A stretch of DNA of 64,000 nucleotides from Pseudobutyrivibrio sp. YE44. GTDB lineage: Bacteria > Bacillota > Clostridia > Lachnospirales > Lachnospiraceae. The notes beneath the pieces were generated by a model. The model was not told where the DNA came from. It ran no database searches and saw only the letters and a list, made by a program, of their open reading frames with translations. Shown here in pieces: positions 1 through 64,000 of this stretch. Location of the stretch: assembly GCF_900104335.1 (NCBI RefSeq), contig NZ_FMXT01000002.1, positions 434,001 to 498,000 on the forward strand, written 5' to 3'. The stretch's first letter is position 1, and each line of letters begins with the position of its first letter. The position numbers and the translations under genes were made by a program.

Positions 1-76
1 CCCCAGGTATCTGTCTAATCTGCTCTAGTGTAACGGTATCGAAATCTTTTCCATACCATCTCAGTGTCATTTCCAT
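1..76 (-). CDS. uxuA: Mannonate dehydratase, N-terminal fragment
   Basis: The first 25 codons of a gene that runs off the left edge. The peptide begins MEMTLRWYGK and continues with VTLEQIRQIPG, the characteristic N-terminus of UxuA, which dehydrates D-mannonate to 2-keto-3-deoxygluconate in glucuronate degradation. The start at 76 follows AGGAGG at 88-93 with an 11-nt spacer; a second ATG two codons in is an alternative. It lies downstream of eda on the same strand, so the two are probably one hexuronate operon, separated by about 180 bp of repeats. Only the N-terminus is visible, so intactness cannot be judged. Confidence 0.8.
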   Translation of the reverse strand, partial: MEMTLRWYGKDFDTVTLEQIRQIPG

Positions 77-105
77 TATGCTCTAATCCTCCTAGTTACT
101 CTCTC

Positions 106-191
106 GCTAGTTACGGCTACAAGCCTGTTACTTTCTACGTTCAGCTTAGAAAGCTTCACTTAAGAAAGAACAGAGCTTGTTGCCTACTAGC
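106..191. repeat. Hairpin element, family B, copy 1
   Basis: An 86-bp imperfect palindrome between eda and uxuA. The outer arms at 106-124 and 175-191 are complementary, with an inner stem pairing CTGTTACTTTCT with AGAAAGAACAG. The tip contains TTCAGCTTAGAAAGCTTCAC, which recurs with few changes in the second copy at 54900-55038, while the stems differ. There is no T-tract, so it does not look like a terminator. It may act as an intercistronic RNA structure or be a small mobile palindrome. Confidence 0.6.
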
Positions 192-211
192 TATTTCTAC
201 TTATCTTGATT

Positions 212-280
212 AGCCCCTAACTTGTTTTACGACTAGTACTTAACTTGTTATACGACTAGCCCCTAACCTGTTTTACAATA
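212..280. repeat. Three tandem 23-bp repeats overlapping the end of eda
   Basis: Units at 212-234, 235-257 and 258-280 share the core CTAACTTGTTTTACGACTAG with a few substitutions and are exactly 23 bp each. The third unit encodes the last codons of eda, and the stop codon (256-258) lies at the boundary with the second unit, so the enzyme's C-terminus is built from repeat sequence. 23 bp is not a multiple of three, so copy-number change would alter the C-terminus. Confidence 0.75.
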
Positions 281-897
281 GTGGCTGCTTCTTCTGTAAG
301 TTGCTCGATGGCAGTAAAGTCGCCTGACGCTATAAGGTCTCCCTTCACCATCCAAGTTCCGCCACAAGCAACAATCTTGTTGTACTTAAGGTAATCCTTC
401 ACGTTGTCTTTGTTGATACCACCTGTTGGCATAAACTTAAGCTTTGTGTATGGTGCTGCCACAGCCTTAATCATTGGAAGTCCACCTGCTGGCTCAGCTG
501 GGAAGAACTTCACAAAATCAAGTCCAAGCTCCATAGCCTGTTCCATCTCACCTGGTGTCTGAACACCTGGAGTCACAGGGTATCCCTTTTCCAAGCAGTA
601 CTTAACCACATGTGGGTTAAAGCCTGGTGCAACAATAAACTTTGCTCCGGCTGCCATTGCCTTGTCTGCCTGCTCACAGGTAAGCACTGTGCCTGCCCCA
701 ACAAGCATATCTGGAAAATCCTCTGAAAGGATTCTGATAACCTCTTCAGCGGCATCTGTTCTAAAAGTAACCTCTGCTGCAGGAAGACCACCATCCATAA
801 GAGCCTGTCCCAAAGCATGAGCATCCTTTGCATCCTCTAAAACCACAACCGGAATAATTCCAATTTTTTCAAATTTCTCTTTCAAATCTTCGTACAT
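256..897 (-). CDS. eda: KDPG/KHG aldolase
   Basis: A class I aldolase of 213 residues, the usual length. It cleaves 2-keto-3-deoxy-6-phosphogluconate to pyruvate and glyceraldehyde 3-phosphate in the cytoplasm, the last step of hexuronate catabolism. The Schiff-base lysine is in FVKFFPAE (about residue 132), the catalytic Glu in PAAEVTFRT, and GAGTV and TGGI phosphate-site motifs follow. The start is placed at 897 rather than the upstream 918 because GGAGAAGATACA precedes that ATG. uxuA follows on the same strand, supporting the pathway assignment. The last residues derive from a 23-bp tandem repeat. Regulation is probably by the divergent AraC protein through the 1287-1486 sites. Confidence 0.93.
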   Translation of the reverse strand: MYEDLKEKFEKIGIIPVVVLEDAKDAHALGQALMDGGLPAAEVTFRTDAAEEVIRILSEDFPDMLVGAGTVLTCEQADKAMAAGAKFIVAPGFNPHVVKYCLEKGYPVTPGVQTPGEMEQAMELGLDFVKFFPAEPAGGLPMIKAVAAPYTKLKFMPTGGINKDNVKDYLKYNKIVACGGTWMVKGDLIASGDFTAIEQLTEEAATIVKQVRG

Positions 898-951
898 TGT
901 ATCTTCTCCTTCTCTCAAGCTTCCTATTTTGGAGGAAGCAGTAATTTATAG

Positions 952-981
952 ATTCTTGTTTTTCATCAGAAAAACAAGAAT
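952..981. promoter_or_regulatory. Perfect inverted repeat upstream of eda
   Basis: ATTCTTGTTTTT and AAAAACAAGAAT flank a 6-nt loop. The half-site AAAACAAGAAT recurs at 1505-1515, and a related AAACAAGAAC occurs at 1485-1494 near the AraC gene. It lies about 55-85 bp upstream of the eda start, so an operator or leader hairpin is more likely than a terminator. Confidence 0.4.
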
Positions 982-1286
982 TGTACTGGACCAACTTTTA
1001 CATGAAATGGAAAAGTTGTCTGGCAAGGCCAGATTCTTGCTAGCAATTCCTTGTTTTGCCAGCAGAATTTCATTTTTTTTGGTTACTTTAATCTAGAAGT
1101 TGGTTGTAAACCTGTCATTTTTTTACTCTATGTGTTGAGTTATTTTTTACATTCTCATAATACTTTGTTCATTGGTGGTTTCCCATTGTCACAGTTGTCA
1201 CTCATATTGCAAATCTTGCGGTTATGTGTTAAATTTCAAAATATATTGAGAATGAATAAAGTTTGCCAACAGGTTGAAGCTCTTCA

Positions 1287-1486
1287 ATTATCGCGGGTGA
1301 ACGAGATTATGGGATTTTATAGACTTGCCATTGATAAAAATCTGCTGTTTTTTGTACTTTTTTATCAATGCCCCAACGCAGTTACTGGATTTGGGATGTA
1401 TGCCGCGATAAAATCTTCCAATTTTTGTCCATTTTTTATCAATGGCCCAATGAAGTTATAAGGCTTCTGAGACTTGCCGCGATAAA
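1287..1486. promoter_or_regulatory. Array of six phased regulator-binding-like sites
   Basis: The motif TTTATCAATGGC or its variant TTATCGCGG occurs six times in alternating orientation: forward near 1287, 1361 and 1435, reverse at 1326, 1401 and 1475. The period is 74-75 bp, about seven helical turns, and each forward/reverse pair is 38-40 bp apart. The rest of each unit is only weakly conserved. The intergenic region 898-1640 holds this array, the 952-981 palindrome and further short hairpins, and no credible gene. The sites probably bind the AraC or another hexuronate regulator. Confidence 0.6.
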
Positions 1487-1640
1487 CAAGAACTTCTTAT
1501 ATCAGAAAACAAGAATAATAACTAGGATTTACATAATTAATAAGATCTTAATACTCATTACAAATGCTAATCTGAAACTGAGCCTCAGATTGACAATCAT
1601 ATACCCCTATTGTTTTCTTAAGAATAAAAGGATAAAGAAC

Positions 1641-2516
1641 ATGAAAAAGAATTTAAAAACCGAATTTTCCACAAGACAATACATGTTATCTCAAGATTTT
1701 GAGATCTATTACTATAGCGACAGAGTGCTACCTACAGTTACTGCCCACACCCATGATTATTTCGAGTTTTACTTTTTTATAGAGGGCAATATCATCATGT
1801 ATATAGATGGCAAGCAGTTTGTGCCAACCCCTGGCACTCTTATTATCATCCCGCCAAATCTACCTCACTATGCCAGACTGATTGATGGAGATGTTCCTTA
1901 CAGACGTTTTGTTTTCTGGGTCACAGAAGAATTCCTTAACACCCTTGGCGGATTATCAGAAGATTACCTTTATCTCACCAATAAGACAAAAACCACTGGC
2001 AATTTTTCAATTAATAAATTTAACGAGATTGAATTCAACACCATCCAAGGAAAGGTGTTTTCTTTGATTGACGAAATTCACTCCAAGAGATTTGGTAGAG
2101 ATGCAAAGATTATGCTTTGTGTCAGTGATTTTATTCTTGCTATAAACAGAATGGTTTATGAGGCTCAGAATCCAAATGTGGCGGAAGCAGATTCTGACAC
2201 CCTATATCAAAGTATCATTCAATACATAGAGACACATATTGATGAGGAGTTGTCTCTGGATTTATTAGCTGAGAAATTTCATGTTAGCAAATTCCATATT
2301 TCACATGTATTTACAGATACTAACGGTCTGCCTATTCATAAATATATAACAAAAAAGCGCCTCGACATGTGTCGAGACGCCATTCTAAGCGGTCAAGATA
2401 TTTCCCTTGTATCAGAAACCTACGGGTTCTCTGACTACTCAGTTTTTTACCGTGCCTTCGTAAAGGAATACGGCAAGAGCCCTAAGAAGTATAGAGATGA
2501 GATAATTAGGAAGTAA
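1641..2516 (+). CDS. AraC-family transcriptional regulator (hexuronate locus)
   Basis: A 291-residue regulator with an N-terminal cupin sensor (HTHDYFEFYFFIEG) and a C-terminal double helix-turn-helix (LSLDLLAEKFHVSKFHISHVF, then VSETYGFSDYSVFYRAF and SPKKYR). The reading frame is open back to 1368, but the upstream part is translated repeat DNA; ATG at 1641 gives the normal N-terminus for the family. It is divergent from eda-uxuA, so it probably controls that operon. The effector, perhaps a hexuronate or its breakdown product, is inferred from context only. The stop lies 3 bp from the end of the broken lipoprotein gene on the other strand. Confidence 0.85.
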   Translation: MKKNLKTEFSTRQYMLSQDFEIYYYSDRVLPTVTAHTHDYFEFYFFIEGNIIMYIDGKQFVPTPGTLIIIPPNLPHYARLIDGDVPYRRFVFWVTEEFLNTLGGLSEDYLYLTNKTKTTGNFSINKFNEIEFNTIQGKVFSLIDEIHSKRFGRDAKIMLCVSDFILAINRMVYEAQNPNVAEADSDTLYQSIIQYIETHIDEELSLDLLAEKFHVSKFHISHVFTDTNGLPIHKYITKKRLDMCRDAILSGQDISLVSETYGFSDYSVFYRAFVKEYGKSPKKYRDEIIRK

Positions 2517-2519
2517 CCT

Positions 2520-3847
2520 TTATTGATAATCATGCTGTTTTTTATCAATTTTACCCCATACATCGTTTGCAGACTCTACTGTAGATCCTCCATATACAGT
2601 CAGATAGTCACCTTCATCCACCATTCTGTAATATGTAGTTCCAAATAAAGGATCATCTTCCTAAAATAAGTACTCTGTTGCATCTCCATTTTTTGTGACC
2701 TTTATGCACAATGAAGTACTTATTGGATTAAAACTATGTGAACAAATCAAATAATCATCTGTGCCATATTCTTCTTCTATTGTAAAGGAATACATTTCAG
2801 AATTCCAATCATCATAGCAGCCTGCAAGGGACCCAAAATATTCTCTAGCTGCCTGAACCGCACTTTGTACATCGCCTTCTTCAGTTGTTGCGGAATCATT
2901 ATTAGAAACATCTTCTAAGAAACGTCCTGTTCCCAATGGAGTTCCTGCTTCCTCAAAGAAACTATCATTATACTTTGTACAATCAAAAAACTTATTGTCA
3001 TCTGAAAAATGAATTACACAGTACCCTTTGTTATCACCCCTTTCAACAATCAAATTGATTTCATTTCTAGAAGGGGATATAAAAGCAATATCCTTCTGTG
3101 TAACGGAAAAATCTTCCATTCTCTTTCCCTTAAAATCCTTGTCATAAATCTGAGGGAATTTAGCATCCAATCGGTACTCTTCTATCTCTTCATCATAATA
3201 AATACTAATAGTACCATCAGCCCCCAATACGTGCTCTTGTGTTTCGAGCAAATACTTAGCTGCATGTTTTTCTAAAAACTCTGTATAAGAAGACGCTAAT
3301 ACTTCAGAATAGCTTAACCCTTGTCCGGCATCTTCAGATGATTCTTTTACAAATGTACCATATGATACACCATCTGCCTGAATTGATAATTTATAATAAC
3401 CTAAATCTATAGACATTTGCTTGTGCTTATAATCTGGCAAATCAACTGTTATAGTATTTTTATCAATGCTAAGGTTATCCTGTGTGCATTGCCACTCTGT
3501 TACATCTTTCCCATCTGATTTTGTATTCATAGTGAGGGAATAGGTTCCCTCTCCGGTTTTCTCAAGATTGAAACTAAATGAACTGTCAGCATTTGTATTG
3601 TCATAATGTCCACATACAAAATCCAGAAGTTTGATTTCCTCCTGAGATTCCAGTGGTGTGCCCAGACTTAGTGAATCCCCCTGTTCAATATCTGTTGTTG
3701 TCATTTCGACAGGCTCTTTTTTTGCCTCTTTTTTCCCGCATGAGGTCAAAACCAATGAGCCGGCTAACATACATGTAAAAAAACACCCAAAACAGTGCTA
3801 AGCAGGTTCGGGGTGAAAAATAAGTGCAACAGATTTATGTAATCCAT
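2520..3847 (-). pseudogene. Broken lipoprotein gene (in-frame TAG plus frameshift)
   Basis: The central open frame (2661-3770) encodes a lipoprotein-like product with a lipobox (LVLTSC) but lacks a basic signal-peptide start. Upstream, a run of seven A at 3777-3783 appears one base short: adding one base joins the frame to an ATG at 3847 and restores a hydrophobic leader (LLSTVLGVFF then TCMLAGSLVLTSC). At the other end a TAG at 2661-2663 interrupts a frame that continues for 46 more codons (EDDPLFGTTYYRMVDEGDY and on) to TAA at 2520-2522. Two related regions are visible (VCGHYDNTN..SFSF and LAGCYDDWNSEMYSFTI). No ribosome-binding site was found. Function unknown. Sequencing error or readthrough are alternatives. 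Confidence 0.65.
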
Positions 3848-3854
3848 TGCACCA

Positions 3855-4838
3855 TTACATTAGGTACTCATATATTCTATAGGTAAGGAAATCCAAGGCT
3901 GTTTCATCCACTGAATACAGCATATAATTGCCACTTCGCTTCTTTTTTACCAAGCCTCCGGCGGCCAATACCTTTAGCTGCTTCGACACTGCAGCCTCTG
4001 AAATATTCAGCTTAAGTGCTAACTGCTGGGTGGAATCCGGCTTATGCTTCAGACTCTTTAGAATCTGAAGTCTGGTGCCATCTGCAAGACCTTTGTATAG
4101 CTTTACCAGCTCCTCTGGAGGAAGCATATCCACACTTTCTGTATAGAAATGTTTTACCAGCATCACGGATTTCTGCTGATACCCCATTATCAAATGAGGA
4201 CTTAGAAAGATACTTCCCGTAACATAGATTTTCTTAATATCCTCATATTTATAGTGATATTCTTTTTCCTTATAGAAGATAAGCTCATCCTCTGTCAGCT
4301 TTAATCTCTCATGGAAATCTGAAATAGATTTGGCAATGCCCTCCTGCTCCCAGGACTTTAAAATTTTACGAAGGGCAGCACTCATAAGAGGCTGTATGAT
4401 TATAATCTCCTGATAAAAATACTGCTGATAAAAGGTTCTGGACACCTCTATTATTTTCTTTTTCTGTGACTGGGAGATAGTAAGTCCGTTTCCTTGAAAA
4501 ATCTTTTTCCAACTTTGAAGGCTAAGACTCTCTATGGTATTTAGAGCTTCCTCCACATCCATATCTCTCACCTCGATATAAGGTTCCACAAAGACAAAAT
4601 CCATAGGAGCCAACCACATACCGGTGCAAGCTGAAAGGTCTTTTATATCATTAAGCAAATCAGCCTCTACCTGGTTTTGAATTCTCTCCCACCAGTGAAG
4701 TCGGGCTGTGTGATGCTCTGGATTGCAGATGACATGCATAGCTGCAAACATCTCAAAAAGTGGAGAAAAAAATAATTCTCCACTTTTCTTATAGGTTAAG
4801 GAATCTTCAATTCTATCGGTACAAATACCTATCTTCAT
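3855..4838 (-). CDS. ArsR-type winged-helix regulator with long N-terminal domain
   Basis: A 327-residue protein whose last 80 residues form an ArsR winged helix (LADGTRLQILKSLKHKP, then TQQLALKLNISEAAVSKQLKVL and a KKKRSGNYMLYSV wing). The N-terminal 240 residues are a domain of unknown function of the type often found with ABC-2 exporters. It is the last gene of an operon after the two permeases and the ATPase, only 11 bp after the preceding gene. No metal-binding cysteine motif is seen in the HTH, so it is unlikely to be a classical arsenic sensor. It probably represses its own operon at the 7487-7510 palindrome. Confidence 0.85.
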   Translation of the reverse strand: MKIGICTDRIEDSLTYKKSGELFFSPLFEMFAAMHVICNPEHHTARLHWWERIQNQVEADLLNDIKDLSACTGMWLAPMDFVFVEPYIEVRDMDVEEALNTIESLSLQSWKKIFQGNGLTISQSQKKKIIEVSRTFYQQYFYQEIIIIQPLMSAALRKILKSWEQEGIAKSISDFHERLKLTEDELIFYKEKEYHYKYEDIKKIYVTGSIFLSPHLIMGYQQKSVMLVKHFYTESVDMLPPEELVKLYKGLADGTRLQILKSLKHKPDSTQQLALKLNISEAAVSKQLKVLAAGGLVKKKRSGNYMLYSVDETALDFLTYRIYEYLM

Positions 4839-4849
4839 TTATCACCTAT

Positions 4850-5659
4850 CTAAAACAGAACCACATTGCCTGTTTTTCTCATGTGCTTTTCTACAATATG
4901 TATTGTAATCAATGTTGCTAGCAAAAGCACTAGGATTATTACAAAACTCACCAGGATAAGTGTTCTTATTCCTTGAAGGCCAGCACCATTCAAGGATACT
5001 TGGCGCAGTGACTCTAGGGCATAGGTAAGAGGAAAAATAAAGCTTAAAACCTTTGCCCACTTAGGAAAAATTGCCACAGGAATTTTTACCCCTGCAAAGA
5101 TTTCCATTGGCTCTTCCAATATGGTGAAAAGAAAATCTGTGTCTCTTGAATATAGGAAGCATGCGTTCAAAAAGACACCCCAAAGGGTAGCCATTACCAT
5201 AAAGATTCCAAGAACCAACACCAAACTCCAAAGATTTATATTCAGGCCACTACTGTTTATTGAAATCATAATCAGGCCAAATATCAACATCACTATGGCG
5301 CTTTCAAAAACTGAGGATAGCGCGTTTCCCAGCAATACTGCAAAGCGATTGGCAGGTGAAAGATAGATATATTCCAAGGTGCCACTTTGTCGTTCTCTGG
5401 AAAAGTTCCAAGCTGATTGAACCACTGATCTGAAAAAACTCATAGCCATGTATCCCAGAAGAAGGAAAATCAAAATGTTCTCTTCGTTAATATAAGAAAT
5501 AATTGTCCCTTTCACATCAAAGGCACTGTAGCTATAGTATGCAGAAAGAAAGCTGAAAACTGGCCAAAGAAACAGCGAAATATATATCATTTTATTATTG
5601 AAGTAGTTCCGGTGCTGCTTGTAGGCCTCTGCCCATACCACTTTTACGAAACCAGTCAT
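4850..5659 (-). CDS. ABC-2 type transporter permease
   Basis: A 269-residue inner-membrane protein with about six hydrophobic segments and the ABC-2 pattern of a cytoplasmic loop followed by NFSRERQSGTLEYIYLSP. It begins inside the end of the ATPase gene (ATGA-type overlap), indicating translational coupling. With the second permease (6660-7466) it probably forms a heterodimeric export channel. The substrate is unknown; the family includes drug, peptide and polysaccharide exporters. Confidence 0.9.
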   Translation of the reverse strand: MTGFVKVVWAEAYKQHRNYFNNKMIYISLFLWPVFSFLSAYYSYSAFDVKGTIISYINEENILIFLLLGYMAMSFFRSVVQSAWNFSRERQSGTLEYIYLSPANRFAVLLGNALSSVFESAIVMLIFGLIMISINSSGLNINLWSLVLVLGIFMVMATLWGVFLNACFLYSRDTDFLFTILEEPMEIFAGVKIPVAIFPKWAKVLSFIFPLTYALESLRQVSLNGAGLQGIRTLILVSFVIILVLLLATLITIHIVEKHMRKTGNVVLF

Positions 5660-6651
5660 GCTATTCCCTTTGCCTCCTTCTCAATAGATTTTGATAGCTT
5701 AATAACTGCCTGCTCTAAGGATGGCTCTAGCTTGTGCAGCTCTTCTATGATTAGGCCTTCTCGAATTGCAAACTCTGCAAGGAAAGAGGATAGCTCCACC
5801 TTTGAGGTTATGACAGCAGACTTTCCCTCCAGCTGTACCTGGGCTCCAGCATCCAAAATCATAAGCTGACTTCTCAGACTACTGCAAATGCTTTCATTCA
5901 TTCCTTTTACAGAAAAGGCATACTGCTTCTTCGTAAATACGAAGTCAGTCAAATCTCTTTTTGTTCCTTCCATAACAAGTTGTCCGTTATTAACCAAATA
6001 GATATAGTCGCACAGTTCCTCCACCTCAGATAAATAATGGGAGGTCAAAAGGATTCCCTTTTCCTGATTCTTCGCCAAGCTTCTTATTTCCTCATGAAGC
6101 TCTTGGGTAACAATAGCATCTAACCCTATGGTTGGTTCATCCAGGAAAATGTACTTTGGATTGTTAATCATGCCTCGGGCAATCTGCAGCCTTTGCTTCA
6201 TTCCTTTTGAGAAGGTTTCCACAGGAAGGTTAGCTTTATCCTCCAGTCCTACCAGTTTAAGAAGCCTATCAATCCTCTGCTTCAGTTCTGTGTTTTCAAT
6301 GCCATAAAGCTGACCATAATACCAAAGATTTTCATAGGCAGTCAGCCTCCAATAAATCATTCGCTCACCACCAGCAATCATATTAATCTGCTTTTTTATT
6401 TCCACAGGATTTTTAAGAGCATCTTTTCCATCAAAGTAGTATTCTCCTGAAGTTGGCTCTATAAGAGTGGTTAGCATTTTAATGGTTGTAGTTTTTCCTG
6501 CACCGTTTATTCCAAGTAGCCCCACAATCTGTCCAGCTTCAATCCTAAGTGATATATCCTTAACAGCCTCAACTTTTTCCTTATAGGAATTGAAGAAACT
6601 CTTTCTACGCTTAACCTCATATGTTTTTTGTAAGTTTTTAACCTCTATCAT
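5656..6651 (-). CDS. ABC transporter ATP-binding protein (ABC-2 exporter)
   Basis: A 331-residue ATPase with Walker A (GINGAGKTT), signature (FSKGMKQRLQIARG), Walker B (YIFLDEPTIGLD) and switch His (LLTSHYLSE), all intact. About 110 residues after the nucleotide-binding domain form a C-terminal extension as in DrrA/NatA-type exporters. It sits between two ABC-2 permeases and powers export of an unknown substrate. It overlaps the next gene by 4 bp. Confidence 0.93.
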   Translation of the reverse strand: MIEVKNLQKTYEVKRRKSFFNSYKEKVEAVKDISLRIEAGQIVGLLGINGAGKTTTIKMLTTLIEPTSGEYYFDGKDALKNPVEIKKQINMIAGGERMIYWRLTAYENLWYYGQLYGIENTELKQRIDRLLKLVGLEDKANLPVETFSKGMKQRLQIARGMINNPKYIFLDEPTIGLDAIVTQELHEEIRSLAKNQEKGILLTSHYLSEVEELCDYIYLVNNGQLVMEGTKRDLTDFVFTKKQYAFSVKGMNESICSSLRSQLMILDAGAQVQLEGKSAVITSKVELSSFLAEFAIREGLIIEELHKLEPSLEQAVIKLSKSIEKEAKGIA

Positions 6652-6659
6652 ATTGTCAC

Positions 6660-7466
6660 CTATCCCTCCATTTTTTCTAAAGCAATCACTTCCACTCTTT
6701 TCATCAGAGGGAAACCAATTGCAATGTATATTGCTCCAAGTAAAAGCTCTCTAAGACTCAGTGCAAGAAAATCTACTGAGGACATACCTCCTAAAAGAGC
6801 TGTTCTCACCAAGGTCACTGCATCTGTCACAGGGATTATGCTTCCAAGGAGCCTTAGTCCCCAAGGCAAGTATTCCTTTGGAAAGCAAATGCCACATACC
6901 AGAAACATGGCTGTAAACAATGTGTTTTGAGATATGTAGGTATCTCTTGCATATAGCATTACGCATCCAAGGATTAGAGATAATCCAAAGAAACCATACA
7001 AGGATAAGACCACCGAGATTACAAATTTCCAAAGACAAAAGTCATGAACTCGAAGCCCAAAAGCTAAACCAATTAGTGTGGCAATAGCAGTTTCACCAAA
7101 GGTCATGAGGGTTTGTAGTGTCATGTTGCCTACGAAATATGCTGTCCTTTTGAAGGGCGCCAGCATAAGACTCTCCAAGGTTCCCTCACGAAGCTCTGTG
7201 ATAAGAGTCCTGCTGACATTCAGACAGGTTCGAACCACAAACAGATACATTAGACTTCCTACAATGGCATAGCTCATGTAGTCACTGGTTCCCGACAGCT
7301 GATCAAAATCCGAAGCCAGATGGCCTCTAAAGAAATAATGATACATAAGCCAGGCTCCAAAGGTGGTGTAAAAAGATGTGAGAATACATCCCACCATAAA
7401 GCTGACAGGATAGGCATGTAGCCTTACCTGAAACTCCTTTTTAATGGTTGCAAAGAAAACTCTCAA
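6660..7466 (-). CDS. ABC-2 type transporter permease, first gene of the operon
   Basis: A 268-residue membrane protein with about six transmembrane segments and the ABC-2 signature region TLITELREGTLESLMLAP. The start codon is TTG at 7464-7466, chosen because AGGAGG lies about 9 bp upstream and no ATG fits. It is the promoter-proximal gene of the exporter operon: a strong promoter lies at 7536-7564 and a palindromic operator at 7487-7510. Confidence 0.9.
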   Translation of the reverse strand: MRVFFATIKKEFQVRLHAYPVSFMVGCILTSFYTTFGAWLMYHYFFRGHLASDFDQLSGTSDYMSYAIVGSLMYLFVVRTCLNVSRTLITELREGTLESLMLAPFKRTAYFVGNMTLQTLMTFGETAIATLIGLAFGLRVHDFCLWKFVISVVLSLYGFFGLSLILGCVMLYARDTYISQNTLFTAMFLVCGICFPKEYLPWGLRLLGSIIPVTDAVTLVRTALLGGMSSVDFLALSLRELLLGAIYIAIGFPLMKRVEVIALEKMEG

Positions 7467-7486
7467 CTTGATTATCCTCCTTCTCT

Positions 7487-7510
7487 TTAATTAACCATAT
7501 AGTTAATTAA
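7487..7510. promoter_or_regulatory. Palindromic operator of the ABC-2/ArsR operon
   Basis: A perfect inverted repeat, TTAATTAAC-6 nt-GTTAATTAA, lying between the -10 box and the first start codon. The geometry fits an ArsR-family dimer site and simple autorepression by the regulator at the end of the operon. Confidence 0.65.
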
Positions 7511-7535
7511 ATTTGATATTCCAAAAATATACGGA

Positions 7536-7564
7536 AGTATAATGACTTAAGACTTCTTTGTCAA
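7536..7564 (-). promoter_or_regulatory. Sigma-A promoter of the ABC-2 exporter operon
   Basis: Read on the minus strand: TTGACA, a 17-bp spacer, then TATACT; both boxes match or nearly match consensus. It lies about 70-95 bp upstream of the TTG start at 7466. Confidence 0.8.
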
Positions 7565-7605
7565 TATTTTTTCTAACGAAACTTGATGGCTGATAAAACC
7601 ACAAA

Positions 7606-7634
7606 AAAATAAGACCACCCGAAGGCAGTCTTAA
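7606..7634 (-). terminator. Intrinsic terminator after the PAP2 gene
   Basis: A 9-bp stem closed by a TTCG tetraloop (AAGACTGCC/GGTGGTCTT with two wobble pairs), followed on the minus strand by a run of T. Confidence 0.8.
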
Positions 7635-7639
7635 AAAAT

Positions 7640-8482
7640 TTATTCATCAACTAAATATCTCTTTTCTACGTACCAGCTAGATAATGATAAGGTCAATAAT
7701 GTTAGAAAACATCCCGCCCAAACATCTGTGGCATAATGAACGCCAAGAATAATTCGTGATATCATTGTGGAGCCGGTAATAAATATGGCGGCAGTCCACA
7801 TTACAAATTCCCACTTTTTGGCGCGAAGCTTAGGGACGAACCTTTTTATATACACAAGAATAAACGAAAGGGCCGCCTGAGCTGCATGTCCTGATGGGAA
7901 CGAGGAATCAGCTGTAAAAGGATGATGGACAAACCAATAAGTAAACTGAGTATCTGGATTAGTTAAGGTGATAAATCGTGGACGATTAAAACCAAACTTT
8001 ACCAAAGTTTGACCAAGAACAGCCACTAGTGTGGCAGACAAACCAATCATCATAACCTTTCGAAGCTCTACAACTCTTGCATAGCTGCAAACATATCTGT
8101 TGGCCCACATTGAAAAGGCTATAAAAAGCACATCATATAACACAATGTAGACTACCCAACGGCTATCCAACATATATACCGATAAAATATTGAACCCAAC
8201 AAAAGTAATTAGAGCAAGCCAAGAAAGAAGGATTGACAGCAATCTCATTTTTGCAAACCTGATAGTCAAAAAATTGCTAATTGCAAAAAATATCCCGGCG
8301 GTAGGTGTAGATATAAGTCCTATAATTTCAAAGAATCGTGCATAGACACTGTCGTAATGAATAATAGCCTTTGCAATAGGAAGATCACAGAAAGTAAATA
8401 TGGCCATCCCTATCACAAAAACCACAGGCCAGATTATTGGATTCCATATAATTGAATGAAAGGTATTTTTTTCTTCACTCAT
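7640..8482 (-). CDS. PAP2-family membrane phosphatase
   Basis: A 280-residue integral membrane protein with about six hydrophobic segments. PAP2 motifs are visible: KFGFNRP (motif 1, with a shortened K-RP spacing), PSGHAAQ (motif 2) and SRIILGVHYATD (motif 3, with the nucleophilic His). The family dephosphorylates lipid phosphates such as undecaprenyl pyrophosphate or phosphatidic acid at the outer membrane face. The substrate here is not determined. It appears monocistronic with its own terminator. Confidence 0.85.
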   Translation of the reverse strand: MSEEKNTFHSIIWNPIIWPVVFVIGMAIFTFCDLPIAKAIIHYDSVYARFFEIIGLISTPTAGIFFAISNFLTIRFAKMRLLSILLSWLALITFVGFNILSVYMLDSRWVVYIVLYDVLFIAFSMWANRYVCSYARVVELRKVMMIGLSATLVAVLGQTLVKFGFNRPRFITLTNPDTQFTYWFVHHPFTADSSFPSGHAAQAALSFILVYIKRFVPKLRAKKWEFVMWTAAIFITGSTMISRIILGVHYATDVWAGCFLTLLTLSLSSWYVEKRYLVDE

Positions 8483-8579
8483 GCAATACCTCCATAGGTC
8501 ACCTTATTTAGTCCAATTATACTATAATCAAGGCCTACATTTCCTTGTTTTCGGAATTTTTTAACATTTTCAAATATTT

Positions 8580-8606
8580 AAGCCTCCCTCATAAAGAGGA
8601 AGGCTT
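8580..8606 (-). terminator. Hairpin after the L,D-transpeptidase gene
   Basis: An 11-bp imperfect stem (AAGCCTCCCTC/GAGGAAGGCTT) with a short loop; the following T-tract is weak (AAATATTTG on the minus strand). Confidence 0.6.
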
Positions 8607-8615
8607 AGTAAATCC

Positions 8616-9377
8616 TTAAAGATTTCCACCTAAGTTTTCAAGAGAATCTATAACCACTGTACAATCTGGCTTTACATTTTGCATAACAACCTTCATCTGA
8701 TTTTCAGGGATAGCAACGCAGCCACCTGTATATGGCTTGTTAGGTCCCATACAGTGAAGGAAAATAGCAGATCCAAGACCTGGTGTACCTTCAGCATTGT
8801 AGCTGATATTCAGGCAATACTGATAGTGTCTTGTATATTCTATGATATGCTCACTGTTTTCCTTATCAAGATTTGGGTAGTTCTTGATGTCGACCATCCT
8901 GTTGTATTGCATTCCAGGATTTGCATCACCAGACCAATACTGATCATTTCCACAACGAATGTATGGAATCTTGCAGCCTGGGTCAGGTGCAATACCAAAG
9001 GCAGCATTAAAACCATAAGTTCCTACAGGTGTTTTTGCATCACCCTCTTTTGTTTTACCAAGTCCATTCTTTCCTATAAATCCAGGTGTAGTCATTATGG
9101 TGCGCCATTTTCCATCAATACCTTTCTCGTTAAGCGATACCCAGGCTGTGGTGGTGCCATAAGCTGCAACAACAAGCATCTGTGAAGAAGTCTTAGCCTG
9201 TGGAAGATCAGCTATCCACTTAGGAGACTCACCAAGTAATGTGGTTGTTGACACATCAACCTCAACATCATCTGTCATTGCCTCTACGTTCAAAACACTT
9301 CCAATGAAAACAGAAAATGTAAGAACAGCTACCATTAATGTGCTCGCAAGACTTTTAACTGCTTTAGTCAAAACCAT
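8616..9377 (-). CDS. Secreted L,D-transpeptidase (YkuD domain)
   Basis: A 253-residue protein with a signal peptide (basic start, hydrophobic segment, cleavage near VEA about residue 33). The YkuD catalytic region is near the end: LHCMGPNKPYTGGCVAIP, with the catalytic Cys in TGGC and the upstream His. The enzyme forms 3-3 peptidoglycan cross-links or anchors proteins to the wall, outside the membrane. GGAGGGG lies directly before the ATG, an unusually short spacing, so initiation at the TTG two codons later is possible. Confidence 0.88.
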   Translation of the reverse strand: MVLTKAVKSLASTLMVAVLTFSVFIGSVLNVEAMTDDVEVDVSTTTLLGESPKWIADLPQAKTSSQMLVVAAYGTTTAWVSLNEKGIDGKWRTIMTTPGFIGKNGLGKTKEGDAKTPVGTYGFNAAFGIAPDPGCKIPYIRCGNDQYWSGDANPGMQYNRMVDIKNYPNLDKENSEHIIEYTRHYQYCLNISYNAEGTPGLGSAIFLHCMGPNKPYTGGCVAIPENQMKVVMQNVKPDCTVVIDSLENLGGNL

Positions 9378-9470
9378 CCCCTCCTTCTTTTTCTAACAGA
9401 TAATATGAATTTGTCAATGGTTATTCTAACAGGTTCACGGTCACACTAGTGTCACATTTATATCCTCTCT

Positions 9471-9692
9471 CTAGCTGATATCTGTATCTATGATTACCTT
9501 TTTGCATTCATCACAGAAGAATGCAGGCACATATGATGAAAACATTCTTTCGTCTGATGTCAATAGATGCTCATCTAATCCGAAAGCACCACTTACCCAC
9601 GCAGCAAAACCCGTTTCTTCTTTCCAATTTATAGGTTTGCATGAAGATAGCGCACCCTTTCTCATTTCATTTTCACAGTACGGACAAATCAT
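9471..9692 (-). CDS. Small zinc-ribbon protein (PF20097-like)
   Basis: A 73-residue protein with MICPYCENEM at the N-terminus and FFCDECKKVII at the C-terminus, two CxxC knuckles that should bind one zinc. The ATG starts one base after the stop of the acetyltransferase gene, so translation is probably coupled. Function unknown; small zinc ribbons of this type are widespread in Clostridia. Confidence 0.75.
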   Translation of the reverse strand: MICPYCENEMRKGALSSCKPINWKEETGFAAWVSGAFGLDEHLLTSDERMFSSYVPAFFCDECKKVIIDTDIS

Positions 9693-9693
9693 A

Positions 9694-10308
9694 TTAAACT
9701 ATATTCTCCCAATCTACTTTTTCGTCTTTATAAAAGAATTCCCTGTCGTGCTCACCAACGTTTCTGAGAACTCTGCAAGGATTGCCAACTGCGACCACAT
9801 TTTCTGGAATGTCCTTTGTTACGACACTTCCTGCGCCTATGACTGCATTCTTTCCGATTGTTACACCTGGCACGATTACTGAGCCTGCGCCAATCCATAC
9901 ATTTTCTCCAATATGGACATCTTTGTTATACTGCAAGCCTTTTGCCCTAAGCTCAGGATCAATCGGATGATTTGCAGTGGCTATAGTTACATCAGGGCCA
10001 AACATTACCTTATCACCAACGTAGATATGACCATCATCAACTAGCGTAAGGTCAGAATTAGCATATATACCTGAACCAAAGTGCAAATGAGCCCCGCCCC
10101 AATTTGCATGTAAAGGAAGCTCAATGTAGCAGTTGTCACCGCACTCTGCAAAAACTTCCTTCATGTATTTTTCCTTTTCCTCTATCTGCGAAGGCTTAAG
10201 CTTGTTAAACTCCCAAAGTTTATCTTGATAAGGAAATTGCTCCGCCATGATTTCCTCATCACCTGGATCATACAATAACCCCTTTACCATACGTTCATAT
10301 TGTGTCAT
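9694..10308 (-). CDS. Maltose/galactoside O-acetyltransferase (LacA/Maa type)
   Basis: A 204-residue left-handed beta-helix enzyme. The N-terminal maltose-acetyltransferase helix (MTQYERMVKGLLYDP) is followed by hexapeptide repeats (IYVGDKVMFGPDVTI, VHIGENVWIGAGSVIVPG, ITIGKNAVIGAGSVV-like). ATANHPI carries the catalytic His. It transfers acetyl from acetyl-CoA to a sugar hydroxyl in the cytoplasm, perhaps for detoxification of non-metabolised sugars. Two identical palindromes overlap its promoter, so it is tightly controlled by a repressor not encoded here. Confidence 0.9.
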   Translation of the reverse strand: MTQYERMVKGLLYDPGDEEIMAEQFPYQDKLWEFNKLKPSQIEEKEKYMKEVFAECGDNCYIELPLHANWGGAHLHFGSGIYANSDLTLVDDGHIYVGDKVMFGPDVTIATANHPIDPELRAKGLQYNKDVHIGENVWIGAGSVIVPGVTIGKNAVIGAGSVVTKDIPENVVAVGNPCRVLRNVGEHDREFFYKDEKVDWENIV

Positions 10309-10333
10309 TACTCTCTCCTTTAAATCATTAATA

Positions 10334-10392
10334 TAGCCGTACGGCTAAATCTTATATGATTTAGTGTAAATATAGCCGTACGGCTATGTCAA
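10334..10392 (-). promoter_or_regulatory. Promoter with two TetR-type palindromic operators
   Basis: The perfect 14-bp palindrome TAGCCGTACGGCTA occurs at 10334-10347 and 10373-10386, centres 39 bp apart. On the minus strand TTGACA (10387-10392) directly abuts the upstream palindrome, which fills the spacer to TACACT (about 10363-10368); the other palindrome lies just downstream. This blocks both recognition and clearance. The sequence type suits a TetR/AcrR regulator. Confidence 0.8.
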
Positions 10393-10452
10393 CGATATAG
10401 GTTAGTTTTTTTGCCAAAAGAAGGTCTTTTTTGACAATCCAGTAGGAACGTG

Positions 10453-10481
10453 TTGACATCTCCAATTTAGGTTTATATACT
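10453..10481 (+). promoter_or_regulatory. Sigma-A promoter of the 10520-11440 gene
   Basis: TTGACA, a 17-bp spacer and TATACT lie about 40 bp upstream of the ATG. No operator-like repeat overlaps it. Confidence 0.8.
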
Positions 10482-10519
10482 ATCGCCTTATTGAATATAA
10501 ATAAAAGGTATCATTGATT

Positions 10520-11440
10520 ATGTCAATTATAAAAAAGATATTTGCAATTTTATTATTGCTAGTTAATATAGCTGTAGCCGTTAATGGCTTTAAAGAAGGC
10601 TTCTTTGAAGCCACAATAGTTTCTGAGCAAGTAACAATAACTAATAAATATGAGATAACCCACCATCATTATAAAGGCGGTACAACTTCGTCCCACTATA
10701 TGACTGGCCAAAACGAAAACGGTTATTACAAGATACCTGGAGATGCTTATGATATAGGTGATGTAGTCACAGTATATCAGAACCCCGAATCAGCCAATGC
10801 CAAAGGCGGTGATCCAGAATGGCACACCTCAGAAGCAGCAGTTTATAACACAGCTAAGTTTTCATTTGTCCTGTTTACTATTTTCGCTATCATCAACGGT
10901 GTAGTTGTTTATCTTCTTTTTAAGCCTAAAAAAGAAGAACCAGAACAGCCACCACTTAGCCAATGCCTTGATGATGCATTAATCGATGGTAGAATGAAAA
11001 TTCAAAGAAGCTTTGATGAAATAATAGCCTTTGTTTTCCTGTTAGGTCTGGCTATCGGTATGATTGCAGTAATAATTATTTGCATAATGGATGGTGATTA
11101 TAATGTTGCTCCAGGAGTTATCGCTGCACCAATCTTATTGTATTATGCATCTGTTTCAGCCTTAGCCCAAAATCCAAATAATTATAGAGCAGAAATGCCT
11201 GATAAAACCTTCAACACCTTCAGGTTATATTACAAGGATGAAGAAATTTTTATTCCCTTTGAATGTGCTGATGACGGACGATTTAAGTATAAGACAACAA
11301 AAAATCCTATAGATGATATCGCATATACGGATGGATATAAAATGTCCGCTAGAACGAAGCAAAAAATAAATAGCTATCTTACTCTGTGGCTACGTACAAA
11401 TCATTTATTTTATAGTAGTCCCAAAGCTGAAAATGAATAA
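10520..11440 (+). CDS. Membrane protein with extracytoplasmic DUF3592-like domain
   Basis: A protein of 306 residues. A hydrophobic N-terminal segment (IFAILLLLVNIAVAV) is followed by about 90 polar residues with a small beta-rich pattern (IPGDAYDIGDVVTVYQNPESAN) like DUF3592, a second membrane segment (about 117-138) and a pair further on (IIAFVFLLGLAIGMIAVIII and a following segment). ATG at 10520 is used; an in-frame TTG at 10514 with AAAGG close by is an alternative. Function unknown. It has its own promoter and terminator. Confidence 0.75.
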   Translation: MSIIKKIFAILLLLVNIAVAVNGFKEGFFEATIVSEQVTITNKYEITHHHYKGGTTSSHYMTGQNENGYYKIPGDAYDIGDVVTVYQNPESANAKGGDPEWHTSEAAVYNTAKFSFVLFTIFAIINGVVVYLLFKPKKEEPEQPPLSQCLDDALIDGRMKIQRSFDEIIAFVFLLGLAIGMIAVIIICIMDGDYNVAPGVIAAPILLYYASVSALAQNPNNYRAEMPDKTFNTFRLYYKDEEIFIPFECADDGRFKYKTTKNPIDDIAYTDGYKMSARTKQKINSYLTLWLRTNHLFYSSPKAENE

Positions 11441-11450
11441 CAAACAAATG

Positions 11451-11480
11451 AAATCGCTCTCCAAAAATGGAGAGCGATTT
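11451..11480 (+). terminator. Bidirectional terminator between convergent genes
   Basis: A perfect stem of about 13 bp (AAATCGCTCTCCA/TGGAGAGCGATTT) with a 4-nt loop separates the membrane protein gene from the convergent surface-protein gene; A- and T-rich flanks on both sides. Confidence 0.8.
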
Positions 11481-11502
11481 CTTTGGGTATTAACGGTATC
11501 GC

Positions 11503-14500
11503 TTATGCGTTTTCGTTCTTTCTTCTAAGTGATACGTAAAGCATAATAACTATAGCTGCTACTGTGATGATTGCAATCCATACGAAGTAGCAAATACCAA
11601 GGAATGTTGGGCATAAGTGGCAAAGGTGGCACTTCTCTGCTGCTACAGAAGAAGTAAATGTCTTTGCTATAGCTGTCTGTGGCTCATCATACATAAGTGC
11701 GTATGTTGAGAACTGACCTGTTGAGATTGTGATTGTGTCGCTATTACCATCTTTGTCTTCAAGTAGTGTGCTGACACCTTCATGTGCACGCATGATGTAA
11801 TATGTGTCTGATAATCCCTTGTAATTCTCAGGAATATCTACAACGATATCGATTGGATCTGTATCTGTAATCTGGTTCCAATCCTCATCATCGATTCTCA
11901 TGAACATGCTGATATCGATATAGTCTGCCATTGAAAGGTTTGGCTTTTCTTCTGCTACTGCTGCAACTCCATCTGTAATAACCTGCTTGTCCAATTCAGG
12001 AATTGTCTCGTCCTCAAGTGGAAGAACCTCAACCTTGATTTCAAGGATACTTCCTGCTGCAACCATTGCATACTGCTCTTCTGTAAGGATAGACTTTGCA
12101 ACTGCCTTAGCATCTGCAAGACCTGCTGTATTTCTTGAATTCTCTGGTGTCTCAAGCTTAACTACTACAGCACCTTCGCCCATAACAAGTGCGATTGGCT
12201 TTTCCTTTACAGGAACCTTATTATTATCTTCACCGTCCTTTGCTGCTGCATTGTCAGCCTTAACCTCTGCTAATGCTGCATTGATTGAAGATGTTTCGCT
12301 TGCTATCTTAACAATTTCTCCACCTGTTTCGCTGAGCTTATCTAAGAGCTTTGTCTTTGTATCATCTGACATGTCGCCCCAGATGTCACCCTTGTCGATG
12401 ATTTCACCCTTGCCAAGTGTGTCGTCTAATACCTCTGCTGCAATGTCGAGAAGCTGCTCAACTACAGGAGTCTTTTCTGTTTCTGTCTCTGTCTCAACTA
12501 CTGGCTCAATTACAGGTACTGTAGGTATTTCCTCTACTACTGGCTTTACTGCAACTGGCGCTGGAGCTGGTGCAGGTGCTGGCTCAGAAGAGTCTTCCAC
12601 TGGTGCAGGCGCTGGCTTAGCCTTTGATACAAGTGGAATTGTAATCCAATAAGGATTATCATTTGTTCCCTGAACCTTAACTCTTAATGTACCTGTTGTT
12701 CCTGCTGGGCTGTTGTCTACGTTGTAGGTAATCTTTCCATCTACCATTGAAACGTTAGTTACGTATGGTGCAATATCTCCATCAACCTCATAGTCAACAA
12801 GTTCTGGGCCTGCGCCAAGGTAATCTGAAAGATCAATTGTGCCACCTGTTGTTCCTTCTGCAGGAATAGATGTTGTTTCCTGAATTTCTACAGGTTCTTT
12901 TGTCTGCTTGTTAATTGTTACTTCATAGCTGCCATATACTGGTGTGCAGCCTTCCTTTGAAACCTTGTAATATACTGTGTATGTTCCAGCATCTTTAAAT
13001 GTTGGAAGTGACTCTGAATAATTTGTGTTAGGGTTTGTGCTGTATTCAACCTTTGCACCCTCTGTTTCAGCTACAACTGGGTATGATACTCCTGTTCCAT
13101 CTTCATCATAGTCTGTTGTTATTGTGCCTGATGGTACTGGTGTAGCTAATGAAACTGTGCTCTTTGTTGTAACCTTAACACCTTCTGATGGTAATGAACC
13201 AGGCTTAGTGCTTGTTGGCTTAATGCGAGACTTAATTGTATATTCAGTGCCTTCATCTAATCCGTTAAATACATAAGTTCCATTTGTTGGTGTATCCCAA
13301 TCTTGAACTAGAATCTCATTCCCATCCTCATCATATTTATATAAGCTATACTGACAATTCTCTGTTTCTGACTTAACTGTAATAGAATTTGCTGTTGTTG
13401 TAATTACATCTGTTCCTACATCTGCTGGCTTGTCTGCATCGCCATCATCATCTGTTCCTGTTGTATCAAAGTTAGGTGTTGCTGGACGTGATTCGATTGA
13501 TATAGGATCTGAAGCAACATCACCTTCGCTTGGATTTTTCTTTTCAATTACTACTGTCTGTCCTGTTAAATCATAGTCTGTTCCGCTTAATGGGATATAA
13601 CCATTAGTAGCATCACTTGTGATTTCATAACTATGTTGTACTCCACCATCAGTATAAGTAACAACATATGTTGTATCCTTCTCTAGTCCCTTAATATAAC
13701 CGTTTACATAATCAACATTTCCACCAACTTTTGCTACTGTGCTGGCAACATCACCTACTGAGAACTGGAACTTAATGTTAGTCTTATTTCTCCATGACAT
13801 TGTCATACCTGAATCAGTATCTGTAACTGCTAATGCAACACCATCCTCTGTTGTATTGCTGTCATATTTAACTGAACCAGTAGTACATCCATCTAAGTAA
13901 TTATCATTATAGTCATAATGTCCACTATAACTTTGACCATAATATCCTATCCAGAATTTTACAGTATCTTTAGTAATTGGCTTTATAAGAAATGCTGGAG
14001 TGTCGTCAGGTGCAGTCTTTGTTGCTGCTCCTACCATTGCTACATAATCAAGATATCCATTGTTATCTTTTTCGGCAAAGAGAGCAGCACTATCAGCATA
14101 TTTTCCAAGTAAAGTTCTATCTGCCAATTGTGTATCACAACCAAATGAAAACGATTTTTGTCCATTCTTTAAATTAGCATCAAAGAATACAGCATAACCA
14201 CCATCGCCTCCAAAGCTAACATATAAATCAATATTATCCGGATCAATTGCTGTTCCAGAGCTTCTCTCAGGATCAATTTCGTCTGTTGACTTCATTTGCC
14301 ATCCCGAACTATATGCTGTTTGAATCATTAAATTAAGATTAGGTAAATATCCTGTAACATCAAATACAGAACCTTTAACACCGTATGCCATAACACCATT
14401 TGATAAATAATAAGGCATCATAGGCTGTGTCCATACTCTATCAAATACATCTTTAACTCTATCAGAGGTACTAAGACTGCCTAACAACTGAACAGGTTCT

Positions 14501-16197
14501 GACACGTTACCATTAACAACGCATACATACCATGCACCATTTGTTATGGTATCACCTGTTAAGGTAATATTGGCATCATCCTTATCATTATTTGTAACTG
14601 GTACCCAAGTTCCCAGTGAGTCTAAATTATCCTTTGTAGGGACATGATCTACGCGTTTTTTCTCTGTTGTTTTATACCACTTAATAGATGTAGCTTCACC
14701 CGAAAGTCTTACAGCCAGCTTAACTTCGCTGTAATTTTGTGAAACCATATATGGATAGCTACTATTATCAAATACATTTGTTCCAACTACTGGAGTAGTT
14801 ACTACACCATAAAGTGAAAAGCTACCTGCACTTGCCTCAAGTACATTTCCTGTTTTTGTTGTAGAAAGTTTTTCTGCTACAGTATTTCCTGTCTCAGAAC
14901 CTGGAATATGATAAATAGAAGCATCTAAATCAGCACCTGTCATTTCTTCTGATTCAAAAGAAACGTATGCTCCACCGATTGTTGTATCAGGTTGAATTGC
15001 TTCTCCTGCTGCATTTAAAACTTTAATATCATATACATAAGATTTTACTACAGGAATAAATAACGCAGTGTTCTCTACTGCTGTATCAAATACGTTCTTC
15101 TCTTCTTCTGTTGCTGTTCTTGCTGAAACTGTTGCGTCTGCTGGGAATACTCCCTCGTCTGCCTTTACTGTAATTGTAACGCCATCAACTACTACGCTCT
15201 TAGTGAAAGCTGCTACTACTTCCGCTTTCTGCTCTTCCCCAATAATAACCTTGATTGTAGGAATGGCTGCGTTCATCTGATATGAAGTAGGAATATTTGC
15301 AACGTATACAAACTCTGCGCCTTCTACGCTTGAATCAAATTCTGCTGCTGAGCTGCGCTCTGCATCAAGTGTCCATGTTACACCTGGAAGTGTAATCTCA
15401 GAAGATGTAGTAACTGTCTCAACACGCTGTACTGTTGTTTCATGGACTGCAGGTGAAAGTGTTTCCTCTGCTGGGGCTGCTGGCTCTTCTGTATCTGCTG
15501 GCTCCTCTGCTGGAGTCTCATCTACAGGCTCTTCCTCTGCTGCCTTTACAACCATTGCTGGGAATAATCTATCAATAATATATGCTATAGGGTCTGATCC
15601 TTCTGATGCAGGTGCAGAATCACTTGAAGAGGTATCCTCTGCTGCTGGCTCTGATGCTGGTGCTGACTCAACCGCTGGAACTGAATCAGATACAGGTGCT
15701 GAAGTTGGCTCATTCACTGGCTCTTCACCAGCTGTAGGCTCAGATACAGGCTCTGTAGGTTCTGTAGCTGGCACCTGTGGCTCATCAGTTGTACCTTCTA
15801 TTGGCTCTGATGCTGGCTCTTCTGGCTCAGCTTCAGGATCAACTGGTAACTCTGTAGACTCTACTGTTGGCGCTACGATTCCACCTACTACAGGTGCGCC
15901 ATTCTCTACAGGAACCTGAACTTCTTCTTCAACAACTACTTCTCTTGTAGTTTCAAGTGTAGCTGTGAAGGAATCCGGAAATACGATATCAGATTCTTCT
16001 GCACCAACCTGAAGATGCTGAACTGCAACTTCATCATTAAGTGCCTGGATAGAAGAAATCACAGACTCTCCATCCACTGCATCTGCAAATGAAATTCCAG
16101 CGCTAAACCACATTGTTAATGTCATGGCTGCTGCAACTGCCAATGCTAACAATCTTTGAGCTGCATTGTAATTGCTTACTAATGATTTACCTCTCAT
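11503..16197 (-). CDS. Large cell-surface protein with Ig/FN3-like modules and Cys-rich C-terminal anchor
   Basis: A 1564-residue protein. Residues 1-40 are a signal peptide ending AGISFADA. About 100-260 is a Pro/Glu/Ser/Thr-rich stalk. The middle holds beta-sandwich modules, including an FN3-like stretch (YVFNGLDEGTEYTIKSRI) and an MBG-like domain (FKDAGTYTVYYKV), then a PAPAPAPAP linker and further modules. The C-terminus is KCHLCHLCPTFLGIC, one membrane helix (about 25 residues) and RRKNENA. There is no LPXTG motif. It is probably an adhesin or substrate-binding surface protein; I see no catalytic domain. A terminator-like hairpin lies in its leader. Confidence 0.8.
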   Translation of the reverse strand: MRGKSLVSNYNAAQRLLALAVAAAMTLTMWFSAGISFADAVDGESVISSIQALNDEVAVQHLQVGAEESDIVFPDSFTATLETTREVVVEEEVQVPVENGAPVVGGIVAPTVESTELPVDPEAEPEEPASEPIEGTTDEPQVPATEPTEPVSEPTAGEEPVNEPTSAPVSDSVPAVESAPASEPAAEDTSSSDSAPASEGSDPIAYIIDRLFPAMVVKAAEEEPVDETPAEEPADTEEPAAPAEETLSPAVHETTVQRVETVTTSSEITLPGVTWTLDAERSSAAEFDSSVEGAEFVYVANIPTSYQMNAAIPTIKVIIGEEQKAEVVAAFTKSVVVDGVTITVKADEGVFPADATVSARTATEEEKNVFDTAVENTALFIPVVKSYVYDIKVLNAAGEAIQPDTTIGGAYVSFESEEMTGADLDASIYHIPGSETGNTVAEKLSTTKTGNVLEASAGSFSLYGVVTTPVVGTNVFDNSSYPYMVSQNYSEVKLAVRLSGEATSIKWYKTTEKKRVDHVPTKDNLDSLGTWVPVTNNDKDDANITLTGDTITNGAWYVCVVNGNVSEPVQLLGSLSTSDRVKDVFDRVWTQPMMPYYLSNGVMAYGVKGSVFDVTGYLPNLNLMIQTAYSSGWQMKSTDEIDPERSSGTAIDPDNIDLYVSFGGDGGYAVFFDANLKNGQKSFSFGCDTQLADRTLLGKYADSAALFAEKDNNGYLDYVAMVGAATKTAPDDTPAFLIKPITKDTVKFWIGYYGQSYSGHYDYNDNYLDGCTTGSVKYDSNTTEDGVALAVTDTDSGMTMSWRNKTNIKFQFSVGDVASTVAKVGGNVDYVNGYIKGLEKDTTYVVTYTDGGVQHSYEITSDATNGYIPLSGTDYDLTGQTVVIEKKNPSEGDVASDPISIESRPATPNFDTTGTDDDGDADKPADVGTDVITTTANSITVKSETENCQYSLYKYDEDGNEILVQDWDTPTNGTYVFNGLDEGTEYTIKSRIKPTSTKPGSLPSEGVKVTTKSTVSLATPVPSGTITTDYDEDGTGVSYPVVAETEGAKVEYSTNPNTNYSESLPTFKDAGTYTVYYKVSKEGCTPVYGSYEVTINKQTKEPVEIQETTSIPAEGTTGGTIDLSDYLGAGPELVDYEVDGDIAPYVTNVSMVDGKITYNVDNSPAGTTGTLRVKVQGTNDNPYWITIPLVSKAKPAPAPVEDSSEPAPAPAPAPVAVKPVVEEIPTVPVIEPVVETETETEKTPVVEQLLDIAAEVLDDTLGKGEIIDKGDIWGDMSDDTKTKLLDKLSETGGEIVKIASETSSINAALAEVKADNAAAKDGEDNNKVPVKEKPIALVMGEGAVVVKLETPENSRNTAGLADAKAVAKSILTEEQYAMVAAGSILEIKVEVLPLEDETIPELDKQVITDGVAAVAEEKPNLSMADYIDISMFMRIDDEDWNQITDTDPIDIVVDIPENYKGLSDTYYIMRAHEGVSTLLEDKDGNSDTITISTGQFSTYALMYDEPQTAIAKTFTSSVAAEKCHLCHLCPTFLGICYFVWIAIITVAAIVIMLYVSLRRKNENA

Positions 16198-16250
16198 AAT
16201 GATACCTCCGATCTTTTAATACCCGTACAAGATCTGTATATAAACAAAAA

Positions 16251-16300
16251 AGCTCAAAAGTACGGCTTAGGCTATACCTAAACTGTGCTTTTGAGCTTGT
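16251..16300 (-). terminator. Strong hairpin with T-tract upstream of the surface-protein gene
   Basis: AGCTCAAAAG pairs with CTTTTGAGCT, with an inner TTAGG/CCTAA stem, followed on the minus strand by TTTTTTG. It lies 55-100 bp upstream of the surface gene and about 200 bp downstream of the phosphatase gene. It either ends the phosphatase transcript or attenuates the surface-gene transcript. The rest of 16301-16497 is AT-rich with possible -10 boxes and a small hairpin, and no gene. Confidence 0.65.
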
Positions 16301-16497
16301 TGGTTCGAATTTTAGTAGGCTAGTATAGCCAAACGTTATATTTTGTTTTCTCTTTGTATATAATATCATTTCTATAATGTTTAGCTGTGACTATAATATG
16401 ATTTAATTATGCATATTTTGTGAGTTACGAAACAGGCGATGCTTTGTAAACTCTAGGGTTTCATCTGCCTATAAAGACTCTCGTGGGAATTTATCCT

Positions 16498-17280
16498 CTA
16501 GTGTCTCTCATCCTCGTTCTCAAATCTCTCGCAAAATCTAGCTGAGAAGGATGGCTCCTCCTTGCCCATCTTGAGATGTGTAATCTCTCCTGCGCGAAGA
16601 GTTCTGAAGGTAGCGATTCCCTTCTCACGTTCTTCAGTTACCACTTCTGTAACAGAGGTTGGTGCAAGAGCTGTAAACTGCCATGCAACAAATGGTGATA
16701 CATTCCACAAACGTGAAAGTAAAAGTGAAGTGAGTCCATAATGACAATAGAATGCGATGGTCTTGTCATTGTTCTCTGTTACCTTGTAGGCCATGCCTTC
16801 TTTAACATAACCGTTGTCAGCAATAAACTTGTCAAACTCACCAATCACTTGATCATAAATCTCTGACATATCACTGGCCTTCACTATCTCAGATTCTCTC
16901 CAGCCTTCTCTATCAAAAAGCTCTGGATGATTCATATAATATGAAGGAAGCACATCCCACAAAATATGAGTCTTGTACTTACCAGTTGTTTCATCAATAG
17001 TAATCTCGTTTCCGTATGCAGTCTTAACTGCCTCTGATACATTTGGGTCGGCCTGGGCTGGAAATTCCTGAAGCCAATCCAAGGTCACTGGCTCAATACC
17101 TAGCTTCTTGCAGCTGTAGGCTGCTGTATCCTTAGCTCTGCCAAGTGGAGACTGATAAATCTCATCTATACCATAGCTTTCAATAATGTCTGCTAAAAGC
17201 TTTGCTTCTCTATGTCCCTTTTCTGTAAGTGTGTCATTCTCGTAGTCAGGGTCACCATGTCTAATAAATAAAAATCTCAT
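16498..17280 (-). CDS. Histidine phosphatase superfamily protein (phosphoglycerate-mutase-like)
   Basis: A 260-residue cytoplasmic protein beginning MRFLFIRHGDPDYEND, with the phosphohistidine in RHG; PLGRAKDTA and the later FYCHYG complete the active site. Family members remove phosphate from sugar phosphates, nucleotides or cofactors. The insert between the conserved blocks is longer than in simple PhoE or GpmB proteins. The substrate is unknown. It may be cotranscribed with nothing upstream, because a terminator precedes it. Confidence 0.85.
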   Translation of the reverse strand: MRFLFIRHGDPDYENDTLTEKGHREAKLLADIIESYGIDEIYQSPLGRAKDTAAYSCKKLGIEPVTLDWLQEFPAQADPNVSEAVKTAYGNEITIDETTGKYKTHILWDVLPSYYMNHPELFDREGWRESEIVKASDMSEIYDQVIGEFDKFIADNGYVKEGMAYKVTENNDKTIAFYCHYGLTSLLLSRLWNVSPFVAWQFTALAPTSVTEVVTEEREKGIATFRTLRAGEITHLKMGKEEPSFSARFCERFENEDERH

Positions 17281-17380
17281 TTTATATTACCTCTATAAAA
17301 AATATGTCTTCTTGATTTTCTAATGAAAATCAAAAACCGATGCCTTTCTATTATATCTGTCACCTAATACTGATGCAAAC

Positions 17381-17424
17381 AAAAAAGCCCCAAACACTTA
17401 CTAATCTATGTAAGAGCTTGGGGC
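17381..17424 (-). terminator. Terminator after the esterase-GH43 gene
   Basis: GCCCCAA/TTGGGGC with an inner CTTAC/GTAAG stem, followed on the minus strand by TTTTTTG. Confidence 0.85.
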
Positions 17425-17437
17425 ATTATTATTTTGA

Positions 17438-20206
17438 TTAGTGAAGCAGTTCCACACTTGCAAGCTGAGTATTTCCATTACCCTTGTAGCGCAAGTATAA
17501 TGCTGATGCGCCATCCTTTGGCTTAAGGCTTCCCTCTGCTGCAGTCCAAATGTTTTGGAATTCAATATCAACCTTTCCAAGAATATCTCCATTGATATCT
17601 GTAAGAACTTCGAAGGTGCCGGCGCCGTAGCCTCTGGTCTTGATTCTGATTCCTGTTACATCCTTGAAATCAAAATACTTGAATCCAATCACAGTAGTGT
17701 CTGTGATATCTGTTATGTAACTATCCTCACGGCCTGAGGTGCCATACTCTTGAACAATACGAGGATAACTCTTCTCCACATAAATGCCTGTCTTATCATT
17801 GAAGATGTTGCAGGCAATATAAGAAGGGTACTCACCAATATCTGAAAGCGGACCACCGTTCAAACCGCAAGAGGTAATCTCCACCTGAGGGATGCTGCCA
17901 TCAGACTCAAAGTGAATCTTTTCTGCGCAGCCCTGACGACTGAGCCAGGTTCCGTTGGTATGTCTGTGATAGAAGATGTACCAATCTTCTCCAATCTGGA
18001 CAATGCTGCCGTGATTATTTGCACCTGGGCAGGTTGGCAACTCTGCTGGCTTGTAGCTATCGATATGTAAGTCGCAGTTGCTGACAATCACACCACCATA
18101 GGTGAATGGGCCTGCCGGTGACTTTGATGTTGCATAGCAAAGCTCGTGCATTACCTCAGAAGAATAGATGAAGTAATAGGTATCGTTATGCTTTCTGATG
18201 GATGGTGCCTCGAAGAAAGCGTGGCCTTCAAAGCCTGTACCCTGGCTGTAGCAGTTTCCTGGCACAATGATTTCTGGAGCCTTCTTTATGGTAAGCATAT
18301 CTGGGCCGAGAACAGTGAACTGAGCACCGCTACGGCTCTTGTCCCCCTGACCACAGAAACCAGTGTAGAGATAAGTCTCATCTCCCTCGGTAAGTACTCC
18401 TGGGTCAAACTGTGGCTCGTCTCCTTCTCTCTCTCCTAGTCTGGTGCCATCCTCATAGTGAACGTAACCATAAAACTCGTAAGGGCCTGCTGGTGTATCG
18501 CTGACTGCCACTGATACAATGCTAACCTTATCCAAAACGTAGAACAAATAATATCTTCCATCAGGACCAACTGTCACATCTGGAGCGTAGAGACACATAT
18601 GTCCATCCTCGTTAAGAGGGTCGTCTGTCTTTTTGTAGCTAACACCTTCGTAATGCCAATTGCCAAGATCATCCACTGGAGCTGACCAGCAAACATAATC
18701 CCCCAGACAAAAGGCTGCACCGTTGTACAAATCGTGAGAGCCATACACATAAACTCTATCCCCAAACACATAAGGCTCTCCATCTGGAATATACTCCCAG
18801 TTTGGAAGATATGGGTTTACTGCCTGCTTTCTGGTGTTCTGACGAATGCCACCCTCCTGACGTGCCTTTGCACCCTGGCTTAGGAATTCCATTTCATCCT
18901 TTTTATCAAGGCTGAAGCTTTCCCATTTTGGAAGAGGATTTCCATCGCGACCAACGCCGTTTGGATTGCTGGTCTTAATGAAATTAGCAAAGTAATCGCA
19001 CATCTGTCGCGCCAAATCAAAATGTCTACCTTCATATGGACGATGACATTTGCCAAGGCTTTCAAAGAAGAACCATAAATCTACGGAATGGAAGTTTCCT
19101 GGATAGTCTACCCCATCTCCAGGAATATCTGTATCAAAACGATAATAGTAAAGCTTTCTGTTTGGATTCTTTTTAAGGGCATCCTTGAAAGCGCTCTTAA
19201 CAGAGTTTTCTACCATATTTATTTTATCTACAATAAACTCATCGCTTGTATTTCCAGCAATTACTGGCACATCAGCACAATCTCCGTTTATGAATCTCTC
19301 AACAGGATCTCCCTTACAGAAAACTCCATCATTAAACGGAAACATTCTTGGATGTTCTTGAACAAATCTGTTGTAACCATTAAAAATCTCCTCTGAAGAA
19401 AGTTTTCTTGCTTCTTCCAAAGAGGTAACTCCTAAAGACTTGAAGAATTCTTCACCAAGCTTTTCAGCATCTGTTAAGCTTAACGGTCTAAAAATATCCG
19501 CCTCAACGTTTGGCATACGAATAATACCACTAAGGATTACTGCCCCCTTTACAATATCTCTATTAGCTTCGCACACCAGCTGATTCATGGTGCTGGCACC
19601 ACCTGCTGACTGGCCAGCAATTACAATCTGATTTGGGTCACCACCAAAAGCTGCTATGTTTCTTGCCACCCAATGAAGGCCTGCTTTTTGATCCAAAAGT
19701 CCAAAGTTTCCTGGAGCCTCTGGTGCCTCTGCTGTAATCTCAGGATGAGCCAAAAATCCAAAGCAGTTGAGACGATAATTTACGCTTACAACTACCACAC
19801 CTCTTCTGGCTAAGTGCTCTCCGTCAAATTCCATCTCTGCTGTGTAGCCCCACTGGAAAGCTCCGCCGAAAAACCAAACCAAAACAGGTAGCTTTTCATC
19901 CTTGGACTTGGCAGGAGTCCATACATTAAGATATAAACAATCCTCACTGTCCTTTAGGCCAGTATCCACATGCCATTCTCTGTCATAAAGTCCATCGCCA
20001 CCCTGTGGCACATCCTGCATGGAAAGAGGACCAAACTCATAGCAATCTCTTACCCCCTCCCAGTCTTCGGCTGGCTGTGGAGCACGAAATCTATTCTTGC
20101 CCACTGGTGGTGCTGCAAATGGAATCTTTTTATAAACTGTAACTCGAGGGTCTGCGCTAGGCAAACCTCTAACCGCCCCGTTCTCAACTACTGTCTCTCT
20201 AAGCAT
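17438..20206 (-). CDS. Bifunctional carboxylesterase - GH43 glycosidase fusion
   Basis: A 922-residue fusion. Residues 1-455 are a type-B carboxylesterase with Ser about 200 in AGQSAGG, SEDCLYLNVW, an oxyanion loop (FFGGAF) and a likely catalytic His in NFHSVDLWFF. Residues about 465-790 are a GH43 five-bladed propeller with acids in MCLYAPDVTVG and HAFFEAPSIRK. The last 125 residues are beta-rich and CBM6-like (FEVLTDINGDILGKV). There is no signal peptide, so it acts on imported oligosaccharides, probably releasing acyl groups and arabinose or xylose from xylan fragments. AAGGAGAATAATGTA precedes the ATG. Specificity is inferred. Confidence 0.88.
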   Translation of the reverse strand: MLRETVVENGAVRGLPSADPRVTVYKKIPFAAPPVGKNRFRAPQPAEDWEGVRDCYEFGPLSMQDVPQGGDGLYDREWHVDTGLKDSEDCLYLNVWTPAKSKDEKLPVLVWFFGGAFQWGYTAEMEFDGEHLARRGVVVVSVNYRLNCFGFLAHPEITAEAPEAPGNFGLLDQKAGLHWVARNIAAFGGDPNQIVIAGQSAGGASTMNQLVCEANRDIVKGAVILSGIIRMPNVEADIFRPLSLTDAEKLGEEFFKSLGVTSLEEARKLSSEEIFNGYNRFVQEHPRMFPFNDGVFCKGDPVERFINGDCADVPVIAGNTSDEFIVDKINMVENSVKSAFKDALKKNPNRKLYYYRFDTDIPGDGVDYPGNFHSVDLWFFFESLGKCHRPYEGRHFDLARQMCDYFANFIKTSNPNGVGRDGNPLPKWESFSLDKKDEMEFLSQGAKARQEGGIRQNTRKQAVNPYLPNWEYIPDGEPYVFGDRVYVYGSHDLYNGAAFCLGDYVCWSAPVDDLGNWHYEGVSYKKTDDPLNEDGHMCLYAPDVTVGPDGRYYLFYVLDKVSIVSVAVSDTPAGPYEFYGYVHYEDGTRLGEREGDEPQFDPGVLTEGDETYLYTGFCGQGDKSRSGAQFTVLGPDMLTIKKAPEIIVPGNCYSQGTGFEGHAFFEAPSIRKHNDTYYFIYSSEVMHELCYATSKSPAGPFTYGGVIVSNCDLHIDSYKPAELPTCPGANNHGSIVQIGEDWYIFYHRHTNGTWLSRQGCAEKIHFESDGSIPQVEITSCGLNGGPLSDIGEYPSYIACNIFNDKTGIYVEKSYPRIVQEYGTSGREDSYITDITDTTVIGFKYFDFKDVTGIRIKTRGYGAGTFEVLTDINGDILGKVDIEFQNIWTAAEGSLKPKDGASALYLRYKGNGNTQLASVELLH

Positions 20207-20234
20207 TACATTATTCTCCTTTTAATGAATAAAA

Positions 20235-20272
20235 AATAGACCTACCATATTCATTTTATGATAGGTCTATTT
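20235..20272 (-). terminator. Terminator after the HAD gene
   Basis: A stem of about 14 bp (AATAGACCTACCAT/ATGATAGGTCTATT) with T-rich tails on both strands, just upstream of the esterase-GH43 start. Confidence 0.75.
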
Positions 20273-20340
20273 TATTAAATTCTTTTCTATAAAACCGTGG
20301 GTAAACAATAGTTTTTTCCGGTCAAAGTTTATATTCTGTT

Positions 20341-20856
20341 TTATTTCTTAGCATTTTTCTTTTTTTCAAGTCGCTCCCTAATCTCACCTGCATATTTGAG
20401 AATCTTCTCTTTCCACTCAGGATCCTCCTCATCCAGGTGGTAAGCGTAATATCCATATTGCTGTGCCTGCGAGCATATTACCTTTTCATCATCAACGTGA
20501 AGACTTATGTGATAGTAAGGTGGCATTTTCTGTGGAAGTAACTTCTTTTTATCTCTTTGAACATCTTGTAAATGTCTGTTAGCATTGATAATCCCATCAA
20601 AACGAACACCGTAAAGCCTAAATAGTGTGGTGATATATCGTATTGACCTATAGGATGAAGTGTACACCCACACCTCGTAATCCTGCCTTTGAAGCTCTTT
20701 GATTAATTCAGGTGTACCCAGTCTCAGTCTCTCTTTAAAAATCATATTAAATGGAAACATTGGTGGCTCTTCTATCTTGTGAGTTTTAGGATAAACAAAC
20801 AGCACCTCATCAAGATCGAAAGACACCCTCATTTTGTCACTAATATTTTTTTGCAT
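20341..20856 (-). CDS. HAD-like protein, partner of the ParB/Srx-HAD protein
   Basis: A 171-residue protein with the HAD nucleophile motif SFDLDEVLF, motif II VYTSS and a late acidic HVDDEKV. It is clearly related to the C-terminal domain of its upstream neighbour (compare FPFNMIFKERLRLGTPELI with FPLNRIYTERIRKGIPNLF). It starts inside the end of that gene (17-bp overlap) after GGAAAGCG, so the two are translationally coupled. The family relation suggests phosphatase or phosphotransferase activity, but the substrate is unknown. An alternative start at 20832 lacks a ribosome-binding site. Confidence 0.75.
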   Translation of the reverse strand: MQKNISDKMRVSFDLDEVLFVYPKTHKIEEPPMFPFNMIFKERLRLGTPELIKELQRQDYEVWVYTSSYRSIRYITTLFRLYGVRFDGIINANRHLQDVQRDKKKLLPQKMPPYYHISLHVDDEKVICSQAQQYGYYAYHLDEEDPEWKEKILKYAGEIRERLEKKKNAKK

Positions 20857-21712
20857 CGCTTTCCATTTCCCCTATTATATTCTTGATTGCGGTTGACCAA
20901 TTTGTATCCTCTAGATCAAACACTTTTGTCATCTTAGAAGCTCTATCCACCCAATACAATTTATCATTATAGATATGTAGTGTAAGAGTATACTTATTAT
21001 TAAACATATCATCAATGGTTTTTGCAACAATCGGATTAAGCTCCGGTATTCTCTTATCACCAGTTATTATACCTGTTATTTCAGCATGGTAAAGCTTAAA
21101 AAGATTTTTCATGTATTCTAAGGAGTGCAATCGCTCCGTGAATAACCATATATCATATCCTTCGTTTATAAAGAAATGAAACAGATTAGGAATGCCCTTT
21201 CGGATTCTCTCAGTGTAAATCCTGTTTAGAGGGAATATTAATGGATTTTCCATATCGCCGGATTCTCTGTAAACCACCTGATCGAAATCAATAAGGACTC
21301 GCTTGTTATGATTAGACGCCTTAAGCAAGCGGCCCAAATCCTCCTGACTGGTGAGGTTAACAAGCTTTACAGGTACATATTTTCTTCCCAGCTTATAGTA
21401 TGCTGCCCACCTGTGATGACCATTTAAAATCTTGTAGCCATCTGGATGAATCTTCTCCACTATAATTGATTCACGAGCGGAATCTGTTTTTACAAAACCG
21501 CCACTATTTCCAATTCGGCAAATGTAATCTGAGATAATAGAATAGTTAGGCCCAACATTAGGCTTACAAAACTCGTCATCTGGATTTGGATGAACTTTTG
21601 CAATAGGCACCCTTCTAATTATGGCGCGCTCTAATAAATTTGCCTTCACCGGAAACGAAAGTCTATTATATTTTTTTACTTCTTCTGCTACTACTTTTTC
21701 AAAATCAGCCAT
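20840..21712 (-). CDS. ParB/sulfiredoxin-like domain fused to a HAD-like domain
   Basis: A 290-residue protein. Residues about 30-125 resemble the ParB/Srx nucleotide-binding fold, with IVEKIHPDGYKILNGHHRWAA as the GxHR-type motif, then VPVKLVNL. Residues 140-270 are HAD-like: VLIDFDQVVY (motif I), LFTERL (motif II), and HIYNDKLYWVD where acidic motif IV residues are expected. The HAD part is paralogous to the next gene, with which it overlaps. In known proteins the ParB/Srx fold binds CTP or ATP. I know of no characterised protein with this exact fusion. Function unknown. Confidence 0.7.
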   Translation of the reverse strand: MADFEKVVAEEVKKYNRLSFPVKANLLERAIIRRVPIAKVHPNPDDEFCKPNVGPNYSIISDYICRIGNSGGFVKTDSARESIIVEKIHPDGYKILNGHHRWAAYYKLGRKYVPVKLVNLTSQEDLGRLLKASNHNKRVLIDFDQVVYRESGDMENPLIFPLNRIYTERIRKGIPNLFHFFINEGYDIWLFTERLHSLEYMKNLFKLYHAEITGIITGDKRIPELNPIVAKTIDDMFNNKYTLTLHIYNDKLYWVDRASKMTKVFDLEDTNWSTAIKNIIGEMESDAKKY

Positions 21713-21798
21713 TGTGTTCGCCTTCTCGAAAAATATTTTTGTTACTTGATAATAATAACAAATATATATGACTTCTTAGTGTCCAAATAAGTAGACAA

Positions 21799-21837
21799 TG
21801 AGCAACTGCAATCCCATTTGGGATTTGCAATTGCTCA
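21799..21837 (-). terminator. Strong hairpin downstream of the AIM24 gene
   Basis: TGAGCAACTGCAATCCCA pairs with its near-perfect complement, giving a stem of about 17 bp. The T-tract is missing, so it may be a processing or stability hairpin rather than a full terminator. Confidence 0.55.
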
Positions 21838-21855
21838 CTTGTGAAAAGTCTAATA

Positions 21856-22539
21856 TTATTTCTGACCCTTAGCTGCCATCATCTGCGCGATAGTAGATAC
21901 GAACTGAACCATAGGCTGAGTCTGAATCATAATTCTACCAGGACCTGTAACAACAGTGTTGAAAAGTCCCTCGCCACCGAAGAGGATGTTTGTCATACCC
22001 TTAATCATCACAATATCAATAGAGCAGGTATCATCCATCATAACAAGATAACCTGTGTCGATGGTCATCTTCTCACCTGGAGCAAGATCATACTCAACAA
22101 CACCACCATCAATCTCAATAAGAACATCACCATTTCCTGAGAGTCTGTTCATGATGAAGCCTTCACCTCCAAAGAAACCTGAACCAAGCTTCTTCTGGAA
22201 GAAGATTGAAAGATCCACGCTTTCATCCTTTGCAAGGAAAGACCCCTTCTGAACAACAATACTCTTTTCTGGTGTAATTGTTATCTTTCTGATTTCACCT
22301 GGTGCATGTGCGCCGATTGAAAGGATACCTGGCTTTTCTGCAACATAGCGATTCATAAATAATGACTCACCAGAAAAAGCTCTACCAAACATCTTTCCAA
22401 GTCCACCACCAGTGTTGGTCTCCATTCTGATTCCTTCACTCATCCATGCCATAGCACCTGACTCACAGTTAATAGCTTCACCTGCGTCAAGGTTACATAT
22501 AGCTACTGGGAAATTACCACCCTTAAATTCACACTTCAT
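21856..22539 (-). CDS. AIM24 family protein (TIGR00266)
   Basis: A 227-residue beta-rich protein with the family hallmarks: an N-terminal ESGAMAWM, a glycine-rich TGGGLGKMFGRAFSGESLFMNRY, and a second half repeating the fold (FFGGEGFIMNRLSGNGDV, LFGGEGLFNTVVTGPGRI). Bacterial members resemble tryptophan-RNA-binding attenuator-like propellers; their biological role is unknown. Divergent from the anti-sigma-like gene at 22746. Confidence 0.88.
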   Translation of the reverse strand: MKCEFKGGNFPVAICNLDAGEAINCESGAMAWMSEGIRMETNTGGGLGKMFGRAFSGESLFMNRYVAEKPGILSIGAHAPGEIRKITITPEKSIVVQKGSFLAKDESVDLSIFFQKKLGSGFFGGEGFIMNRLSGNGDVLIEIDGGVVEYDLAPGEKMTIDTGYLVMMDDTCSIDIVMIKGMTNILFGGEGLFNTVVTGPGRIMIQTQPMVQFVSTIAQMMAAKGQK

Positions 22540-22745
22540 TTGTTCTCCTCCTAACGTATATACGATTAATTAGTTGGTTATTATAATACCATAAAGTGCT
22601 GTATGTGTCGAAAATGACAAAAATTGTCGCACAATTATAACCTTTATATTGTAATTGTGATAATATATTCTATGTGACAATAGTGTGATAAATGCTTTGC
22701 TAAAATGCTCACATGAATATATATGTTGTTACCGAGGAGGAGAAT

Positions 22746-23960
22746 ATGGAGTCAAAACACATTGTAGTTAGTGATTTGCAGGGGCAATTTGATAGCATCA
22801 ATGAAGTACTTGATGACTATCTTTTCCGCTTAAATATTACGGGGAAAAACGCGCTTAGATTTAATCTTTTAGCAGAGGAGGCAGTGAGACTTACAAAGTC
22901 CATTATGGACGAAAACGATTCGGTAGAGTTATGGTTTGATGGCAATGCGCGAATATCCCACATATGCATTCAATCAAAGTGTAAGATGGACCCAAATAAA
23001 CAGGAGGAGTTTATTTCTTTATCATCAAAGCACACAAATGATGCTGACCGCACTTTTTTTGATGACTTAAAAGAGACAATCGTTAAGCCAAAGGTAGCTA
23101 CCTGGTCCTTGGCAGGTTATGAGGCTATGCTTACGGTAAAACGCCGAGAAGATAAGTATTCCCAGGAAGCTTGGGATAATTTAGAGCGTTCTGTACTTGC
23201 TAACCTTGCAGATGATATTTCTGTAGGTGTTAAAGGAAATAATGTCCTGATAATTATCACCAAGGATTTCACAGAATCTATTGAAAGCATCAGCGCAAAA
23301 AAGGCAAAACTTCATACTGAACGAATTTATTTCAACAATGATAGCGGTTTTATAAGCAGCGCTTTAAACTCTGTTGAGTCAGGATTACCAGCACTTGAAC
23401 TTGGCAAAAAAGACGAGCTTCATGTGAAGCTATTGTTTGAAGAAACTATAGGAATGGTTAAGGAAATCTCAGGTGACTTTGCCGCAATCATTTGGGCAGA
23501 AAGATACAAGAGACAATGTGCCATTCGTTTAATCCTTGCCACAAGAATGGATATTGATAAGAAGACTGAATTCTTAAAAGCATCTTCCAACAGAAAGAAT
23601 GCTGCAGTTAATGGTTTTATGGACAAGATTAGAGATATCATTGAGACTGGTGTTCTTAGCTACGAAGATGTTTCCAGACTTCAGCAGAAATATAACGGCG
23701 GAATGATAAACTATGGTGCCATGGGAACATACCTAGACAGTGGAGTCGGCGCAAATCCAACCTACATTGGCGGTGTCAACTGGTCATTAGGAGATTACAG
23801 AGATTCTCTACAGAAACAGATGGTTACAGAGTACGGTCAGGAAGCTTGGGATGAACTTGAAAGATCAATAGTTGCAAGTCTATCAAGAGATGTGATTGTT
23901 GGAATCAAGAGAGACAGCGTGACAATGACTATAGTTTATGACGTCAAGGAGGGAAATTAG
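22746..23960 (+). CDS. Tandem GHKL/anti-sigma-like double-domain protein
   Basis: A 404-residue protein containing two copies of a domain resembling the RsbW/SpoIIAB ATPase fold. Copy 1 has RFNLLAEEAVRLTKSI and SQEAWDNLERSVLANLADDISVGVK; copy 2 has HVKLLFEETIGMVKEI and GQEAWDELERSIVASLSRDVIVGIK. The helix with E-E matches the N-box region, but clear G1/G2 ATP-lid motifs are hard to see, so ATP binding is uncertain. The start at 22746 follows GAGGAGGAGAAT. A STAS gene follows after 2 bp. Probably a partner-switching regulator; its target is unknown, and no sigma factor is nearby. Confidence 0.7.
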   Translation: MESKHIVVSDLQGQFDSINEVLDDYLFRLNITGKNALRFNLLAEEAVRLTKSIMDENDSVELWFDGNARISHICIQSKCKMDPNKQEEFISLSSKHTNDADRTFFDDLKETIVKPKVATWSLAGYEAMLTVKRREDKYSQEAWDNLERSVLANLADDISVGVKGNNVLIIITKDFTESIESISAKKAKLHTERIYFNNDSGFISSALNSVESGLPALELGKKDELHVKLLFEETIGMVKEISGDFAAIIWAERYKRQCAIRLILATRMDIDKKTEFLKASSNRKNAAVNGFMDKIRDIIETGVLSYEDVSRLQQKYNGGMINYGAMGTYLDSGVGANPTYIGGVNWSLGDYRDSLQKQMVTEYGQEAWDELERSIVASLSRDVIVGIKRDSVTMTIVYDVKEGN

Positions 23961-23962
23961 TT

Positions 23963-24262
23963 ATGTTAAATATCACAAAGGAACAAAATGGCGGCGTTGA
24001 ATTTATTATCTTAGAGGGACGCTTGGATACTAACACTGCGCCAACACTTGAGGACGAAATTAAGGATTCCTTAGAGGGAATTAGTGAGCTTGTTTTTGAT
24101 TTATCAAGACTTGAGTATATTTCCAGTGCAGGACTTCGTGTTCTTCTGACTACACAGAAAGCTATGAACAAACAAGGGAATATGGTAGTGAAGAATGTTT
24201 CTCCTGCTATTATGGAAATCTTTGAAGTGACAGGCTTCTCGGATATTCTTACGATTGATTAA
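23963..24262 (+). CDS. STAS-domain anti-anti-sigma-like protein
   Basis: A 99-residue STAS protein with the conserved phosphorylation-site region LSRLEYISSAGLRVLL (Ser in SSAG), the SpoIIAA/RsbV signature. It is cotranscribed with the double anti-sigma-like protein 2 bp upstream, which would bind or phosphorylate it. In characterised partner-switching systems the unphosphorylated STAS protein releases the sequestered target. Confidence 0.9.
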   Translation: MLNITKEQNGGVEFIILEGRLDTNTAPTLEDEIKDSLEGISELVFDLSRLEYISSAGLRVLLTTQKAMNKQGNMVVKNVSPAIMEIFEVTGFSDILTID

Positions 24263-24270
24263 CAATGATA

Positions 24271-24313
24271 AAAAAGCTGCAACACAGTATTTCATTCTGT
24301 GTTACAGCTTTTT
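24271..24313 (+). terminator. Bidirectional terminator after the STAS gene
   Basis: AAAAAGCTGCAACACAG pairs with CTGTGTTACAGCTTTTT around a 9-nt loop, with T-tracts in both directions. Confidence 0.9.
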
Positions 24314-24394
24314 CTCTTTTTATCAAATACTAGATTTCCTTAGTAAGCACCTTAGTCATAAGTGTAATTCTTTTTTTATCCTCCTAAAATCAAA

Positions 24395-24718
24395 TTATTC
24401 AACAAACTTCTTCCTTGTTTCCTCTGTCTTCTCAAAGATACCATCTTTATATATGTATTTCACATCTACAGCCTCGACATTACTTGAGTAGAATGAACCA
24501 TCTATAACTTTTTCTTTTACCAATGAGTCTATCTCGTCATCGCCTGATGAAACGCTGAAAAGCCCATCTTCACTAATGCTTTCCGGTATATTAGCTTGCT
24601 CCTTGTCTGGCATCTCATCTGTTTTACTATTAGCTTCATTTTTAGTACACACGGTCGTAAATAAAACTAAGATTAAAGACCACAATATAGCTTTTTTTAA
24701 ATATACATTAAATCTCAT
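24395..24718 (-). CDS. Small putative lipoprotein, paralogous leader
   Basis: A 107-residue product with a basic start, a hydrophobic segment (AILWSLILVLF) and a Cys in a lipobox-like TTVC (about residue 24). The first 35 residues nearly match those of the neighbouring lipoprotein (24753-25490), but the rest (FSVSSGDDEIDSLVKEKVIDG) is unrelated. The ribosome-binding site is poor. It may be a short functional lipoprotein or the product of a partial duplication that captured a different C-terminus. Confidence 0.5.
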   Translation of the reverse strand: MRFNVYLKKAILWSLILVLFTTVCTKNEANSKTDEMPDKEQANIPESISEDGLFSVSSGDDEIDSLVKEKVIDGSFYSSNVEAVDVKYIYKDGIFEKTEETRKKFVE

Positions 24719-24752
24719 ATCACAAAAATTAATACTGTTCCTGTTTACATTC

Positions 24753-25490
24753 TTAATGTATCCATTCGACAGGGTCTCCGTAATTATTATTCATCCAGTC
24801 ATAGATGTCCTCATTTACTACTTTACCGCCCACTTCTAGTCTATTGCCGTATGAACCATCTTCCTTCTGTTCTCCGTGAGATTCTCCTAGAAGAATTTCC
24901 TCCATACCACTACTATCTATCTTCATGCGACGAAAATACCAATCACCAGCCCCTCCAGAACCATAATATTTACCATCTTTTTGAAGTTCTTCAAAACACC
25001 GTTCAGACCTTAGAACGACGTAAATATTGTCATCGTCTCTTGTAAGAATCAGATAATGTCCACCGGATTCAATTATATGAATGACCAGTTCTTTACCATT
25101 TTGATTATCTAAATCAATTAAAACAAGTTCTCCAACGTCTTTAGGTTCATCAACCTTCAAATCCTCCATATACTCTTGAAGTGATGATTGCCTATTATCT
25201 AAATCAAGACTATAAAACTTCTCTCTCCTCTCTAATACCGGAAGATAATCTTGAAAATCTGTTTTTTCATCAGGTGTCATCTGTTCTTCAAAATGTTTCC
25301 AATCAATCTTGTCGACTATTGTATTATCTGAAGCTATAGAATCACTATTTTTTTCATTTTTATTAGCTTGATCTTTGACTATTATCTCATCTGTTTTACT
25401 ATTAGCTTCATTTTTAGTACACGCGGTCATAAATAAAACTAAGAGTACAGACCACAATATAGCTTTTTTCAAATACATATTAGACCTCAT
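24753..25490 (-). CDS. Putative lipoprotein of unknown function
   Basis: A 245-residue protein with a signal peptide and lipobox-like MTACT (Cys about 25), a Lys/Asn/Glu linker, then a globular part with LVLIDLDNQNGKELVIHI, YLILTRDDDNIYVV and a Gly-rich GKYYGSGGAGDWYFRRMKI. The LIDLDNQNGKEL stretch resembles repeats of beta-propeller surface lipoproteins, but I cannot name the family. The start at 25490 is chosen by homology with the neighbouring leader; the frame is open to 25499. It follows the 165-residue gene by under 30 bp. Confidence 0.65.
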   Translation of the reverse strand: MRSNMYLKKAILWSVLLVLFMTACTKNEANSKTDEIIVKDQANKNEKNSDSIASDNTIVDKIDWKHFEEQMTPDEKTDFQDYLPVLERREKFYSLDLDNRQSSLQEYMEDLKVDEPKDVGELVLIDLDNQNGKELVIHIIESGGHYLILTRDDDNIYVVLRSERCFEELQKDGKYYGSGGAGDWYFRRMKIDSSGMEEILLGESHGEQKEDGSYGNRLEVGGKVVNEDIYDWMNNNYGDPVEWIH

Positions 25491-25517
25491 ATCATTCAAC
25501 TTTAAAAGGTTTTCTTG

Positions 25518-26015
25518 TTAATCGGATTCGACAACATTTATTAGAATGGCATTATATAATAGATTATCTAAATTATCTAAATCATAATGAAATCCATTCT
25601 CTCGGTATTTATAATATCTTAGTCTTATCGTCTTATCATCTGTATCAGAAATATTGCTAACATTTATGCTGATATGAAATTCATCATTTGGGAATAACGC
25701 ATGTAATTTATATCCCCACAGCTCTACTATATCCAATGCTAAACGTAAGCTCTGTTCATATGTTATTCCATCAAAATAACTTCCAATAAGAAATTCACTA
25801 CGATCCCATTCCCACTCAGACAAATCAACATCTTCATATAACTCGACAGTTTCAAGTGCTACTTTAGCTCGATCATTTATCTTCATAAAAACAGCATTTT
25901 TCACCTTATATATTTCTGGATTGATAACCGATAATTTCCCAGTAAAATCAAATGTATTATCAATATCTCGTATTTTTAAAAGTTCCTCTTTCATAAGATT
26001 ATTCATTCTAATCAT
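25518..26015 (-). CDS. Unknown cytoplasmic protein of 165 residues
   Basis: A mixed alpha/beta, acidic protein with no signal peptide. Notable stretches are DLSEWEWDRSEFLIGSYFDG and FHISINVSNISD. It starts after AAAGGAGAAATATAAA and heads a cluster with the two lipoproteins. Size and acidity resemble many immunity proteins of polymorphic toxin loci, but there is no toxin gene in the window, so no function is assigned. Confidence 0.6.
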   Translation of the reverse strand: MIRMNNLMKEELLKIRDIDNTFDFTGKLSVINPEIYKVKNAVFMKINDRAKVALETVELYEDVDLSEWEWDRSEFLIGSYFDGITYEQSLRLALDIVELWGYKLHALFPNDEFHISINVSNISDTDDKTIRLRYYKYRENGFHYDLDNLDNLLYNAILINVVESD

Positions 26016-26154
26016 TTTATATTTCTCCTTTAATATAATTTAGAAGAACGGTTCCTCGCCAAGATACTTTAAAATAAGATATAATCTTTCCTATTCTATA
26101 CTGTTATTCCTAACTAGCCAACACTTTGGCAAATTTAGCATAATTCTGGCAACA

Positions 26155-26197
26155 AAAAAAGGATTGATTACGCTACTGCGTAACCAATCCTTTTTAA
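26155..26197 (-). terminator. Terminator after the PqqD-like gene
   Basis: AAAGGATTG-A-TTACGC/GCGTAA-C-CAATCCTTT, a stem of about 15 bp with T-tracts on both strands. Confidence 0.88.
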
Positions 26198-26199
26198 TA

Positions 26200-26535
26200 C
26201 TAAGCTTTATTTACAAAACCCACCTGCTCCAAATGCTTCATGTAGACGCTGAGGCGCTCGTAAAGAGGCTCGGCTTCGTCGCCATATTTATCGTGAACAA
26301 GAAGTCCAATGTCGTAGACACTGCGCTTGCCATCTATGCATTTGAAAATGAAGCTTCCTAATCCCTCAAGGGTTATGAAGGAAGTATGTGGCTTCTTAAA
26401 GAAGCGCTGGGCTATTCGATTTGTAAAGCCTTTATTTTCCATTTCGACAACCACCTGACCTGACTCGTCTTCAGTCCATGAAATGCTGTCGCTTATTTTA
26501 AACACATGGTCTAAAAAATTTTCTTTATTATTCAT
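26200..26535 (-). CDS. PqqD-family protein
   Basis: A 111-residue protein matching the PqqD fold: a short beta-strand region (VVVEMENKGFTNRIAQRFF), ITLEGLGSFIFKCIDGKRSVYDIGLLV and a C-terminal helical part. PqqD domains bind precursor peptides in RiPP synthesis, but many stand-alone Firmicute members are uncharacterised. Its start lies inside the end of the OPT transporter gene (8-bp overlap), so the two are coupled. No radical SAM enzyme or precursor peptide was found nearby. Confidence 0.82.
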   Translation of the reverse strand: MNNKENFLDHVFKISDSISWTEDESGQVVVEMENKGFTNRIAQRFFKKPHTSFITLEGLGSFIFKCIDGKRSVYDIGLLVHDKYGDEAEPLYERLSVYMKHLEQVGFVNKA

Positions 26536-28405
26536 CTTTCTTTGCCATAGCTGCCTTTAATACAGCTGCAGTAACAATAACGATAAGGATTAATGCTGGA
26601 ACGTTACCTGTTGGGATAACTGAGCTTAAGTTAATCTTATCTGTGATTCCAACTACTGTGAGGATTGCAAGAAGTACACCTACAATACCTTCACCAGCAA
26701 TAAGTCCTGAACAGAAAAGAATACCCTTTCCTGACTCATCCTTCTGCTCACCGAACTTCTTGTCAGCATACTTTCTAACAAGACCACCAATCATGATTGT
26801 TGATGAAAGCTCAAGTGGAAGGTAAAGACCAATTGAAACTGGAAGTGCTCCGATGCCAAGGATTTCAATAACGATTGAAATGAATGCACCGATGAAAATA
26901 AGTGTCCAAGGAAGGTTTCCATCCATAACACCTTCGATGATCATCTTCATCATTGTAGCCTGTGGAGCTGCAAGCATATCTGAACCAAATCCATAAGCAG
27001 AATCAAGAAGGATCATAACACCACCGATAGCAAGTGCTGCTGCAACTGTACCGAGGATTTCACCAATCTGCTGCTTCTTAGGTGTAGCACCAAGGATGTA
27101 ACCAGTCTTTAAATCCTGTGATGTATCACCAGCCATACATGCTGCGATACAGATTACAGAACCGATTGCGATAGCACCCTGCATTCCGTGAACACCAGTA
27201 TCGCCAAGTGCCTTAAGGCAGATTGTAGCGATAAGGATTGTAGCGATTGTCATACCAGAAACTGGGTTGTTTGAGCTACCTACAAGACCAACCATACGTG
27301 AACTTACGGCACTGAAGAAGAAACCGAAGATTACGATGATGATAGCACCTACAAGTGTAACAGGTACTGCTGGTACAAGCCAGATTGCTACGATAAGAAC
27401 AAGGATTGAACCAAGTACAAAACGAATATCCATATCAAGGGCTGTACGCTCTGTTGATGAAGAGCCAGCTGTCTTGATGCTCTTGATAGAATCAACGAAT
27501 GTTCTAACAATGAGTGGAAGTGTCTTAATAAGTGAGATGATACCAGCTGAAGCTACGGCACCAGCACCGATGTACTTAATGTACTTTGACCAGATTGCTG
27601 CTGCACCACCTGCTGCATAAAGCTCTGCAACAGATACGTCTGCTGGATACATAACAATGTCGCCACCGAAAGTAACGATTGCTGGAATAAGTACGAACCA
27701 ACCAAGGATACCACCAGCAAACATGTATGCTGAGATACGTGGTCCACAGATGTAACCAACTGAAACAAGTGCTGGATAAACCTCTGCAGAGAACTCTGTC
27801 TTAAGAGCGTCAAGCTTGATTGTAAATACTGACTGGATAGCGCAAAGTCCGTCAACTACGAACTTAACAACAGCACCGATTCCCATACCAAGGAATACAG
27901 ACTTTGCTGAAGAACCACCTTCCTCACCAGCTAAAAGAACCTCTGCACAAGCTGTTCCTTCTGGATATGGAAGCACGCCATGCTCCTGAACGATAAGTGC
28001 ACTACGAAGTGGCACCATAAAGAATACACCAAGTAAACCACCGAAAAGTGCGATTACTGTGATTGTAGCAAGTGAAGGTGTGTCCATAACGCCTTCCTTT
28101 GCCCAAATGAAAAGTGCAGGCATTGTGAAGATTGCACCTGCTGCAAGTGATTCACCAGCAGAACCTACTGTCTGAACCATGTTGCTTTCAAGGATTGAAT
28201 CCTTTTTCATGATAATGCGGATAACAGCCATTGAAATAACTGCTGCTGGGATTGAAGCAGAAACTGTCATACCAACTCTAAGGCCAAGGTATGCGTTAGC
28301 TGCACCAAAGATAACTGCAAGAAGAAGACCCATAATAATAGATGTAGGGGTCATCTCAGGAGTAACCTTATCCGCAGGGATGTAAGGTTTGAATTCCTCT
28401 TTCAT
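26528..28405 (-). CDS. OPT-family oligopeptide transporter
   Basis: A 625-residue membrane protein with about 15 hydrophobic segments, the normal size for the prokaryotic OPT family. Recognisable parts are NAYLGLRVGMTVSASIPAAV near the N-terminus, PYPEGTACAEVLLAGE, SSNNPVSGMTIATIL and GDTSQDLKTGYILGATP. It imports peptides or metal chelates, probably driven by protons or sodium. A PqqD-like gene follows with overlap. A good ribosome-binding site (AAAAGGAGAATAT) precedes the ATG. Confidence 0.93.
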   Translation of the reverse strand: MKEEFKPYIPADKVTPEMTPTSIIMGLLLAVIFGAANAYLGLRVGMTVSASIPAAVISMAVIRIIMKKDSILESNMVQTVGSAGESLAAGAIFTMPALFIWAKEGVMDTPSLATITVIALFGGLLGVFFMVPLRSALIVQEHGVLPYPEGTACAEVLLAGEEGGSSAKSVFLGMGIGAVVKFVVDGLCAIQSVFTIKLDALKTEFSAEVYPALVSVGYICGPRISAYMFAGGILGWFVLIPAIVTFGGDIVMYPADVSVAELYAAGGAAAIWSKYIKYIGAGAVASAGIISLIKTLPLIVRTFVDSIKSIKTAGSSSTERTALDMDIRFVLGSILVLIVAIWLVPAVPVTLVGAIIIVIFGFFFSAVSSRMVGLVGSSNNPVSGMTIATILIATICLKALGDTGVHGMQGAIAIGSVICIAACMAGDTSQDLKTGYILGATPKKQQIGEILGTVAAALAIGGVMILLDSAYGFGSDMLAAPQATMMKMIIEGVMDGNLPWTLIFIGAFISIVIEILGIGALPVSIGLYLPLELSSTIMIGGLVRKYADKKFGEQKDESGKGILFCSGLIAGEGIVGVLLAILTVVGITDKINLSSVIPTGNVPALILIVIVTAAVLKAAMAKKDE

Positions 28406-28520
28406 AATATATATTCTCCTTTTCTAAACACGAGTGTATCTATTATATATTTACTTTAAAGTGTTGGCAATTCGCTGTACTAAAGCGTTAAAGTATTCCG
28501 TAGCGTATCATAGTATAAAA

Positions 28521-28662
28521 AAATAGAGGCTACATAACCTTGGCAAGCGCGAGCAGGGAAGTATCATGCCAAGCTAGGAGGGAGCCGCGTAGCGGAAAGT
28601 TGCCTAGCGAAGGTATGAGGGGTGCCCTGCGGGAGCATGTAAGACTACATAGCCTCTATATT
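28521..28662 (-). other. GC-rich structured element inside a terminator stem
   Basis: The ends pair (ATAGAGGCTA/TAGCCTCTAT) and are followed on the minus strand by TTTTTTTAT, as in an intrinsic terminator of the sugar-permease operon, but the loop is about 120 nt. Inside, GCTAGG/CCTAGC, CCGC/GCGG, GCAGGG/CCCTGC and TTGGCA/TGCCAA can pair; the last two cross, implying a pseudoknot. GC content is well above the surroundings. It is a candidate structured RNA or an inserted palindromic element. Confidence 0.6.
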
Positions 28663-28664
28663 AT

Positions 28665-29486
28665 TTATAGTTTACCACCAGACGTAGCTATACCTTCAAT
28701 GAACTGCTTCTGGAAGATTACGTAGATTACAATCATAGGGAGGCACGCGATGAGCGCTGCTGCCATAAGCTCTGGGTAGTTAGATGAGAACTGTCCCTGC
28801 ATCTTTGAAAGGGCGCTGGCAAGTGTTGTCTGATTTGTATCAGGACACACAATCATTGGCCACATCAAATCCTTATAAGCAAACACTGCTGTGAAGATTC
28901 CAAGTGCTACCATTGAAGATTTTGCCAGTGGAGCCATTACAAATAGGAAGGTTTGACCGATGTTACAACCATCAAGTCTGGCTGCCTCCTCAAGCTCCTT
29001 TGGAAGTCCCATATAAGCTTGTCGAAGTAAGAAGGTTCCAAAGGCTGATACCAAACCTGGGAATAAAAGTCCAAGCATTGTATTAGTCCAACCAAGCTTA
29101 CTTACCATAACGTACTGTGGAATGATGAAGATTTGAGATGGAATCATCATCTGGAACAGTACAAGTCCAAACATAAAATTCTTTCCTTTGAAGTTTAGTC
29201 GCGCGAATGCATAGCCTGCTATTGTTGATGTGAGCACTGCACAAAGGACACGAAGTGCAATCATCATAACAGTATTAAAGTATAAACGTCCGAAGTTTAC
29301 ATTATGCATAACCTCAGTGAAGTTATCCAATCTGAACTTGGATGGCAGGATAACGAAAGGATCCATCTGAGTTGACTCGCCAACGGTCTTGAAGGCTGTC
29401 AGTACCATCCATGCAAAAGGAACCAGCATAATGAAGGACATAATCAGTAATATTACATATATTAAAGTTTTATTCTTACTCTTCAT
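28665..29486 (-). CDS. Sugar ABC transporter permease (MalG type)
   Basis: A 273-residue inner-membrane protein with six segments and the EAA loop ELEEAARLDGCNIGQTFLFVMAPL that contacts the ATPase. The start is placed at 29486 (MKSKNKTL) after GGAAGGTGATTGAA; the open frame continues into the upstream gene. It is the third gene of the alpha-galactoside import operon. No ATPase is encoded nearby, so a shared MsmK-type ATPase elsewhere probably powers it. Confidence 0.92.
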   Translation of the reverse strand: MKSKNKTLIYVILLIMSFIMLVPFAWMVLTAFKTVGESTQMDPFVILPSKFRLDNFTEVMHNVNFGRLYFNTVMMIALRVLCAVLTSTIAGYAFARLNFKGKNFMFGLVLFQMMIPSQIFIIPQYVMVSKLGWTNTMLGLLFPGLVSAFGTFLLRQAYMGLPKELEEAARLDGCNIGQTFLFVMAPLAKSSMVALGIFTAVFAYKDLMWPMIVCPDTNQTTLASALSKMQGQFSSNYPELMAAALIACLPMIVIYVIFQKQFIEGIATSGGKL

Positions 29487-29502
29487 TTCAATCACCTTCC
29501 TA

Positions 29503-30396
29503 TTAATTGTAGTGTACCCATTTCTTCTGTCCAATCATCTGTAAAACAGTGAAGAACATAATGACTACCAGAAGAACAACTACTACAGTTGCACCGTAGC
29601 CCTTGTTGCTTTGCTGGAAGGAATATTTATAGAAGAGACATACCAAAGACTGTGTCTTGTTTAGTGCTGGGTTGTTGTTGTCAATTACCATGTAGATAAC
29701 GTCGAACACCTGCATAGCTGCAATGATTCTTGTAACAAGTACAAAGAAGATTGTAGGTGAAACAAGTGGAATGGTGATGCTGAAGAACTGCTGCACACCA
29801 GTTGCTCCGTCGATTGCTGCTGCCTCATAATAATCCTTTGGCACTTCCTGAAGTCCTGCTAAAAACAGAACCATGTTATAACCAATGATTGACCAAATAC
29901 CAATTACAGCGATTGAATAAATAGCAATCTTAGGATCTGAAACCCAGTTTGTCTTTCCTGGTAAGATGTGATTTAATAATCCGAATTCTGAATTGTAAAG
30001 CCACTTCCAAACCATAGCGATGGCTGCTGGAGCAGCTACCATTGGCAGGAAGAATATAGTTCTAAAGGTGCTTTTGCCCTTAATTTTCCCATTTAAAAAT
30101 ACTGCTAAAACCAACGAAATAATGATAGAAAGTGGAACCTCTACCACTGCGTATTTTAGTGTGTTTATAAGTGCCTGCCAAACCTCTGTGTCAGCAAACA
30201 CCTTGGCATAGTTGGCGCCACCTACGAAGATGTTGCCCTTGCCGAAATCTCCAGTTTTAAAAAAGCTTTGATAAATTGTTTGAAAGATTGGAATGATATT
30301 TAGAACAATAAGACCAATCATAGTTGGAAGAATAAAAAGCCATCCCCAAATGAATTCACTTCTCTGACGTCCCGTAACCTTTGGTTTATTACCCAT
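29503..30396 (-). CDS. Sugar ABC transporter permease (MalF type)
   Basis: A 297-residue permease with six membrane segments; the EAA loop is VPKDYYEAAAIDGATGVQQFFSITIPL. Its partner is the MalG-type protein downstream. The start follows GTAGGAGAG. An intercistronic hairpin with a short T-run (30427-30451) separates it from the binding-protein gene, which would lower permease expression relative to the binding protein. Confidence 0.93.
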   Translation of the reverse strand: MGNKPKVTGRQRSEFIWGWLFILPTMIGLIVLNIIPIFQTIYQSFFKTGDFGKGNIFVGGANYAKVFADTEVWQALINTLKYAVVEVPLSIIISLVLAVFLNGKIKGKSTFRTIFFLPMVAAPAAIAMVWKWLYNSEFGLLNHILPGKTNWVSDPKIAIYSIAVIGIWSIIGYNMVLFLAGLQEVPKDYYEAAAIDGATGVQQFFSITIPLVSPTIFFVLVTRIIAAMQVFDVIYMVIDNNNPALNKTQSLVCLFYKYSFQQSNKGYGATVVVVLLVVIMFFTVLQMIGQKKWVHYN

Positions 30397-30426
30397 AACA
30401 AAACTCTCCTACTAAAAATGATAAAA

Positions 30427-30451
30427 GGTGCAGCGCGCTTAACACTGCACC
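30427..30451 (-). terminator. Intercistronic hairpin between binding protein and permease
   Basis: GGTGCAG/CTGCACC with an 11-nt loop followed on the minus strand by TTTTATC. Probably a partial terminator or mRNA-end stabiliser that sets binding-protein excess. Confidence 0.65.
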
Positions 30452-30501
30452 CTCAATCAAATTAATACTTATATTACAAAAAGAATAAAGAAGAAAAAAG
30501 T

Positions 30502-31818
30502 TTACTCCTCACTAAGAGTCTGATTCATGCTATCACAGATTTCCTGGCAAACTGTCTTAACATCCTTTTCGCCAGTCCAAGCTTCCTTAAGCTTCTCTGT
30601 CTGCATATCTTCCCATACTGTTGTGTACTTAGAGTATGGTCTGAATACAAGGTCTGCCTCAAGCATCTGCATATGACCGTTAAGGTCGAACTTATCTGTA
30701 CAGTTAACCCACTTGTCTGAGCAGCCTTCATAAGCTGACATTGTAACACCAAGCTCTGCCTGCTTCTCCTGCATTTCCTTAGAGCCTAACCACTCGATGA
30801 GTGACCATGCAGCATCAGGATTCTTTGTGTTTGCTGAAGCAGCCCAACCAAGTCCGTTGTAAATTGAAACTCTCTTACCTGTCTTAGCATCCTTTGGAAG
30901 AACAGCTACGTCACAGTTTGCTGCTGTGTACTCGTTGTCCTTGAATGCTGCTACCATCCAAGAGCCCTGTGTAACCATTGCAACCTTACCTGACTCAAAG
31001 AGCACATCTGCACCTGACTCAGAGATTGTGTTAAGGTCTGGGCAAGAGCCGTCCTGAACCATATCTACAAATAACTGAATTGCCTTCTGTGTTTCTGGCT
31101 TGTCATAACCTGAAGCCTTCTTATCATCGCTGATGATTTCTCCGCCCATTGAGTATACTGCGTTGTAGAAGGAATCCTGGTTGTTAGATGGAGCAATTGC
31201 ATATCCCCAGTGATCATCGTTTGTAAGCTTCTTTGCAGCATCTGCGAAATCATCCCATGTCCAAGTGTCGTCTGGATAAGCAACACCCATCTCATCGAAG
31301 ATTGTCTTGTTGTACCAAAGAGCGATTGTATCGATATCCTTTGGAACTGCATACTGCTTATCATTTGACTTGTAAAGGTCTACGATACCTTCGTAGTAAT
31401 TGCCCATGTCAATCTTGTCGCTAGCTGCGATCTTGTCTGTTAAATCCATGAGCATATCATTTTCCATGTATTTCTGTGCCTGATTTGAATGCATCCAGAA
31501 TACGTCAGGAAGCTCTCCACCTGAAGCACCTGCCTCAAGGAGTGTCCAATAGTCATCCCATCCTACAACCTGAATTGTAGCCTTAACTCCTGACTCAGCT
31601 GACCACTCATCAATAATTTCCTGAAGACCTGGTCTCTGATTTTCATCCCAAATAGAAACAGTGAGTTCTCCCTCAACACTGCCCTTCATTGCCTCTGGTG
31701 CATCTGCCGAATCTGTTGTTGTGTCTGCGCTTGAAGAATCCCCTGATGAACCACAAGCCATCATAGACACTGCCATGAATCCACTAAGGATTAAAGCTGC
31801 TAATTTCTTAGCCTTCAT
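30502..31818 (-). CDS. Sugar ABC transporter substrate-binding lipoprotein (alpha-galactosides)
   Basis: A 438-residue family 1 extracellular solute-binding protein with lipobox SMMACGSS (Cys about 22), a Ser/Asp-rich linker and the typical SIWDENQRPGL and WDDYWTLLEAGASGGELPDVFWM regions. It delivers sugars to the downstream permeases. Position after the GH36 gene suggests raffinose-family or melibiose substrates; this is inference. Its promoter (about 31873) carries the activator site also found upstream of the GH36 gene. Confidence 0.92.
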   Translation of the reverse strand: MKAKKLAALILSGFMAVSMMACGSSGDSSSADTTTDSADAPEAMKGSVEGELTVSIWDENQRPGLQEIIDEWSAESGVKATIQVVGWDDYWTLLEAGASGGELPDVFWMHSNQAQKYMENDMLMDLTDKIAASDKIDMGNYYEGIVDLYKSNDKQYAVPKDIDTIALWYNKTIFDEMGVAYPDDTWTWDDFADAAKKLTNDDHWGYAIAPSNNQDSFYNAVYSMGGEIISDDKKASGYDKPETQKAIQLFVDMVQDGSCPDLNTISESGADVLFESGKVAMVTQGSWMVAAFKDNEYTAANCDVAVLPKDAKTGKRVSIYNGLGWAASANTKNPDAAWSLIEWLGSKEMQEKQAELGVTMSAYEGCSDKWVNCTDKFDLNGHMQMLEADLVFRPYSKYTTVWEDMQTEKLKEAWTGEKDVKTVCQEICDSMNQTLSEE

Positions 31819-31872
31819 AATACCTACCTCCCAAAATTGTTTTCAGTTTACGTTCCCTCCGAAACTATACCT

Positions 31873-31981
31873 ATAATACATATATTTCACATTCTGTGGT
31901 ATGGAATATTTCATCCTATAGATGTCATTTTGTGACATCTGGTCCAAAAGGCATGGACACTTTAGTGTCCAACTTTTGTGG
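31873..31981 (-). promoter_or_regulatory. Activator site and promoter for the binding-protein/permease operon
   Basis: A 60-bp block (31922-31981) contains GATGTCA-5 nt-TGACATC and GGACAC-4 nt-GTGTCC palindromes. It repeats at 34298-34357, identical over 53 of 60 positions. On the minus strand exactly 43 bp separate the first palindrome from a -10 (TATTAT at 31873-31878), the same distance as at the second site. The -35 is poor, as expected for an activator-dependent promoter. Confidence 0.75.
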
Positions 31982-31998
31982 TCTTCTTTAGGTCTTTT

Positions 31999-34200
31999 TT
32001 ATGCCTTAAGAATAAACATCCTCGATGTAAAGTCCCCTTTATCCATGTACCAAGGCTCATCCTTTTCCATTGTGCCAAGGCCACGTTCCATAAGGAAGTC
32101 ACCGTAAAGCTTTTCTTTATCATTTACTGTATAAACAAGATTCTCATCAAGTCCCTGAAGTTTAATATGCTCCATTCCAACATTTGGAGTCTTAAGTGAC
32201 TTGTACATAACAACGATGGCTGTCTTCTTATCCTCTGAAACTACCATCCAGCTAGATGTGTTCTTCTCAAATGGCGACTGAAGACGATACAAGGTACCAT
32301 ACTGGAAAAGACCTCTATATTCCTTCATAAACACAATCTGCTTCTTAACCTGTGCAAACTCTTCCTCAGAAACCTCGTTAAGATCAAGCTCATATCCGAA
32401 GGTTCCAAAGCAAGCAATGTTTGCTCTATCATCAGCATCCATAGAACGGCCTGTCTGGTTGTTAGGTGACTTAGAAACATGGGCACCAATTGAAGAAATT
32501 GGATAACCGTAGCTTGTGCCGTACTGAATCTTTACACGCTCATGTCCATCTGTGTCATCTGAGCACCAAGCCTGTGGAGCATAGTAAAGCATACCTGCAT
32601 CAAAACGTCCGCCACCGCTGGCACATGACTCAAATAGGATATGTGGGAAATCTGCAATCAATCTCTCATAGAGGCTGTATACGCCCATGATGTATTTGTG
32701 ATATACCATTCCCTGATATTCAGGTGCCACATTCTGGCTGAAGCACTCTGTAATAGAGCGGTTCATATCCCATTTAATGTAGCTGATGTTTGCCTTTGAA
32801 ATCACATCGTAAAGCTGATGATAAATGTTATCTACCACCTCTGGCTTTGAAAAATCAAGAACCATCTGATGACGTCCAAGAGTGCGTCTTCTATCTGGAG
32901 CAGCAAGAACCCAATCAGGATGTGCTCTGTAAAGATCTGAATCTGGGTTTACCATTTCAGGCTCAATCCAAAGACCAAAGTCCAAGCCAAGGTCATTAAC
33001 CTTTTTAGCAAGACCTGTAATTCCATCTGGCAACTTATTCGTATTTACGAACCAATCTCCAAGACCTGCATAATCGTCATTTCTCTTTCCAAACCAACCA
33101 TCATCGAGAACGAAAAGTTCAACACCAGCTTCCTTCCCCTTCTTTGCAATGTTAAGAATTTTCTCCTCGTCAAACTCCATCTCTGTAGCTTCCCAGTTGT
33201 TGAGAAGGATTGGTCTTGGCTTGTTCTTGAATGGTGAACGAACAAGGTTGTTGTTCATAAACTTGTGAAGGTTCTGACTCAAATCATTGAGACCTTCCTT
33301 TGTGTAGGAAATGATAACCTCTGGTGTATCAAAAGTCTCAGCAGACTTAAGTTGCCATACAAACCAATTAGGATTTATACCCATTGTGAAGCGAAGCTTA
33401 CCATAGTTATCCACCTCAGCCTTAGCAGCAAAGTTGCCGCTGTACACAAGATTGATTCCCATAGCCTCACCCTGGAACTCATCTGCATTCTTTCTCTTAA
33501 GAATGATGAAAGGATTAAAGTTTGCGCTAGAGTGTCCTCTCATACTTTCGATAGATATGATGCCCTTTTCAACAGAGCGAACATGAGGATAACGCTCACG
33601 TCCCCATGCGCCTTCAAACTGCATCCAATCATATTCGTAATCAGGAAGGTCGATACAGCAGCTAAGAGCTTTTGTAAGCTTAACCTCATCTGAACCAATA
33701 TTTTTGAAGCTAGCGTGACGAGTGATGATTGAGTAGTTTTCAAAGATTGTATAGTAAAGTGTAACCTCAACCTTTGCCACCTCATCAACACAAACTATCT
33801 CAAGTGTTGTTGCCTCCTCATCCGTATTTACGTAGCTGGCTGGAAGTCCTGGAATCTGCTTCTTACCCTTGTAAATCTCATAGCGGTCATACATAAGATT
33901 TGTTACGCGAGAGCCATTGCTCTGTCTGATTTCGTAGGCAGCACCTCTAAAATCACCATTGCCAAAAGCTGGATACTCAAGGCATGCAAGCTCCTTTGTG
34001 TAATTCTCATCATCGGTCACTGGGCAGCAAAGTGGTCTTCCTGCCAAGGTCTGATATCCATATATAATCTGATTTTCATTTATTCTTTTGCCAAAATAAA
34101 GCTGGCCAATCTCTCCATCACGACATTCGCCAATCACATAACTGATTTTTGAATTGTATAAATGAAACTGCTTCTCCTGTTCAAAAACTTTAATTGCCAT
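31999..34200 (-). CDS. GH36 alpha-galactosidase
   Basis: A 733-residue cytoplasmic enzyme, usual length for the tetrameric GH36 group. The nucleophile is in YIKWDMNRSI, the acid/base in CSDDTDGHERV, and LDDGWFGKRNDD and SCASGGGRFD are substrate-binding motifs. It hydrolyses terminal alpha-1,6-galactose from melibiose, raffinose and related sugars. The start at 34200 follows ACAGGAGGCATT; the open frame begins nine codons earlier. It heads a locus with a sugar ABC importer and an AraC regulator. Gene names such as rafA or agaA would fit but are not certain. Confidence 0.94.
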   Translation of the reverse strand: MAIKVFEQEKQFHLYNSKISYVIGECRDGEIGQLYFGKRINENQIIYGYQTLAGRPLCCPVTDDENYTKELACLEYPAFGNGDFRGAAYEIRQSNGSRVTNLMYDRYEIYKGKKQIPGLPASYVNTDEEATTLEIVCVDEVAKVEVTLYYTIFENYSIITRHASFKNIGSDEVKLTKALSCCIDLPDYEYDWMQFEGAWGRERYPHVRSVEKGIISIESMRGHSSANFNPFIILKRKNADEFQGEAMGINLVYSGNFAAKAEVDNYGKLRFTMGINPNWFVWQLKSAETFDTPEVIISYTKEGLNDLSQNLHKFMNNNLVRSPFKNKPRPILLNNWEATEMEFDEEKILNIAKKGKEAGVELFVLDDGWFGKRNDDYAGLGDWFVNTNKLPDGITGLAKKVNDLGLDFGLWIEPEMVNPDSDLYRAHPDWVLAAPDRRRTLGRHQMVLDFSKPEVVDNIYHQLYDVISKANISYIKWDMNRSITECFSQNVAPEYQGMVYHKYIMGVYSLYERLIADFPHILFESCASGGGRFDAGMLYYAPQAWCSDDTDGHERVKIQYGTSYGYPISSIGAHVSKSPNNQTGRSMDADDRANIACFGTFGYELDLNEVSEEEFAQVKKQIVFMKEYRGLFQYGTLYRLQSPFEKNTSSWMVVSEDKKTAIVVMYKSLKTPNVGMEHIKLQGLDENLVYTVNDKEKLYGDFLMERGLGTMEKDEPWYMDKGDFTSRMFILKA

Positions 34201-34248
34201 AATGCCTCCTGTGAATCTGTCATTCATTCTGTTTTTTTGATAGAATAC

Positions 34249-34400
34249 ATTATATTGAGAATTGTAGAAAAAGTAGATGTTATTATTAACCTTTTAAATG
34301 TCATTTTGTGACTTAGGGCCCAAAAGGCATGGACACTTTAGTGTCCAACTTTTGTGGCCTAGTAAGCTTTAGCTTACATTAAATGGCCCAAAAGGCATGG
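34249..34400 (-). promoter_or_regulatory. Activator site and promoter of the alpha-galactosidase gene
   Basis: The second 60-bp block (34298-34357) carries the same two palindromes as 31922-31981 and stands exactly 43 bp from TATAAT (34249-34254, minus strand). A partial third copy, GGCCCAAAAGGCATGG at 34385-34400, overlaps the start of the divergent AraC gene, suggesting autoregulation. Confidence 0.78.
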
Positions 34401-34408
34401 GAGATATT

Positions 34409-35242
34409 ATGGAAGTAACCGGAGTAGATAAAGTTAAATTCGTTGACTATACAAAATCAAATGATTTTTACCTTTTTGAGGTAGGCCGCTACAAATGTGG
34501 CCCTAAATATAATTATGGCCCAATCGTTCGCACCAGGACCATCTTTCACTATGTAATTTCAGGAAAGGGATTTCTGATTTTAAATGATACCCGCTTCGAA
34601 GTGTGTGCCGGCCAGGGGTTTTTAATCCCTGCCAAATGCAAGGCCTACTACGAAGCAGATGAAGAAGAACCTTGGGAGTATGCATGGATGCACGTGGACG
34701 GTCCACGTACTTTGGAATTATTTACCAGTGCAGGAATCACCGCCGAACAACCTATCTTTGTTCCTACCAAGGATTCCTCTAAGCTTCTTGATATACTTTC
34801 AGAAATTTACAACCATAGCGACAGAGAATGCTACTGCTATGCCAAGGTTTACGAATTCTTCGACTTCATAGTTTCAAATTCTAAGAACAGAGTGTTGCAT
34901 GAGGTTGACCCTCGCTTAGCCTACGTGAAATCTGCAGTAAACTACATTCGACTTAAGTATTCAGAGCCAATAAGCATCGTGGACATAGCCAGCGCCTGCG
35001 GACTTAATCGCAGCTACCTTACCCGCGTCTTCAAGCACGCCACCGGCTACACCCCACAGGAATACTTAAGCTCCTATCGCATGAAAAAAGCTACTGAGCT
35101 TCTACTTGAAAGTACAGAAAGCGTCAGTAGCATAGCGTTCCTCGTAGGGTACTCCGATGCCTTCACCTTCTCCAAAGCCTTCAAACGCGCCAAGGAAGTA
35201 TCACCTTCCGAATACCGCAAACTACACGGCGTAGAAGTCTAA
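34409..35242 (+). CDS. AraC-family regulator of alpha-galactoside use (MsmR-like)
   Basis: A 277-residue regulator: N-terminal cupin (YVISGKGFLILNDTRFEV) and C-terminal AraC DNA-binding domain (ISIVDIASACGLNRSYLTRVFKHATGYTPQEYLSSYRM, then AFLVGYSDAFTFSKAFKRA and SPSEYRK). The start at 34409 follows GGGAGATATT; an ATG at 34397 is possible. It is divergent from the GH36 gene and probably binds the repeated 60-bp blocks. The 3' third is notably richer in C-ending codons than the 5' part. Its stop overlaps the stop of the convergent flavoprotein gene. Confidence 0.88.
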   Translation: MEVTGVDKVKFVDYTKSNDFYLFEVGRYKCGPKYNYGPIVRTRTIFHYVISGKGFLILNDTRFEVCAGQGFLIPAKCKAYYEADEEEPWEYAWMHVDGPRTLELFTSAGITAEQPIFVPTKDSSKLLDILSEIYNHSDRECYCYAKVYEFFDFIVSNSKNRVLHEVDPRLAYVKSAVNYIRLKYSEPISIVDIASACGLNRSYLTRVFKHATGYTPQEYLSSYRMKKATELLLESTESVSSIAFLVGYSDAFTFSKAFKRAKEVSPSEYRKLHGVEV

Positions 35243-36402
35243 CACAGCTTCAATGCGTTTGCTAGTTCGGTGAGCTGTGCTGACGAAGCCTCGTTGAGGG
35301 TGGACTTGATGGTTACGACTGGCTCAAGGAATTCAAGGTTCTTCATAGGCTCGAGAATAGCCTTCATGTTCTTGGCAGCCTGTGGTGCCCAGGTTCCGTT
35401 TTCAACGAAGCCTACCTTACGGTTCTGGTAAGCCTTTGCTGTAAGATGATGTAGGAAGTCCTGCATAGGGAGGAACAATCCTCCATCATAGGTGCTTGCG
35501 CAGCAAACCATCTTGTCAAAGTAGAAGGCACGTGCCACAGCCTCTGACATAGACTCACGACATACATCGATGAACATAGTCTTTACGCCGGCAGCCTTAA
35601 GCTCTTCTTCCAGCTGAAGGGCAGCTTTTTTTGTATTTCCATGAATGGATGCAGAAACAATAAGGACGCCTTCTTCCTCTGGTGTGTAGCTGCTCCACTT
35701 GTCATAAAGATCAATATAATATCCAAGATTTTCTGTAAGAATTGGTCCGTGTAGTGGACAGATTGTCTGGATATCAAGGGCGGCCGCCTTTTTCAACAAT
35801 CCCTGAACTGATGCGCCGTACTTACCCACAATGTTGAGATAATATCTACGTGCTTCATCAATCCAAGGCTCATCCACATCAAGGGCGCCAAACTTTCCAA
35901 AGCCATCAGCTGAGAAAAGAACCTTCTCTGAGCTTTCGTAGGTTACCATAACCTCTGGCCAATGAACCATAGGTGCCATAACAAAGGTAAGTGTGTGGCT
36001 ACCAAGTGAAAGTGTATCTCCCTCTGCCACTACGTGTTTACGATTTTCAAAAAGATCTGCATCCATAAACTGTCCCATCATAGGGAAAGTCTTTGCATTT
36101 CCAACTACAACAGTGTCAGGATACTTTTCAAGGAATGTCTTGATAGAACCTGAGTGGTCTGGCTCCATATGCTGCACTACAAGGTAGTCAGGCTTCTTGC
36201 CGCCAAGCTCCTTCTCGAGATTTGCAAGCCACTCATCAGTAACTCGTGGATCTGCTGTATCCATAACAGCAATCTTATCATCCATAATCACATATGAATT
36301 GTAAGACACACCATTTGGCACTGGATACTGGCTCTCAAAAATCCCGATAGTCTTGTCATTACAACCAATATACTTTATTGAATCTGAAAAATTTGTACTC
36401 AT
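35239..36402 (-). CDS. fprA: FprA-type flavodiiron protein (A-type flavoprotein)
   Basis: A 387-residue protein: a metallo-beta-lactamase-fold diiron domain (about 1-245) with HMEPDH ligands and further His in MVHWPE and CPLHGPIL, then a flavodoxin domain (about 250-387, VLIVSASIHGNTKKAA). Flavodiiron proteins reduce O2 or NO to protect anaerobes. Electrons usually come from rubredoxin, which is not encoded nearby. A good ribosome-binding site (GAAGGGGGC) precedes the ATG. Confidence 0.93.
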   Translation of the reverse strand: MSTNFSDSIKYIGCNDKTIGIFESQYPVPNGVSYNSYVIMDDKIAVMDTADPRVTDEWLANLEKELGGKKPDYLVVQHMEPDHSGSIKTFLEKYPDTVVVGNAKTFPMMGQFMDADLFENRKHVVAEGDTLSLGSHTLTFVMAPMVHWPEVMVTYESSEKVLFSADGFGKFGALDVDEPWIDEARRYYLNIVGKYGASVQGLLKKAAALDIQTICPLHGPILTENLGYYIDLYDKWSSYTPEEEGVLIVSASIHGNTKKAALQLEEELKAAGVKTMFIDVCRESMSEAVARAFYFDKMVCCASTYDGGLFLPMQDFLHHLTAKAYQNRKVGFVENGTWAPQAAKNMKAILEPMKNLEFLEPVVTIKSTLNEASSAQLTELANALKLC

Positions 36403-36516
36403 TTTTGCCCCCTTCTAAACTATTTTGTTACTTATATATTACCAAAAATGATACGGATTCACTAGACTACATCTTTTGATATATCACCAGAAGGGTTCTT
36501 AATTTATATTCACAAG

Positions 36517-36548
36517 AAAAAACGAGTGAAATCCGAAGATTTCACTCG
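36517..36548 (-). terminator. Terminator after the carbohydrate-binding-module protein
   Basis: CGAGTGAAATC/GATTTCACTCG, 11-bp perfect stem with a 4-nt loop and a following TTTTTT on the minus strand. Confidence 0.92.
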
Positions 36549-36606
36549 CTGACTTTTATGGGATTTTCTTAGACGTCCCATTTTATTTTATTGGGAATAT
36601 GTTATA

Positions 36607-38340
36607 TTACTCAAAGCTATATGAAATTGTGCTTGGAGCCTTGCCTGAACCTACAAATCCGAAGGTGATTTCTCTACCATTCTCGATTGTCTTGTTCCAA
36701 TCAAGTGGAGTGATTACATAGTAATCTCCGCTTTCTTCAACCTTTACGCACCAACTAGAATCGATTTTAACTTCGCTCTTCTTAAGCTTAAGCTTCCAAC
36801 CATCGACTGTCTTTCCAGATTTGTTAGTAATCTTGAAGTTTGCAGTATAGCCGGTGTTCCAGCTGCTTAAGTCATAAGATGCTGTAAGTTCTGTCTTATC
36901 TACTGGAGGATTATCGATAGGAGGATTATCGATTGGTGGATTGTCGATTGGTGGGTTGTCAATTGGTGGATTATCAATTGGGTCTTCCTTTTCAGGTGCT
37001 GATAATGCTTTCCAAGAATCAAACTGTACTGAGCTTCCATCTCGTACTGCTACGAAATAAAGATCATGTACACCCTCAAGGTTGCTAGCAACTTGGACAG
37101 TTCTCTCTGTAACTTCACCACTTACCATAGCGCCTGCAAGAACCTCACCGTCTGCCTTGTCAACTCTAATCTCAAGTTTGTTAGGCTTTGTTGCGCCTGC
37201 CTTAATAAGTAACGCTTTAACGCCCTTTGAGAAGTCTACATTCTTAGCTACAACATAACCATTTGTCTTGATTACTACTGAATCCTTCTTTGGAGATACC
37301 ATTGCATCCTTAAGCTCTGCTGATGCCTCTGCCTCTACTGTCTCATAAGGATTAACTGTTGTAGTCTCCACTGGTGGATTATCTACTGGTGGATTATCGA
37401 TTGGTGGATTATCAATTGGGTCTTCCTTCTCTGGTGCTGATAATGCTGTCCATGAATCAAGCTGTACTGAGCCACCATCTTTTACTGTTACGAAATAAAG
37501 GTCATGCACACCTTCAAGGCTCTTTGAAACTTTTACAGTTCTCTCTGTAACTGCACCACTTACCATAGCGCCAGCAAGAACCTCGCCATCAGCCTTATCA
37601 ACTCTTATCTCAAGTCTATTAGGATTTGTTGCTCCTGCCTTAATATTTAATGCAGCAACACCCTTTGAGAAATCTACATTCTTTGCTACAACATAACCAT
37701 TTGTCTTGATGACTACAGAATCCTTCTTTGGAGAAATCATAGCATCCTTAAGCTCTGCAGAAGCCTCTGCCTCTACTGTCTCATAAGGATTAACTGTTGT
37801 AGTCTCTACAGGTGGGTTATCTACTGGTGGATTATCAATTGGTGGATTTTCCACTGGTGGATTATCAATTGGATCCTGCTTTCCTGGTGCTGATAATGCT
37901 GACCATGAATCAAACTGTACAGAACCTCCATCTCTTACTGTTACGAAATAAAGATCATGTACACCCTCAAGGCTCTTTGATACCTTGACTGTTCTCTCTG
38001 CAACAGCTCCGCTAACCATAGCACCTGCAAGAACCTCACCATCTGCCTTATCAACTCTTATCTCGAGTTTGTTAGGATTTGTTGCTCCTGCCTTAATGAT
38101 TAATGCCGCAATCCCCTTTGAGAAATCTACATTCTTTGCTACAACATAACCATTTGTCTTGATTACTACTGAATCCTTCTTTGGAGAAATCATAGCATCC
38201 TTAAGTTCTGCTGAAGCTTCTGCTTCTATTGTTGTATAAGGATTAAGATTTTCTGCTGCCAATGAAGTAAAGCTTGTGGATGTAAAAACTAATCCAGTAG
38301 CAAGTAACATGCTTAAAAAAGCAACCACTTTTCTTTTCAT
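36607..38340 (-). CDS. Secreted protein with three CBM6-like modules and a CBM2, no catalytic domain
   Basis: A 577-residue protein. Residues 1-30 are a signal peptide (TSFTSLAAE). Three near-identical modules of about 115 residues (each from NPY-T-EAEASAELKDAM to FDSW-ALSAP) are CBM6-like: EAEAS near the start and GVHDLYFV near the end. They are joined by (IDNPP)n/(VDNPP)n linkers of differing length. The last 95 residues (WNTGYTANFKITN to FGFVGSGKAP) are a CBM2 likely to bind cellulose. No glycosidase, dockerin or sortase motif is visible. It may bridge substrate and enzymes or cells. Confidence 0.85.
   Translation of the reverse strand: MKRKVVAFLSMLLATGLVFTSTSFTSLAAENLNPYTTIEAEASAELKDAMISPKKDSVVIKTNGYVVAKNVDFSKGIAALIIKAGATNPNKLEIRVDKADGEVLAGAMVSGAVAERTVKVSKSLEGVHDLYFVTVRDGGSVQFDSWSALSAPGKQDPIDNPPVENPPIDNPPVDNPPVETTTVNPYETVEAEASAELKDAMISPKKDSVVIKTNGYVVAKNVDFSKGVAALNIKAGATNPNRLEIRVDKADGEVLAGAMVSGAVTERTVKVSKSLEGVHDLYFVTVKDGGSVQLDSWTALSAPEKEDPIDNPPIDNPPVDNPPVETTTVNPYETVEAEASAELKDAMVSPKKDSVVIKTNGYVVAKNVDFSKGVKALLIKAGATKPNKLEIRVDKADGEVLAGAMVSGEVTERTVQVASNLEGVHDLYFVAVRDGSSVQFDSWKALSAPEKEDPIDNPPIDNPPIDNPPIDNPPIDNPPVDKTELTASYDLSSWNTGYTANFKITNKSGKTVDGWKLKLKKSEVKIDSSWCVKVEESGDYYVITPLDWNKTIENGREITFGFVGSGKAPSTISYSFE
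36880..37880. repeat. 15-bp codon repeats in the linkers of the CBM protein
   Basis: The three linkers are built from 15-bp units encoding (I/V)(D/E)NPP. By linker the copy numbers are about five, four and six. These in-frame units sit between about 340-bp direct repeats encoding the CBM6-like modules, a layout prone to recombination and linker-length change. Confidence 0.7.
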
Positions 38341-38581
38341 AGGTACTTATGTCCCCCTTTAAATAAATTTTTTATTACATTTACTTAAACGTTTTAGTGC
38401 TCGAGCAATTTCATTGTAACAAACCCGTAACATTTCTAATATGCAATTGTTGTCCTTGAGTGATTAAAAATTGCCTTAATTTCTACGAAATTTCATTTTA
38501 CGTGTATTATTACACAAACTGTGGTTTAAAATTTCAGATATAATTACTTAATGTTTAGAAGTGCCTCCCCTTTTCTTCAAC
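38341..38581. promoter_or_regulatory. AT-rich upstream region of the CBM gene with a LacI/cre-like palindrome
   Basis: ACTTAAACGTTTTAGT at 38383-38398 is a near-palindrome centred on CG, as in CcpA or LacI-family operators, about 50 bp upstream of the start. Nothing else recognisable lies in this stretch. Confidence 0.35.
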
Positions 38582-38610
38582 AAAAAAGGAATGAGTCATG
38601 AAACTCATCC
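38582..38610 (-). terminator. Terminator following the 67-residue ORF
   Basis: GGAATGAGT/AACTCATCC with a 5-nt loop and TTTTTT on the minus strand. It supports leftward transcription of the small ORF upstream. Confidence 0.7.
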
Positions 38611-38659
38611 CCTAAATAAGCATATCTTACAACTAATTCAAGCATAATGGTTGTTCTTA

Positions 38660-38863
38660 TTACTTTACAAGAAGCATATTATTAACATTCTTCTTATACA
38701 AATCATAGTCCTTAGGATCGATTTTGAGTAGCTTCATTACTTCCTCTAATCCCTGTCCCGTTGTATCCATAAGGTCAATGATTGACTGTGTTTTTGTATT
38801 TATCTCTGTTTTCTCTCTAATTCCTTCCGCATTACTCTCTTTACTAGCTTTATAATACTTCAT
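38660..38863 (-). CDS. Small helical protein of 67 residues, unknown
   Basis: A charged, probably all-helical peptide with TQSIIDLMDTTGQGLEEVMK and KIDPKDYDLYKKNV. No clear ribosome-binding site precedes the ATG, but a terminator follows in the same direction, so a transcript is plausible. No family recognised. Confidence 0.4.
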   Translation of the reverse strand: MKYYKASKESNAEGIREKTEINTKTQSIIDLMDTTGQGLEEVMKLLKIDPKDYDLYKKNVNNMLLVK

Positions 38864-38992
38864 AATTTACGAAATATCAACCAGAATAGCAAACAAAAGT
38901 TCTGTTTTTGATATTATAGTTCTTGTGAATCTTTCCTATTCATAGCTTTTGCACTCTCACAATCTAGATATGTATGGCTCAGACTAACGACT

Positions 38993-39757
38993 CTATTGTT
39001 TATTACTAAGGTTCTCAAAGAACCCATCAATTTGAGACATAAGCTTTATTTTACCGGCTGTCTTTAAAATGTATCCCTGAGGCTTCAGGTCCAAAACCTT
39101 TGTGACACTTTCCTTGTCCCCCTTACCAGTGAGGAATATAACAGGAATATTTGCCGTGGCAGTTTCACTTCTAATCATCTCTAAAACCTGAGGCCCTGAG
39201 GTTACAGGCATTTCATAATCCAGCATAATCAAATCTGGTGTATTTTTGGCAATGTAGGTTATAGCCTGCATTCCAGAGTTTACTATGGTGACCCTGTATT
39301 TCTTTGATAGCCAAACCTTTACCAGCTTAAGGTAAGTAGGATCGTCATCCACCAAGAGAATAGAATACTTTTTGCTATTCTCATCAGAGTTCATTCCTAC
39401 TTCTACCATGGCTTCGGCCAGCATCTTTACATCAAGTGGTCGAGAAAAAATGTTGTCGATTGTACCTTGTGGTGCCACACGGTTTAGGTCTGCCACCTCG
39501 GTGGCATCCCCGATAATATTCAAGGATTTATCCTGCTCAATGCATATGTCTTTTAGATAAACAAAGGCTTCCTTTGCATCCTCAACATAATCCCCAAGAT
39601 ACACAAGTACTATCTCTGCATCGTCCAGCTTTTCCTTTAGATCCTTTATTTTAGGTTCACTCTTAACTACCTCGAAACCAACCCCTATGAGATTTTTTTC
39701 TATAGCCTCCACCATAAAGGTGGAACCATTGCTTATAATTAAAATTTTCTTTGCCAT
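38993..39757 (-). CDS. Double-receiver response regulator without output domain
   Basis: A 254-residue protein. The C-terminal receiver (about 130-254) is canonical: ILLVDDDPTY, phosphoacceptor in LIMLDYEMPVTSG, then FLTGKGD and the K in ILKTAG. The N-terminal part is a degenerate receiver (VLVYLGD in place of the phosphoacceptor region). There is no DNA-binding or enzymatic output. It starts 18 bp after the last permease gene of the alpha-glucoside operon, so it is probably cotranscribed with it. It may sequester phosphoryl groups or act by protein contact; no kinase is nearby. Confidence 0.85.
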   Translation of the reverse strand: MAKKILIISNGSTFMVEAIEKNLIGVGFEVVKSEPKIKDLKEKLDDAEIVLVYLGDYVEDAKEAFVYLKDICIEQDKSLNIIGDATEVADLNRVAPQGTIDNIFSRPLDVKMLAEAMVEVGMNSDENSKKYSILLVDDDPTYLKLVKVWLSKKYRVTIVNSGMQAITYIAKNTPDLIMLDYEMPVTSGPQVLEMIRSETATANIPVIFLTGKGDKESVTKVLDLKPQGYILKTAGKIKLMSQIDGFFENLSNKQ

Positions 39758-39775
39758 AATTTATCCCTCGATTGT

Positions 39776-40642
39776 TTACGATTTGATGGCACCGTCTACT
39801 AAGCCTCCCATGATTTGCTTCTGTGCAAACAGAAAGAGAATAATCATAGGGATGATTGCAAGCATTGCTGCTGTAAGAATCAAATCCCACTGCTTTACAT
39901 AGGAACCCACGAAGGCCTGAACTGCAACTGGAAGTGTCTTTACCTTTCCATTATGACCAAGCATAAGGGATGGAAGAAGGTAATCATTCCAAATCCACAT
40001 TCCGTTTAGGATTGTGACAGTCACAATTGGTGGCTTCAAAAGAGGAAGAATAATGTTGAAATATATTCTCTCTGGTGAACATCCATCAATTGATGCAGCT
40101 TCTTCAAGCTCATATGGAACAGTCTTTATGAAGCCTGTCAGAATAAACACTGTCATTGCTCCACCGAAGCCAAGGTATGCAAATATGATACCATGGAAGG
40201 ACTGTAGCATACTGATTCCAAGAAACTTGCCCACATCTCTAAAGGTAGAGATAAGTGGAAGCATAACTACCTGGAATGGAATAATCATTGATGCAATAAA
40301 GGTCATGTAGATAAACACAGACCATTTTGTTTTGTTACGGCAGATTACCCATGCAGCCATTCCTCCGAAAAGTGCTAAAAGCACAAGGGATAGAATGGTA
40401 ACAACAGCTGAGGTGAAAAATGCTGACCAGAAGCTGAAGTTGGAATTGTTGATTACTGAAACAAGATTGTTGTGAAGCTTTGTCACAGACATTCCTGCCA
40501 TGCTGACTGGGTTTGCCACAATATCATTTGCACTTCTGAATACGTTAATTACCACAAGTGCAAATGGGAATAACACGTAAATTGCTATAAGCAAAAATAC
40601 AAGTCTAATTAAAACTCCTAAAGGTGTAAGCTTTTTAACCAT
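39776..40642 (-). CDS. Sugar ABC transporter permease (MalG type)
   Basis: A 288-residue permease with six membrane segments and EAA loop VPYELEEAASIDGCSPERIYFNIILPL. Start and preceding stop overlap (TAATG), so it is translationally coupled to the MalF-type gene. Part of the LacI-controlled alpha-glucoside importer; no ATPase is encoded here. Confidence 0.93.
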   Translation of the reverse strand: MVKKLTPLGVLIRLVFLLIAIYVLFPFALVVINVFRSANDIVANPVSMAGMSVTKLHNNLVSVINNSNFSFWSAFFTSAVVTILSLVLLALFGGMAAWVICRNKTKWSVFIYMTFIASMIIPFQVVMLPLISTFRDVGKFLGISMLQSFHGIIFAYLGFGGAMTVFILTGFIKTVPYELEEAASIDGCSPERIYFNIILPLLKPPIVTVTILNGMWIWNDYLLPSLMLGHNGKVKTLPVAVQAFVGSYVKQWDLILTAAMLAIIPMIILFLFAQKQIMGGLVDGAIKS

Positions 40643-41709
40643 TACATCTCCACCTCCCTCTTATTAGATATACGAACCTGAAGTATTGATACTATTGATA
40701 AGATGATGAAGAATAAAACGGCCTTTGCCTGACCCATTGCATAGTTGTTTTTAGTGATAGCTGTGTTGTAAATATTCAGGGCTAACATCTGTGTACCATT
40801 TGATAGATACTGGCCCATGAAATCCTGTACCGAACCAGTTCCGTTTGTTAACGACATATTTACATCAAACTGCTTGAAGGCAGATTGTAAAGTCAGGAAG
40901 GTGCAGATTGTAATTGTTGATGCAATCATTGGAAGCTTAATCTTGAAGAATGTCTGTACCGCTGTTGCACCATCAATTGCTGCAGCCTCAATAACATCAC
41001 TTGGAACTGTAGTAAGACCAGTGATGTAAATCATCATAATGTATCCTGCATACTGCCAAACGTAAACCATAACAATGGCAAGAAAGGCTGTGTTATATTT
41101 TGAAAGCATTGAACTGTTATAGTTGAATGCATCTAATGTCCACTTCAAAACTACGTTGTTGAAAATGAATTGCCAAATATAACCAAGTACGATACCACCA
41201 ATTAGGTTTGGTATGAAATATGCTGCTCTAAAGAATCCTACGGCTCTGATTTTGCTGGTACAAAGTACTGCAAGGGCAAGACCGATTACATTTACAGCAA
41301 TCATATTGATAATTACAAATACTACTGTGATGATTAATGACCAAAGAAAGCTTGGGTCTTTGAACATTGCTGTGTAGTTAGATAATCCAACAAATCCAGT
41401 CATTCTAATACCGTTCCAATCTGTGGTGGAATAGAAAAGACCAAGGCCAAAGGGAATAATAACTGTCACTGCAAAACAAAATAACAGTGGAAATAAGAAA
41501 ATTATATTGATTATTGTTTTATGATGCTTTTGGGTCGGAATAAAATATAAACCTGTAAAGAAGAGCAAAATACCAAGGATTAGTAAAGCCCCTCTGAAAG
41601 AAAGCTCCATTCCCATGATATCAATTACTAAGGCTACTATTGTGCTGACAAGTCCCAACAACAAAACAACAATCGATGCTATTCTCTGTGCTGATTTATT
41701 GCTACTCAT
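40642..41709 (-). CDS. Sugar ABC transporter permease (MalF type)
   Basis: A 355-residue permease, longer than many MalF-type proteins because of two extra N-terminal membrane segments. EAA loop: VPSDVIEAAAIDGATAVQTFFKIKLPM. The start at 41709 (MSSNKSAQ) follows GAAGGAGGATTCTCT; the open frame upstream translates the intercistronic hairpin and is not credible coding sequence. Confidence 0.92.
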   Translation of the reverse strand: MSSNKSAQRIASIVVLLLGLVSTIVALVIDIMGMELSFRGALLILGILLFFTGLYFIPTQKHHKTIINIIFLFPLLFCFAVTVIIPFGLGLFYSTTDWNGIRMTGFVGLSNYTAMFKDPSFLWSLIITVVFVIINMIAVNVIGLALAVLCTSKIRAVGFFRAAYFIPNLIGGIVLGYIWQFIFNNVVLKWTLDAFNYNSSMLSKYNTAFLAIVMVYVWQYAGYIMMIYITGLTTVPSDVIEAAAIDGATAVQTFFKIKLPMIASTITICTFLTLQSAFKQFDVNMSLTNGTGSVQDFMGQYLSNGTQMLALNIYNTAITKNNYAMGQAKAVLFFIILSIVSILQVRISNKREVEM

Positions 41710-41734
41710 AGAGAATCCTCCTTCACGGATAACA

Positions 41735-41766
41735 CGAGATGAGTTGTCCAGGGACAACTCATCTCG
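41735..41766 (-). promoter_or_regulatory. Perfect intercistronic hairpin between binding protein and permease
   Basis: CGAGATGAGTTGTCC and its exact complement around a 2-nt centre form a 15-bp stem with no T-tract. In malE-malF-type operons such hairpins protect upstream mRNA from 3' decay, giving excess binding protein. Confidence 0.75.
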
Positions 41767-41784
41767 CAATAATGTTAGTCTAAA

Positions 41785-43083
41785 TTATTGTGCATATGCC
41801 TGCTCTGTAACCTGCTTGAAGATTTCGATAAACTTAGCCTTGTCGATAGAGCCTGAAGCGAAGTCAGCGAATACCTGTCCTGTGTAGTTCTGTGCATAAC
41901 CATCTGTCATGTTGAGCCAATGCCAAGCTGATGTCTTACCAGCTGCGGTGTAATCAGAGATTGTCTGAGCAAATGGATCATTAGCTACATAAGAGCATGA
42001 CTTATATGGGCTGATGAAACCAGCTTCCATTACAAGCACTTCCTGTGCTGGATCTGTTGTAAGCCACTGAAGGAACTTCTCTGCCTCTTCTACGTTGCCA
42101 TCCTTGTATACTGCCCACCATGATGGAGAGTTTGTAAGGATTGTATCGATTCCGTCATCAAATGCGTATGGAGCCATACCACACTTGAAGCTTCCAGCTG
42201 CCTCATAAGCATCCTTGTCATCTGTTGTCATTGTAGCACCAATCCAAGAACCCTGTGTTACAAATGCATACTTACCAGATGCAAAGTTGAGAATCTGCTG
42301 ATCGTAAGTACCTGATACTAATAGTGACTGATCTGCATACTCGTTGAAGAGCTCAACCATATCTGCAAACTTAGCAAATCTAGCATCATCAAGCTTTCCA
42401 CCATCATTTAACATATCGATGTAGGTTGTGTCATCTCTTGCAAGACCTTCATCAAGGTATGTACCAAAGAGATGGTTACCTGTTGACCAGTAAAGGTTTA
42501 CTGGCTCTGCGAAGTAGCCAATTACTGCTGTAAGTCCAAGCTCATCCTTCTTTGAGTCGATTGTCTCAAAAGCTGACTTTAAAGCTGCTGGACTTGTGAT
42601 AGATGCAGGATCAACACCTGCCTTCTCGAGGATGTCAGCATTGTATGCAAGACCAACTGCCTCTGTGGTGTAAGGGAAACCAATTGTTCCTTCATCACTA
42701 ACATAAGCAGCATCTGTGTCGCTTACCCATGCCTGATCACTCATATCCTGAAGATTACCTACCCAGTTGTTGAAGTCAGCCTCGCCGCCGCATACGAAGA
42801 TGTCTGGCATATTGTCTGACTGATAGTAAGCCTTAAGCTCACCCTGAATATCGATTCCACCTCCCATTGACTCGATTTCAACGTGAACACCTGTCTCCTT
42901 CTCGTACATTTCAGCAAGTTTCTTAAGCTGTGAATCAACCTCAATCTTGCCGTTTACAAGACGGATTGAGTTGCCTGATGAGCCAGAGCCATCAGAGCCT
43001 GATGCGCCATCACCGCCTCCACAACCTACAAGACTCAATGCCATAAGTCCTGCTACCATAAGTGCAAATAACCTTCTTCTCAT
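41785..43083 (-). CDS. Sugar ABC transporter substrate-binding lipoprotein (alpha-glucosides)
   Basis: A 432-residue family 1 solute-binding lipoprotein, lipobox LSLVGCGG (Cys about 21), Gly/Ser-rich linker, then MYEKETGVHVEIESMGGG and MPDIFVCGGEADF. It is preceded by a GH13 alpha-glucosidase gene and followed by its permeases, so the substrate is probably maltose-type or isomaltose-type oligosaccharides. AAAGGAGAGGAAG precedes the ATG. Confidence 0.92.
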   Translation of the reverse strand: MRRRLFALMVAGLMALSLVGCGGGDGASGSDGSGSSGNSIRLVNGKIEVDSQLKKLAEMYEKETGVHVEIESMGGGIDIQGELKAYYQSDNMPDIFVCGGEADFNNWVGNLQDMSDQAWVSDTDAAYVSDEGTIGFPYTTEAVGLAYNADILEKAGVDPASITSPAALKSAFETIDSKKDELGLTAVIGYFAEPVNLYWSTGNHLFGTYLDEGLARDDTTYIDMLNDGGKLDDARFAKFADMVELFNEYADQSLLVSGTYDQQILNFASGKYAFVTQGSWIGATMTTDDKDAYEAAGSFKCGMAPYAFDDGIDTILTNSPSWWAVYKDGNVEEAEKFLQWLTTDPAQEVLVMEAGFISPYKSCSYVANDPFAQTISDYTAAGKTSAWHWLNMTDGYAQNYTGQVFADFASGSIDKAKFIEIFKQVTEQAYAQ

Positions 43084-43174
43084 AATTCTTCCTCTCCTTT
43101 TCTTTTTGCTTTTATTTAAGAGCTACGACCTTTTAAATTCTGCGGGAATTAAAGTCTTGCTCAGTAGCACAAAA

Positions 43175-44842
43175 TCAAATTTCCCATACCCCGGCAAACC
43201 AAGGTGGAAGTTTTATGTTTTTCTGAAGCTTTACATTTTCATTATTGGAAATCAATAATGTTGCTTCTTCCTTACAGTCTGTTGGAACCTGATAGTCTAT
43301 TTCACTATCGCTTACATTGCATATTACCAATAACGTTCTATTATTCAATTTTCTAAGATACGTATATACGTTTTCATCCTTTGGATCAAGTAATTCGTAT
43401 ATACCATATACTATTATATCAGACCATTCACTGTTTCGGCGAAGTTTAATCAGCTTTTTATAATAATTGAAAACTGAGTCCTCATCAGCAACCTGGCGTT
43501 TTGCATTAATATCCTTGTAATTTGGATTTACCATTATCCATGGCTTTCCAGTGGTGAAACCTGCATTTTCAGATGAATCCCACTGCATTGGAGTTCTGGC
43601 ATTATCACGTCCCTTTGCCTCAACACCTTTCATGAAAGCCTCTTCTGAAAGCTTTCCACCCTCTACAAGTTCTTTATATGCATTTAAAATCTCGATATCC
43701 TTGCAGTTTTCAATGGAACCGAATTTGCAATTTGTCATTCCCAGCTCTTCCCCCTGATACACATAAGGAGTACCCTGCATCATATGAAGAACTGTAGCAA
43801 CACATTTTGCTGATGCCACCGAATCGTCTCCCAAACGAGAAACAATTCTTGGCTGATCGTGGTTATCCCAATAAAGGGAATTCCAAGCCTTTCCACTAAG
43901 CTCTACCTGCCACTTTGAAAGATTTTCCTTCAAATCTGGTAGATAAAATCTCTTGGTAGTCCACTTTCCATTTTCGTCATGGTCAAGACTGGTATGCTCA
44001 AACTGGAATACCATATTAAGCTCAGTCTGATCATTTCCTGCGTATTTCTGTGCCTCTTCTATCGTCACTCCGGCACACTCACCTACAGTCATAATATCAT
44101 ATTTTGATAGGACTTTCTTGTTCATTTCCTGGAGATACTGGTGAACGTGAGGTCCATTTGTAGTGTTGGACAAATCTCCATACTTGCCACCTGGCCAAAC
44201 CTTTCCATCAGGAAGACCTTCCACCTTGGAAATCATGGAGATAACATCCATTCTAAAACCATCGATGCCCTTCTCGCACCACCAGGTCATCATATTGAAA
44301 ACCTCATCTCTAACCTTTGGGTTATCCCAGTTCAAATCAGGCTGCTTTGTTGAAAAACAGTGAAGGTAATACATTCCTGTAGTCTCATCATATTGCCAAG
44401 CCGAACCAGAAAAGCAGCTGCCCCAGTTGTTAGGCTCCTTGCCATCCTTCCCCTCTCTCCAAATGTAATAATCTCTCTTAGGATTATCCTTTGAAGAACG
44501 GCTTTCAATAAACCATTTATGCTCATCAGAAGTGTGGTTTACCACCAAATCCATAACTATTTTTATATCATGCTCATGAGCTTCCTTTAGAAGATTGTCA
44601 AAATCCTCCATGTTACCAAAATCATCCATAATATCTTGATAATCTGAGATATCATAGCCATTATCATCATTAGGTGATTTGTAAACTGGGCTAAGCCAAA
44701 TTACATTTATTCCAAGGTTTTGAAGATAATCTAGCTTACTACGAATTCCGTTTAAATCTCCAATTCCATCTCCATTAGAATCACAAAAGCTTCTAGGATA
44801 GATTTGATATACAACACTTTCTTTCCACCACTTCTTGTCCAT
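43175..44842 (-). CDS. GH13 alpha-glucosidase / oligo-1,6-glucosidase
   Basis: A 555-residue cytoplasmic enzyme. Conserved regions: DLVVNHTSDEH (I), GFRMDVIS with the nucleophile Asp (II), GECAG with the Glu (III), and NHDQPR (IV). The start WWKESVVYQIYPRSF is typical of the GH13_31 group, which cuts isomaltose, sucrose or short malto-oligosaccharides. First gene after the LacI promoter 44893-44921, followed by the importer genes. Exact linkage specificity cannot be read from sequence alone. Confidence 0.93.
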   Translation of the reverse strand: MDKKWWKESVVYQIYPRSFCDSNGDGIGDLNGIRSKLDYLQNLGINVIWLSPVYKSPNDDNGYDISDYQDIMDDFGNMEDFDNLLKEAHEHDIKIVMDLVVNHTSDEHKWFIESRSSKDNPKRDYYIWREGKDGKEPNNWGSCFSGSAWQYDETTGMYYLHCFSTKQPDLNWDNPKVRDEVFNMMTWWCEKGIDGFRMDVISMISKVEGLPDGKVWPGGKYGDLSNTTNGPHVHQYLQEMNKKVLSKYDIMTVGECAGVTIEEAQKYAGNDQTELNMVFQFEHTSLDHDENGKWTTKRFYLPDLKENLSKWQVELSGKAWNSLYWDNHDQPRIVSRLGDDSVASAKCVATVLHMMQGTPYVYQGEELGMTNCKFGSIENCKDIEILNAYKELVEGGKLSEEAFMKGVEAKGRDNARTPMQWDSSENAGFTTGKPWIMVNPNYKDINAKRQVADEDSVFNYYKKLIKLRRNSEWSDIIVYGIYELLDPKDENVYTYLRKLNNRTLLVICNVSDSEIDYQVPTDCKEEATLLISNNENVKLQKNIKLPPWFAGVWEI

Positions 44843-44866
44843 TTTATTCCTCCATTTGTTTCCTTT

Positions 44867-44938
44867 AGTTACGCGAATAACTATCTACAAACAAAGTAAC
44901 TCAGGGAAGTTCGGCCGTCAACGGTTATGCACATAACT
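44867..44938 (-). promoter_or_regulatory. Promoter and two LacI-type operators of the alpha-glucoside operon
   Basis: AGTTACGCGAATAACT at 44867-44882 and GGTTATGCACATAACT at 44923-44938 are near-palindromes centred on CG or CA. Between them, on the minus strand, lie TTGACG (44916-44921), 17 bp, and TACTTT (44893-44898). Operators thus bracket the promoter, allowing looping or double blocking. Confidence 0.82.
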
Positions 44939-44980
44939 ATTAAATTATCCCATAATCCCCAACGTGAATTTGTTATTATT

Positions 44981-45988
44981 TCACAAGCCTCTGGTGGACT
45001 CCCTTATAACCAATTCAACAGGCATTTTTATGCTATGTCCAACCTCCTTGCCTGCTATCATCTTAAGCATACTCTCCACTGCCAGCTTGGCTTTTTTCTC
45101 CACATTCTGGCTGACCGTTGTAATCTTTGGAGTGCAAATTGTGGAGTAGTTGATATTGTCATATCCAGAGATGGAAATATCCTCTGGCACCTTCACCCCC
45201 TTGCTCTGGAGGAAATTAATAAGCTGAAGAGCATAAAAATCTGAGATGCAAAAGATAGCTGTTTTTTCCATCATCTGAGAATAAAGCCTGTTCATACCAT
45301 CAAGCATTTCTTCTTTTTCGATATCAATTATAAAATGTGAGCTTTCATCTATTGGAACCCCAGCATCCTCAAAGGCCTTTTTAAAGCCTCTCCATCTGTG
45401 TCTGTCCTCCTCACAATCCGTATCATCCAGCATTGCCACCTTTGTGTGCCCTGCACTTATAAAGTATTTTCCAGTGATATAACCACCATTAAAATCATCT
45501 ATAAAAATCTGAACCAGCTTGTTGTATTCATATGCAAAAGAAGCATCTATAGTAACTATAGGCTTTACGTACTGACTTGAAACCTGAAGCATAACATCCT
45601 TTTTGTGATTACAAAGTATAAGGCCATCTAGGTTCCAACGCATGGCATCCTTTAAAATCTGGTCTGCAGACTGATTTAGGATAATAAGAATATATTTGTC
45701 ATTCTTCCGAAACTCTTTTTCCAGATAAGAGAAAAAGATTCCAAAATAAGGATCAGATAGAATATTTTTCTTTTCCTGACCATTCATTACTGCCACCCCA
45801 ATCAAACCTGAACTCCGGCTAACTAAAGATAAAGCCGACTGATTGGAAATGTATCCACTTTCTGCAATTTCTTTTTCTATTTTTTCCCTTACAGCAGGTG
45901 AAACCTTTTCAGTTTTTCCATGGAGTACATAGGATACTGACGCAGTGCTAACACCACATTTTTCTGCAATATCTTTAATTCTTACCAT
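44981..45988 (-). CDS. LacI-family regulator of the alpha-glucoside locus
   Basis: A 335-residue repressor with N-terminal HTH (IKDIAEKCGVSTASVSYVLHGK) and hinge, then a periplasmic-binding-like sensor domain (VPEDISISGYDNINYSTICTPKITT). It sits between the two GH13 genes. Three related operators, two at the GH13 operon promoter and one over its own -10 box, point to control of both operons and of itself. Confidence 0.93.
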   Translation of the reverse strand: MVRIKDIAEKCGVSTASVSYVLHGKTEKVSPAVREKIEKEIAESGYISNQSALSLVSRSSGLIGVAVMNGQEKKNILSDPYFGIFFSYLEKEFRKNDKYILIILNQSADQILKDAMRWNLDGLILCNHKKDVMLQVSSQYVKPIVTIDASFAYEYNKLVQIFIDDFNGGYITGKYFISAGHTKVAMLDDTDCEEDRHRWRGFKKAFEDAGVPIDESSHFIIDIEKEEMLDGMNRLYSQMMEKTAIFCISDFYALQLINFLQSKGVKVPEDISISGYDNINYSTICTPKITTVSQNVEKKAKLAVESMLKMIAGKEVGHSIKMPVELVIRESTRGL

Positions 45989-46012
45989 CGTTCAATACCT
46001 CCCATTAATTTT

Positions 46013-46042
46013 AGTTATACGCATAACCTATTTACCTGTCAA
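46013..46042 (-). promoter_or_regulatory. Autoregulated promoter of the LacI gene
   Basis: TTGACA (46037-46042), 17 bp, TATAAC (46014-46019) on the minus strand. The operator AGTTATACGCATAACC (46013-46028) covers the -10. The same site may also control the divergent GH13 gene at 46098. Confidence 0.82.
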
Positions 46043-46097
46043 GATTTTTATGCTACCTTTCAGTTAGATTAAAAATGTATTTTAGGGGGACAATTTC

Positions 46098-47777
46098 ATG
46101 GAGCGCAAGTGGTGGCACAACAAAATTGCATACCAAATTTATCCAAAAAGCTTTAAGGATTCAAACGGGGATGGTATTGGTGATATTCGTGGCATTATTG
46201 AAAAGCTAGACTATCTTGCCAATTTAGGTATCGATATTCTATGGCTCTCCCCTATTTACAAATCCCCTTTAGCTGACCAGGGCTACGACATATCAGACTA
46301 CTACGATATCGACCCTCGTTTTGGCACTATGGAGGATTTAGAGGAGTTGATTGCCAAAGCCAAAGAGCGTGGCATTGGCATTGTAATGGACCTTGTTGTA
46401 AACCACTGCTCCGACGAACATGAGTGGTTTAAAAAGGCCTGTGAGGATCCAGATGGCCCTTATGGAAAGTTCTTCTACATTGAAGATTATAAGGAGGGTC
46501 AGCCTTTACCTTGCAATTGGAGAAGCTATTTTGGTGGCTCATGCTGGGAAAAGCTTCCTGGACACCAGGATAAAATATATCTTCACGTATTTCACAAAAA
46601 GCAGCCAGATTTAAATTGGGAAAATCCTCTTCTTCGTAAAGAGGTTTACAAAATGATTAACTGGTGGTTGGATAAGGGAATTGCTGGTTTTAGAATCGAT
46701 GCAATTATAAACATCAAGAAGAAGCTACCATTCAAAGATTATCCTGTTGATAGAGAGGATGGTCTTTCATCCATGGAAAATATGTTAAAGGAAGCTACAG
46801 GCATTGGGGAATTCTTAGGAGAAATGGCAGCAGAAACCTTCAGAAAATATGATGCCTTTTCCGTTGGAGAGGTCTTCAATGAAAAGGATTCTGAGCTTCC
46901 ACTTTTTATTGGAGATAATGGATACTTTTCATCTATGTTTGATTTCTCCACCACTGGGCTTGGTCAAAACGACCAGGGCTTCCATGCAGCCAAAGAAATC
47001 ACACCAAAGGAATACAGAGACGCCATTTTCAAAGCTCATGAACGTGTGGAAGGAATTGGCTATCTTTCCAATATAATCGAAAACCACGATGAACCTCGTG
47101 GCGTATCACGTTATATCCCGGCATCAGGGCTTTCCTGCAAAAGCAAGAAGATGCTGGCTGGTATATACTTCCTTCTTCCAGGCATTCCTTTTATCTATCA
47201 GGGTCAGGAGATTGGTATGGAGAACCTGGCCCAGGTAGATTGCCTGGATCAGTTGGATGACTGTGCTAACATCGATGTGTATAACACTGCTATAAACGCC
47301 GGACTTAGTGAGAAAGAAGCCTTGGAGGTTTTGAGAAAACATTCTAGAGATAATGCCAGAACACCTTTCCAATGGTCGGCTGAAAAGAATGCTGGCTTCA
47401 GCGAAGCTGAGCCTTGGCTACTGGTTAATCCTAACTACAAAGATATAAATTGGGAATCTCAGGTTAACGATTCCGATTCAGTCTTTAACTTTTATAAAAA
47501 GCTTATACAACTACGTAAGAACCCTGAATACGAATCAACCTTGGTTTACGGCACATTCCAACCAGCCCACACCGATATAGACAACCTGGTATGCTACTAC
47601 CGTCGCGGCGACAAAACCCTGGTCGTACTGGCGAACTTCCAAGACAAGTCGATTGAATTACCATTAGCGTCCAATATTAACAAAATCATTCTAGCAAACC
47701 GCGCCGATATTACTTACAATTCAGATACCATTAAATTATTAAGCTACGACTTTCTCATAGCTGAAGTAACGAAGTAA
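46098..47777 (+). CDS. GH13 alpha-glucosidase, second paralogue
   Basis: A 559-residue cytoplasmic enzyme with DLVVNHCSDEH, GFRIDAIINI (nucleophile), GEVFNE (acid/base) and NHDEPRG. It differs from the 43175 enzyme in the substrate-site loops (IIN after the nucleophile, and NHDEPR instead of NHDQPR), suggesting a different preferred linkage or chain length. It is divergent from the LacI gene with an operator in between. GGGGGGACAATTTC precedes the ATG. Confidence 0.93.
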   Translation: MERKWWHNKIAYQIYPKSFKDSNGDGIGDIRGIIEKLDYLANLGIDILWLSPIYKSPLADQGYDISDYYDIDPRFGTMEDLEELIAKAKERGIGIVMDLVVNHCSDEHEWFKKACEDPDGPYGKFFYIEDYKEGQPLPCNWRSYFGGSCWEKLPGHQDKIYLHVFHKKQPDLNWENPLLRKEVYKMINWWLDKGIAGFRIDAIINIKKKLPFKDYPVDREDGLSSMENMLKEATGIGEFLGEMAAETFRKYDAFSVGEVFNEKDSELPLFIGDNGYFSSMFDFSTTGLGQNDQGFHAAKEITPKEYRDAIFKAHERVEGIGYLSNIIENHDEPRGVSRYIPASGLSCKSKKMLAGIYFLLPGIPFIYQGQEIGMENLAQVDCLDQLDDCANIDVYNTAINAGLSEKEALEVLRKHSRDNARTPFQWSAEKNAGFSEAEPWLLVNPNYKDINWESQVNDSDSVFNFYKKLIQLRKNPEYESTLVYGTFQPAHTDIDNLVCYYRRGDKTLVVLANFQDKSIELPLASNINKIILANRADITYNSDTIKLLSYDFLIAEVTK

Positions 47778-47848
47778 AAATACATGTCGTCCTTTCGACA
47801 GAGTAAAAATCCAGCTCAATCTATTCTGTAAAAATTGAGACAAAACAA

Positions 47849-47944
47849 GAGCCCACTGTAGGCATCAAGCTATTATGTTTCTCAAGGAAAGCTTTCTATG
47901 GCTTTCCGGAGAAATATAATGCTTGTAGCCGTAACAGTGGGCTC
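47849..47944. terminator. Long 96-nt hairpin between convergent genes
   Basis: GAGCCCACTGT/ACAGTGGGCTC closes a stem that continues with short internal loops through CAAGC/GCTTG, ATTAT/ATAAT, TTTCTC/GAGAAA and GGAAAGC/GCTTTCC, about 37 base pairs in all. Only weak T-rich tails follow. It separates the GH13 gene from the convergent binding-protein gene and may terminate both. Confidence 0.7.
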
Positions 47945-47960
47945 GTATTATTCTACAAAC

Positions 47961-48950
47961 TTACAAATATGATTTAGCGTTATTTTTGTCGATGGCTACG
48001 AAAGGTACCCATATGAATTTACCATCCTCGGTAGCCCCTTCAATATCGGTAATATCCTTACCCTTTGCAAGAGCCTGTACTGCCTGCATAGCAGCCTTTG
48101 ACTGAGCCTCTGTATCCTGGAGAACGGTCATATACATATCACCATCTAATATTGCCTGGCATCCATCAGAGGAACCATCTAGTCCTGCCACAAGAATCTT
48201 GCTGGTGTCATAACCATTATCCTTAAGCCACTGAATAGCGCTGAGAGCCATAGCATCATTATTAGAGAAGATGCAATCGAAGGACTGATTAGTATTCTTA
48301 AATACATCCAGCTTCTTATAAGCAGTATCTCCTGACCAATCCATAAAATCTGCAAACACCAAATTAATCTCAACCTGATTATCCCAGAAGAAATACTTTA
48401 TAGCATCTGTTCTTGGGGCAACAGCTGAATGACCCTTCTGGCCCTTTAAAACAATGGCATTGACTGTGGTTGGTTTACCAAGTCCATTCCAGATATACTC
48501 TGCCTGATAGGTACCAGCATCCTGCTCGTAGGAAGCTACATAAACATATTGGTTAGCCTTTAAATAGTCTTCTCCTGGTTTGTTGTTGATGAAAACAATA
48601 GGAGTTCCATTTGCAGCTGCTTCCATCTGTAAAGCTGTAGAGGCATCTGCCAATCTACAAACAATTACAGCGTACTGTCCGTTAGCAGCCTCAATCTGTT
48701 CCTTCTGCTTAGCTGTGTTTTTCTCACAATATACAACATCGTAAGTATATCCCATCTGAGATAGCTCTCCAGAAGCAACCTCTAAGAATTTACTAAGGTA
48801 AGATGATCCCTCATCATGGAAAGCAAAGAGGATTTTTTTGCTACTAGAACCTGAACCTCCACTAGATGAGCTTCCACATCCTACCAAAGATGACATTATA
48901 AGGGTTAATGCAAATAGCACTATGGAAATTTTCTTAAAAATCTTTTTCAT
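47961..48950 (-). CDS. Periplasmic-binding-type sugar-binding lipoprotein, chemoreceptor partner 1
   Basis: A 329-residue RbsB/MglB-type lipoprotein: lipobox SSLVGCGS, Ser/Gly linker, and a type I binding-protein fold with PIVFINNKPG and DCIFSNNDAMALSAIQWLKDNGY. It follows a chemoreceptor gene by 12 bp and has no permease or ATPase nearby, so it probably binds a sugar and presents it to that receptor rather than to a transporter. A paralogous pair occurs at 58578-61590. Confidence 0.88.
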   Translation of the reverse strand: MKKIFKKISIVLFALTLIMSSLVGCGSSSSGGSGSSSKKILFAFHDEGSSYLSKFLEVASGELSQMGYTYDVVYCEKNTAKQKEQIEAANGQYAVIVCRLADASTALQMEAAANGTPIVFINNKPGEDYLKANQYVYVASYEQDAGTYQAEYIWNGLGKPTTVNAIVLKGQKGHSAVAPRTDAIKYFFWDNQVEINLVFADFMDWSGDTAYKKLDVFKNTNQSFDCIFSNNDAMALSAIQWLKDNGYDTSKILVAGLDGSSDGCQAILDGDMYMTVLQDTEAQSKAAMQAVQALAKGKDITDIEGATEDGKFIWVPFVAIDKNNAKSYL

Positions 48951-48962
48951 GCTGACACCTCC

Positions 48963-50966
48963 CTAAATCTTAAACTGCTGTACATAAGATGTAAGCGTAT
49001 CTGATGTATTAGCAAGCTCATGAGAATTATCAGCTACATCCTGACTGCTTTGAGTAATGCTGTTTGCCTGCTCAACCATATGATGACTGGTCTCAAGAAT
49101 TTCATCGGCACTAGCGGCCTGCTCCTCAGAAATAGCAGCTACATTTCCTGCTACATCATCTACCTTTTGAACATCCTGAATCATAAGATCAATCAGCTCA
49201 TTAGACTTCTCAATGTTCTGGTAAATCTGATCGAAGGTTCCAACGGCTGTATGAATCAACTCGCTGTTTTCTTCAATATCCCTAGCACTTGCCTCGGCCT
49301 GACTAACAACATCCTCAATCAAACGTCTAACGTCATTAATCAGATTAGAAATATTATCAGCACTCTGTGCGGAATTCTGTGCCAACTTTCCAATCTCATC
49401 AGCAACAACTGCGAAGCCCTTTCCAGCTTCACCTGCACGGGCTGCCTCAATTGATGCATTAAGCGATAACAGATTTGTTTCGTCTGCAATCTCGGCAATC
49501 AAGCTTACAATCTTTGTAATCTCATCGGAAGCCTTGCCTACCTTATCGATAGACTCTACCAGCTCATTATTGCTAGCCTTGATGCCATCCATAGCCTTTG
49601 AAAGATGTTCCATATCCGAACGGCCCTTCTTACTGATTTCAACAGTCTCCTTCATGCTGGCATTAGCCTGATTAGAATTTTCTCTTGTATCAGCAACTAC
49701 CATAGCAAGAGTTGTGGCATTCTCTGCAATTTCATTAACTGCAACTGCAAGCTGATCTACAGTAGTATTCAAATTCTGCATTGCTTCTGCCTGAGATCTT
49801 GAAGCATCATACATATCCTTTGAAACTCGATCAGAATTCTCAGACTGTTCTTTTAGCTTTTCAGATTCGTTATTAATAGAGGTCAACATGCCTCTCATGG
49901 ATTTAACGAATTCTGAAACCTTTCCACCCATTATGCCGATTTCATCGTTGCTTTCCTGAACAATATCTATTGTGAAATCACCTTCAGACATGTCAGTAAT
50001 ATGTTTGGTAATAGTACCAAGAGGTGCAATTACTCTTGCGATTGTAATGTTGATTAAAACAATAATGAAAACTAAAGCAACTAAACCTATAGCAACCATT
50101 ACGTTTGTAAGTCTAAGCACTGTCTTCATGAATACAGAATGTGGTACGTATGATACTAATACCCAATCAGTACCTTCAATTTGTCTAAAAGCAACCTCAT
50201 AGTCTCCAATAGTTGTTGTACTAAAGTCTCTAGTAAAGAGCTTTACAGCAATCCCCTTCATAGTTGGGTCACTATCTGAATCTAGAAGCTGCGTAGAAAC
50301 TCTACTATCATCTCTATGGGCAAGAATAGTATTTGTATCTGCAAGGTCAACTAAGAAGGACTCTGCTGAATCCATCTTTACACCTGAGTTAACGATTATA
50401 CTAATCTGGTCCAAGGTTAAGTCTGCAGCAAAAACTCTTACTTCAGAATTACCATCATCAATAAGACCTGCCGCACTTAGTACATTTTTTCCATCCTCAT
50501 CTGTGTAGGAAGAACCATAAGCAAGATTTACTCTGGTAATACCTTCCTTAAACCAAGGCTCATCCTTTATAGTGCCAAACTGCTTTGAGGATTCTTCAGC
50601 CTTAAAGGTACGACCATTTACAGATGCAATATATGGTCCATTTTTACAGTATTTATTTACACCATAGTTAGCATCCATAATAGCCTGTAATTGTTCATCA
50701 TCAGGCTTGGTTTTTTCAATATCATTTTTTACAGCAGAAAAGGTGGCTAAATTTTGATTTAGCCATGCCTCAATATTATCTCCCTGATTTGCAATTGACG
50801 AATCAAGCTGTGCCGTAGCCATATCAATAAGGGCTGTTCTTGCCAGCTGACTCGAAAAAGCTACCAGTGCAATAACTGTAAGAGTTACTGCTGGTACAAT
50901 AATGAATAACAGCTTAGTTTTAATCTTTCGCTGTTTTCTGTTTTTAGAGTTAGATTCTTTTGCCAT
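48963..50966 (-). CDS. Methyl-accepting chemotaxis protein 1
   Basis: A 667-residue receptor: cytoplasmic basic start, TM1 (about 18-40), an extracellular Cache-type sensor to about 275 ([20 protein letters not shown]), TM2, HAMP ([20 protein letters not shown]) and a signalling domain with the conserved tip [34 protein letters not shown] (shown in parts in the family). The start at 50966 follows AGGAGGTAGGTGC. It is transcribed with its binding protein. No CheA/CheW genes lie in the window. Confidence 0.92.
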
Positions 50967-51153
50967 GCACCTACCTCCTACCAATACATTGTCAATCTAT
51001 ATTCTATACCCCTAGATAATCTGATTGTTGTTTTTCACTTTTATTTCATTCTTAATTCATTATTTTTACCTAATTTCACACTGGGTGAGTATTAGAGTAT
51101 TTTCCTCACTGTCATTATTAGCCTCGAATTATTTTGATATTATTTTTTGCAAT

Positions 51154-51183
51154 AGAAAAGAGCCTTGGCATCTGCCAAGGCTC
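51154..51183 (-). terminator. Terminator after the efp operon
   Basis: GAGCCTTGGCA/TGCCAAGGCTC, 11-bp perfect stem with a 2-nt centre and a TTTTC tail on the minus strand. Confidence 0.88.
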
Positions 51184-51200
51184 ATAACTAGCAACAAATA

Positions 51201-51401
51201 TTATTTTGAGAGTCTAGTTACAATTCTATCAAGGGTCTCGCTAGGAACTATACTGTCCCTATAAAGCTGATTAATTGTACTTTCGCTTCCAAGAAGAGCA
51301 GTCACGTCAAGCCAAGTGTCTTTCTGAAACTCCTCATCGAAAACAGCAAATATTTTTCTATTTTGTAAAAGCTGCGAAAGCGGGTATTCTCTATAATCCA
51401 T
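51201..51401 (-). CDS. Small protein downstream of efp, unknown
   Basis: A 66-residue protein (MDYREYPLSQLLQNRKIFAV to IVTRLSK) starting 2 bp after the efp stop, so translation is probably coupled. It appears helical and acidic, without membrane segments. No family recognised. The shared terminator supports an efp operon of two genes. Confidence 0.65.
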   Translation of the reverse strand: MDYREYPLSQLLQNRKIFAVFDEEFQKDTWLDVTALLGSESTINQLYRDSIVPSETLDRIVTRLSK

Positions 51402-51403
51402 AA

Positions 51404-51961
51404 TTAAACTCTTGAGAGGTACTCTCCTGTTCTTGTGTCAATCTTGATTGTTTCACCGTTCTCAACGAAAAGAGGAACGTAAACAACTGCGCCAGTCTCA
51501 ACAGTAGCAGGCTTTGTAGCACCTGTAGCTGTATCGCCCTTGAAACCTGGCTCTGTATCTGTAATCTGAAGCTCTACGAACATAGGTGGCTCAACTGAGA
51601 AGATAGAACCATTATGTGAAAGCATCTTTACGATTTCATTTTCCTTAACAAACTTGAGAGCATCACCAATCTGATCTGCTGTAAGAGCAACCTGATCGTA
51701 TGTCTCAACATCCATGAAGTTGAAAAGCTCGCCATCGTTGTAAAGGTACTGCATATCCTTACGATCGATACGTGCTGCTGGGAACTTCTCTGTAGGACGG
51801 AAAGATGTTTCTGTAACACCACCGTTCTTGATGTTCTTAAGCTTTGTACGAACGAAAGCTGCGCCCTTACCTGGCTTTACGTGCTGGAACTCGATAACCT
51901 GATAAACCTGATTGTCCATCTCGATTGTCATACCGTTTCTGAAATCACCGGCTGTAATCAT
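51404..51961 (-). CDS. efp: Translation elongation factor P
   Basis: A 185-residue EF-P with three beta-barrel domains. The tip loop [17 protein letters not shown] carries the Lys that some bacteria modify. It relieves ribosome stalling at polyproline, relevant here because the window encodes proteins with PAPAP and NPP repeats. TTAAGGAGGATTTT precedes the ATG. Confidence 0.97.
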
Positions 51962-52123
51962 TATAAAATCCTCCTTAATATGGCACTTCTTTCGTGCCTT
52001 TCAAACTAATTCATTGGCCTAAGCCACACTCGTATACAGTATTTTACCTCAGAATTGCAAGTTTTTCAAGACATTTCTAATCAGACAGATTATGCTAACA
52101 TGGTAAAAAAGAGGAGAAAACCC

Positions 52124-52561
52124 ATGGAAATAGAAAGAAAATTTTTAATTAAAGAATTACCCGATTTATCTAAATATGAATACGTAGATATTGAACAGGG
52201 CTACCTATCCACTAACCCTGTGGTTCGTATCCGAAAAAAGAACGACAAATACATTCTAACTTACAAAGGAAGTGGCCTTATGGCCCGAGAGGAAATCGAA
52301 GCTAGCCTCACCAAGGAAGCCTACCAACACCTATTAGAAAAGATAGATGGCCACGCCATCACAAAGCGTCGCTATCTCATTCCCTTCGAACCATACACCA
52401 TCGAACTAGACGTCTTCGAAGGACACAAAAAAGGTCTCATTATGGCGGAAGTCGAGTTCCCATCCCTTGAGGAAGCCAACGCCTTCGTAGCTCCCGACTG
52501 GTTCGGCGACGACGTCACCGAAGACCGTAGCTACCACAACAGCAACATGATCTGGGGATGA
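52124..52561 (+). CDS. CYTH-domain triphosphate tunnel protein
   Basis: A 145-residue protein with the ExExK motif in MEIERKFLI, then RIRKKNDKYILTYKGSG and a basic/acidic tunnel pattern ending in AEVEFPSLEEA. CYTH proteins hydrolyse triphosphates or inorganic polyphosphate. The start at 52124 follows GAGGAGAAAACCC. The 3' half is much richer in C-ending codons than the 5' half. A terminator overlaps the stop codon. Confidence 0.9.
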   Translation: MEIERKFLIKELPDLSKYEYVDIEQGYLSTNPVVRIRKKNDKYILTYKGSGLMAREEIEASLTKEAYQHLLEKIDGHAITKRRYLIPFEPYTIELDVFEGHKKGLIMAEVEFPSLEEANAFVAPDWFGDDVTEDRSYHNSNMIWG

Positions 52562-52580
52562 CTATTCATCCCCTTTTTTT
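52554..52580 (+). terminator. Terminator of the CYTH gene
   Basis: GGGGATG/CATCCCC with a 6-nt loop and seven T; the stop codon lies in the loop region. The giant hairpin element begins within two bases of the T-tract. Confidence 0.92.
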
Positions 52581-52581
52581 G

Positions 52582-53190
52582 TCACTATTCACAGACTTCA
52601 GTTATTTGATTTCTAGGGGCACCTTATACTATGGAGGTATAGGTGAATTTGAGCAGAATAATAGATTCTCTTAATGCTGCAAATGTAGCTTTCAGTGGAT
52701 GTCCTTTCATTGGTTTTGCACTTTGTAGCTACTGTATGTATAGCTCAGACACTTGTAAGTTATAACAATGCTCCCCCTCAGGGTATATAACTATCAGTTG
52801 CTTCCATACTCCATTTGCTAAGTAAAATTAAAAAAGCAGGTTTTGAATATATAGTCACCGTGGCACATTCAACATCGTGTCTCAAGTGACCACTGCAGCC
52901 GCCATCCTAGCGGCTGCTGCCTATATATACAAAACCTGCTTTTTATTTTACTAAGCGCATTTCAAATTCCAGCAACTGATAGTTATGTACCCTGAGGGGG
53001 AGCATTACTAAAAATAGAGTGTGTCTGAGCAATACATACTGTAGTGCACAAAGTGCAAAGAATTGAAAGAACATCCACAATAAGAAAAGCTACATGTAGC
53101 ATTTAGAGAATCATTATTTTGCGATTGAACCTATACGTCCATAGTATAAGGTGTCCCTAGAATCAGAGGAGTACGCACTGTGAATAGTGA
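52582..53190 (+). repeat. Giant hairpin element, copy 1
   Basis: A 609-bp imperfect palindrome with no credible ORF. The ends TCACTATTCACAG/CTGTGAATAGTGA pair, as do the outer arms (52582-52671 with 53106-53190), middle arms (for example CCCCCTCAGGGT...ACCCTGAGGGGG) and inner arms (AAAGCAGGTTTTG...CAAAACCTGCTTT). The tip (about 52853-52931) has TATATAG/CTATATA closing two small hairpins, one being GCAGCCGC/GCGGCTGC. It fills the space between the T-tracts of two convergent terminators. Strand is assigned arbitrarily from the tip (GTCACCGTGGCAC reading +). Confidence 0.85.
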
Positions 53191-53191
53191 T

Positions 53192-53225
53192 AAAAAAATC
53201 CCGGCGAGAATAGTCCTCGCCGGGA
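53192..53225 (-). terminator. Terminator of the GH13_18 phosphorylase gene
   Basis: TCCCGGCGAG/CTCGCCGGGA with a 7-nt loop and seven T on the minus strand; giant hairpin copy 1 ends one base from the T-tract. Confidence 0.92.
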
Positions 53226-53231
53226 AATTCA

Positions 53232-54878
53232 TTATTTGATAATCTGGTACTCGTAAGTGCTAAAATCAGCCTTAAGAGTGATGGTATCAGCCCCCTTACT
53301 CCATGTAAAGGAAACAACTGAACCTTCAGTATCAATTGTAAGCTCGCTGTCGAATCCAAATGCTGGATGTGATTTGCGAAGCTGTAAAAGCTCAATTTGC
53401 TTTTTAACTACCTCTCTTTGAAGATCAGATTCAATCTGCTCCAATGAAAGGTTTGTTCTATTGATTTCTTTGTGACCGCCTGCACCAGCTCTTGCTACTG
53501 CTTCGTGGTCATTCTTGCCTGCGAACAGGTCAAGGTACCATACCTGTGGCTTACCTGGCATGAACATCTGAATTGCTCTTGCGAAAAGCATCTTCTTGTC
53601 GTCCTCACCAAGTGCGCTGTAATATGTGGCATTTACTTGATAGTACATGTTCTTTGCACCGTGAAGATCCTTAACGAATCCACCACGTCCAACGATTGTA
53701 TCAATCAAGCTCTGAATCTCTTCCTCTGGGAGAAGTCCCTTAAGGTCAAGAAGTGGAATACCGTCGTGACATCCAAGCATGTTTACCACGCGGATATCGT
53801 TGTCAACTAATTCCTTTGCCCACTGGATAAGTTTGTCTGGGTTCTTCTTTTCAATAGCGTAGATAAGAAGTCCTGGAAGGAAGAAGTCGTATGTCATGTA
53901 GCCTTTGCTTGCTACAAGTTCGTATATCTTCTCTCCGTAGCTTGCATGAATCTCAGGAAGAAGTGAAAGCTGATTCTTGTCAGCTAAATCCTTAACCTTC
54001 TGAAGAAGGTCCCATGTTCCTGGGTCGTTAAGGAAGTTCTTCTCGCCTGGCTCCTTTGGAGCATAAGCAAACGCATCAAGACGAACAATCTTTGCACCAT
54101 AAGATGATAATGTCTTGAGAGTGTTCTCATAGAATTCCCATACTAATGGTGACTTAATGTTTAAGTCCATCTGACCTAAATATCTGCGACTGCTTTCAAG
54201 AAGCTCTACCACCTGTGAGCGGTACTTGTCATATTTGCCAAGTTTTAAATCTGCAACAGTGCATCCCTCAGAAATCTGAGCATTAACACACTCTGCTAAT
54301 CTCTGTGCTGCCACATACTGGATATCCATAACCTCCATAAGGTCCTCAGCCTCTAAAGACTTGTAGCGAACCTCCTGGTAGAAGGTGTTCCAATATGGTA
54401 CATTACGTCCATCTGGAAATCTTACCATAAGAATTGGTAAGCCTGGCTTTCTGAAAAACATATCCTTGATATATTTCTCATCTGGCTGGATGTAACCAGC
54501 CTCGGTCATCTGACCACAGCCTTCCCAAAATTTGTTCCAGTCAATAAAGAAATCTTTATACTTGGACTTTTCGCCATTTTTGATAATATCCTGAAACTCT
54601 TTTGATAACACAGATGCGTGATTCAAAATGAAATCAAGCTTAAGGTCAATATCCATGCCCTTAATATCTTCGATAGCCTGACGGCTACCAAGCTCTTCAT
54701 TGATTCCATAATCGATAACAGAGAAGCCTCTGTCTAAGTCTGTGTTGAAAATACTTGGAAGGATGTAAAAACTCTCAAAAGTGTCTTTGAGTTCATCCTT
54801 CTTTAAAACCTTTACGATGTCATCTAAAGTGCCACCCATAGAATCTGGGTAAGCATTCAGCATAGGTCCGTTGCTCAT
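53232..54878 (-). CDS. gtfA: Sucrose-phosphorylase-family enzyme (GH13_18)
   Basis: A 548-residue GH13_18 enzyme. The N-terminus (LNAYPDSMGGTLDDI) is shared by sucrose phosphorylases; the nucleophile is in VRLDAFAYA, the acid/base in LLPEIHA and the third acid in GCHDGIP. Such enzymes cleave sucrose, sucrose 6F-phosphate or glucosylglycerate with phosphate to glucose 1-phosphate. The start at 54878 follows TTGGAGGAATAAA. The upstream partner is a P-loop kinase, so a substrate other than plain sucrose is possible. The gtfA symbol is by family only. Confidence 0.85.
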   Translation of the reverse strand: MSNGPMLNAYPDSMGGTLDDIVKVLKKDELKDTFESFYILPSIFNTDLDRGFSVIDYGINEELGSRQAIEDIKGMDIDLKLDFILNHASVLSKEFQDIIKNGEKSKYKDFFIDWNKFWEGCGQMTEAGYIQPDEKYIKDMFFRKPGLPILMVRFPDGRNVPYWNTFYQEVRYKSLEAEDLMEVMDIQYVAAQRLAECVNAQISEGCTVADLKLGKYDKYRSQVVELLESSRRYLGQMDLNIKSPLVWEFYENTLKTLSSYGAKIVRLDAFAYAPKEPGEKNFLNDPGTWDLLQKVKDLADKNQLSLLPEIHASYGEKIYELVASKGYMTYDFFLPGLLIYAIEKKNPDKLIQWAKELVDNDIRVVNMLGCHDGIPLLDLKGLLPEEEIQSLIDTIVGRGGFVKDLHGAKNMYYQVNATYYSALGEDDKKMLFARAIQMFMPGKPQVWYLDLFAGKNDHEAVARAGAGGHKEINRTNLSLEQIESDLQREVVKKQIELLQLRKSHPAFGFDSELTIDTEGSVVSFTWSKGADTITLKADFSTYEYQIIK

Positions 54879-54899
54879 TTTATTCCTCCAATTCACTCC

Positions 54900-55038
54900 G
54901 TCAGTTACGGTAACAAGCCCTCATCCACTGGTTACAGTCACAAGCCATAGATATCTGCCGCTCAGCTATAGAAAGCTTCGCTTGAGACATCTATGAGCTT
55001 GTTACTTACCAGTGAATTTTAGCTTGTTACCTACTGAC
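54900..55038. repeat. Hairpin element, family B, copy 2
   Basis: A 139-bp palindrome between the kinase and phosphorylase genes. GTCAGTTACGGTAACAAGC pairs with GCTTGTTACCTACTGAC; inner arms include CACTGGTTAC/GTTACTTACCAGTG and CATAGAT/ATCTATG. The tip TCAGCTATAGAAAGCTTCGC matches copy 1 (106-191), while most of the stem is longer and different. Confidence 0.65.
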
Positions 55039-55063
55039 TCACTTAATAATCAACAAATAAAAA

Positions 55064-55966
55064 CTACATGTTCATGAGCTTTTTATAATCGTCGTAAGAT
55101 AAAAGCTCACCTGATTTCGAAAGAATAATTTTCGCTTTACGAGCCTGAGACGCTAAAAGGTTCTGCTCGAGTTCGAGAACTAACATTGTGAACGCACTAT
55201 CAGTCTTTCCATCACGATTACGAGCTCTGCGGTGAGCAAGTGTCTCTTCTGGAGTGCTGTTGAGAAGGATTGGAATATCCACGCCTTCATAGTGGTCACT
55301 GTTGCCATGTGTCCATTCAATAACTAGAACTTTAACGGTTGAGAAATCAACCTCTTCATACCAAAGTTCAGAATCGGTTCTACCCATTCTCTTAAGGTAG
55401 ATCTTATTCTGGCCAGACTTGAATGCCTTTACAATACTAGATACTTCATCAAAATCGATTTCATTTGTGGTTCCAAGGTAACCCTCAAGGCCTGCGCGAC
55501 CTGCATCGATATAAGAAGCTGCCCATGGGAATTCTGATACGTGACTGCGGTCTGCATCAGTCTCTTCCTGCTGCCATTTTCTTAAAATATCGAAGTTTTC
55601 CATAGTGCCTTCGCCAGCTTTTACTAAGCCTCTAACGCCTGCGGTGCGGAAGATGCGAAGACGCTCTGCGTCATTGTACATTGGAATACGTCTTGGATAG
55701 TTGTCGCCAGACATTGTGTAAGCGCCAATGCCCTGCTCATTAAGGAAGTAGCTTAAAAGAGATGCGGTCTCTGATTTGCCAACTCCTGAGCCACCACAAA
55801 CAGTGATAACTGCTCTACCATCCTTAGCGATAACCTCATCAAGCATGCCCTTAAGCTCTGTCATGATAAGCTCAGCCTTCTTAACGTGCTCCTCGCCAAT
55901 TTCTACCTTGTCACCTGGCATATCGCCATGTGGAATATCTTTGTATTGTTTAAGATCAATAGCCAT
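55064..55966 (-). CDS. P-loop kinase of unknown substrate
   Basis: A 300-residue protein with Walker A in CGGSGVGKSET and a uridine-kinase/APS-kinase-like core: AYTMSGDNYPRRIPMYND, then VKVLVIEWTHGNSDHYEGVDIPILLNST and RRARNRDGKTD. The same operon encodes a GH13_18 phosphorylase, so it may phosphorylate the sugar or glycerate product. That role is inference. AGGAGGATTATTATT precedes the ATG. Confidence 0.8.
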   Translation of the reverse strand: MAIDLKQYKDIPHGDMPGDKVEIGEEHVKKAELIMTELKGMLDEVIAKDGRAVITVCGGSGVGKSETASLLSYFLNEQGIGAYTMSGDNYPRRIPMYNDAERLRIFRTAGVRGLVKAGEGTMENFDILRKWQQEETDADRSHVSEFPWAASYIDAGRAGLEGYLGTTNEIDFDEVSSIVKAFKSGQNKIYLKRMGRTDSELWYEEVDFSTVKVLVIEWTHGNSDHYEGVDIPILLNSTPEETLAHRRARNRDGKTDSAFTMLVLELEQNLLASQARKAKIILSKSGELLSYDDYKKLMNM

Positions 55967-56089
55967 AATAATAATCCTCCTATTAAACTAAGATATAAAC
56001 AACACGCAAATAGTATACAAAAATTTTCGTCTTCCGAAAACCTGTTTTCATTAAGTTTATCTATTTTAACGAAAAAACTGTCTATATGC

Positions 56090-56791
56090 ACAAAGCCTCT
56101 ATCCCTCCTATTCCTGCCGCCCCGCCTCAGCCTGGTCCCTCCCCTCAGTAACCAAAGAATGCGCCCCAGCCCTGCCCCGGCGGCTCTCCATATCTTAATC
56201 TAAAGCCTAAGAATTTGTATTTTCTAAATGCTACACTGCGCTTTTGTTATTGTAGGTGTCTTTCCAATTCGTTGCACTTTTATCGCTACAGTATGTATTG
56301 CTCAGACACACACTATTTTATGTAATACTCCTCATCAGGGGATATAACTATCAGTTGCTGTAGTTTGAAGTGCGCTTAGTAAAATAACAAGCAGTTTTTG
56401 CATGTATAGGCAGCAGCCGCTAGGAAGGCGGCTGCAGTGGTCACTTGAGACACGATGTTGAATGTGCCACGGTGACTATACATACAAAACCTGCTTGTTA
56501 AATTTTACTTAGCAAACGGAGTATGGAAGCAACTGATAGTTATATCCCCTGATGAGGAGTATTAGTTGAGCCTACAAGTGTCTGAGCTATACATACAGTA
56601 GCTTCAAAGTGCAACACCAGTGGAAAGACACCTACTAAAAGCTCGTTTGTAGCATTAAGAAAATGCAAAATTCTTATGCAATTATAGCTTAAGATATGGA
56701 GAGCCTCCGGGGCAGGGCTGGGGCACATTATATTATGTGTACGGGGAGGGACCAGGCTGAGAAGGGGCGGCAGGGATAGGAGATTTGTGCG
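56090..56791 (-). repeat. Giant hairpin element, copy 2
   Basis: About 700 bp. The core (about 56199-56683) is close to copy 3 and, read in reverse complement, to copy 1. The outer arms (56090-56198 and 56684-56791) are GC-rich and complementary to each other, for example GGCTCTCCATATCTTA/TAAGATATGGAGAGCC and CCTGCCGCCCCGCCTCAGCC with its partner, but unrelated to the arms of copies 1 and 3. The right end abuts the T-tract of the terminator at 56794. Unlike copy 1 the left end lies upstream of the kinase gene, not at a terminator. No credible ORF. Confidence 0.85.
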
Positions 56792-56793
56792 AT

Positions 56794-56822
56794 AAAAAAA
56801 GCGCTATGCCGGAACATAGCGC
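56794..56822 (-). terminator. Terminator after the DUF5067-like lipoprotein genes
   Basis: GCGCTATG/CATAGCGC with a 6-nt loop and seven T on the minus strand. Confidence 0.92.
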
Positions 56823-56834
56823 AAATGTTTAAGA

Positions 56835-57509
56835 TTAAAGTGAACCGATTTCGTCGTTGTTGTCATCACTGATGTAATCGTCGTATTCGTCAATTACTTC
56901 GTTAGTGTTGTTAACGAGCTCTTCGATTGTGTATGAGTGTTCAAAAAGAACCTGCTTAGCATAGTGTCTGCTATCGACAGCCTGGATGTCAACGTTTTCC
57001 TTACCACTAAGGAGCTTGTAGCCCATGATGATAGGAATAGACTCACCTGGCTGAATCTCAGCATAGTTAAGCTTGCTTAATGAACGAGTGTAAGATCTGT
57101 CAAGATCGAAAGCACCCTGCTTTACAGTGAGGTCTACGATGCTTGAGAAATCCATAGCTTCATCTGAGTTGTTCTCGAATGTACCGATAACATATACGAT
57201 GAATGTGCTGTCATCATATGGATCTGTACCGATAACAGCGTTTGTTACGTTGTAAGCGAACTTACTTGAAGTATCAACAGACTTTGCAACAATAACTCCT
57301 GAGTTATCGTCATCCTTCTTGTCGTCCTTCTTATCTTCCTTCTCTGAGTCCTTGTTCTCGTCCTCAGATTCTGCATTCTTCTTTTCAGCCTCGTCCTTAA
57401 CTGCAGATACGAGTTCCTTAGCTTCTTCAATATCACCAAGACCGCATCCAACTAATGTTGAAGCTGAAAGAGCCACTAATAAAAGAGTTGCTAATATCTT
57501 TTTCTTCAT
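56835..57509 (-). CDS. DUF5067-like lipoprotein 1
   Basis: A 224-residue lipoprotein: lipobox STLVGCGL (Cys about 22), a highly charged Glu/Asp/Lys linker (about 40-68), then an Ig-like beta domain with FIVYVIGTFENNSDEAMDFSSIV and IQPGESIPIIMGY typical of DUF5067/DUF4352-type telokin-like domains. Anchored on the outer membrane face. Role unknown. Transcribed with the next lipoprotein. Confidence 0.82.
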   Translation of the reverse strand: MKKKILATLLLVALSASTLVGCGLGDIEEAKELVSAVKDEAEKKNAESEDENKDSEKEDKKDDKKDDDNSGVIVAKSVDTSSKFAYNVTNAVIGTDPYDDSTFIVYVIGTFENNSDEAMDFSSIVDLTVKQGAFDLDRSYTRSLSKLNYAEIQPGESIPIIMGYKLLSGKENVDIQAVDSRHYAKQVLFEHSYTIEELVNNTNEVIDEYDDYISDDNNDEIGSL

Positions 57510-57528
57510 AATAGTAGCGCCCCCTTAA

Positions 57529-58437
57529 TTAAAGATCATCTGACTCTGAATCATCTTCGCTGATGTCTGATGACTCCTCGTCTGAGCTAGAAGCTGCAGG
57601 GATATCAACCTTAATCTCTGTGTTAAGGATTTCTGCCTTATCAAAGCTCTGGTTGTCAATAAGTACGATTTCAACGTTTGATGCGCTTGTAAGCTCATAA
57701 ACCTGACGAACCTGGATGCTAGCACCAGCCTTAACATCTGTGTAATCATTTGATGAATCAATCTCATCGTGCATTGGATGTCTCCATGGAAGGCTTGTGC
57801 TCTTAAGCTCTACGTTATCCTGATAAAGCTTCTCATCAACTGCCCAGCTAAAGCTTGTAGCCTCTGATGAGTTGTTTGTGAATGTGTAATCGATAACTAC
57901 AAGGTTCTTGCCCTCGCCGTCATCTGTAACTGTTACGTTGTCAACTGTAACATCGAACTCTGACTCAGAAGTCTTACGCTCGATTTCGCCCATCTTCTTT
58001 GTCTCTTCTAATACAGAAACCTGCTTGTAATCCTTGATTGTATGTGAAGTAACAACAATCTTAAGCTCAGAATCATCTGTATAATCAACACCCTCAAGCT
58101 CGAAAGCAGACTGTACAGTCTTTGTCTCATCTGGAGCGATCTTTGTACCAGATGCAATTGCAAATGGATTCTCATCAGATACATAAGATGTGCTAAGAGC
58201 CTTACCATCGATTGTAGCTACTACATTGTAAGAAACTGAGTAGTCATCAAGGTAATCCTCTGAATTGTTAGTAGCATCAAGATTTAAAACAAGGATATCT
58301 CCTTTGTATGCACCACAAGTAAATACTTCGTTAAGCTCTGCAGTGTACTGTGGCTGCTTACCCTTGCTACCCCCACATGCTGTAAAAAGTGATCCTGCCA
58401 TTACTACAACAGCAGCTAAAAGTGTTATCCTTTTCAT
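57529..58437 (-). CDS. DUF5067-like lipoprotein 2
   Basis: A 302-residue lipoprotein (lipobox GSLFTACGG) with two related beta-sandwich domains: VLNLDATNNSEDYLDDYSV and VVIDYTFTNNSSEATSFSW, each followed by a DETK- or GASIQV-type segment. The C-terminal 25 residues are Ser/Asp/Glu-rich. It is 20 bp upstream of lipoprotein 1 and probably arose by domain duplication from the same family. AGGAGGAAAAT precedes the ATG. Function unknown. Confidence 0.82.
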   Translation of the reverse strand: MKRITLLAAVVVMAGSLFTACGGSKGKQPQYTAELNEVFTCGAYKGDILVLNLDATNNSEDYLDDYSVSYNVVATIDGKALSTSYVSDENPFAIASGTKIAPDETKTVQSAFELEGVDYTDDSELKIVVTSHTIKDYKQVSVLEETKKMGEIERKTSESEFDVTVDNVTVTDDGEGKNLVVIDYTFTNNSSEATSFSWAVDEKLYQDNVELKSTSLPWRHPMHDEIDSSNDYTDVKAGASIQVRQVYELTSASNVEIVLIDNQSFDKAEILNTEIKVDIPAASSSDEESSDISEDDSESDDL

Positions 58438-58577
58438 ATTTTCCTCCTAATAACACACATAATAAAACCAACGATAGTGATAATAATACATTTTTCAAGA
58501 ATTTTCAACCAATTGGCACAAAAATTTCAGGCTGTCAGTGGCTTAGGCCCCAAACAGCCTGAATATGCGTATATTTT

Positions 58578-59579
58578 TTATTGATATTGTTTAGCGTTGC
58601 TGGCATCAACTTTTTCAAATGGTACCCATACATATAGGCCATCTTCAGAGAGACCTTCTATTCCTTCTGTGGAACCTTTTGTTACCAACGCCTTTGCAAC
58701 TTGTACCGCCTTTTCGCCCTGTCCCTTTGCTGACTGATATACAGTAAACTGCATATCGCCATCAAGGATTGACTGTAAACCTGCTGCAGTAGCATCTACG
58801 CCCACAACAGGAACCTTGGTAAGATCATAACCTGCAGCCTTTAAAGCCTTACATGCGCCTATAGCCATATCATCGTTGTTGCAGAAAACTGCATCAAATG
58901 ACTGATTAGTCTTTCTGAAAATATCGATTACTTCAACCGCCTCATCCACGGACCAGTTTGCAGTATCATCAAATACAACATTTACAGTAACACCATTTTC
59001 TCTCAGCCAATTCTTTACAGAAACGGATCGAGCCACTGCTGCATTATGGGTAAGCTCTCCACGAAGGATGACTATATTCATACTGCTTGGTTTGCCAAGC
59101 TTATTCCATACATACTCAGCCTGATATTCACCTGCATTCATTTCGTAACTACTTACTGCAACATACTGATTCTCTTTTAAAAACTGCTCATCAGGACACG
59201 CATTTACATATACTATAGGTAAATCTCCTGCACATACCTCCAGCTGTAAAGCTGTAGATCTATCTACTGGCAGGCAGATAATAGCATCATAGCCAGCAGA
59301 CGCAGCATTTGTAATCTGTTCAACCTGAGCATTTACACTCTCGCAAGGATCTCCCATATCAAGAGTGATACCCTCTGTACCGGCAGCTGCTTGAAGATTA
59401 TCCATCAACAGTTGCTTAAAGGTATCTGAAGGTGGGCCTGAATAAAAAACCTTAACGCCGCCTCCTCCACCAGATGAACCTCCAGAGGATGAGCCACAAC
59501 CTGTAAGCATAACCCCCACAACAAGGATAATAGATAGAAGGAGTACTGATAACGTTCTAATACCACGATTATTTTTCAT
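58578..59579 (-). CDS. Periplasmic-binding-type sugar-binding lipoprotein, chemoreceptor partner 2
   Basis: A 333-residue RbsB/MglB-type lipoprotein (lipobox GVMLTGCGS, Gly-rich linker, [35 protein letters not shown]), paralogous to 47961-48950. The start at 59579 overlaps the receptor stop and has AGGAGG at a good distance. Again there are no transporter genes nearby, supporting a sensory role. Confidence 0.88.
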
Positions 59580-61590
59580 AATCATCTACCTCCTCTCCAT
59601 CAATCTTAAACTGCTGAACATAACCGGTTAGCTTTTGGGAAGTGTTAGCCAGTTCATGAGAATTGTCTGCAACATCCTGACTGCTTTGAGTTATGTTGTT
59701 TGCCTGCTCTACCATGTTTCTACTTGTTTCAAGGATTTCATCTGCACTAGCAGCCTGTTCCTCGGAAATAGCAGCTACATTTCCAGCAACATCATCAACC
59801 TTTTGAACGTCTGCAATCATTAAATCAATCAACTCATTTGACTGCTGAATGTTCTGATAGATTTGATCGAAGGTTCCAACTGCTGTATGAATCAAATCTG
59901 TGTTGGCCTCAATCTCTTGAGCACTTGTCTCTGCCTGTGAAACAACACTCTCAATCGCCTTTCTAACATCATCAATGAGCTTGGCAATGTTTTCTGCACT
60001 CTGGGCTGAGTTCTGTGCCAACTTTCCAATTTCACTTGCAACAACTGCGAAGCCCTTTCCTGCCTCTCCAGCTCTAGCTGCTTCAATTGACGCATTAAGT
60101 GACAACAGATTGGTCTCATCTGCAATCTCAGCAATAAGTCCTACTATCTTTGTGATTTCTTCTGAGGCCTTACCAACATCATTAATTGAATCTACCAACT
60201 GGTCATTACTTGTCTTAATACCTTCCATAGCATGTGAAAGCTGTTCCATATCAGCTCGACCACGCTTACTGATTTCAACAGTCTCCTTCATGCTCTCATT
60301 GGCCTGAATAGAATTTTCTCGTGTATCAGCCACTACCATTGCAAGAGTGGTTGCATTCTCAGCAATCTCGTTGACTGCAATTGCAAGCTGGTCTACTGTG
60401 GTGTTAAGATTTTGCATCGCTTCTGATTGAGTACGAGATGCATCAAACATATCCTTTGAAACTCTATCTGAATTATCAGACTGTTCCTTAAGCCTCTCGG
60501 ATTCCTCATTAATTGATGAAAGCATGCTTCTCATAGACTGAACGAATTCGGAAACCTTACTTCCCATAAGACCAATCTCATCATTGCTCTCCTGGGTAAC
60601 CTTAATTGTAAAGTCACCTGCAGACATATCAGTAATATTCTTGGTAATACGTCCAAGAGGTGCAATAACCTTTGCTACAACTATATTAATGATAAGTACA
60701 ATAAGGATAATTGCTGTCAAACCAACAAATACCAAAATATTAGTCAGTTTATACGCGTCGCTAAGAATTATGTCATTACTAATATAAGAAACAAGATACC
60801 ACTCTGTACCTGCAATATTTCTAAAGGCTACCTGATATCCTTCGATTTCTGATGTGGTATAGTCCTTCTCGGCCATCTTCTTTGCTATACCAGCCATCAA
60901 CTTATTAGAATCAGTATCCGTCAAAGTTGTATTAAGTCTTGTGGAATCGCGATGGGCAAGAATCTTGTTATCAAAGCTATCAATAAGGAAGGAAGCAGCC
61001 TGGTCCATTTTTACACCAGAGTTTACAATGATTGCAATCTGGTCCAAGGTTAAGTCTGCAGCAACAATCTTAATACCAGGTTCTCCATCATTTAAAATTC
61101 CGGACGCACTAATTACAGAGTTGCCATCTGCATCAATATAGGCACCTCCATAATTCATATTAATTCTTGTAAGACCCTGTTGATACCATGATTCATCCTT
61201 GGCATTTGAAACCACCTTATCAGACTGATGGGCCTTAACCACTTTTCCGGAATCGTAGGCAATATAAATTCCATTCGGACAATTTGAATTGTAGCCGTAG
61301 AAGGTGTCTAACATGTTCTGCAGCTCTTCATCATCCGGATGTCCTTTTTCTATTACCTTTTTAAGAGAAGAGAAGTTCTCAAGATTTTTATTCAACCAAG
61401 CCTCGATATTATCCCCCTGGTTGGATATAGAAGAATTGAGCTGTTCTGTTGCCATTTCGGTCATACTTTTCCTAGATATCCAGCCAGCAATAACAACCAA
61501 AGCTAGCACCAGAACAATAACTACAGGTAAAATTAAAACTAGTAATTTGTTTTTAATTTTTGCTGTTTTCTTTGTTTTTGCTCCAGACAT
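59569..61590 (-). CDS. Methyl-accepting chemotaxis protein 2
   Basis: A 673-residue paralogue of the receptor at 48963. It has TM1 (about 18-40), a Cache-type sensor ([20 protein letters not shown]), TM2, HAMP ([20 protein letters not shown]) and a signalling domain nearly identical to the first. The sensor is more diverged than the signalling domain, consistent with different ligands. The start at 61590 (MSGAKTKK) follows AAGGAGAAGTGCC. Its last codons overlap the binding-protein gene by 11 bp. Confidence 0.92.
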
Positions 61591-61695
61591 GGCACTTCTC
61601 CTTATAAAAAATACCAACATTGTAATTACTTACAATTTTATAATGCCTGAAACAAATTTTGTTAGGTTTCGCAAAATCTCCTTAGATTTTTCACA

Positions 61696-61947
61696 TTATC
61701 GTCTAAACCGCATTGTCTCATATTTAGAACGTGTTCTTACACAGTTTTTTAAATCCTGAACACGGTCTTCAATATCACCATCTTCAATGACAACATCGAT
61801 TGAAGATGCCATATTATCAATTAAGAGATTATCAAAATCCATAATAGGTGTTGCCACAAGAATCTTGTACTTATCCTCAAAAGAATCTGTATCTAAAAAC
61901 TCAAGGAGAATTGGATTAATCTCTCCCTCTTCACGAATATTTTCCAT
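61696..61947 (-). CDS. Small acidic protein of 83 residues, unknown
   Basis: A soluble acidic protein (INPILLEFLDTDSFEDKYKI, then SSIDVVIEDGDIEDRVQDLKNC). GGAGGATAAGCAAT precedes the ATG, and it starts 15 bp after the PI-PLC-like gene, so cotranscription is likely. No family recognised; the C-terminus is basic (RTRSKYETMRFRR). Confidence 0.6.
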   Translation of the reverse strand: MENIREEGEINPILLEFLDTDSFEDKYKILVATPIMDFDNLLIDNMASSIDVVIEDGDIEDRVQDLKNCVRTRSKYETMRFRR

Positions 61948-61962
61948 ATTGCTTATCCTCCG

Positions 61963-62976
61963 TTAAAAATTTGAATAGTAAATGTGTCTTGCTAAATTTG
62001 CAGTACCAAAGTCAACGATTATAGTGCCGTAGCAAGTCTCACTCTTTAATGGGTATTCCATCAAAAGATTGTTAAGAGTCTTAGCATAGCCATATGGATG
62101 TCCAATCTTTCCATCGCCGCTAGTGCTAACAAAGTTTAAGAACAAGGTTTTCTCATCCACTTCACAATTCTCAAGACCATCAACTATTGCCTGATATTTA
62201 TCCTCTACAGAATATTTATATCTATCCTGAACCCAGAATCTGAAATCATCACTGACATAAAGCTCGTATGGCAAATCTGCAGGAATAGTGTTATCCTGCT
62301 CATTCCATATCATGTTGAGGCCAGTAGTACCTGAGGCCGCTGCATCCTCGAATCTGGTTGCCAAAACAATTCGTCCACGAACCTCGCCCAAGGTTGGTAG
62401 CTCATTTTCTGTATACCAATAGTCCTTGTTTGACTTAACCTCCTGAAGCAAAAGCTCCTGGATATCGGCTACAGAATGATCATCATCCTCAATCTTAATA
62501 TTTAGAATAATTGTTTCCTGTGGATGTTTCTGCAAGAATGTATACAAATCAGAAATAACATCATCAAAATATAGATAATCTGAAAAAACACTTCCTGTCT
62601 CGTGACAGCTTGCAAACTTGTGAACTAATTTGATGGAATCTCCATCTTCCCCTTCATTTAGAGCAATTCTAAAATCTAAATAGCGATAACCATTCTTCAG
62701 CTGCTCATAAACATCTGTCTTCTGGCATCTCATGGAATATCCAAGCACCACATTTCTAGCACAAGTATTATGTGTGCCTGGAATAGTAATCTCCGAAATA
62801 TATTTATCATCGCCGATACTAGCCATCCAATTCTCCGTATCGGAATATGGCTTATCCAAATCTACCGAAACTTCTGCTGATGCATCATCATCGCTTACAA
62901 ACAATACAACCAAAATGCCAACTATAAAAGCCATCATGAAGCCACATACAATTCTGAATAGTCGTCCTTTGTTCAT
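61963..62976 (-). CDS. PI-PLC X-domain phosphodiesterase, exported or membrane-anchored
   Basis: A 337-residue protein with an N-terminal membrane or signal segment (CGFMMAFIVGILVVLFV) and a PI-PLC X domain: ISEITIPGTHNTC with the first catalytic His, YLDFRIAL, KLVHKFASCHE with the second His, and ILNIKIEDDDHS. Such enzymes cleave phosphatidylinositol or glycosyl-phosphatidylinositol. Substrates in this anaerobe are unknown. The start at 62976 has GGAGGATGTATC at proper spacing; the earlier ATG is too close to it. Confidence 0.87.
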   Translation of the reverse strand: MNKGRLFRIVCGFMMAFIVGILVVLFVSDDDASAEVSVDLDKPYSDTENWMASIGDDKYISEITIPGTHNTCARNVVLGYSMRCQKTDVYEQLKNGYRYLDFRIALNEGEDGDSIKLVHKFASCHETGSVFSDYLYFDDVISDLYTFLQKHPQETIILNIKIEDDDHSVADIQELLLQEVKSNKDYWYTENELPTLGEVRGRIVLATRFEDAAASGTTGLNMIWNEQDNTIPADLPYELYVSDDFRFWVQDRYKYSVEDKYQAIVDGLENCEVDEKTLFLNFVSTSGDGKIGHPYGYAKTLNNLLMEYPLKSETCYGTIIVDFGTANLARHIYYSNF

Positions 62977-63112
62977 ATGATACATCCTCCCCCCATTTGT
63001 TGTATAATGATTAGGTCACTATATATTTAATATTATATATTAACTGGCCGTGGCTTGCTAGACCACAGTTGTTAATAACCAATATAAATTCAAACACAAA
63101 GGAGAACCATCT

Positions 63113-63373
63113 ATGATTGACAGAGGAAGACTTTTATCCCTCGGCTATTATAAAAAAGCTGCCTCCTTCACAGGCAGTGACGGGCCAAAATGCTACAAAA
63201 TCGAACGCTTTCGCGAGGAAGATTCCGAAGAAGACCAGTTCAAAGCCACCATCTGGCCTGGCCCTTACAGTTCCGACAACACTCCCGACGACCAAAAGCA
63301 GTCACGCCTGGCCCCATTCACCGAAGAAGGCCTAGCCGAACTCGTCGACTGGATGAACCAACTCAGTTTCTAA
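63113..63373 (+). CDS. Small conserved-looking protein of 86 residues
   Basis: A soluble protein (YYKKAASFTGSDGPKCYKIE, then ATIWPGPYSSDNTPDDQKQS and FTEEGLAELVDWMNQL). AAAGGAGAACCATCT precedes the ATG. I recall similar short proteins with a WPGPY core in Lachnospiraceae but no assigned function. Codons are C-rich compared with most of the window. A terminator follows. Confidence 0.65.
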   Translation: MIDRGRLLSLGYYKKAASFTGSDGPKCYKIERFREEDSEEDQFKATIWPGPYSSDNTPDDQKQSRLAPFTEEGLAELVDWMNQLSF

Positions 63374-63384
63374 CACAACCTACA

Positions 63385-63416
63385 AAGGAGCCATGGCCCA
63401 GCACCAGGCTTCTTTT
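63385..63416 (+). terminator. Terminator of the 86-residue protein gene
   Basis: GGAGCC/GGCTTC (one wobble) with an inner TGG/CCA stem and five T. Giant hairpin copy 3 begins a short distance downstream. Confidence 0.7.
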
Positions 63417-63452
63417 TCATTCCTCTTCACCAACTGCCCCCCTCTCACCTGC

Positions 63453-64000
63453 TCCGCCACGGCCGCCCACTGGGGGTTCTTGGTACAGCCTAAGAATTTG
63501 TATTTTCTAAATGCTACACTGCGCTTTTTTTATTGTACGTGTCTTTTAAATTCATTGCACTTTTATCGCTACAGTATGTATAGCACAGACACACACTATT
63601 TTATGTAATGCTCCCCATCAGGAGGTATAACTATCAGTTGCTGGAATTTGTAATGCGCTTAGTAGAATAAAAAGCAGGTTTTGTATGTATAGGCAGCAGC
63701 CGCTAGGATGGCGGCTGCAGTGGTCACTTGAAACACGATGTTGAATGTGCCACGGTGACTATACATTCAAAACCTGCTTTTTTAATTCTACTTAGCAAAT
63801 GGAGTATGGAAGCAGCTGATAGTTATACCTCCTGGTGGGGAGCATTGTTTTAAGCTACAAGTGTCTGTGCTATACATACAGTAGCTTCAAAAGTGCAACA
63901 CCAATTAAAAGACACGTACTAAAAGCTCGTTTGTAGCATTAAGAAAATGCAAAATTCATAGTCAATCATACCAAAACCCCCAGCGGGCGGCCGTGGCGGG
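63453..64000 (-). repeat. Giant hairpin element, copy 3 (cut by window end)
   Basis: The core (about 63488-63960) closely matches copy 2 in the same orientation. The outer arms CCGCCACGGCCGCCCACTGG (left, from 63454) and the GC-rich right end (63967-64000) are complementary, and unrelated to the outer arms of the other copies. The element continues past 64000. The left boundary could extend back to the terminator T-tract at 63416. No credible ORF. Confidence 0.83.

Follow-up and report, generated by a model that had tools for sequence, protein, structure and literature searches.

Three Long Palindromes in the Window

The window, by which is meant the whole stretch of 64,000 nucleotides that was analyzed, is one part of the genome of Pseudobutyrivibrio sp. 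YE44 (3.24 Mb in 28 contigs), a member of the Clostridia, and contains three copies of a long palindromic element (Table 1). One window protein has its closest named relatives at 83-96% identity, in a comparison that may leave out the own genome, and these likewise point to Pseudobutyrivibrio. The palindrome of copy 2 occupies 56105-56782 and is framed by an extra, outermost 7-bp inverted pair (GCACAAA at 56088-56094 and TTTGTGC at 56784-56790); the bounds of 56090-56791 given for this copy in an earlier note, which was made from the sequence alone, were correct. Copy 3 begins on its left side at the stop codon of the gene located there; a terminator comes next, and the inverted counterpart of that terminator falls outside the window. 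The folding proposed in the earlier note was performed individually on copies 1 and 2, and both were far more stable than shuffled sequence, with −296.6 kcal/mol for copy 1 against a shuffled mean of −134.8 (z −27.8; none of 100 shuffles as good) and −426.1 kcal/mol for copy 2 against −201.1 (z −33.5; none of 20 shuffles as good). This bears out the description of each copy as one long palindrome and confirms that the palindromes are genuine and far above chance expectation. The cores are shared among the copies, as had been stated: copies 2 and 3 are 92% identical across a 300-nt stretch, and copy 1 matches copy 2 in inverted orientation, with 87% identity over 425 nt. The likeness does not extend to the outer arms, which are non-homologous in most copies. 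The window also holds two large genes on the same strand, judged from their sequence to be methyl-accepting chemotaxis-like, whose 3′ parts (48959-49258 and 59595-59894) are 83% identical.

Table 1. Positions of the three element copies and their parts within the window.
Feature	Position	Strand	Remarks
Copy 1, complete element, terminal repeats included	52581..53191	-	611 bp
Copy 1, palindrome including flanking terminators	52577-53244	reverse orientation	
Copy 1, left terminal inverted repeat GTCACTATTCACAG	52581..52594	+	
Copy 1, right terminal inverted repeat CTGTGAATAGTGAT	53178..53191	-	
Copy 1, conserved core	52687..53111	-	87% inverted match to copy 2 core
Copy 1, tip, Rfam RF01731 (TwoAYGGAY)	52806..52966	-	58 bits (gathering 43)
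Copy 2, entire palindrome including 7-bp outer pair GCACAAA/TTTGTGC	56088..56790	+	
Copy 2, left arm, locus-specific, GC-rich	56105..56202	+	85% complementary to 56685-56782
Copy 2, conserved core	56219..56643	+	tip not reported at RF01731 gathering score
Copy 2, right arm, locus-specific	56685..56782	+	
Copy 3, cut at window end	63372..64000	+	palindrome to window-equivalent 64097
Copy 3, conserved core	63502..63927	+	contig C23:497502-497927
Copy 3, tip, Rfam RF01731	63647..63807	+	55.7 bits

Copy Number and Genomic Setting

The family, which the earlier note had taken to consist of three copies, is far larger. A search with the 425-nt core of copy 2 returned 69 matching stretches in the genome, which were reduced to about 32 distinct places (one of them only 54 nt long), as a palindrome is matched on both strands and some places are split; in 24 of these places a single match covers at least 75% of the core. 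The element is 0.6-0.8 kb long and has no ORF of its own. According to simple ORF calls at 22 loci of this genome, 11 copies lie between convergent genes, 6 between tandem genes and 5 between divergent genes. Because six copies are situated within about 100 bases of contig ends (contigs C11, C15 at both ends, C19, C23, and C25), the palindromes seem to break assemblies.

Terminal Repeats and Sites Without the Element

Terminal repeats close to GTTACTATTCACAG were identified in 5 of the 26 own loci scanned (L016, which is copy 1, L011, L014, L017, and L022), and none were found in copies 2 and 3. The earlier note was right that there is no credible gene; its statement that typical terminal features are missing does not hold for copy 1, which has terminal inverted repeats (Table 1). 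The exact 14-nt terminal motif occurs in 22 of the 29 genomes of the genus and the reversed control in 0 of 29, and across the genus repeats of this kind bound 10 fetched elements of 579-730 bp, every one of which contains the core. The same terminal repeats also delimit a multi-hairpin element of 187-195 bp that is unrelated and has no core.

This small MITE, with GTTACTATTCACAG ends, is found at L071 (1498-1689), L074, L077, L079, and L082 in the own genome and at L214, L227, L234, L237, and other loci. The Rfam family Clostridiales-1 (RF01699) matches it weakly in 4 of 13 scanned loci (29.3, 26.1, 25.3, and 23.6 bits; gathering 48), and because of these matches the RF01699 family may likewise be part of a mobile element with such ends. 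At L217 (1500-1535) and L222 (1474-1514), only 35-40 bp separate the terminal motif from its complement, and the two form a small hairpin by themselves.

Sites that lack the element were found in relatives. The copy 1 site is without it in G003, G012, G014, G018, G019, and G025; the copy 2 site is without it in G017, where 34 bases are present instead; and the sites of own loci L018, L004, and L009 are without it in several relatives. Among 24 elements (one orthologous duplicate was left out), a perfect 8-bp target duplication was seen in one, the giant element at L036, and 7 of 8 positions agreed in one short element, at L077; the other 22 had at most 5 of 8 bp matching, and the mean match at 8 bp was 3.38, against 2.68 in mismatched pairs. 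No transposase gene with these ends was found in a non-exhaustive search that covered exact 14-mers in 29 genomes and, with mismatches, 19 fetched loci. The sole plus/minus pair of exact 14-mers located 1-3 kb apart in the 29 genomes (G005:C4:153407-154670) holds a complete 192-bp element, and the mismatch-tolerant check of 19 loci gave a 975-bp pair with a PilZ gene and a 1.2-kb pair in L086 with a 393-aa ORF. The high copy number (about 32), the lack of a credible ORF, the empty sites in relatives and the terminal repeats in a subset support the non-autonomous mobile palindrome that the earlier note had offered as one of its two readings, and we are highly confident that the element is a non-autonomous mobile element.

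Bacterial MITEs and small palindromic repeats (REP, Correia and similar) are, like this element, non-autonomous, multicopy and intergenic, without an ORF and with terminal inverted repeats in a subset. Unlike them, the present palindrome is far longer, its arms are locus-specific and change in concert, its core is inverted at some loci, and terminators are annexed, as described below.

Sites without the element are not always bare; as judged by eye, some carry a short terminator and some another hairpin of about 90-130 bp. It could accordingly be proposed that mobility resides in the core, which would insert into the loops of pre-existing hairpins. Half of the own loci examined (11 of 22) lie between convergent genes, where terminators are expected, and the core-free sites of relatives often have such hairpins, namely at the copy 1 site (G003, G012, G014, and G019), the L018 site (G005), the L004 site (G003 and G022), and the L009 site (G003, G014, and G028). 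However, none of the core-free sites inspected (by eye, unaligned) has arms recognizably like those of the element, there is no long hairpin at the copy 2 site in G017 or at the L004 site in G017, G005, and G009, and in some copies the arms are enclosed by defined terminal repeats. Insertion of a core into older hairpins is therefore regarded as very unlikely.

An Rfam RNA at the Tip

Rfam family TwoAYGGAY (RF01731), a 168-position motif, matches the tips of copies 1 and 3 end to end. A match to a known Rfam family had been named in the earlier note as evidence against its reading, and for these two tips it was found; the claim that the element is unlike known families fails there. In the literature covered (bioRxiv and most subscription papers lay outside its scope), no account was found of the 0.6-0.8 kb element around the tip, and there was likewise nothing on Pseudobutyrivibrio palindromes, drum RNA or bacterial MITEs with long hairpins, nor on mobile palindromes spreading over neighboring terminators. 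RF01731 alone matched in the window at gathering score; a giant RNA of the OLE, GOLLD, ROOL, HEARO or group II intron type, none of which the earlier note had recognized, was rejected for want of such a match.

In the whole genome, RF01731 scored above the 43-bit gathering cut-off at 11 places, including two of the three window copies. With strict filters, it was identified in 29 of the 61 genomes of the relatives set, namely in 27 of 29 of the genus (the own genome included), 2 of 8 from other genera of the family and 0 of 24 from the other families of the order, and in 0 of 14 controls; these counts are lower bounds, as genome G010, although scored absent, matches the tip region at 91-93% on the DNA level. 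In another genus, at L032, two oppositely oriented TwoAYGGAY tips (1501-1668 on the minus strand and 1910-2079 on the plus strand) lie a few hundred bases apart, and G036 (C33:53805, minus, and 54268, plus) is alike, a palindrome made of two whole RNA motifs.

The passages on TwoAYGGAY in the 2010 paper that describes it regard it as probably an RNA that is not cis-regulatory, and list it in human gut, Clostridiales and gamma-Proteobacteria (Weinberg, 2010; PMC2864571); CsrA binding is proposed in a passage of a later paper (PMC4333381). A weak CsrC match bore the same clan number as RF01731 (CL00106), and CsrA (PF02599) is present in 28 of the 29 genomes of the genus, the own genome included. 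In the tips of relatives (59 elements), exact AYGGAY occurs 77 times in the sense and 2 times in the antisense direction, with at least two motifs in 30 of the 59, whereas only 4 of 18 own elements have an exact motif, none has two, and it is absent from the central 170 nt of all three window copies. A strand-specific RNA signal thus exists in the family and is eroded in most own copies, including all three in the window. The tip in relatives possibly binds CsrA. Compared with Csr/Rsm-type CsrA-binding RNAs, the host has CsrA, the AYGGAY motifs are largely eroded in the own copies, and CsrA binding is a proposal; compared with the TwoAYGGAY family as described, the 168-position motif is here the tip of a 0.6-0.8 kb mobile palindrome, and none of the 18 own elements has both of the exact motifs that give the family its name. 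With the strand-specific motifs kept in relatives, the tip is probably a functional or parasitic RNA, and a functional one is reasonably likely.

RNA or DNA Selection on Pairing

An alignment of 20 tips contains 42 predicted pairs, 40 of which are changed on both sides, and 83 of its 840 cells are broken or gapped. Changes on both sides numbered 152 and one-sided changes 13, a tally that concerns TwoAYGGAY tips alone, with no control RNA family counted.

Selection of one RNA strand for pairing would be expected to leave more G.U pairs than A.C mismatches on the selected strand. Counted on the Rfam strand, there were 71 G.U and 40 A.C in the tip (0-90 nt; p 0.004), and the corresponding numbers in the arms were 106 and 140 (90-215 nt), 65 and 116 (215-300 nt), and 49 and 64 (300-450 nt). 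This test used 65 elements (12 of 77, with arms under 200 nt, and loci cut by contig ends were left out) and counts related elements separately, which makes the p values too small. When one element was taken per orthologous locus, the arms at 240-300 nt had 46 G.U and 77 A.C. Because there is a G.U excess in the tip and none in the arms, the tip leans to RNA and the arms, on the Rfam strand, do not; the A.C excess in the arms could stem from common ancestry of the columns, or else from selection acting on the opposite strand. What had been suggested as a large structured RNA is thus upheld for the tip, through RF01731, and not for the arms.

A giant structured RNA, in which selection on a single transcript pairs the whole 600-700 nt and compensatory mutation maintains the arms, would account for a tip that belongs to an Rfam RNA family, for the changes on both sides of nearly all tip pairs, for the G.U excess there (with related elements counted separately) and for AYGGAY motifs almost exclusively on the sense strand. 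It does not account for arms without a G.U excess on the Rfam strand in either count, and the degree to which both-side changes exceed one-sided ones in the tip (no control RNA family) also argues against it. Furthermore, where the flanks have diverged by 3%, both arms carry a mirrored indel and a changed block, and the core occurs in either orientation at one site (see below); a giant RNA is accordingly an unlikely explanation of the whole element.

Locus-Specific Arms and Their Concerted Change

The arms match themselves and little else. In the stretch 222-300 nt from the center (78 nt, 51 elements), the median score of an arm was 37 against its own partner arm (lowest 6), 9 against the arms of other elements and 8 against shuffled arms; this scoring left out 8 of 59 elements, which have short palindromes, and loci cut by contig ends. 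Only 28 of 1275 between-element pairs scored above the shuffled maximum, and these include orthologues and an AT-rich subfamily of the own genome. The 5′ arm is C-rich, with 34% C and 19% G, against 22% and 19% in the flanks.

The left and right arms of one species were compared with the left and right arms of another in 11 orthologous pairs, in which flank identity was 0.84-0.98 except for one flank, the right flank of L255/L259, which aligned poorly (0.496) and makes this a weak pair. The set E (L201/L199, with unalignable arms), L261, L262, and L197/L209 were left out of this count; L262 (G025) is an orthologous element with an apparent loss of about 150 bp from its right arm. Among 1002 ungapped columns, 630 were constant, 140 had the same arm difference in both species, 41 were crossed, which is the pattern that an inversion produces, 148 were single or mixed, and 43 had changed in both arms of one species together. 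The 43 concerted columns are spread over 7 of the 11 pairs, with none in the other 4, and do not represent 43 independent events, because species recur in several pairs, neighboring columns are not separate from one another and alignment is poor in the fast-changing part. L046/L253 has flanks of 97% and a core of 99% identity; even so, both arms have changed in 14 columns and, by eye, an indel is mirrored in both; when a donor of the mid-arm blocks of L046 and L253 was sought in all fetched loci, only short matches were found, at E 0.6 or worse. Loss of pairing in homologues, which the earlier note had said would speak against its reading, was not observed: pairing is kept, partly by coordinated arm changes.

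Under an alternative scenario, insertion itself creates the arms, perhaps through fold-back copying of the target in the course of transposition, and they only decay thereafter. In its favor, the arms are locus-specific, several include host flank, and 4 of the 11 pairs show no concerted change. This scenario is improbable, since L046 and L253 keep their outer arms and a 99% identical core and differ in the middle block of both arms, concerted changes after divergence are already present in 7 of the 11 pairs, and outward extension differs between orthologues. Copying from arm to arm, by comparison, is probable on the alignments of orthologous loci, and it is intermittent, because 4 of the 11 pairs lack concerted change and 140 columns keep an arm difference.

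A second hairpin family, of about 90 bp, was noticed at convergent gene ends (L094, L096, L099, L139, L184, and L186), at sites that have the giant hairpin in the own genome. By eye, the loops are alike (GTA.CTATCAAGCT ... AGGCTTGAGAGCGTAAC) and the stems vary by locus; no Rfam match was found at E 0.1 in the five scanned (L094, L096, L099, L139, and L184). This family may follow the same arm-copying rule. In the window, a pair of 46-nt inverted repeats (47858-47903 and 54964-55009; 76% complementary) resembles two copies of it.

Inversion and Exchange of the Core

Between species, the core is inverted at 3 of 10 orthologous loci, and possibly at 5. With matching flanks, core identity was 0.90 inverted against 0.61 direct in L210/L207, 0.983 against 0.652 in L037/L038, and 0.983 against 0.748 in L259/L260. 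The core strand is also opposite in L262 compared with L245/L247, and in L197/L209; since other copies match the cores of L197/L209 and L262 better, in a best-match comparison that left out loci cut by contig ends, the apparent inversions there may be core replacements. In L045/L052, the arms are orthologous and the cores merely 68% identical, which is not explained by arm copying alone. At the L018 site in G003, the element is oppositely oriented and has its own mirrored terminator pair. Where the sequence comes from a draft or a metagenome, a flip could be an artifact of assembly.

A segment between inverted repeats that is found in both orientations, as at these three loci between species, resembles an inverton. 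IS inversions between terminal inverted repeats (PMC3004938) are likewise inversions in place via such repeats; the repeats in the present case differ in being the locus-specific arms of a non-coding element.

Annexed Gene Ends and Terminators

At own loci L003, L008, L009, L012, L018, and L019, the palindrome reaches the stop codons of both convergent genes, at near-identical positions in the two arms (by eye). Of 36 convergent sites that have the element, 20 exceeded the 99% level for random pairs in the inverted similarity of their gene ends, as did 1 of 24 sites without it; this test took the last 12 nt plus 80 nt per gene and, for element-free sites, only gaps of at least 180 nt, some of the loci are orthologous, and the compared segments take in any arm that extends to the stop. 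The C-terminus of the right gene at the L018 site is ...RKKTK in the own genome, ...RKKRDA in G017 and ...RHKKKE in G009, while the left gene ends in ...ATDAK in both the own genome and G017; the two own gene ends have CAAAATAACATTC in common, as if sequence from the left had replaced the end of the right gene. Mirrored (inverted) terminator copies are present in L054 and L056 and lacking in the orthologous L207 and L210, and the copied stretch starts within the last codon of the left gene, which suggests that the terminator was copied from left to right. Copy 2 has the host bases GCACAAA, which the element-free site of G017 has as well, and repeats them inverted at its far end; this may be annexed host sequence, for which seven bases alone are only suggestive. 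Direct target duplication was rejected as the origin of the paired terminators, as the alignments show inverted copies.

A Proposed Model Based on Template Switching

Taken together, a MITE-like non-autonomous element that carries an RNA tip and whose arms are homogenized, extended and inverted by DNA template switching appears rather likely. In its complete form, such an element would consist of a terminal repeat, a self-complementary arm, a core of about 425 nt ending in the TwoAYGGAY tip, the second arm and a second terminal repeat. A transposase acting in trans probably moves it, given the copy number, empty sites and shared terminal repeats that are observed. Once inserted, the long palindrome would be a hotspot for template switching during DNA replication, in which one arm is recopied from the other, so that arm mutations and indels would reach both arms. 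Copying would at times run outward, so that the terminator of one neighbor, as far as its stop codon, would be placed in inverted form on the opposite side, and the same process would at times invert the core. These outcomes are seen in orthologous loci; that they are made by template switching, rather than by RecA-dependent or other conversion, is what we infer.

In the parts of the literature consulted for this mechanism, template switching is described as homogenizing inverted-repeat arms and inverting the spacer (PMC8604942, for short repeats), and as creating and maintaining hairpins (PMC8794818, for RNA stems), and the arm homogenization and core inversion reported here resemble this quasipalindrome correction. 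The events described there involve short repeats and few-base spacers, with 2-5 substitutions and loops of up to 7-8 nt (PMC8604942; PMC8794818), whereas here the arms can exceed 100 bp and the inverted core amounts to hundreds of bases, with template switching as the putative mechanism. The tip, MITEs and template switching are all already known; the scale of arm copying looks new. A stronger form of the model, put forward tentatively and at slightly less than an even chance, is a self-extending palindrome, in which repeated arm copying would lead to growth up to both stop codons, mirror-image terminators, arms evolving far faster than their surroundings and flipping of the RNA tip.

Implications

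An Rfam family known since 2010, for which no established function was found in the literature, gains a genomic context. If the self-extending reading is true, part of the covariation behind such Rfam calls would arise at the DNA level. The element is also a warning that compensatory base changes, the usual proof of a functional RNA, can come from DNA copying between arms; a DNA-level origin of compensatory changes has already been argued for RNA stems (PMC8794818). As the annexed terminators suggest, a parasite could in this way turn into a useful bidirectional terminator. Finally, the family could serve as a natural system of high copy number for following template switching, the growth of palindromes and their inversion in some 27 species of one genus.
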